Of a DNA stretch of 12,369 nt, positions 1-12,369 are shown one piece after another (the stretch's first letter is position 1; each line of letters begins with the position of its first letter). This stretch comes from Candidatus Mcinerneyibacteriota bacterium (GTDB lineage: Bacteria; AUK180; JAQVHJ01), in NCBI GenBank assembly GCA_030630935.1, contig DAOVMD010000042.1:1-12369 (forward strand), in the 5' to 3' direction. A model generated the notes under the pieces. It did not search any database, was not told the origin of the DNA, and saw nothing but the letters and a program-made list of their open reading frames with translations. The translations under genes were made by a program, and so were the position numbers.

Positions 1-31
1 ATTTTTTAGAATGTTTCTACAATAACATTTG

Positions 32-75
32 AACTCTTGAACAATTAAACTATCGTAACCTTCGCACATTTGAAC
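32..75 (+). repeat. 44-bp direct repeat, copy 1
   Basis: This copy is identical to 249-292 except for one base (TTTGAAC here, TTTAAAC there), with an offset of 217 bp. The unit begins AACTCTTGAACAATTAAAC and ends in TTCGCACATTTGAAC. It lies wholly outside genes. Confidence 0.85.
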
Positions 76-248
76 ACATGCAAAGCATGCTAAAGAAACT
101 CTGTTACTTTAGCAGAGAGTAGAAAGCTGAGAACTGAGAACTGAAAAATAAAATTCTTTTGATCTCATAGGTACATTTGTACTGGAACTTAACTCTTTTT
201 ATATAACACTTGAACTATCCTAACATCAGTACTCTTGAATGTTTTATT

Positions 249-292
249 AACTCTTGAACAATTAAACTATCGTAACCTTCGCACATTTAAAC
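249..292 (+). repeat. 44-bp direct repeat, copy 2
   Basis: Second copy of the 32-75 repeat, with one mismatch. It ends 34 bp before the last base of the lipoprotein stop codon on the opposite strand. A looser relative, CACTTGAACTATTAAAC, follows at about 302, so this is one of a family of related intergenic words rather than an isolated pair. Confidence 0.85.
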
Positions 293-325
293 GTTTTTCA
301 ACACTTGAACTATTAAACTCTTTAA

Positions 326-991
326 CTATTCTACCTGCTCCAAGTTATTTTGAATCAATTCCTTTACACCCCAGGTTTCTGTTGAGATATCATGTGGAGC
401 AACGATGTGAAAGCTATCTTCCATCCCAATTGATGATTCAAAGAAAAGGCTATATTTCACTGAACTATATTCAGGTAGTTTTGTAAGGATCTCTTCCAGT
501 TTCTTCTTTTCTTCTTCGTAAGCTTTAACCCTGTCTTTCTCGTCTTCTGTGTTGCTGGTGAAAGCTGCAGGTCTTTTGCTTCTCGCAAATTTATTATAAA
601 GCTCTCGGATATTATGTTTATCCGGGAGCTTATCAATCTTATCCCAGATCTTATCATTCTTCTTATTTACAAATTCAATCTTTTCCTTATCCCATTTATT
701 CTCAATCCGATAAACTATCTGGGGTGTCTGCTTCTTACCATACTGCTTAATCCGGGCTTCACGCTCCTCGGATGTTTCACGATTTATAGGTGCATTTATA
801 CGGTTCTCCATTAAAACCCAAATCTCCTTGTCACACTTAAAAATTAATTTATTCTCCTGAATAGTCATGAACCACTTCTCAGGTAATTCCCGATTAATCA
901 AATCTAAGTTTTTATCCTTGAATGTTTCCATAGCGTGACATCCTGTAATAGTTAAGGTTAAAAGAATTAAAAATACCAAATATTTCTTCAT
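326..991 (-). CDS. Hypothetical lipoprotein
   Basis: The protein has 221 residues. It starts with a lipoprotein signal peptide: MKK, a hydrophobic run (residues 4-16) and the lipobox I-T-G-C, with Cys18 as the expected lipidation site. Residue +2 is His, so no Asp retention signal is seen. The rest is hydrophilic and lysine/glutamate-rich, with a likely helical charged segment at about 145-172 (EDEKDRVKAYEEEKKKLEE). I recognise no domain. The start is supported by GAGGAG (CTCCTC at 998-1003 on the + strand) six bases before the ATG. The gene stands alone and is transcribed away from the SIMPL gene across a 590-bp gap. The frame is intact and the signal peptide is clear, so I take it as real, probably a small envelope lipoprotein. 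Its function is unknown. Confidence 0.8.
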   Translation of the reverse strand: MKKYLVFLILLTLTITGCHAMETFKDKNLDLINRELPEKWFMTIQENKLIFKCDKEIWVLMENRINAPINRETSEEREARIKQYGKKQTPQIVYRIENKWDKEKIEFVNKKNDKIWDKIDKLPDKHNIRELYNKFARSKRPAAFTSNTEDEKDRVKAYEEEKKKLEEILTKLPEYSSVKYSLFFESSIGMEDSFHIVAPHDISTETWGVKELIQNNLEQVE

Positions 992-1024
992 ATAAAACTC
1001 CTCATTTCAAAATAATAGTTTATC

Positions 1025-1045
1025 ATAAATATCCTTGATTGTCAA
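1025..1045 (-). promoter_or_regulatory. Possible sigma-70 promoter of the lipoprotein gene
   Basis: On the minus strand a perfect -35 TTGACA (TGTCAA at 1040-1045) is followed after 17 bases by TAAACT. This matches four of six -10 positions and is preceded by TG one base upstream (extended -10). It lies about 35-55 bases before the ATG. The -10 is weak, so confidence is moderate. Confidence 0.4.
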
Positions 1046-1147
1046 ATATTATTCGGCAGAGATTTCCGCTTTTTTTATGTGGAATGCATCAATGTTTGTG
1101 TTGCGAATGTTTTTTTACTTGGATTAAAATTCGTAATGAGTGATTAA

Positions 1148-1242
1148 TGGGACACCCTTGATAAATTTGAAAAGTTCACTTCTTTAAAAACAAAAGAAAA
1201 TTTTATTAATAATGTTATTTATCCCATTTACAGGATGTCCCA
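1148..1242. repeat. Imperfect inverted-repeat element (MITE- or REP-like)
   Basis: The ends TGGGACACCC (1148-1157) and GGATGTCCCA (1233-1242) are inverted repeats with one mismatch. A second pair, GATAAAT (1160-1166) and ATTTATC (1217-1223), nests inside, so the 95-bp segment can fold into one two-part hairpin. A T-rich run at 1246-1266 follows, so a terminator is a possible alternative, although the loop is long. From memory, GGGACA-type ends occur in short palindromic elements mobilised by REP-associated transposases. No transposase is present here. Confidence 0.45.
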
Positions 1243-1584
1243 AGTCTTTTTTTTTTCTTTTTTTGTTTTAGTTCTCGTTAGTTTTTTAATAGGGAACCCT
1301 ACGTGGTTCCTTACTCTTCAGTTCTCCCGATACGCTTCGCGTCCCCGAAAATACGGGGTAAACTTAATTTCCTCCCTTCGGTCGTCAACCTGCTGAAGAA
1401 ATATTATTTGCATTCAAACGAATCCTTAAGCATTAAGAGCTCTAAACAAATGCATGATAATATATAAAGCAAAACCATTGTTCATTGTTATTTTTTCATT
1501 GTGGAGCGAAGCGCAACTCTTGTAATAATTATATGTTTTTTTCGTATTTAATATTTGTCGAACATTTAAAGAAGGAGTAGTGTG

Positions 1585-2334
1585 ATGAAAGACTTTCACA
1601 AAACGGTGTTAGTAGTTTTTTTAGTTGTTGCAGTCGTTTTCATGATTTCAAGCAAGCACACATCTGACACGCCGCGGCGTTTTATTACGGTTTCCGGAGA
1701 TGCCGATGTTATGGTGGAGCCTGATGAGGTAATAATCAGTGTTGGGATTTCGACCTTTAATAAAGACCTTGACGATGCAAAGGATGATAATGAAAAGAAA
1801 ACAAAAAAGGTTTTAAAAAGTATTTTCAAGAATGGAATTGATAAGAAGTTTGTCCAGACAAATTATATCCGGATTAACCCGGAATACAGCAGCTGGACGC
1901 ACAGGACTATTCAGGGTTATTATGTTTATGAGAATATCATGGTCACATTGAGTGATATTGATAAGTTCGAGGATATTATAACGGATGTTCTTGACTCGGG
2001 TGCGAATCATATTTATGGAATTAATTTTAGGACAACCAAACTCAGGAAGTACAAAGACCAGGCAAGAGAACTTGCATTAATTGCAGCGAAGGAAAAAGCA
2101 ACAGATATGAGCTCAGCTCTCGATGAAGCGATAGGCAAACCTTCAAATATAAATGAATCACAAACATACTGGTACTGCTGGTATAACGGTTGGTGGCGCG
2201 GCGGATCTTCATTTAGTATGGCTCAGAATGTTGTACAGAATATTCAGTCGGGCTCAAGTTATAAAGACGACTCAATCGCTCCGGGAAGAATTAGAGTTAA
2301 TGCGAAAGTGTCAGTGACATTTGAATTGATCTAG
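1585..2334 (+). CDS. SIMPL domain-containing protein (DUF541 family)
   Basis: The 249-residue protein has an N-terminal hydrophobic segment (about 6-21), which is a signal anchor or signal peptide, then a SIMPL/DUF541 domain covering the rest. Typical features are the entry strand ITVSGDADVMVEPDEVIISV near residues 34-53 and the exit strand APGRIRVNAKVSVTFEL at the C-terminus. Members face the periplasm or outer surface; the family includes E. coli YggE, linked to oxidative stress, and its biochemical role is poorly defined. The start is ATG 1585 rather than the GTG just before it, because GGAG at 1574-1577 sits seven bases upstream of the ATG. An unusual aromatic loop YWYCWYNGWWRGG (residues 195-207) interrupts the second half. 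The gene stands alone. Confidence 0.88.
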   Translation: MKDFHKTVLVVFLVVAVVFMISSKHTSDTPRRFITVSGDADVMVEPDEVIISVGISTFNKDLDDAKDDNEKKTKKVLKSIFKNGIDKKFVQTNYIRINPEYSSWTHRTIQGYYVYENIMVTLSDIDKFEDIITDVLDSGANHIYGINFRTTKLRKYKDQARELALIAAKEKATDMSSALDEAIGKPSNINESQTYWYCWYNGWWRGGSSFSMAQNVVQNIQSGSSYKDDSIAPGRIRVNAKVSVTFELI

Positions 2335-2665
2335 ACAAATAACATGGAACTGACGAGATTTTTTTAAACATAGAGAGAAAAGAAAAAACTTTTTAACATG
2401 GATGGACGGAAGGTAAAGAAAAGACAAGAAAGAAAAATTAACTACGGAACACGCTGAACACGCCGCAAAACAAAAAGAAGCAAAACAAAACACTTGCTTC
2501 GCTCAAACTTTTTAAATTGACAGGGAACTGACGAGAACTTAAGAGAACTAAAAAAAAAGAAAGGAAAGAAAGAAAATTAACAGGGACGAAAAAGAGACTT
2601 GTAATGTAATAATGAAATATTGTTATAATTATTTAGAGTTTTTAATGCTATTATCTTCAATCATG

Positions 2666-2688
2666 GTCAAGGTCAAACTGACCTTGAC
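2666..2688. repeat. Perfect 10-bp hairpin with AAC loop
   Basis: GTCAAGGTCA (2666-2675) and TGACCTTGAC (2679-2688) are perfect reverse complements around a three-base loop. It could slow or end transcription from either convergent gene, but no T-run follows on either strand, so I call it a hairpin rather than a terminator. Confidence 0.7.
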
Positions 2689-2726
2689 TGAAGGTAAGTA
2701 CTTTGAAAAGTATTACAATTAGCCAT

Positions 2727-2755
2727 AACAATGGGGTTTTACCCCCTTCATTGTT
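2727..2755. terminator. Possible hairpin terminator region between convergent genes
   Basis: AACAATG (2727-2733) pairs with CATTGTT (2749-2755). The stem continues as GGG against CCC past a two-base TT bulge, with a loop around TTTTAC. It lies 36 bases beyond the esterase stop. T-rich DNA follows on the + strand only after about 20 bases, so the call is tentative. Confidence 0.35.
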
Positions 2756-2790
2756 CATTCTTCAATATTACTTCTTCATTATTTTTTATT

Positions 2791-3759
2791 CTATTCGTTC
2801 TCTATGGTTTGTAGTTTTTTGTTTTTAAAGAAATTCCAGATGACTTCTGTTGCGTCAATGTCTCTATTGGTTTTTCCGATCATAAATTTGGGAGCATATT
2901 GTTTTTTACCGGGCCAGGTATGTCCACCACCTTCAATTTTATATAATACAACTTCAACGCCTGTTTTTTCATTCTTATATTCCTGGACACGAACAATCAT
3001 TTCATCGTCTTTTACAGTATCAATGTTATAGAAATTAACCGGTTTGATTCCGCATTCATTATGGAGCACAAACTTTTTAATTGTCTCCATTGTTGATAAG
3101 ATTTTCCCCCGTGTTTTTTTGAAGACTTTTACGTTACCGCCGTGGAACGGAACTAACGGGTCATCAGTTCCATTAATAATAAGAATTGAAATTGGGTTTT
3201 CGGGTGTGCATTCTGAAAGTTCTTCAGGGCATGACCCGGCAACCGCTGCGATGGCTGCAAATTTATCAGAAAGTTCACAGGCGATTCGGAATGACATCAT
3301 TGCCCCGTTCGAGATCCCAACTGCATAAATTCTTGATTCATCTATTTTAAATAAAAGGTTTAGTGCTTTTATCATTTCGTTAAAGAATTTGATGTCATTA
3401 ATATTTTCTTCATGAGCTTTTGATTTAATATCCGTTCTTCCGTCATTCCAATTTCTATTATAACCCTGTGGATAGACTACGATGAATTTCTCCTGATCAG
3501 ATAATTCTGTGAATCCGGTGTATCTTCCTAACTTCTCAGCGTTTCCGCCACCGCCATGAAGGACAAATACAACCGGGAATAATTCTTCTGAGTTATATCC
3601 TTCGGGTATATGTACAAAATATTCACGCTCAATACCGTCAACTTCGACCGACATTGTCATGTCCCCGCTGAATGAATATGTCAGGTTAAATTCTCCTTCC
3701 ACAAAACCGGCGCTTACTGCGATTAATAAAACCAGAATCAATAATCCCTTTATTTTCAT
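2791..3759 (-). CDS. Secreted LpqC/PHB-depolymerase-like esterase
   Basis: The 322-residue protein belongs to the alpha/beta-hydrolase group that includes LpqC, poly(3-hydroxybutyrate) depolymerases and feruloyl esterases (COG3509-like). It has a signal peptide (MKIKGLLILVLLIAVSAG) and is probably periplasmic or secreted. The HGGGGN motif near residue 68 is typical of the oxyanion-hole region. The nucleophile motif G-I-S-N-G has Ser151. The acid is probably Asp200 in NGTDDPLVPF, and the base His280 in GGGHTWPG. Four cysteines (161, 177, 184, 236) could form disulfides. It should hydrolyse an ester, but the substrate (polyester, feruloyl ester or acetylated sugar) cannot be told. I prefer the ATG at 3757-3759 over the one four codons upstream, because GGAGG lies five bases before it. 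The gene stands alone. Confidence 0.88.
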   Translation of the reverse strand: MKIKGLLILVLLIAVSAGFVEGEFNLTYSFSGDMTMSVEVDGIEREYFVHIPEGYNSEELFPVVFVLHGGGGNAEKLGRYTGFTELSDQEKFIVVYPQGYNRNWNDGRTDIKSKAHEENINDIKFFNEMIKALNLLFKIDESRIYAVGISNGAMMSFRIACELSDKFAAIAAVAGSCPEELSECTPENPISILIINGTDDPLVPFHGGNVKVFKKTRGKILSTMETIKKFVLHNECGIKPVNFYNIDTVKDDEMIVRVQEYKNEKTGVEVVLYKIEGGGHTWPGKKQYAPKFMIGKTNRDIDATEVIWNFFKNKKLQTIENE

Positions 3760-3802
3760 TTTCTCCTCCATGTTTTTAATAAATCCAAATTAAGATATTT
3801 AT

Positions 3803-3831
3803 ATTTTACCAAGTTCTACACAAAAAAGCAA
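3803..3831 (-). promoter_or_regulatory. Possible promoter of the esterase gene
   Basis: On the minus strand TTGCTT (-35, three of six matches) is followed after 17 bases by TAAAAT (-10, five of six). The site lies about 45 bases before the preferred ATG. It is tentative because AT-rich DNA gives such matches by chance. Confidence 0.35.
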
Positions 3832-3841
3832 GTGAAAAATA

Positions 3842-3860
3842 GTAACATCAAAGATGTTAC
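3842..3860. repeat. Perfect 8-bp hairpin with AAA loop
   Basis: GTAACATC (3842-3849) and GATGTTAC (3853-3860) are perfect reverse complements around AAA. It lies just upstream of the proposed esterase promoter, so it could be an operator, or it may be one of the many short-loop inverted repeats in these gaps. Confidence 0.6.
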
Positions 3861-4094
3861 AAGTAATAATTAATAATGAAAAATGTTTTTGCATTACATA
3901 TGATAATGCAGTAGGGGCATTGTTTGCTCTCGCAAACAACAGTTTGAGTACTCAGTTTGTGTTTGCTCCCCTCCCGGGGAGTACCTTACAAATAACGTCT
4001 CAAATCCTAACCCGAACTGAAGAATTAAATAACTACTTTTCTTCTATCTACAATCTATAAAACAACAGTTCTCTGCTCTCTGTTCTCTGTTCTC

Positions 4095-4121
4095 GGTTTG
4101 ATTAACGGAGTTAATCAAACC
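4095..4121. repeat. Perfect 12-bp hairpin with GGA loop
   Basis: GGTTTGATTAAC (4095-4106) and GTTAATCAAACC (4110-4121) are perfect reverse complements around GGA. It is the longest exact snap-back inverted repeat I found. No T-run follows, so it is unlikely to be an intrinsic terminator. Confidence 0.75.
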
Positions 4122-4285
4122 TGCCCTGACCAGAAGAAATAAAACACCCAAACGAAACCAAAGTTTTTATACAATAATTAACGGGATACTTTATTCAGAC
4201 GATAAGGGCGAACTCCGTTCGCCCCTACTAATTTTTCATAAGAATTGTAAACGATTTAAAACGATATTTCCTAAATATCCCATTT

Positions 4286-4311
4286 GGTATACCTGAATTG
4301 GACCATATGGT
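4286..4311. promoter_or_regulatory. Candidate enhancer (activator-binding palindromes)
   Basis: Two perfect palindromes, GGTATACC (4286-4293) and ACCATATGGT (4302-4311), lie 80-105 bases upstream of the -24/-12 element. That is the usual distance for an upstream activating sequence of an NtrC-type regulator. The encoded regulator at 9658-11007 is the obvious candidate to bind here, but this is inference from spacing alone. Confidence 0.4.
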
Positions 4312-4389
4312 ACGCTTTTCAGTAGTTATGTTTTTCTAAAAACGGTGTAAGTGCTGGAATATAGGGAAACAGGTCGTGGCTTATGGACT

Positions 4390-4405
4390 TGGCACTTGAA
4401 TTGCT
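4390..4405 (+). promoter_or_regulatory. Sigma-54 (-24/-12) promoter
   Basis: TGGCAC-N5-TTGCT matches the RpoN consensus TGGCACG-N4-TTGCA almost fully. GG is at 4391-4392 and GC at 4403-4404, with the required 12-base spacing. Transcription should start near 4416, giving a leader of about 40 bases before the ATG at 4457. A sigma-54 promoter cannot fire without an enhancer-bound activator ATPase, so the downstream gene should be tightly conditional. Confidence 0.8.
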
Positions 4406-4456
4406 TAATAAAAGGTAGTTCTTTAACAAAAAACTCTAAAACAAAAGGAGGAGAAG

Positions 4457-6460
4457 ATGAAGAAAAAAAGAACATTTAGATTTCTGGCAGTATTTTTTGT
4501 AGTTTTCTTTGTATTTACAGCATCGGTATTTGCGGATGATGCTGCAGTAATCACAGGTAAGGTTGGTGCCCCCGGCAATGAAGATGTTGACGGTGCTATT
4601 GTAAAATTACTTGGAGATTCTGATCAACTTATTGAAGAGACGCAGGTTAATTCAAGTGGTGATTATGAATTTGAGAACGTACCCTATGGTGACTACCAGA
4701 TGTACGCGTCACTTGAAGGTTTTGAAGATTCCAATACCCATAAGGTTAAGGTAAACCGTCCCGTTGTAAATGTTAATCTTCAGTTAAGGCCCGGAGATTC
4801 AGATCCCGATGATGATTCAGATGATCCCTGCAAGAAATATAAGAAGTTACTCAAAGATGTAAAGGAAGCCATTGAGAAACTTAGGGGCTTGCATCATAAA
4901 GCTGCAGATGAGATTTTAAAAGGCAGGAAGCATTCAGAGTTTGCAATTGAACTATTAAATAATAATAAACCTATTAAGGCTCGTAAAGAGTTTTCTATTG
5001 CAGCAGTCTTAATTGTTAAGGCTGAGCGTAGATTAAGATTTTCAGAAATAGTAATAATGCGATTATCAAAAGAGATCACTATTATTATAAATAACTCTGA
5101 GACTGCTAATCTTTGTCCTGAGACAGTAGAATTATTGAAGAAGGCATTGGTTGTTCTTAAAAAGCTTGGAGAGAAGGACAAGGCTTTATTGATGAAGGCT
5201 TTAAAGATTGAGAAAGAATTAAAGGAAAACTATCCTCAAGCCCGAAAAGCTTTTTTCAATGCGAGGACAAAGGACCTTGACGACTTAGACCGTGAGATTA
5301 AGAAGTTATTCAAGACCGGCGAGAAGTTAGAGAAGATGATTGCCAAGTTGATGAAGAGATCTAATAAGGATTTGAAGAAATTTGATAAACTGATTGAAGA
5401 GATCAAGAAAGATATTGACGATGAGAAGTTTGATGAAGCCTTCTTAAAATACAAGAAGGGTATTTTAATGGATCAGCATTTTAGAAATATTATAAGAAGG
5501 GAGAAGTCATTGTTCTCAAGATTAAGAAGGGCAATCCTTCAATTAATGGACTATCGTGAGTTTATTATAAAGGCAGAGATCAATTATAAGTTCCCTGACA
5601 ACAAATTGAAGATCCTTGTAAAAACCTCTAAGAAACTTGAGAAGGAATTTGAAAATTATGTAAAACGTTTCAAAAAACTTCATAAGGAATTTTTCAAGTT
5701 GACAAAAGCTCTTGAGGATAAGCTTGAAGATTTCATCAAGGAACTTACCCTTAATCTCAAGGACCTGAACAGAGGAGTAAGAGGACTTGTTGAAGAGTTT
5801 GGAAAGGTTATGGAGCGTGCGAAGGACTTTGCAGATGATAATATTGAAGACTTATTTATTGTAGTAGGTGCAGCTCATGAACAATTAAGGGATAGTGAAA
5901 GAATTATTAATGAGAATGAAAGGATCATTGTTGACAGAGGAAATGATGCTTTAGGTGTAAACATTCTCCGAAGAGCAGTTGACCTGAAAAAGTTAACTCC
6001 GGTACAGAAGCAGAAGATCAAGGATGATGCATCTGCATATAATGATATTGTAAATGCAAATAATAATATTCAGAATGAGAAACCCAACCTTGAATCTGCA
6101 TTAACGTCATTAATTCAGGAGACAGATAAAATTGAACAGGGTTTTGAGTTAGATACTGAGGCATTTAAGATTTTTCAGAAAACTCTAAAGCCAATTAAGA
6201 AAACTTTCGATATTTTAAAAATCTTCAGGGAATTAAAACCATTCCTTAGTGATCTTCCACAAGATCTTCAAAGAGAAGTGAAAGAAACGGTTGAGATCTC
6301 ATTTGCTTTAACAAGGATAAACTTCCATCTTGCCGGAGCATTAAAGGGATTTCATTTCACCCTTGTTAAGATTCAGATTCTTTATAAGACAACCGGAACC
6401 AGATTAGATATTAATATTCATAGAGCTGATAATATTAATGATGCTGTTGACTCACTTTAA
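4457..6460 (+). CDS. Large exported protein: carboxypeptidase-regulatory-like domain plus long helical body
   Basis: The protein has 667 residues. A signal peptide (1-26, cleavage after VFA) is followed by a beta-sandwich resembling carboxypeptidase regulatory-like domains at about 31-111. Its signs are ITGKV, then G-A-I-V-K-L-L, then SSGDYEFENVPYGDYQM, a form common in proteins of the bacterial envelope. An acidic linker (about 113-124, Asp-rich) leads to some 530 residues of Lys/Glu/Leu-rich sequence, almost all predictable as helix and probably coiled coil. It has two cysteines in that body (125 and 220) and I see no tryptophan. AGGAGG at 4446-4451 lies five bases upstream of the ATG. It is a single-gene unit under a sigma-54 promoter with a hairpin terminator behind it. 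I do not recognise a family for the helical part; a structural or surface-associated role is inference. Confidence 0.85.
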   Translation: MKKKRTFRFLAVFFVVFFVFTASVFADDAAVITGKVGAPGNEDVDGAIVKLLGDSDQLIEETQVNSSGDYEFENVPYGDYQMYASLEGFEDSNTHKVKVNRPVVNVNLQLRPGDSDPDDDSDDPCKKYKKLLKDVKEAIEKLRGLHHKAADEILKGRKHSEFAIELLNNNKPIKARKEFSIAAVLIVKAERRLRFSEIVIMRLSKEITIIINNSETANLCPETVELLKKALVVLKKLGEKDKALLMKALKIEKELKENYPQARKAFFNARTKDLDDLDREIKKLFKTGEKLEKMIAKLMKRSNKDLKKFDKLIEEIKKDIDDEKFDEAFLKYKKGILMDQHFRNIIRREKSLFSRLRRAILQLMDYREFIIKAEINYKFPDNKLKILVKTSKKLEKEFENYVKRFKKLHKEFFKLTKALEDKLEDFIKELTLNLKDLNRGVRGLVEEFGKVMERAKDFADDNIEDLFIVVGAAHEQLRDSERIINENERIIVDRGNDALGVNILRRAVDLKKLTPVQKQKIKDDASAYNDIVNANNNIQNEKPNLESALTSLIQETDKIEQGFELDTEAFKIFQKTLKPIKKTFDILKIFRELKPFLSDLPQDLQREVKETVEISFALTRINFHLAGALKGFHFTLVKIQILYKTTGTRLDINIHRADNINDAVDSL

Positions 6461-6484
6461 TCATAAGGATTAAATGGTAATTGG

Positions 6485-6525
6485 ATCGGGGACATCTCTA
6501 CGGAGGTGCCCCCGATTTCTGTTGT
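6485..6525 (+). terminator. Strong hairpin terminator after the large exported protein gene
   Basis: The arms 6486-6498 and 6503-6515 (TCGGGGACATCTC and GAGGTGCCCCCGA) form a 13-bp stem with one A-C mismatch and one G-U pair around the loop TACG. Flanking A/T and G-T pairs extend it, and a short T-rich tail follows. It begins 25 bases after the stop codon. Confidence 0.75.
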
Positions 6526-6529
6526 TAAT

Positions 6530-6658
6530 CGTTCTTTCCCTGCAAGCAGTGTTTGTAAAAGGGAGCTTGCTTTGATGTTTGAATTGTTGTAACTCGCTGT
6601 TTGTCATCGCGAGAAGAGTACGGAGTACTCAACGCGGCGATCTCTGAGCAGAGCGAAG
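6530..6658 (+). repeat. Tandem repeat unit, copy 1 (129 bp)
   Basis: This copy matches 6677-6805 at all but four of 129 positions; the period is 147 bp including an 18-bp unlike spacer. The right-hand third carries GTCATCGCGAG, then the hairpin GAGTAC-GGA-GTACTC, then GCGGCGATCTCTGAGCAGAG. This layout recalls the GTCATTGCGAG...GCAATCTC palindromic repeats scattered through many bacterial genomes. Confidence 0.85.
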
Positions 6659-6676
6659 TCTTAATTACATTTGTAG

Positions 6677-6805
6677 CGTTCTTTCCCTTCAAGCAGGGTT
6701 TGTAAATGGGAGCTTGCTTTGATGTTTGAATTGTTGTAACTCGCTGTTTGTCATCGCGAGAAGAGTACGGAGTACTCGACGCGGCGATCTCTGAGCAGAG
6801 CGAAG
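6677..6805 (+). repeat. Tandem repeat unit, copy 2 (129 bp)
   Basis: Second copy of the 6530-6658 unit with four substitutions. A truncated third start, resembling the first 30 bases of the unit (TTTTTCCTGCACTTCGGGTT), follows at about 6806-6833. An open frame crosses this array on the minus strand (6525-6935), but it merely translates the repeats. Confidence 0.85.
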
Positions 6806-6840
6806 GTTTTTCCTGCACTTCGGGTTTGTAAAGAAAAGCG

Positions 6841-6916
6841 AGATTGCCGCTCTTTGCTTTAGCGTGTGGCTGGAGTGTAGCGGAAGTCATCCCGACGCGT
6901 CGGGATAATGATATTC
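6841..6916 (-). repeat. Interspersed palindromic repeat, copy A (inverted)
   Basis: In reverse complement this matches 11901-11977 and 12010-12086 with about five or six differences in 76 bases. It contains the perfect 16-bp palindrome TCCCGACGCGTCGGGA (6890-6905), then ACTTCCGCTACACTCCAGCC, and ends in GGCAATCT. It is the only copy in this orientation. It lies just before the promoter of the four-protein operon. Confidence 0.88.
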
Positions 6917-6957
6917 TAACATTTAACATTGTCAACCCAGCGTTTAATTTGACAATG
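6908..6957. promoter_or_regulatory. Inverted repeat overlapping the operon -35; possible divergent promoter
   Basis: CATTGTCAA (6927-6935) and TTGACAATG (6949-6957) are perfect reverse complements 22 bases apart centre to centre, two helical turns. The right arm contains the -35 of the operon promoter. The left arm gives a second TTGACA on the minus strand, followed after 16 bases by TATCAT (6913-6908), so a divergent transcript across the repeats is possible. The site could equally be a repressor or autoregulator operator. Confidence 0.4.
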
Positions 6958-6977
6958 AAAAAAAATTATGATATAAT
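6949..6977 (+). promoter_or_regulatory. Consensus sigma-70 promoter of the barrel-kinase-regulator operon
   Basis: TTGACA (6949-6954), a 17-base spacer and TATAAT (6972-6977) match consensus at all 12 positions. The predicted start, about seven bases past the -10, is at 6984-6985, and the first ATG is 6985. The mRNA would therefore be leaderless or nearly so. Confidence 0.8.
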
Positions 6978-6984
6978 TTAAACT

Positions 6985-7707
6985 ATGAAGAGAATACTAA
7001 TTTTAATAATAATGATTTTATTCCCGGTTTCAATCTTTTCTGATATTGACTCAGATTTTTCTATTTCTTATGAAGGCGAGAAAATAACAGAGGATAATGA
7101 AACAGTTTGGGAGCAGAATTTCCAATCTGATCTTTATTTTAGTTTTGATTTAGGATATGTAATGAGTTTCAATCTTGGGAATGAATACGAAGAGAATACA
7201 GAGTATAAGGTAAATGAAACATCTATTTCACTTGATTGGATGCCGGGGTTTTCGCATTTTATTATCTTAACATTTTTATATGAAGATTCTACTGACCTTG
7301 ATGGAGACGGTGATGATGATTATACAGAAAACGGGTATCAGTTATTTTATAACTTGGATTTATATAAAAATCATGAGATAGGTCTTAGCTTTGATGAGAA
7401 TATACGAGACTATAGTAACCCGACTGATTTCACAAATGACTATACAGAAATCTTTTCTTACCTGGAATATGAATGGGATATAACGAAGAATATTGAATTA
7501 AGTATTAAAACAGATTACAATGTTAATCATTCAACAGAAGTTTACGATACTTACGAAACAAAAGTTTATGGTATGGAACTTTATTTTAAATTGGGAGATG
7601 TCCGTCTTGCACCTGAGTTTTCGTATGAGAAATCGGAATATGAAACTGATAATAATTACGATGATTATCTTCAAAGAAATTACGAATTAGAATTTGAATT
7701 TTCATGA
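6985..7707 (+). CDS. Probable outer-membrane beta-barrel, N-terminal part (ends at in-frame TGA)
   Basis: The product has 240 residues with a signal peptide (about 1-19, MKRILILIIMILFPVSIFS). It continues as alternating polar/aromatic strands rich in Tyr, Phe, Asp and Glu, such as QSDLYFSFDLGYVMSFNLG and NYELEFEFS. That is the pattern of an outer-membrane barrel with acidic outer loops. One loop carries D-L-D-G-D-G (residues 104-109), like EF-hand or dockerin calcium loops. The TGA at 7705-7707 ends this part in mid-strand, and the same frame stays open for 205 more codons with the same composition (next entry). I read the two parts as one 446-codon barrel interrupted by a single nonsense codon. 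No Shine-Dalgarno precedes the ATG, which fits a leaderless mRNA. Confidence 0.7.
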   Translation: MKRILILIIMILFPVSIFSDIDSDFSISYEGEKITEDNETVWEQNFQSDLYFSFDLGYVMSFNLGNEYEENTEYKVNETSISLDWMPGFSHFIILTFLYEDSTDLDGDGDDDYTENGYQLFYNLDLYKNHEIGLSFDENIRDYSNPTDFTNDYTEIFSYLEYEWDITKNIELSIKTDYNVNHSTEVYDTYETKVYGMELYFKLGDVRLAPEFSYEKSEYETDNNYDDYLQRNYELEFEFS

Positions 7708-7731
7708 GCCAATTACTTTTTTAATTTTGAG

Positions 7732-8325
7732 TTGGAGCCGTCCTATGAATCGAAGAGGTATAGAGTAAATGACAGCATATATCTTGATTATAACGAGTTT
7801 TCTTATGAGCTCGAAACAATCTTTTTATTCCGGCATTTCTATGAGATTCATTTGGAATACGAATTTGAAAAGAGGAACTATATAGATTATAATGAAAAAG
7901 ACCAGTTTGATGCAACGGAAGAGAATTATTACAATACAACAATTGGATTTGAGTTTGTGATTGATAATAAAAAGAACTTTGAACTTGAGATAGGTTATGA
8001 GCAGGAGACGGAAATTAATAATGATATTAATTCTGATGAAGATTATAAGGTTGATGAGTTTTATTTAAATCTTGAATATAACCCTACGCTCTGGCTATAT
8101 TTTGAGATGGATACTCAATCCCGGAATAAGAAGTACAAAACAGTAACTGACCAAATATTTTCAAATTATATTTATTATGATGTTGACTGTTCTGTTACAT
8201 TCAGGATTTCAAAGAAATTCGATATTGAATTGAAATTTGAATTTGAAAAAGAGGATTACGAGGTTATGGTTGAGAATAACGAAGTTAATAAAACCTATGG
8301 AATAACAATGGATTATAATTTTTAA
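7732..8325 (+). CDS. Probable outer-membrane beta-barrel, C-terminal part (same frame after the TGA)
   Basis: This is the continuation of the previous frame: 197 residues from TTG 7732, with open frame back to 7708. It keeps the strand-loop pattern (EIHLEYEFEKRNY, NFELEIGYEQE, KFDIELKFEFEKEDYE) and ends in MDYNF. A C-terminal aromatic residue is the usual recognition signal for barrel insertion by the BAM machinery. It has no signal peptide and no convincing start (the TTG lacks a ribosome binding site), so it can hardly be a working outer-membrane protein alone. It makes sense as the end of the upstream barrel. Alternatives are a recent nonsense mutation, a base error in the assembly, or read-through. 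The kinase starts two bases after its stop. Confidence 0.6.
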   Translation: MEPSYESKRYRVNDSIYLDYNEFSYELETIFLFRHFYEIHLEYEFEKRNYIDYNEKDQFDATEENYYNTTIGFEFVIDNKKNFELEIGYEQETEINNDINSDEDYKVDEFYLNLEYNPTLWLYFEMDTQSRNKKYKTVTDQIFSNYIYYDVDCSVTFRISKKFDIELKFEFEKEDYEVMVENNEVNKTYGITMDYNF

Positions 8326-8327
8326 AA

Positions 8328-9671
8328 ATGAAAAATTTATTTAAACATAAATATTCAAAATGGATAACTATATCTGGCATATTAATCTTTATTTCTTTAA
8401 ACTTAGTTGGCTGGGTATTTTATTTTTATACGAGTAATTTCTTTATGAGCGGGTTGGATAAGAGTCTGCTTGATTCAGGGAGAATGATTGCAAGCTTGGT
8501 AGATGGTAATATTTTGAGGGAGCTTGATGTGGGATTTGATGATCTGTACCCGGTTAAGCGCCAGAGAGAGTTGTTAGCGAATTTTCAACGAGGCGGTCAG
8601 TTTTCAAAGGTTTTAATTTTAAAATCAAATGCAGAAGTTTTAATTTCAACAGATAAAGAATTAAAGATAGGTGATATCCCCGGTTATAAGTTAGTTGATC
8701 TTCCTGAAATCAAGCGTGCTTCAGAGGGAGAAGCAGTTGTTTCAGTTATTTATAAAGTAGATGTGAATTTATTTAAGTCCAGCTATACCCCAATCAGGGA
8801 TCAGTCCGGAAAAGTTACAGGGGTTCTCTGTATCGAAACAAGAGCTGATTTTCTGAAGGTTCTTGATAATTTAAAGATAATACTATTGTTTATCGGTCTA
8901 TTTTCTTTAATTTTCGTTTTAATATTGATTGTTTTTTTTATTAATTTACAAAGTCATCTATTATCAGTCCAGAATAACCTTATCAAGAATGATAACTTTT
9001 TTCGACTCGGAAAACTTTCTTCGTCAGTTGCCCATGAATTAAGGAATCCCTTACAGATTATTAGGGGCAATCTTGAAATCCTTCTTGAAACCGAAACCGA
9101 TGATGAGAATAAGGAGATATTTAAAAGTATTATTGAAGAGATATCACGGATGAATAGGACGATTCAGTCAATGTTAAATATTTCAATTAAAGAGAAGGAT
9201 AAGCGTCAAGCAGTTGATATTAATGAAATTATCCAGGAACTTATAACAGTTTTTAAGCCCAAGATAAAAAATGCCGGGATGGAGATAAATTTTCAGCCCG
9301 GGACTATTCCTGAGATTATTTTTGATAAAGACAAATTTAAACAGGTGCTGATGAACCTGATTCAGAATTCATTTGAATCCTTAAAATCAGGAGGAGAGAT
9401 TTTATTGATTACCAGTTCTAAGGGTAAAAAGATTATTCTTGAAGTAATAGATAATGGGTGTGGAATTGACTACAAATTGCAGGAAAAGGTTTTTGAGCCT
9501 TTTTTCTCTACTAAGACCACGGGTGCAGGGATAGGTTTAGCCGTGGTGAAGAGAATTCTGGAAGAAGGCTATGCCCTGATTGATCTTGAGTCAGAACGGG
9601 AGAAGGGAACAAAATTTACTATTACATTTAACCTTATCAACAGAGAAGTTAAAAGCGATGGAAAAAGTTAA
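8328..9671 (+). CDS. Membrane sensor histidine kinase (NtrB/ZraS-like layout)
   Basis: The protein has 447 residues. TM1 (about 12-35) and TM2 (about 184-207) enclose a periplasmic domain of some 150 residues. It resembles single-cache sensors (VLILKSNAEVLISTD, then YTPIRDQSGKVTGVLCIE near 153-170). After TM2 and a short helix come the dimerisation/phosphoacceptor domain, with His236 in VAHELRNPL, and the ATPase domain. The latter has N box Asn343/Asn347 (MNLIQNSFESL), G1 DNGCGI (375-380), F box FEPFFSTK and G2 GAGIGL (399-404). All catalytic residues are present, so it should autophosphorylate and pass phosphate to the next gene product. There is no cytoplasmic PAS domain. The ATG lies two bases after the barrel stop without a Shine-Dalgarno, so translation is probably coupled. 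The ligand is unknown. Confidence 0.93.
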   Translation: MKNLFKHKYSKWITISGILIFISLNLVGWVFYFYTSNFFMSGLDKSLLDSGRMIASLVDGNILRELDVGFDDLYPVKRQRELLANFQRGGQFSKVLILKSNAEVLISTDKELKIGDIPGYKLVDLPEIKRASEGEAVVSVIYKVDVNLFKSSYTPIRDQSGKVTGVLCIETRADFLKVLDNLKIILLFIGLFSLIFVLILIVFFINLQSHLLSVQNNLIKNDNFFRLGKLSSSVAHELRNPLQIIRGNLEILLETETDDENKEIFKSIIEEISRMNRTIQSMLNISIKEKDKRQAVDINEIIQELITVFKPKIKNAGMEINFQPGTIPEIIFDKDKFKQVLMNLIQNSFESLKSGGEILLITSSKGKKIILEVIDNGCGIDYKLQEKVFEPFFSTKTTGAGIGLAVVKRILEEGYALIDLESEREKGTKFTITFNLINREVKSDGKS

Positions 9672-11007
9672 GATTTTAATTGCTGATGATGAAATCAAGA
9701 TATTAGCAATGCTGAAGAAATACTTAAGTAAATTAGGTTTTGAAATTCTAATTTCAGAGAATGGAAAACATGCCTATGAAGTTTATAAGGAATCTAATCC
9801 GGATATTATAATTTCTGACCTGGAGATGCCGATTTTAAATGGTTTGGAACTTTTGAAAAAAATCAGAAGGGAAGATAAGATAGTTCAGTTTATTTTTATT
9901 ACAGCTTTTGCAAGTACAGATTCTGCAATTGAAGCGCTTAAGTTAGGAGCAGTTGATTATGTTATTAAGCCCTTTAAGTTAGAAGAGATTAAAATTATAA
10001 TTGAACGAATTTTAGAACGGGAAAAATTAGTAAAAGAAAATAAGAATTTAAAGCATGAGGTTTTAAAGAACTATGCCCTGAATTCTTTTATAGGAAAAAG
10101 CAAGAATGTTGAAAAGCTAAAAACCAAACTAATGAAGATATTGAATACCAACTCAACAATATTGATTACAGGAGAGTCAGGCACAGGCAAGGAATTAGCC
10201 GCAAAGATAATCCATTATAATTCCAACAGGGCAGCGTGCCCCTTCATTAGTGTTAATTGTGCTGCGATTCCCGAGCCACTAATTGAATCTGAATTATTTG
10301 GAATTGAAAAGAATATTGCGACCGGAGTAAATGCCCGGCTCGGTAAGTTTGAGATCGCAGATGGCGGCACACTATTCCTGGATGAGATAGGAGATATGCC
10401 GATATTTCTTCAGGTTAAAATATTGAGGCTGCTTCAGGAGAAGGAATTTGAAAGAGTTGGCGGACTAAAAACAGTTAAGAAGGATGTTAGAATAATTGCT
10501 GCAACTAATAAGAATCTTGAAGAAGAAATTAAATCGGGGAATTTCAGGGAAGATCTATTTTACAGGTTGAATGTATTTCCAATAAATATTCCTCCACTCC
10601 GGGAAAGAGCTGAAGATATTTTAATGATTGCTGAAATGGCAATATTTAAACTTTCCGGGTTGAAAGATCTTCTCGAAGATTCAGTGAAGAAGGTTCTGAT
10701 TAATTATAATTGGCCGGGAAATGTAAGAGAATTGCAAAATATCCTGGAATATTCATTAATAATGTCCGAGAGAAAAATAATTAAATTAGAACACCTCCCT
10801 GATAAGATTAAAGGCAAAACAGTAACTGAATCAACAGGGAAACATATTTCACTACCGGAAAGCGGTTTGAAATTTAACGACCTGGAAAAGGATTTACTTA
10901 TCCAGGCACTGAATAAGGCAAAGGGAAATAAAGCCAAAGCAGCCAGGCTTCTTGGTATCTCAAGAAGAACATTGATTTATAGATTAAAAAAGTTTAATAT
11001 AAAATGA
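9658..11007 (+). CDS. NtrC-family sigma-54-dependent response regulator
   Basis: The protein has 449 residues. The receiver domain (1-120) has the acidic pair Asp10/Asp11, phosphoacceptor Asp54 (IISDLEMPI), Thr82 and Lys104. The AAA+ domain (about 143-375) has Walker A GESGTGKE (172-179), Walker B TLFLDEIGD (238-246), arginines of FREDLFYRLNVFP (297, 303) and WPGNVREL (352-359). A Fis-type helix-turn-helix (about 405-449) ends in GISRRTLIYRLKKF. The sigma-54-contacting GAFTGA loop reads NIATGV (219-224), so only Thr and Gly of the core are kept. The start is ATG 9658, which overlaps the kinase end by 14 bases and puts the receiver domain right at the N-terminus. The longer frame from 9580 adds unrelated residues. 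It is the likely partner of the adjacent kinase and candidate activator of the promoter at 4390. Confidence 0.95.
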   Translation: MEKVKILIADDEIKILAMLKKYLSKLGFEILISENGKHAYEVYKESNPDIIISDLEMPILNGLELLKKIRREDKIVQFIFITAFASTDSAIEALKLGAVDYVIKPFKLEEIKIIIERILEREKLVKENKNLKHEVLKNYALNSFIGKSKNVEKLKTKLMKILNTNSTILITGESGTGKELAAKIIHYNSNRAACPFISVNCAAIPEPLIESELFGIEKNIATGVNARLGKFEIADGGTLFLDEIGDMPIFLQVKILRLLQEKEFERVGGLKTVKKDVRIIAATNKNLEEEIKSGNFREDLFYRLNVFPINIPPLRERAEDILMIAEMAIFKLSGLKDLLEDSVKKVLINYNWPGNVRELQNILEYSLIMSERKIIKLEHLPDKIKGKTVTESTGKHISLPESGLKFNDLEKDLLIQALNKAKGNKAKAARLLGISRRTLIYRLKKFNIK

Positions 11008-11891
11008 AAAGAGCTAAATTTATAACTACGATTTTTTTATTACTATTAATGTTTTCCGTAACCATTTATGGAGAACAGATTAGTTTTGATACAGAATATC
11101 AGATTTTAACAAATCTGCGGGATTTTATTTATACAAAATTAAAATCAGGGGAAGATGAATTAGAAAAGATAAACACCGAGCATGTTCATTTAGAAAAAAA
11201 GAGTAAAGCAATAATTAAAAAAATAGAATTAAAGAAAGAAGAATATTTTTCCGAAACTAATAAGAGAGAAAAGAAAAGAATAAAAAAACATTTAACAGAG
11301 CTATTGAACAATTTAATTGAAAACAATCTTGAGTTGAAAAAAAACGAACATGTTCGAAATATAAAGGTTGAAGAGTTTAAGGATTTCGGAAGAGTTCAAA
11401 ATAACATTCTGTTGGAGAATAAGAATAAAGTTTCAAAATCGGAATTATTAGAAAAGGAAAAGTCAGAACTTCTAACTGAATATAAAAGAATAATCCGAGA
11501 GATTAATAGAGTTGTGTTTAAACAAAAATATGTAAATGAACTTTTCCTTCAAAAGCTGGAGCAGATGAGACTGAATAATCGGAAAATTAAGTTTTTAACA
11601 CCATTTGTAACCAATCTTACTTTACAAAAAAATAAAATGGAAGAAATCGTTAAAAATAAGAAAAGTGTAATTTATAGAATTGAACTTGCAAGAATAGATT
11701 CTGAGATTGAAATATTTAATTCAGAAGTTCAAAAATTCGCTTTGAAAAATAAACATATTTATGACTCAATTATTTTAAAAGAATCAAAAATATATTTCAC
11801 AAATCTAATATTAATAAGAATAGAAAACGAATACATATTTTCAAAAAAATATATATCAGAAGAAGATATATTCGATATGGAATCACTTTAA
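11004..11891 (+). CDS. Exported helical (coiled-coil) protein, unknown function
   Basis: The protein has 295 residues. The signal peptide (1-23, FLLLLMFSVTIYG then EQ) is followed by Lys/Glu/Asn/Leu/Ile-rich sequence that is nearly all helix, probably long coiled coil (clear stretches about 45-120 and 140-200). It has no cysteine and no proline apart from one at about 200 (LTPFV). I recognise no family. The ATG overlaps the regulator stop as ATGA, with no Shine-Dalgarno, so it is the last gene of the barrel-kinase-regulator operon and translationally coupled. Like the 667-residue protein upstream it is exported and helical, but I see no clear sequence similarity. Export with a sensor kinase suggests a periplasmic accessory, ligand-binding or structural role, which is inference. 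Confidence 0.85.
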   Translation: MKRAKFITTIFLLLLMFSVTIYGEQISFDTEYQILTNLRDFIYTKLKSGEDELEKINTEHVHLEKKSKAIIKKIELKKEEYFSETNKREKKRIKKHLTELLNNLIENNLELKKNEHVRNIKVEEFKDFGRVQNNILLENKNKVSKSELLEKEKSELLTEYKRIIREINRVVFKQKYVNELFLQKLEQMRLNNRKIKFLTPFVTNLTLQKNKMEEIVKNKKSVIYRIELARIDSEIEIFNSEVQKFALKNKHIYDSIILKESKIYFTNLILIRIENEYIFSKKYISEEDIFDMESL

Positions 11892-11900
11892 ATAAACGTT

Positions 11901-11977
11901 TGAATGTCATTGTCCCGACGCGTCGGGATGGCTTCCGCTACACTCCAGCCACGCGCTAAAGCAAAGAGTGGCAATCT
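11901..11977 (+). repeat. Interspersed palindromic repeat, copy B
   Basis: Starts TGAATGTCATTG and contains the perfect palindrome TCCCGACGCGTCGGGA (11913-11928), then GCTTCCGCTACACTCCAGCC, and ends GGCAATCT. It begins ten bases after the operon stop, so the palindrome may also help end transcription, although no T-run follows. It is in direct orientation with copy C and inverted relative to copy A before the operon. Confidence 0.88.
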
Positions 11978-12009
11978 GGGAGCAAGCTCCCTTTGTGAAA
12001 AAGAACATT

Positions 12010-12086
12010 TGAATGTCATTGTCCCGACGCGTCGGGATGACTTCTGCTACACTCCAGCCATGCGCTAAAGCGAAGCGCGGCAATCT
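12010..12086 (+). repeat. Interspersed palindromic repeat, copy C
   Basis: Repeats copy B at an offset of 109 bp with about six substitutions. The central palindrome (12022-12037) is unchanged. The spacer between B and C (11978-12009) holds the palindrome GGGAGCAAGCTCCC. In reverse complement it resembles the GGGAGCTTGCT segment of the 6530-6805 tandem units, so the two arrays share parts. Confidence 0.88.
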
Positions 12087-12247
12087 ATCTTTTAGAAGAA
12101 TCCCCTCATTTTTTATATTAATATGGAGTATATCAGGTAAATCTCTGGCTATCCTGGTACAAAGCAATAAATTGCTTTGTAATATAAGACTCAATAATAT
12201 TAACAAGAGAAATTTAGTGCATCAATAAAAATAATGCAAATTAATTA

Positions 12248-12369
12248 CTAATGGTTATTGGCAAGATAAAAGGAGACCACTTTTTTATTAATATAGAGAG
12301 CTTCGGGAATGTTCATAATATTAACAGCAGGCTTATAATATAATTTTTTAATTTTCCTGATGCAAAGGA
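12248..12369 (-). CDS. Possible C-terminal end of a gene running off the window
   Basis: On the minus strand a frame is open from the window edge to a TAG at 12248-12250, giving 39 residues that include KIKKLYYKPAVNIMNIPEAL and end in SFYLANNH. The mixed hydrophobic and basic make-up looks protein-like, and it ends before the repeat zone, as a real gene would. It is too short to assign a family, and 39 open codons in AT-rich DNA can occur by chance. Confidence 0.35.
   Translation of the reverse strand, partial: LCIRKIKKLYYKPAVNIMNIPEALYINKKVVSFYLANNH

Follow-up and report, generated by a model that had tools for sequence, protein, structure and literature searches.

The GAFTGA loop is the part of an activator that contacts sigma-54. 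In the enhancer-binding protein (EBP) PspF the Phe of this loop is essential, and only its replacement by Tyr permits activation (PMC2941729); a survey treats EBPs with altered loops as inactive (PMC3162934), and several EBPs without GAFTGA work at sigma-70 promoters instead (PMC3162934, PMC10274813). For DVUA0100, in contrast, whose loop is GVATGV, the prediction is action at the sigma-54 promoters of its operon (PMC4641369). The published data on altered loops are therefore in conflict, the PspF rule standing against the DVUA0100 prediction; literature searches turned up no measurement of activity for a loop of the xATGV type.

In ZraPSR of E. coli and Salmonella, the kinase ZraS and the NtrC-type regulator ZraR are accompanied by an exported chaperone, ZraP (PMC4987338, PMC7657598). 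We analysed a window of 12,369 nucleotides, the whole of contig C283 from a genome of 3.16 Mb (80% complete, 471 contigs), in which genes for a membrane kinase and an NtrC-type regulator lie downstream of a gene for an exported protein, here termed the effector. The best reading of the locus is a ZraPSR-like, one-target envelope system with a non-canonical EBP, and we regard it as likely that the stretch 4279-4460 controls a one-gene sigma-54 unit and that the local regulator drives this unit via upstream sites.

The effector gene and its sigma-54-type promoter

The effector gene (4457-6460, forward strand) encodes a protein of 667 residues, which was analysed by domain search, structure prediction and Foldseek. 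A signal peptide is followed by a beta-sandwich (residues ~30-110), an Asp-rich linker, and helices spanning residues 124 to ~629; the predicted model is of good confidence over residues 30-110 and 124-260, but its C-terminus is of poor confidence. The beta-sandwich matches Pfam CarboxypepD_reg (E 3.7e-10) and is CnaB/transthyretin-like; Foldseek matches were to CnaB-type pilin and adhesin domains and concern the CnaB-like domain only, and a search of NCBIfam gave no match for the effector. The product had been described beforehand as an exported helical protein, which is correct with respect to export and helices but incomplete, as the beta-sandwich precedes the helical region. From its CnaB-like domain, the effector may have a structural or binding role at the cell surface or in the periplasm.

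A motif search located a perfect -24/-12 element, TGGCACTTGAATTGCT (-24 TGGCAC, -12 TTGCT; 4390-4405, forward strand), which conforms to TGGCACN5TTGCW with GG/GC spacing and ends 51 nt 5' of the effector ATG at 4457; the ribosome-binding site is AGGAGGAG. Sigma-54 transcripts are expected to start 12-13 nt after the GC of the -12 element, and from the position of the promoter the effector transcript is predicted to start at ~4415. The preliminary description of TGGCAC-N5-TTGCT before the ATG, with no second -24/-12 element in the window, is thus upheld on both counts, the latter even with two mismatches allowed, a tolerance at which a mean of 1.5 chance matches is expected in a window of such size. 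The exact pattern TGGCAC-N5-TTGC occurs at five sites in the 3.16 Mb genome, and the reversed control pattern at none (zero-mismatch search); by these counts the chance of an exact site in a random 150-bp upstream region is ~1e-4. The four other exact sites are all in intergenic-looking positions, one being 5' of an hsp20-like gene with dnaK downstream (G000:C393:4802-4816, reverse strand), one 5' of an ABC transporter ATPase gene and one 5' of a radical-SAM gene placed after an EBP. A sigma-54-type promoter at G000:C226:3318 lies ahead of a short ORF that looks like a sigma-70 region 2 and may point to a sigma cascade. A promoter scan of the forward strand at 3905-4457 listed nothing sigma-70-like. 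The genome carries rpoN, the absence of which had been named beforehand as evidence against the promoter; the gene encodes a typical region I and an RpoN-box-like ISRRAITKYRE, and adjoins an lptB-like gene.

A single-sequence search of 145 genomes with the effector identified one relative of full length, in a genome (G005) from another family of the same class. A search of other members of the class gave no further effector save a marginal partial match in G006, and a scan of genome contigs using the effector alignment returned the G005 contig only, such that orthologous loci number just two in the genomes searched. The second locus lies on contig JAUXGM010000052.1 of the cold-seep MAG CSMAG_2929, by its naming a MAG of the global cold-seep catalogue (PMC10491686). 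The effectors share 31% identity along their length, and both loci have the gene order effector, beta-barrel-like protein, histidine kinase, NtrC-type regulator. The upstream sequences of the two orthologues are otherwise poorly alignable, yet a perfect element, TGGCACAGTAGTTGCT, is present 30 nt 5' of the most likely ATG in G005 (seven perfect sites in that genome; chance per 150 bp ~2.5e-4). Conservation of the -24/-12 element at an orthologue, proposed earlier as a check, is therefore observed across families.

A G+C-rich hairpin (6483-6518, forward strand; fold z -3.6) follows the effector stop and likely ends the sigma-54 unit; it is missing from the list of a strict terminator scan because it is without a full T run. 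The G005 effector gene, too, is followed by a G+C-rich hairpin sequence, GGGGGGCAGAAAACTGTCCCCC. Further downstream is a sigma-70-type promoter, TTGACA-N17-TATAAT with an extended -10 (6949-6977, forward strand; 12/12 consensus match), with TTGATT-N17-TATAAT at the matching place in G005. Given the hairpin and the separate sigma-70-type promoter, the effector is most likely the sole gene of the sigma-54 unit, and the sensor genes are most likely expressed from their own promoter. Kinase, activator and effector had been proposed to make up one envelope regulon; this may be so, with the kinase and regulator apparently outside the sigma-54 unit, in a separate operon behind the sigma-70-type promoter. 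Between the effector and this operon lies repeat sequence (6525-6935; also 11907-12206), absent from the G005 locus, which has two near-identical direct copies and CGACGCGTCG palindromes at 6893, 11916 and 12025.

The operon begins with a gene for a beta-barrel-like exported protein (6985-8325, forward strand), intact in G005 (436 residues). In the window an in-frame TGA (7705-7707) splits the gene, beyond which the frame stays open as far as a C-terminal Phe, outer-membrane-like in character, and closes shortly before the kinase gene begins. This TGA may be a nonsense mutation, an assembly error or a site of read-through; TGA serves as the stop codon of the regulator gene. Structure prediction for the barrel-like protein was uninformative (pLDDT 29). 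The membrane histidine kinase (8328-9671, forward strand; HisKA and HATPase_c by domain search) is syntenic with that of G005. Downstream of the regulator, an ORF reading gives an exported coiled-coil-like protein (11004-11891, forward strand), which has no counterpart in the G005 locus and is translationally coupled to the regulator by an ATGA overlap of start and stop.

Paired sites upstream of the promoter

Two palindromes had been reported upstream of the promoter, and both exist: GGTATACC at 4286-4293 and the 10-bp ACCATATGGT at 4302-4311, with centres 100 and 83 bp, respectively, upstream of the TGG. Their symmetry is not significant and was rejected as a measure of importance, since the window has 21 perfect 10-bp palindromes versus ~20 in shuffles, and a 10 + 8 palindrome pair turns up in 9% of local shuffles. 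The palindrome evidence consequently rests on conservation. ACCATATGGTAC has an 11/12 match in the G005 upstream region (P=0.001 against shuffles of that region), ACCATATGGT thus being present there in degenerate form at a similar place, whereas GGTATACC has no match in the same region and is not conserved. Motif comparison indicates a better second site in CCCATTTGGT (4279-4288, 8/10), a weaker copy which overlaps GGTATACC and lies 23 bp upstream of ACCATATGGT; its G005 counterpart is ACCATAACGG (7/10), 20 bp from its partner. The copies lie at -88/-111 in the window and at -67/-87 in G005, unstranded and differing in spacing, though each pair is separated by about two turns of the helix.

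At a stringency of 11-12 bp, ACCATATSGT-N0-1-C occurs at one place in the window's genome, the 4302-4311 site. Recurrence of the palindromes near other targets, put forward as a check in the preliminary description, was not seen: at nine further sigma-54-like promoters in the two genomes, no copy exceeded 8/10 and the pair was missing. We regard the ACCATATSGT-like pair as a probable conserved, promoter-specific upstream motif, and grade it no higher because of the weaker copies and a non-significant comparison (P about 0.3) of the two upstream regions made without a preset motif; their global alignment did not bring the elements together. That unguided result, the chance-level frequency of 10-bp palindromes and the loss of GGTATACC would all be expected if the palindromes were incidental, the activator binding elsewhere or not needing to bind; the 11/12 match and the pairing at about two helical turns, absent from other sigma-54 promoters, argue for a specific motif and make incidental palindromes unlikely, with roughly one chance in four left to them in our estimation.

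A regulator with an altered sigma-54 contact loop

Domain search confirmed the earlier assignment of a kinase and an NtrC-type regulator. The regulator (9652-11007, forward strand) has REC, AAA+ and Fis-type HTH domains, with REC, P-loop, Walker B and HTH all intact. The assumption of an ordinary NtrC-type activator holds for this architecture but is questionable with respect to the loop, because the motif ELFGIEKNIATGV at 10291-10328 places NIATGV at the position of GAFTGA; the loop region reads ELFGIEKNIATGVNARLGKFE, compared with ELFGxEKGAFTGA in others. We therefore call the protein NtrC-type by architecture and, with respect to sigma-54, a putative activator. The G005 regulator, 47% identical over its length, has GAATGV, and the two are sisters in an AAA+ core tree (78 cores, loop columns removed; support 0.945). 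Every other loop read from the class is GAFTGA or close to it, and the same holds for the regulator's top matches among 145 genomes. Its next-nearest relatives within the class carry GAYTHA loops and lie in a different, housekeeping-like neighbourhood; they were rejected as copies of the system.

Of 386 genomes put through a whole-genome pattern search, 15 have ATGV-type loops, the window's genome (G000) and G005 with one each. The proteins that carry them are response regulators, GAF-like proteins and kinase fusions; the loops are spread over several branches of the AAA+ core tree, and 12 of the 13 such genomes that lie outside the class have rpoN (a raw count). In G108 (C4:4000-20000), perfect TGGCACN5TTGCT sequences at 9466 and 13081 lie near a kinase-fused EBP with the loop GTATGV, a second case of an ATGV-type loop paired with sigma-54 promoters.

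These observations bear on whether the promoter, if real, is opened by another, canonical GAFTGA activator, the local regulator having lost its sigma-54 contact and acting as a repressor or modulator. The departure of NIATGV and GAATGV from the loops of other EBPs of the class would fit such a loss, as would the block to activation when the PspF Phe is changed to residues other than Tyr (PMC2941729) and the behaviour of Caulobacter NtrC, which lacks GAFTGA and functions at sigma-70 promoters, in part by repression (PMC10274813). Recurrence of xATGV in unrelated EBPs of sigma-54-bearing genomes, however, has the look of a working variant rather than decay; the other functional motifs of the regulator are intact, and a dedicated regulator has been kept beside a sigma-54 promoter in two families. 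We judge a separate activator improbable, by a little more than incidental palindromes, and on balance the sequence comparisons favour activation via sigma-54 by the local regulator despite its altered loop. Far less credible is a chance -24/-12 match with transcription of the effector by some other sigma factor: two-mismatch matches are expected in such a window, but the match is exact, is one of five in its genome against none for the reversed control, recurs at the orthologue in another family, and has no listed sigma-70-like promoter in the 500 bp 5' of the gene to replace it.

The proposed circuit and known systems

Under our preferred reading, in which the local regulator drives the effector, the membrane kinase would sense an envelope signal and phosphorylate the neighbouring regulator, which would bind the pair of ACCATATSGT-like sites ~60-110 bp upstream and, as an AAA+ ring, open the sigma-54 polymerase waiting at TGGCAC-N5-TTGCT. 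The effector, with its beta-sandwich head and helical body, would thereby be switched on, while the barrel-like protein, kinase and regulator would be made steadily from their own sigma-70-type promoter. We infer the binding of the regulator to these sites, the engagement of sigma-54 by NIATGV, and the envelope-related nature of both signal and role. Co-localisation alone is no proof of regulation, as the genome encodes at least eight other EBPs. The earlier proposal that the local regulator controls the effector gains from conserved synteny and the promoter-specific upstream motif, with the link from activator to promoter itself still an inferred one.

The broader claim, that a natural response regulator lacking the loop Phe activates a dedicated, conserved sigma-54 promoter and that scattered EBPs share a second working form of the loop, seems to us evenly balanced. 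If true, a loop long held to be essential would have a second working form in recurrent, scattered EBPs, against the Tyr-only rule from PspF and the practice of genome surveys, which drop motif-less proteins as non-activators. A changed-loop regulator kept beside a perfect sigma-54 promoter and a likely operator in two families, with one regulator and one promoter, offers a small self-contained pair with which to probe the generality of the Phe rule. The locus would also add, from an uncultured bacterial class, a sigma-54 circuit governing an exported protein that combines an adhesin-like domain with a helical body.

In its wiring the locus is most like ZraPSR, sharing a kinase, an NtrC-type regulator and a sigma-54 promoter for one adjacent exported protein; the ZraPSR regulon is likewise very small, and one target is proposed here (PMC4987338, PMC7657598). 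It falls outside that system, having an unrelated effector and another arrangement of promoters. The effector has 667 residues and a CnaB-like domain, with no relation to ZraP detected by NCBIfam, Pfam or Foldseek, and a barrel-like protein forms part of the locus. In ZraPSR the effector and the sensor operon have divergent sigma-54 promoters, whereas the genes here are on the same strand with a sigma-70-type sensor operon. The regulator, with its non-canonical loop, scores 344 bits against a ZraR cut-off of 760 bits.

DVUA0100 of Desulfovibrio vulgaris likewise carries xATGV instead of GAFTGA, and sigma-54 promoters are predicted for the operons next to it (PMC4641369), loop function being predicted in both cases, but it is a one-component regulator of a secretion operon, whereas the present protein is a response regulator with a kinase. 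In the NtrC proteins of Caulobacter and Rhodobacter, which lack GAFTGA, the sigma-54 loop is changed as well (PMC10274813); these proteins have larger deletions and act at sigma-70 promoters, in contrast to the substituted loop and neighbouring sigma-54-type promoter described here.
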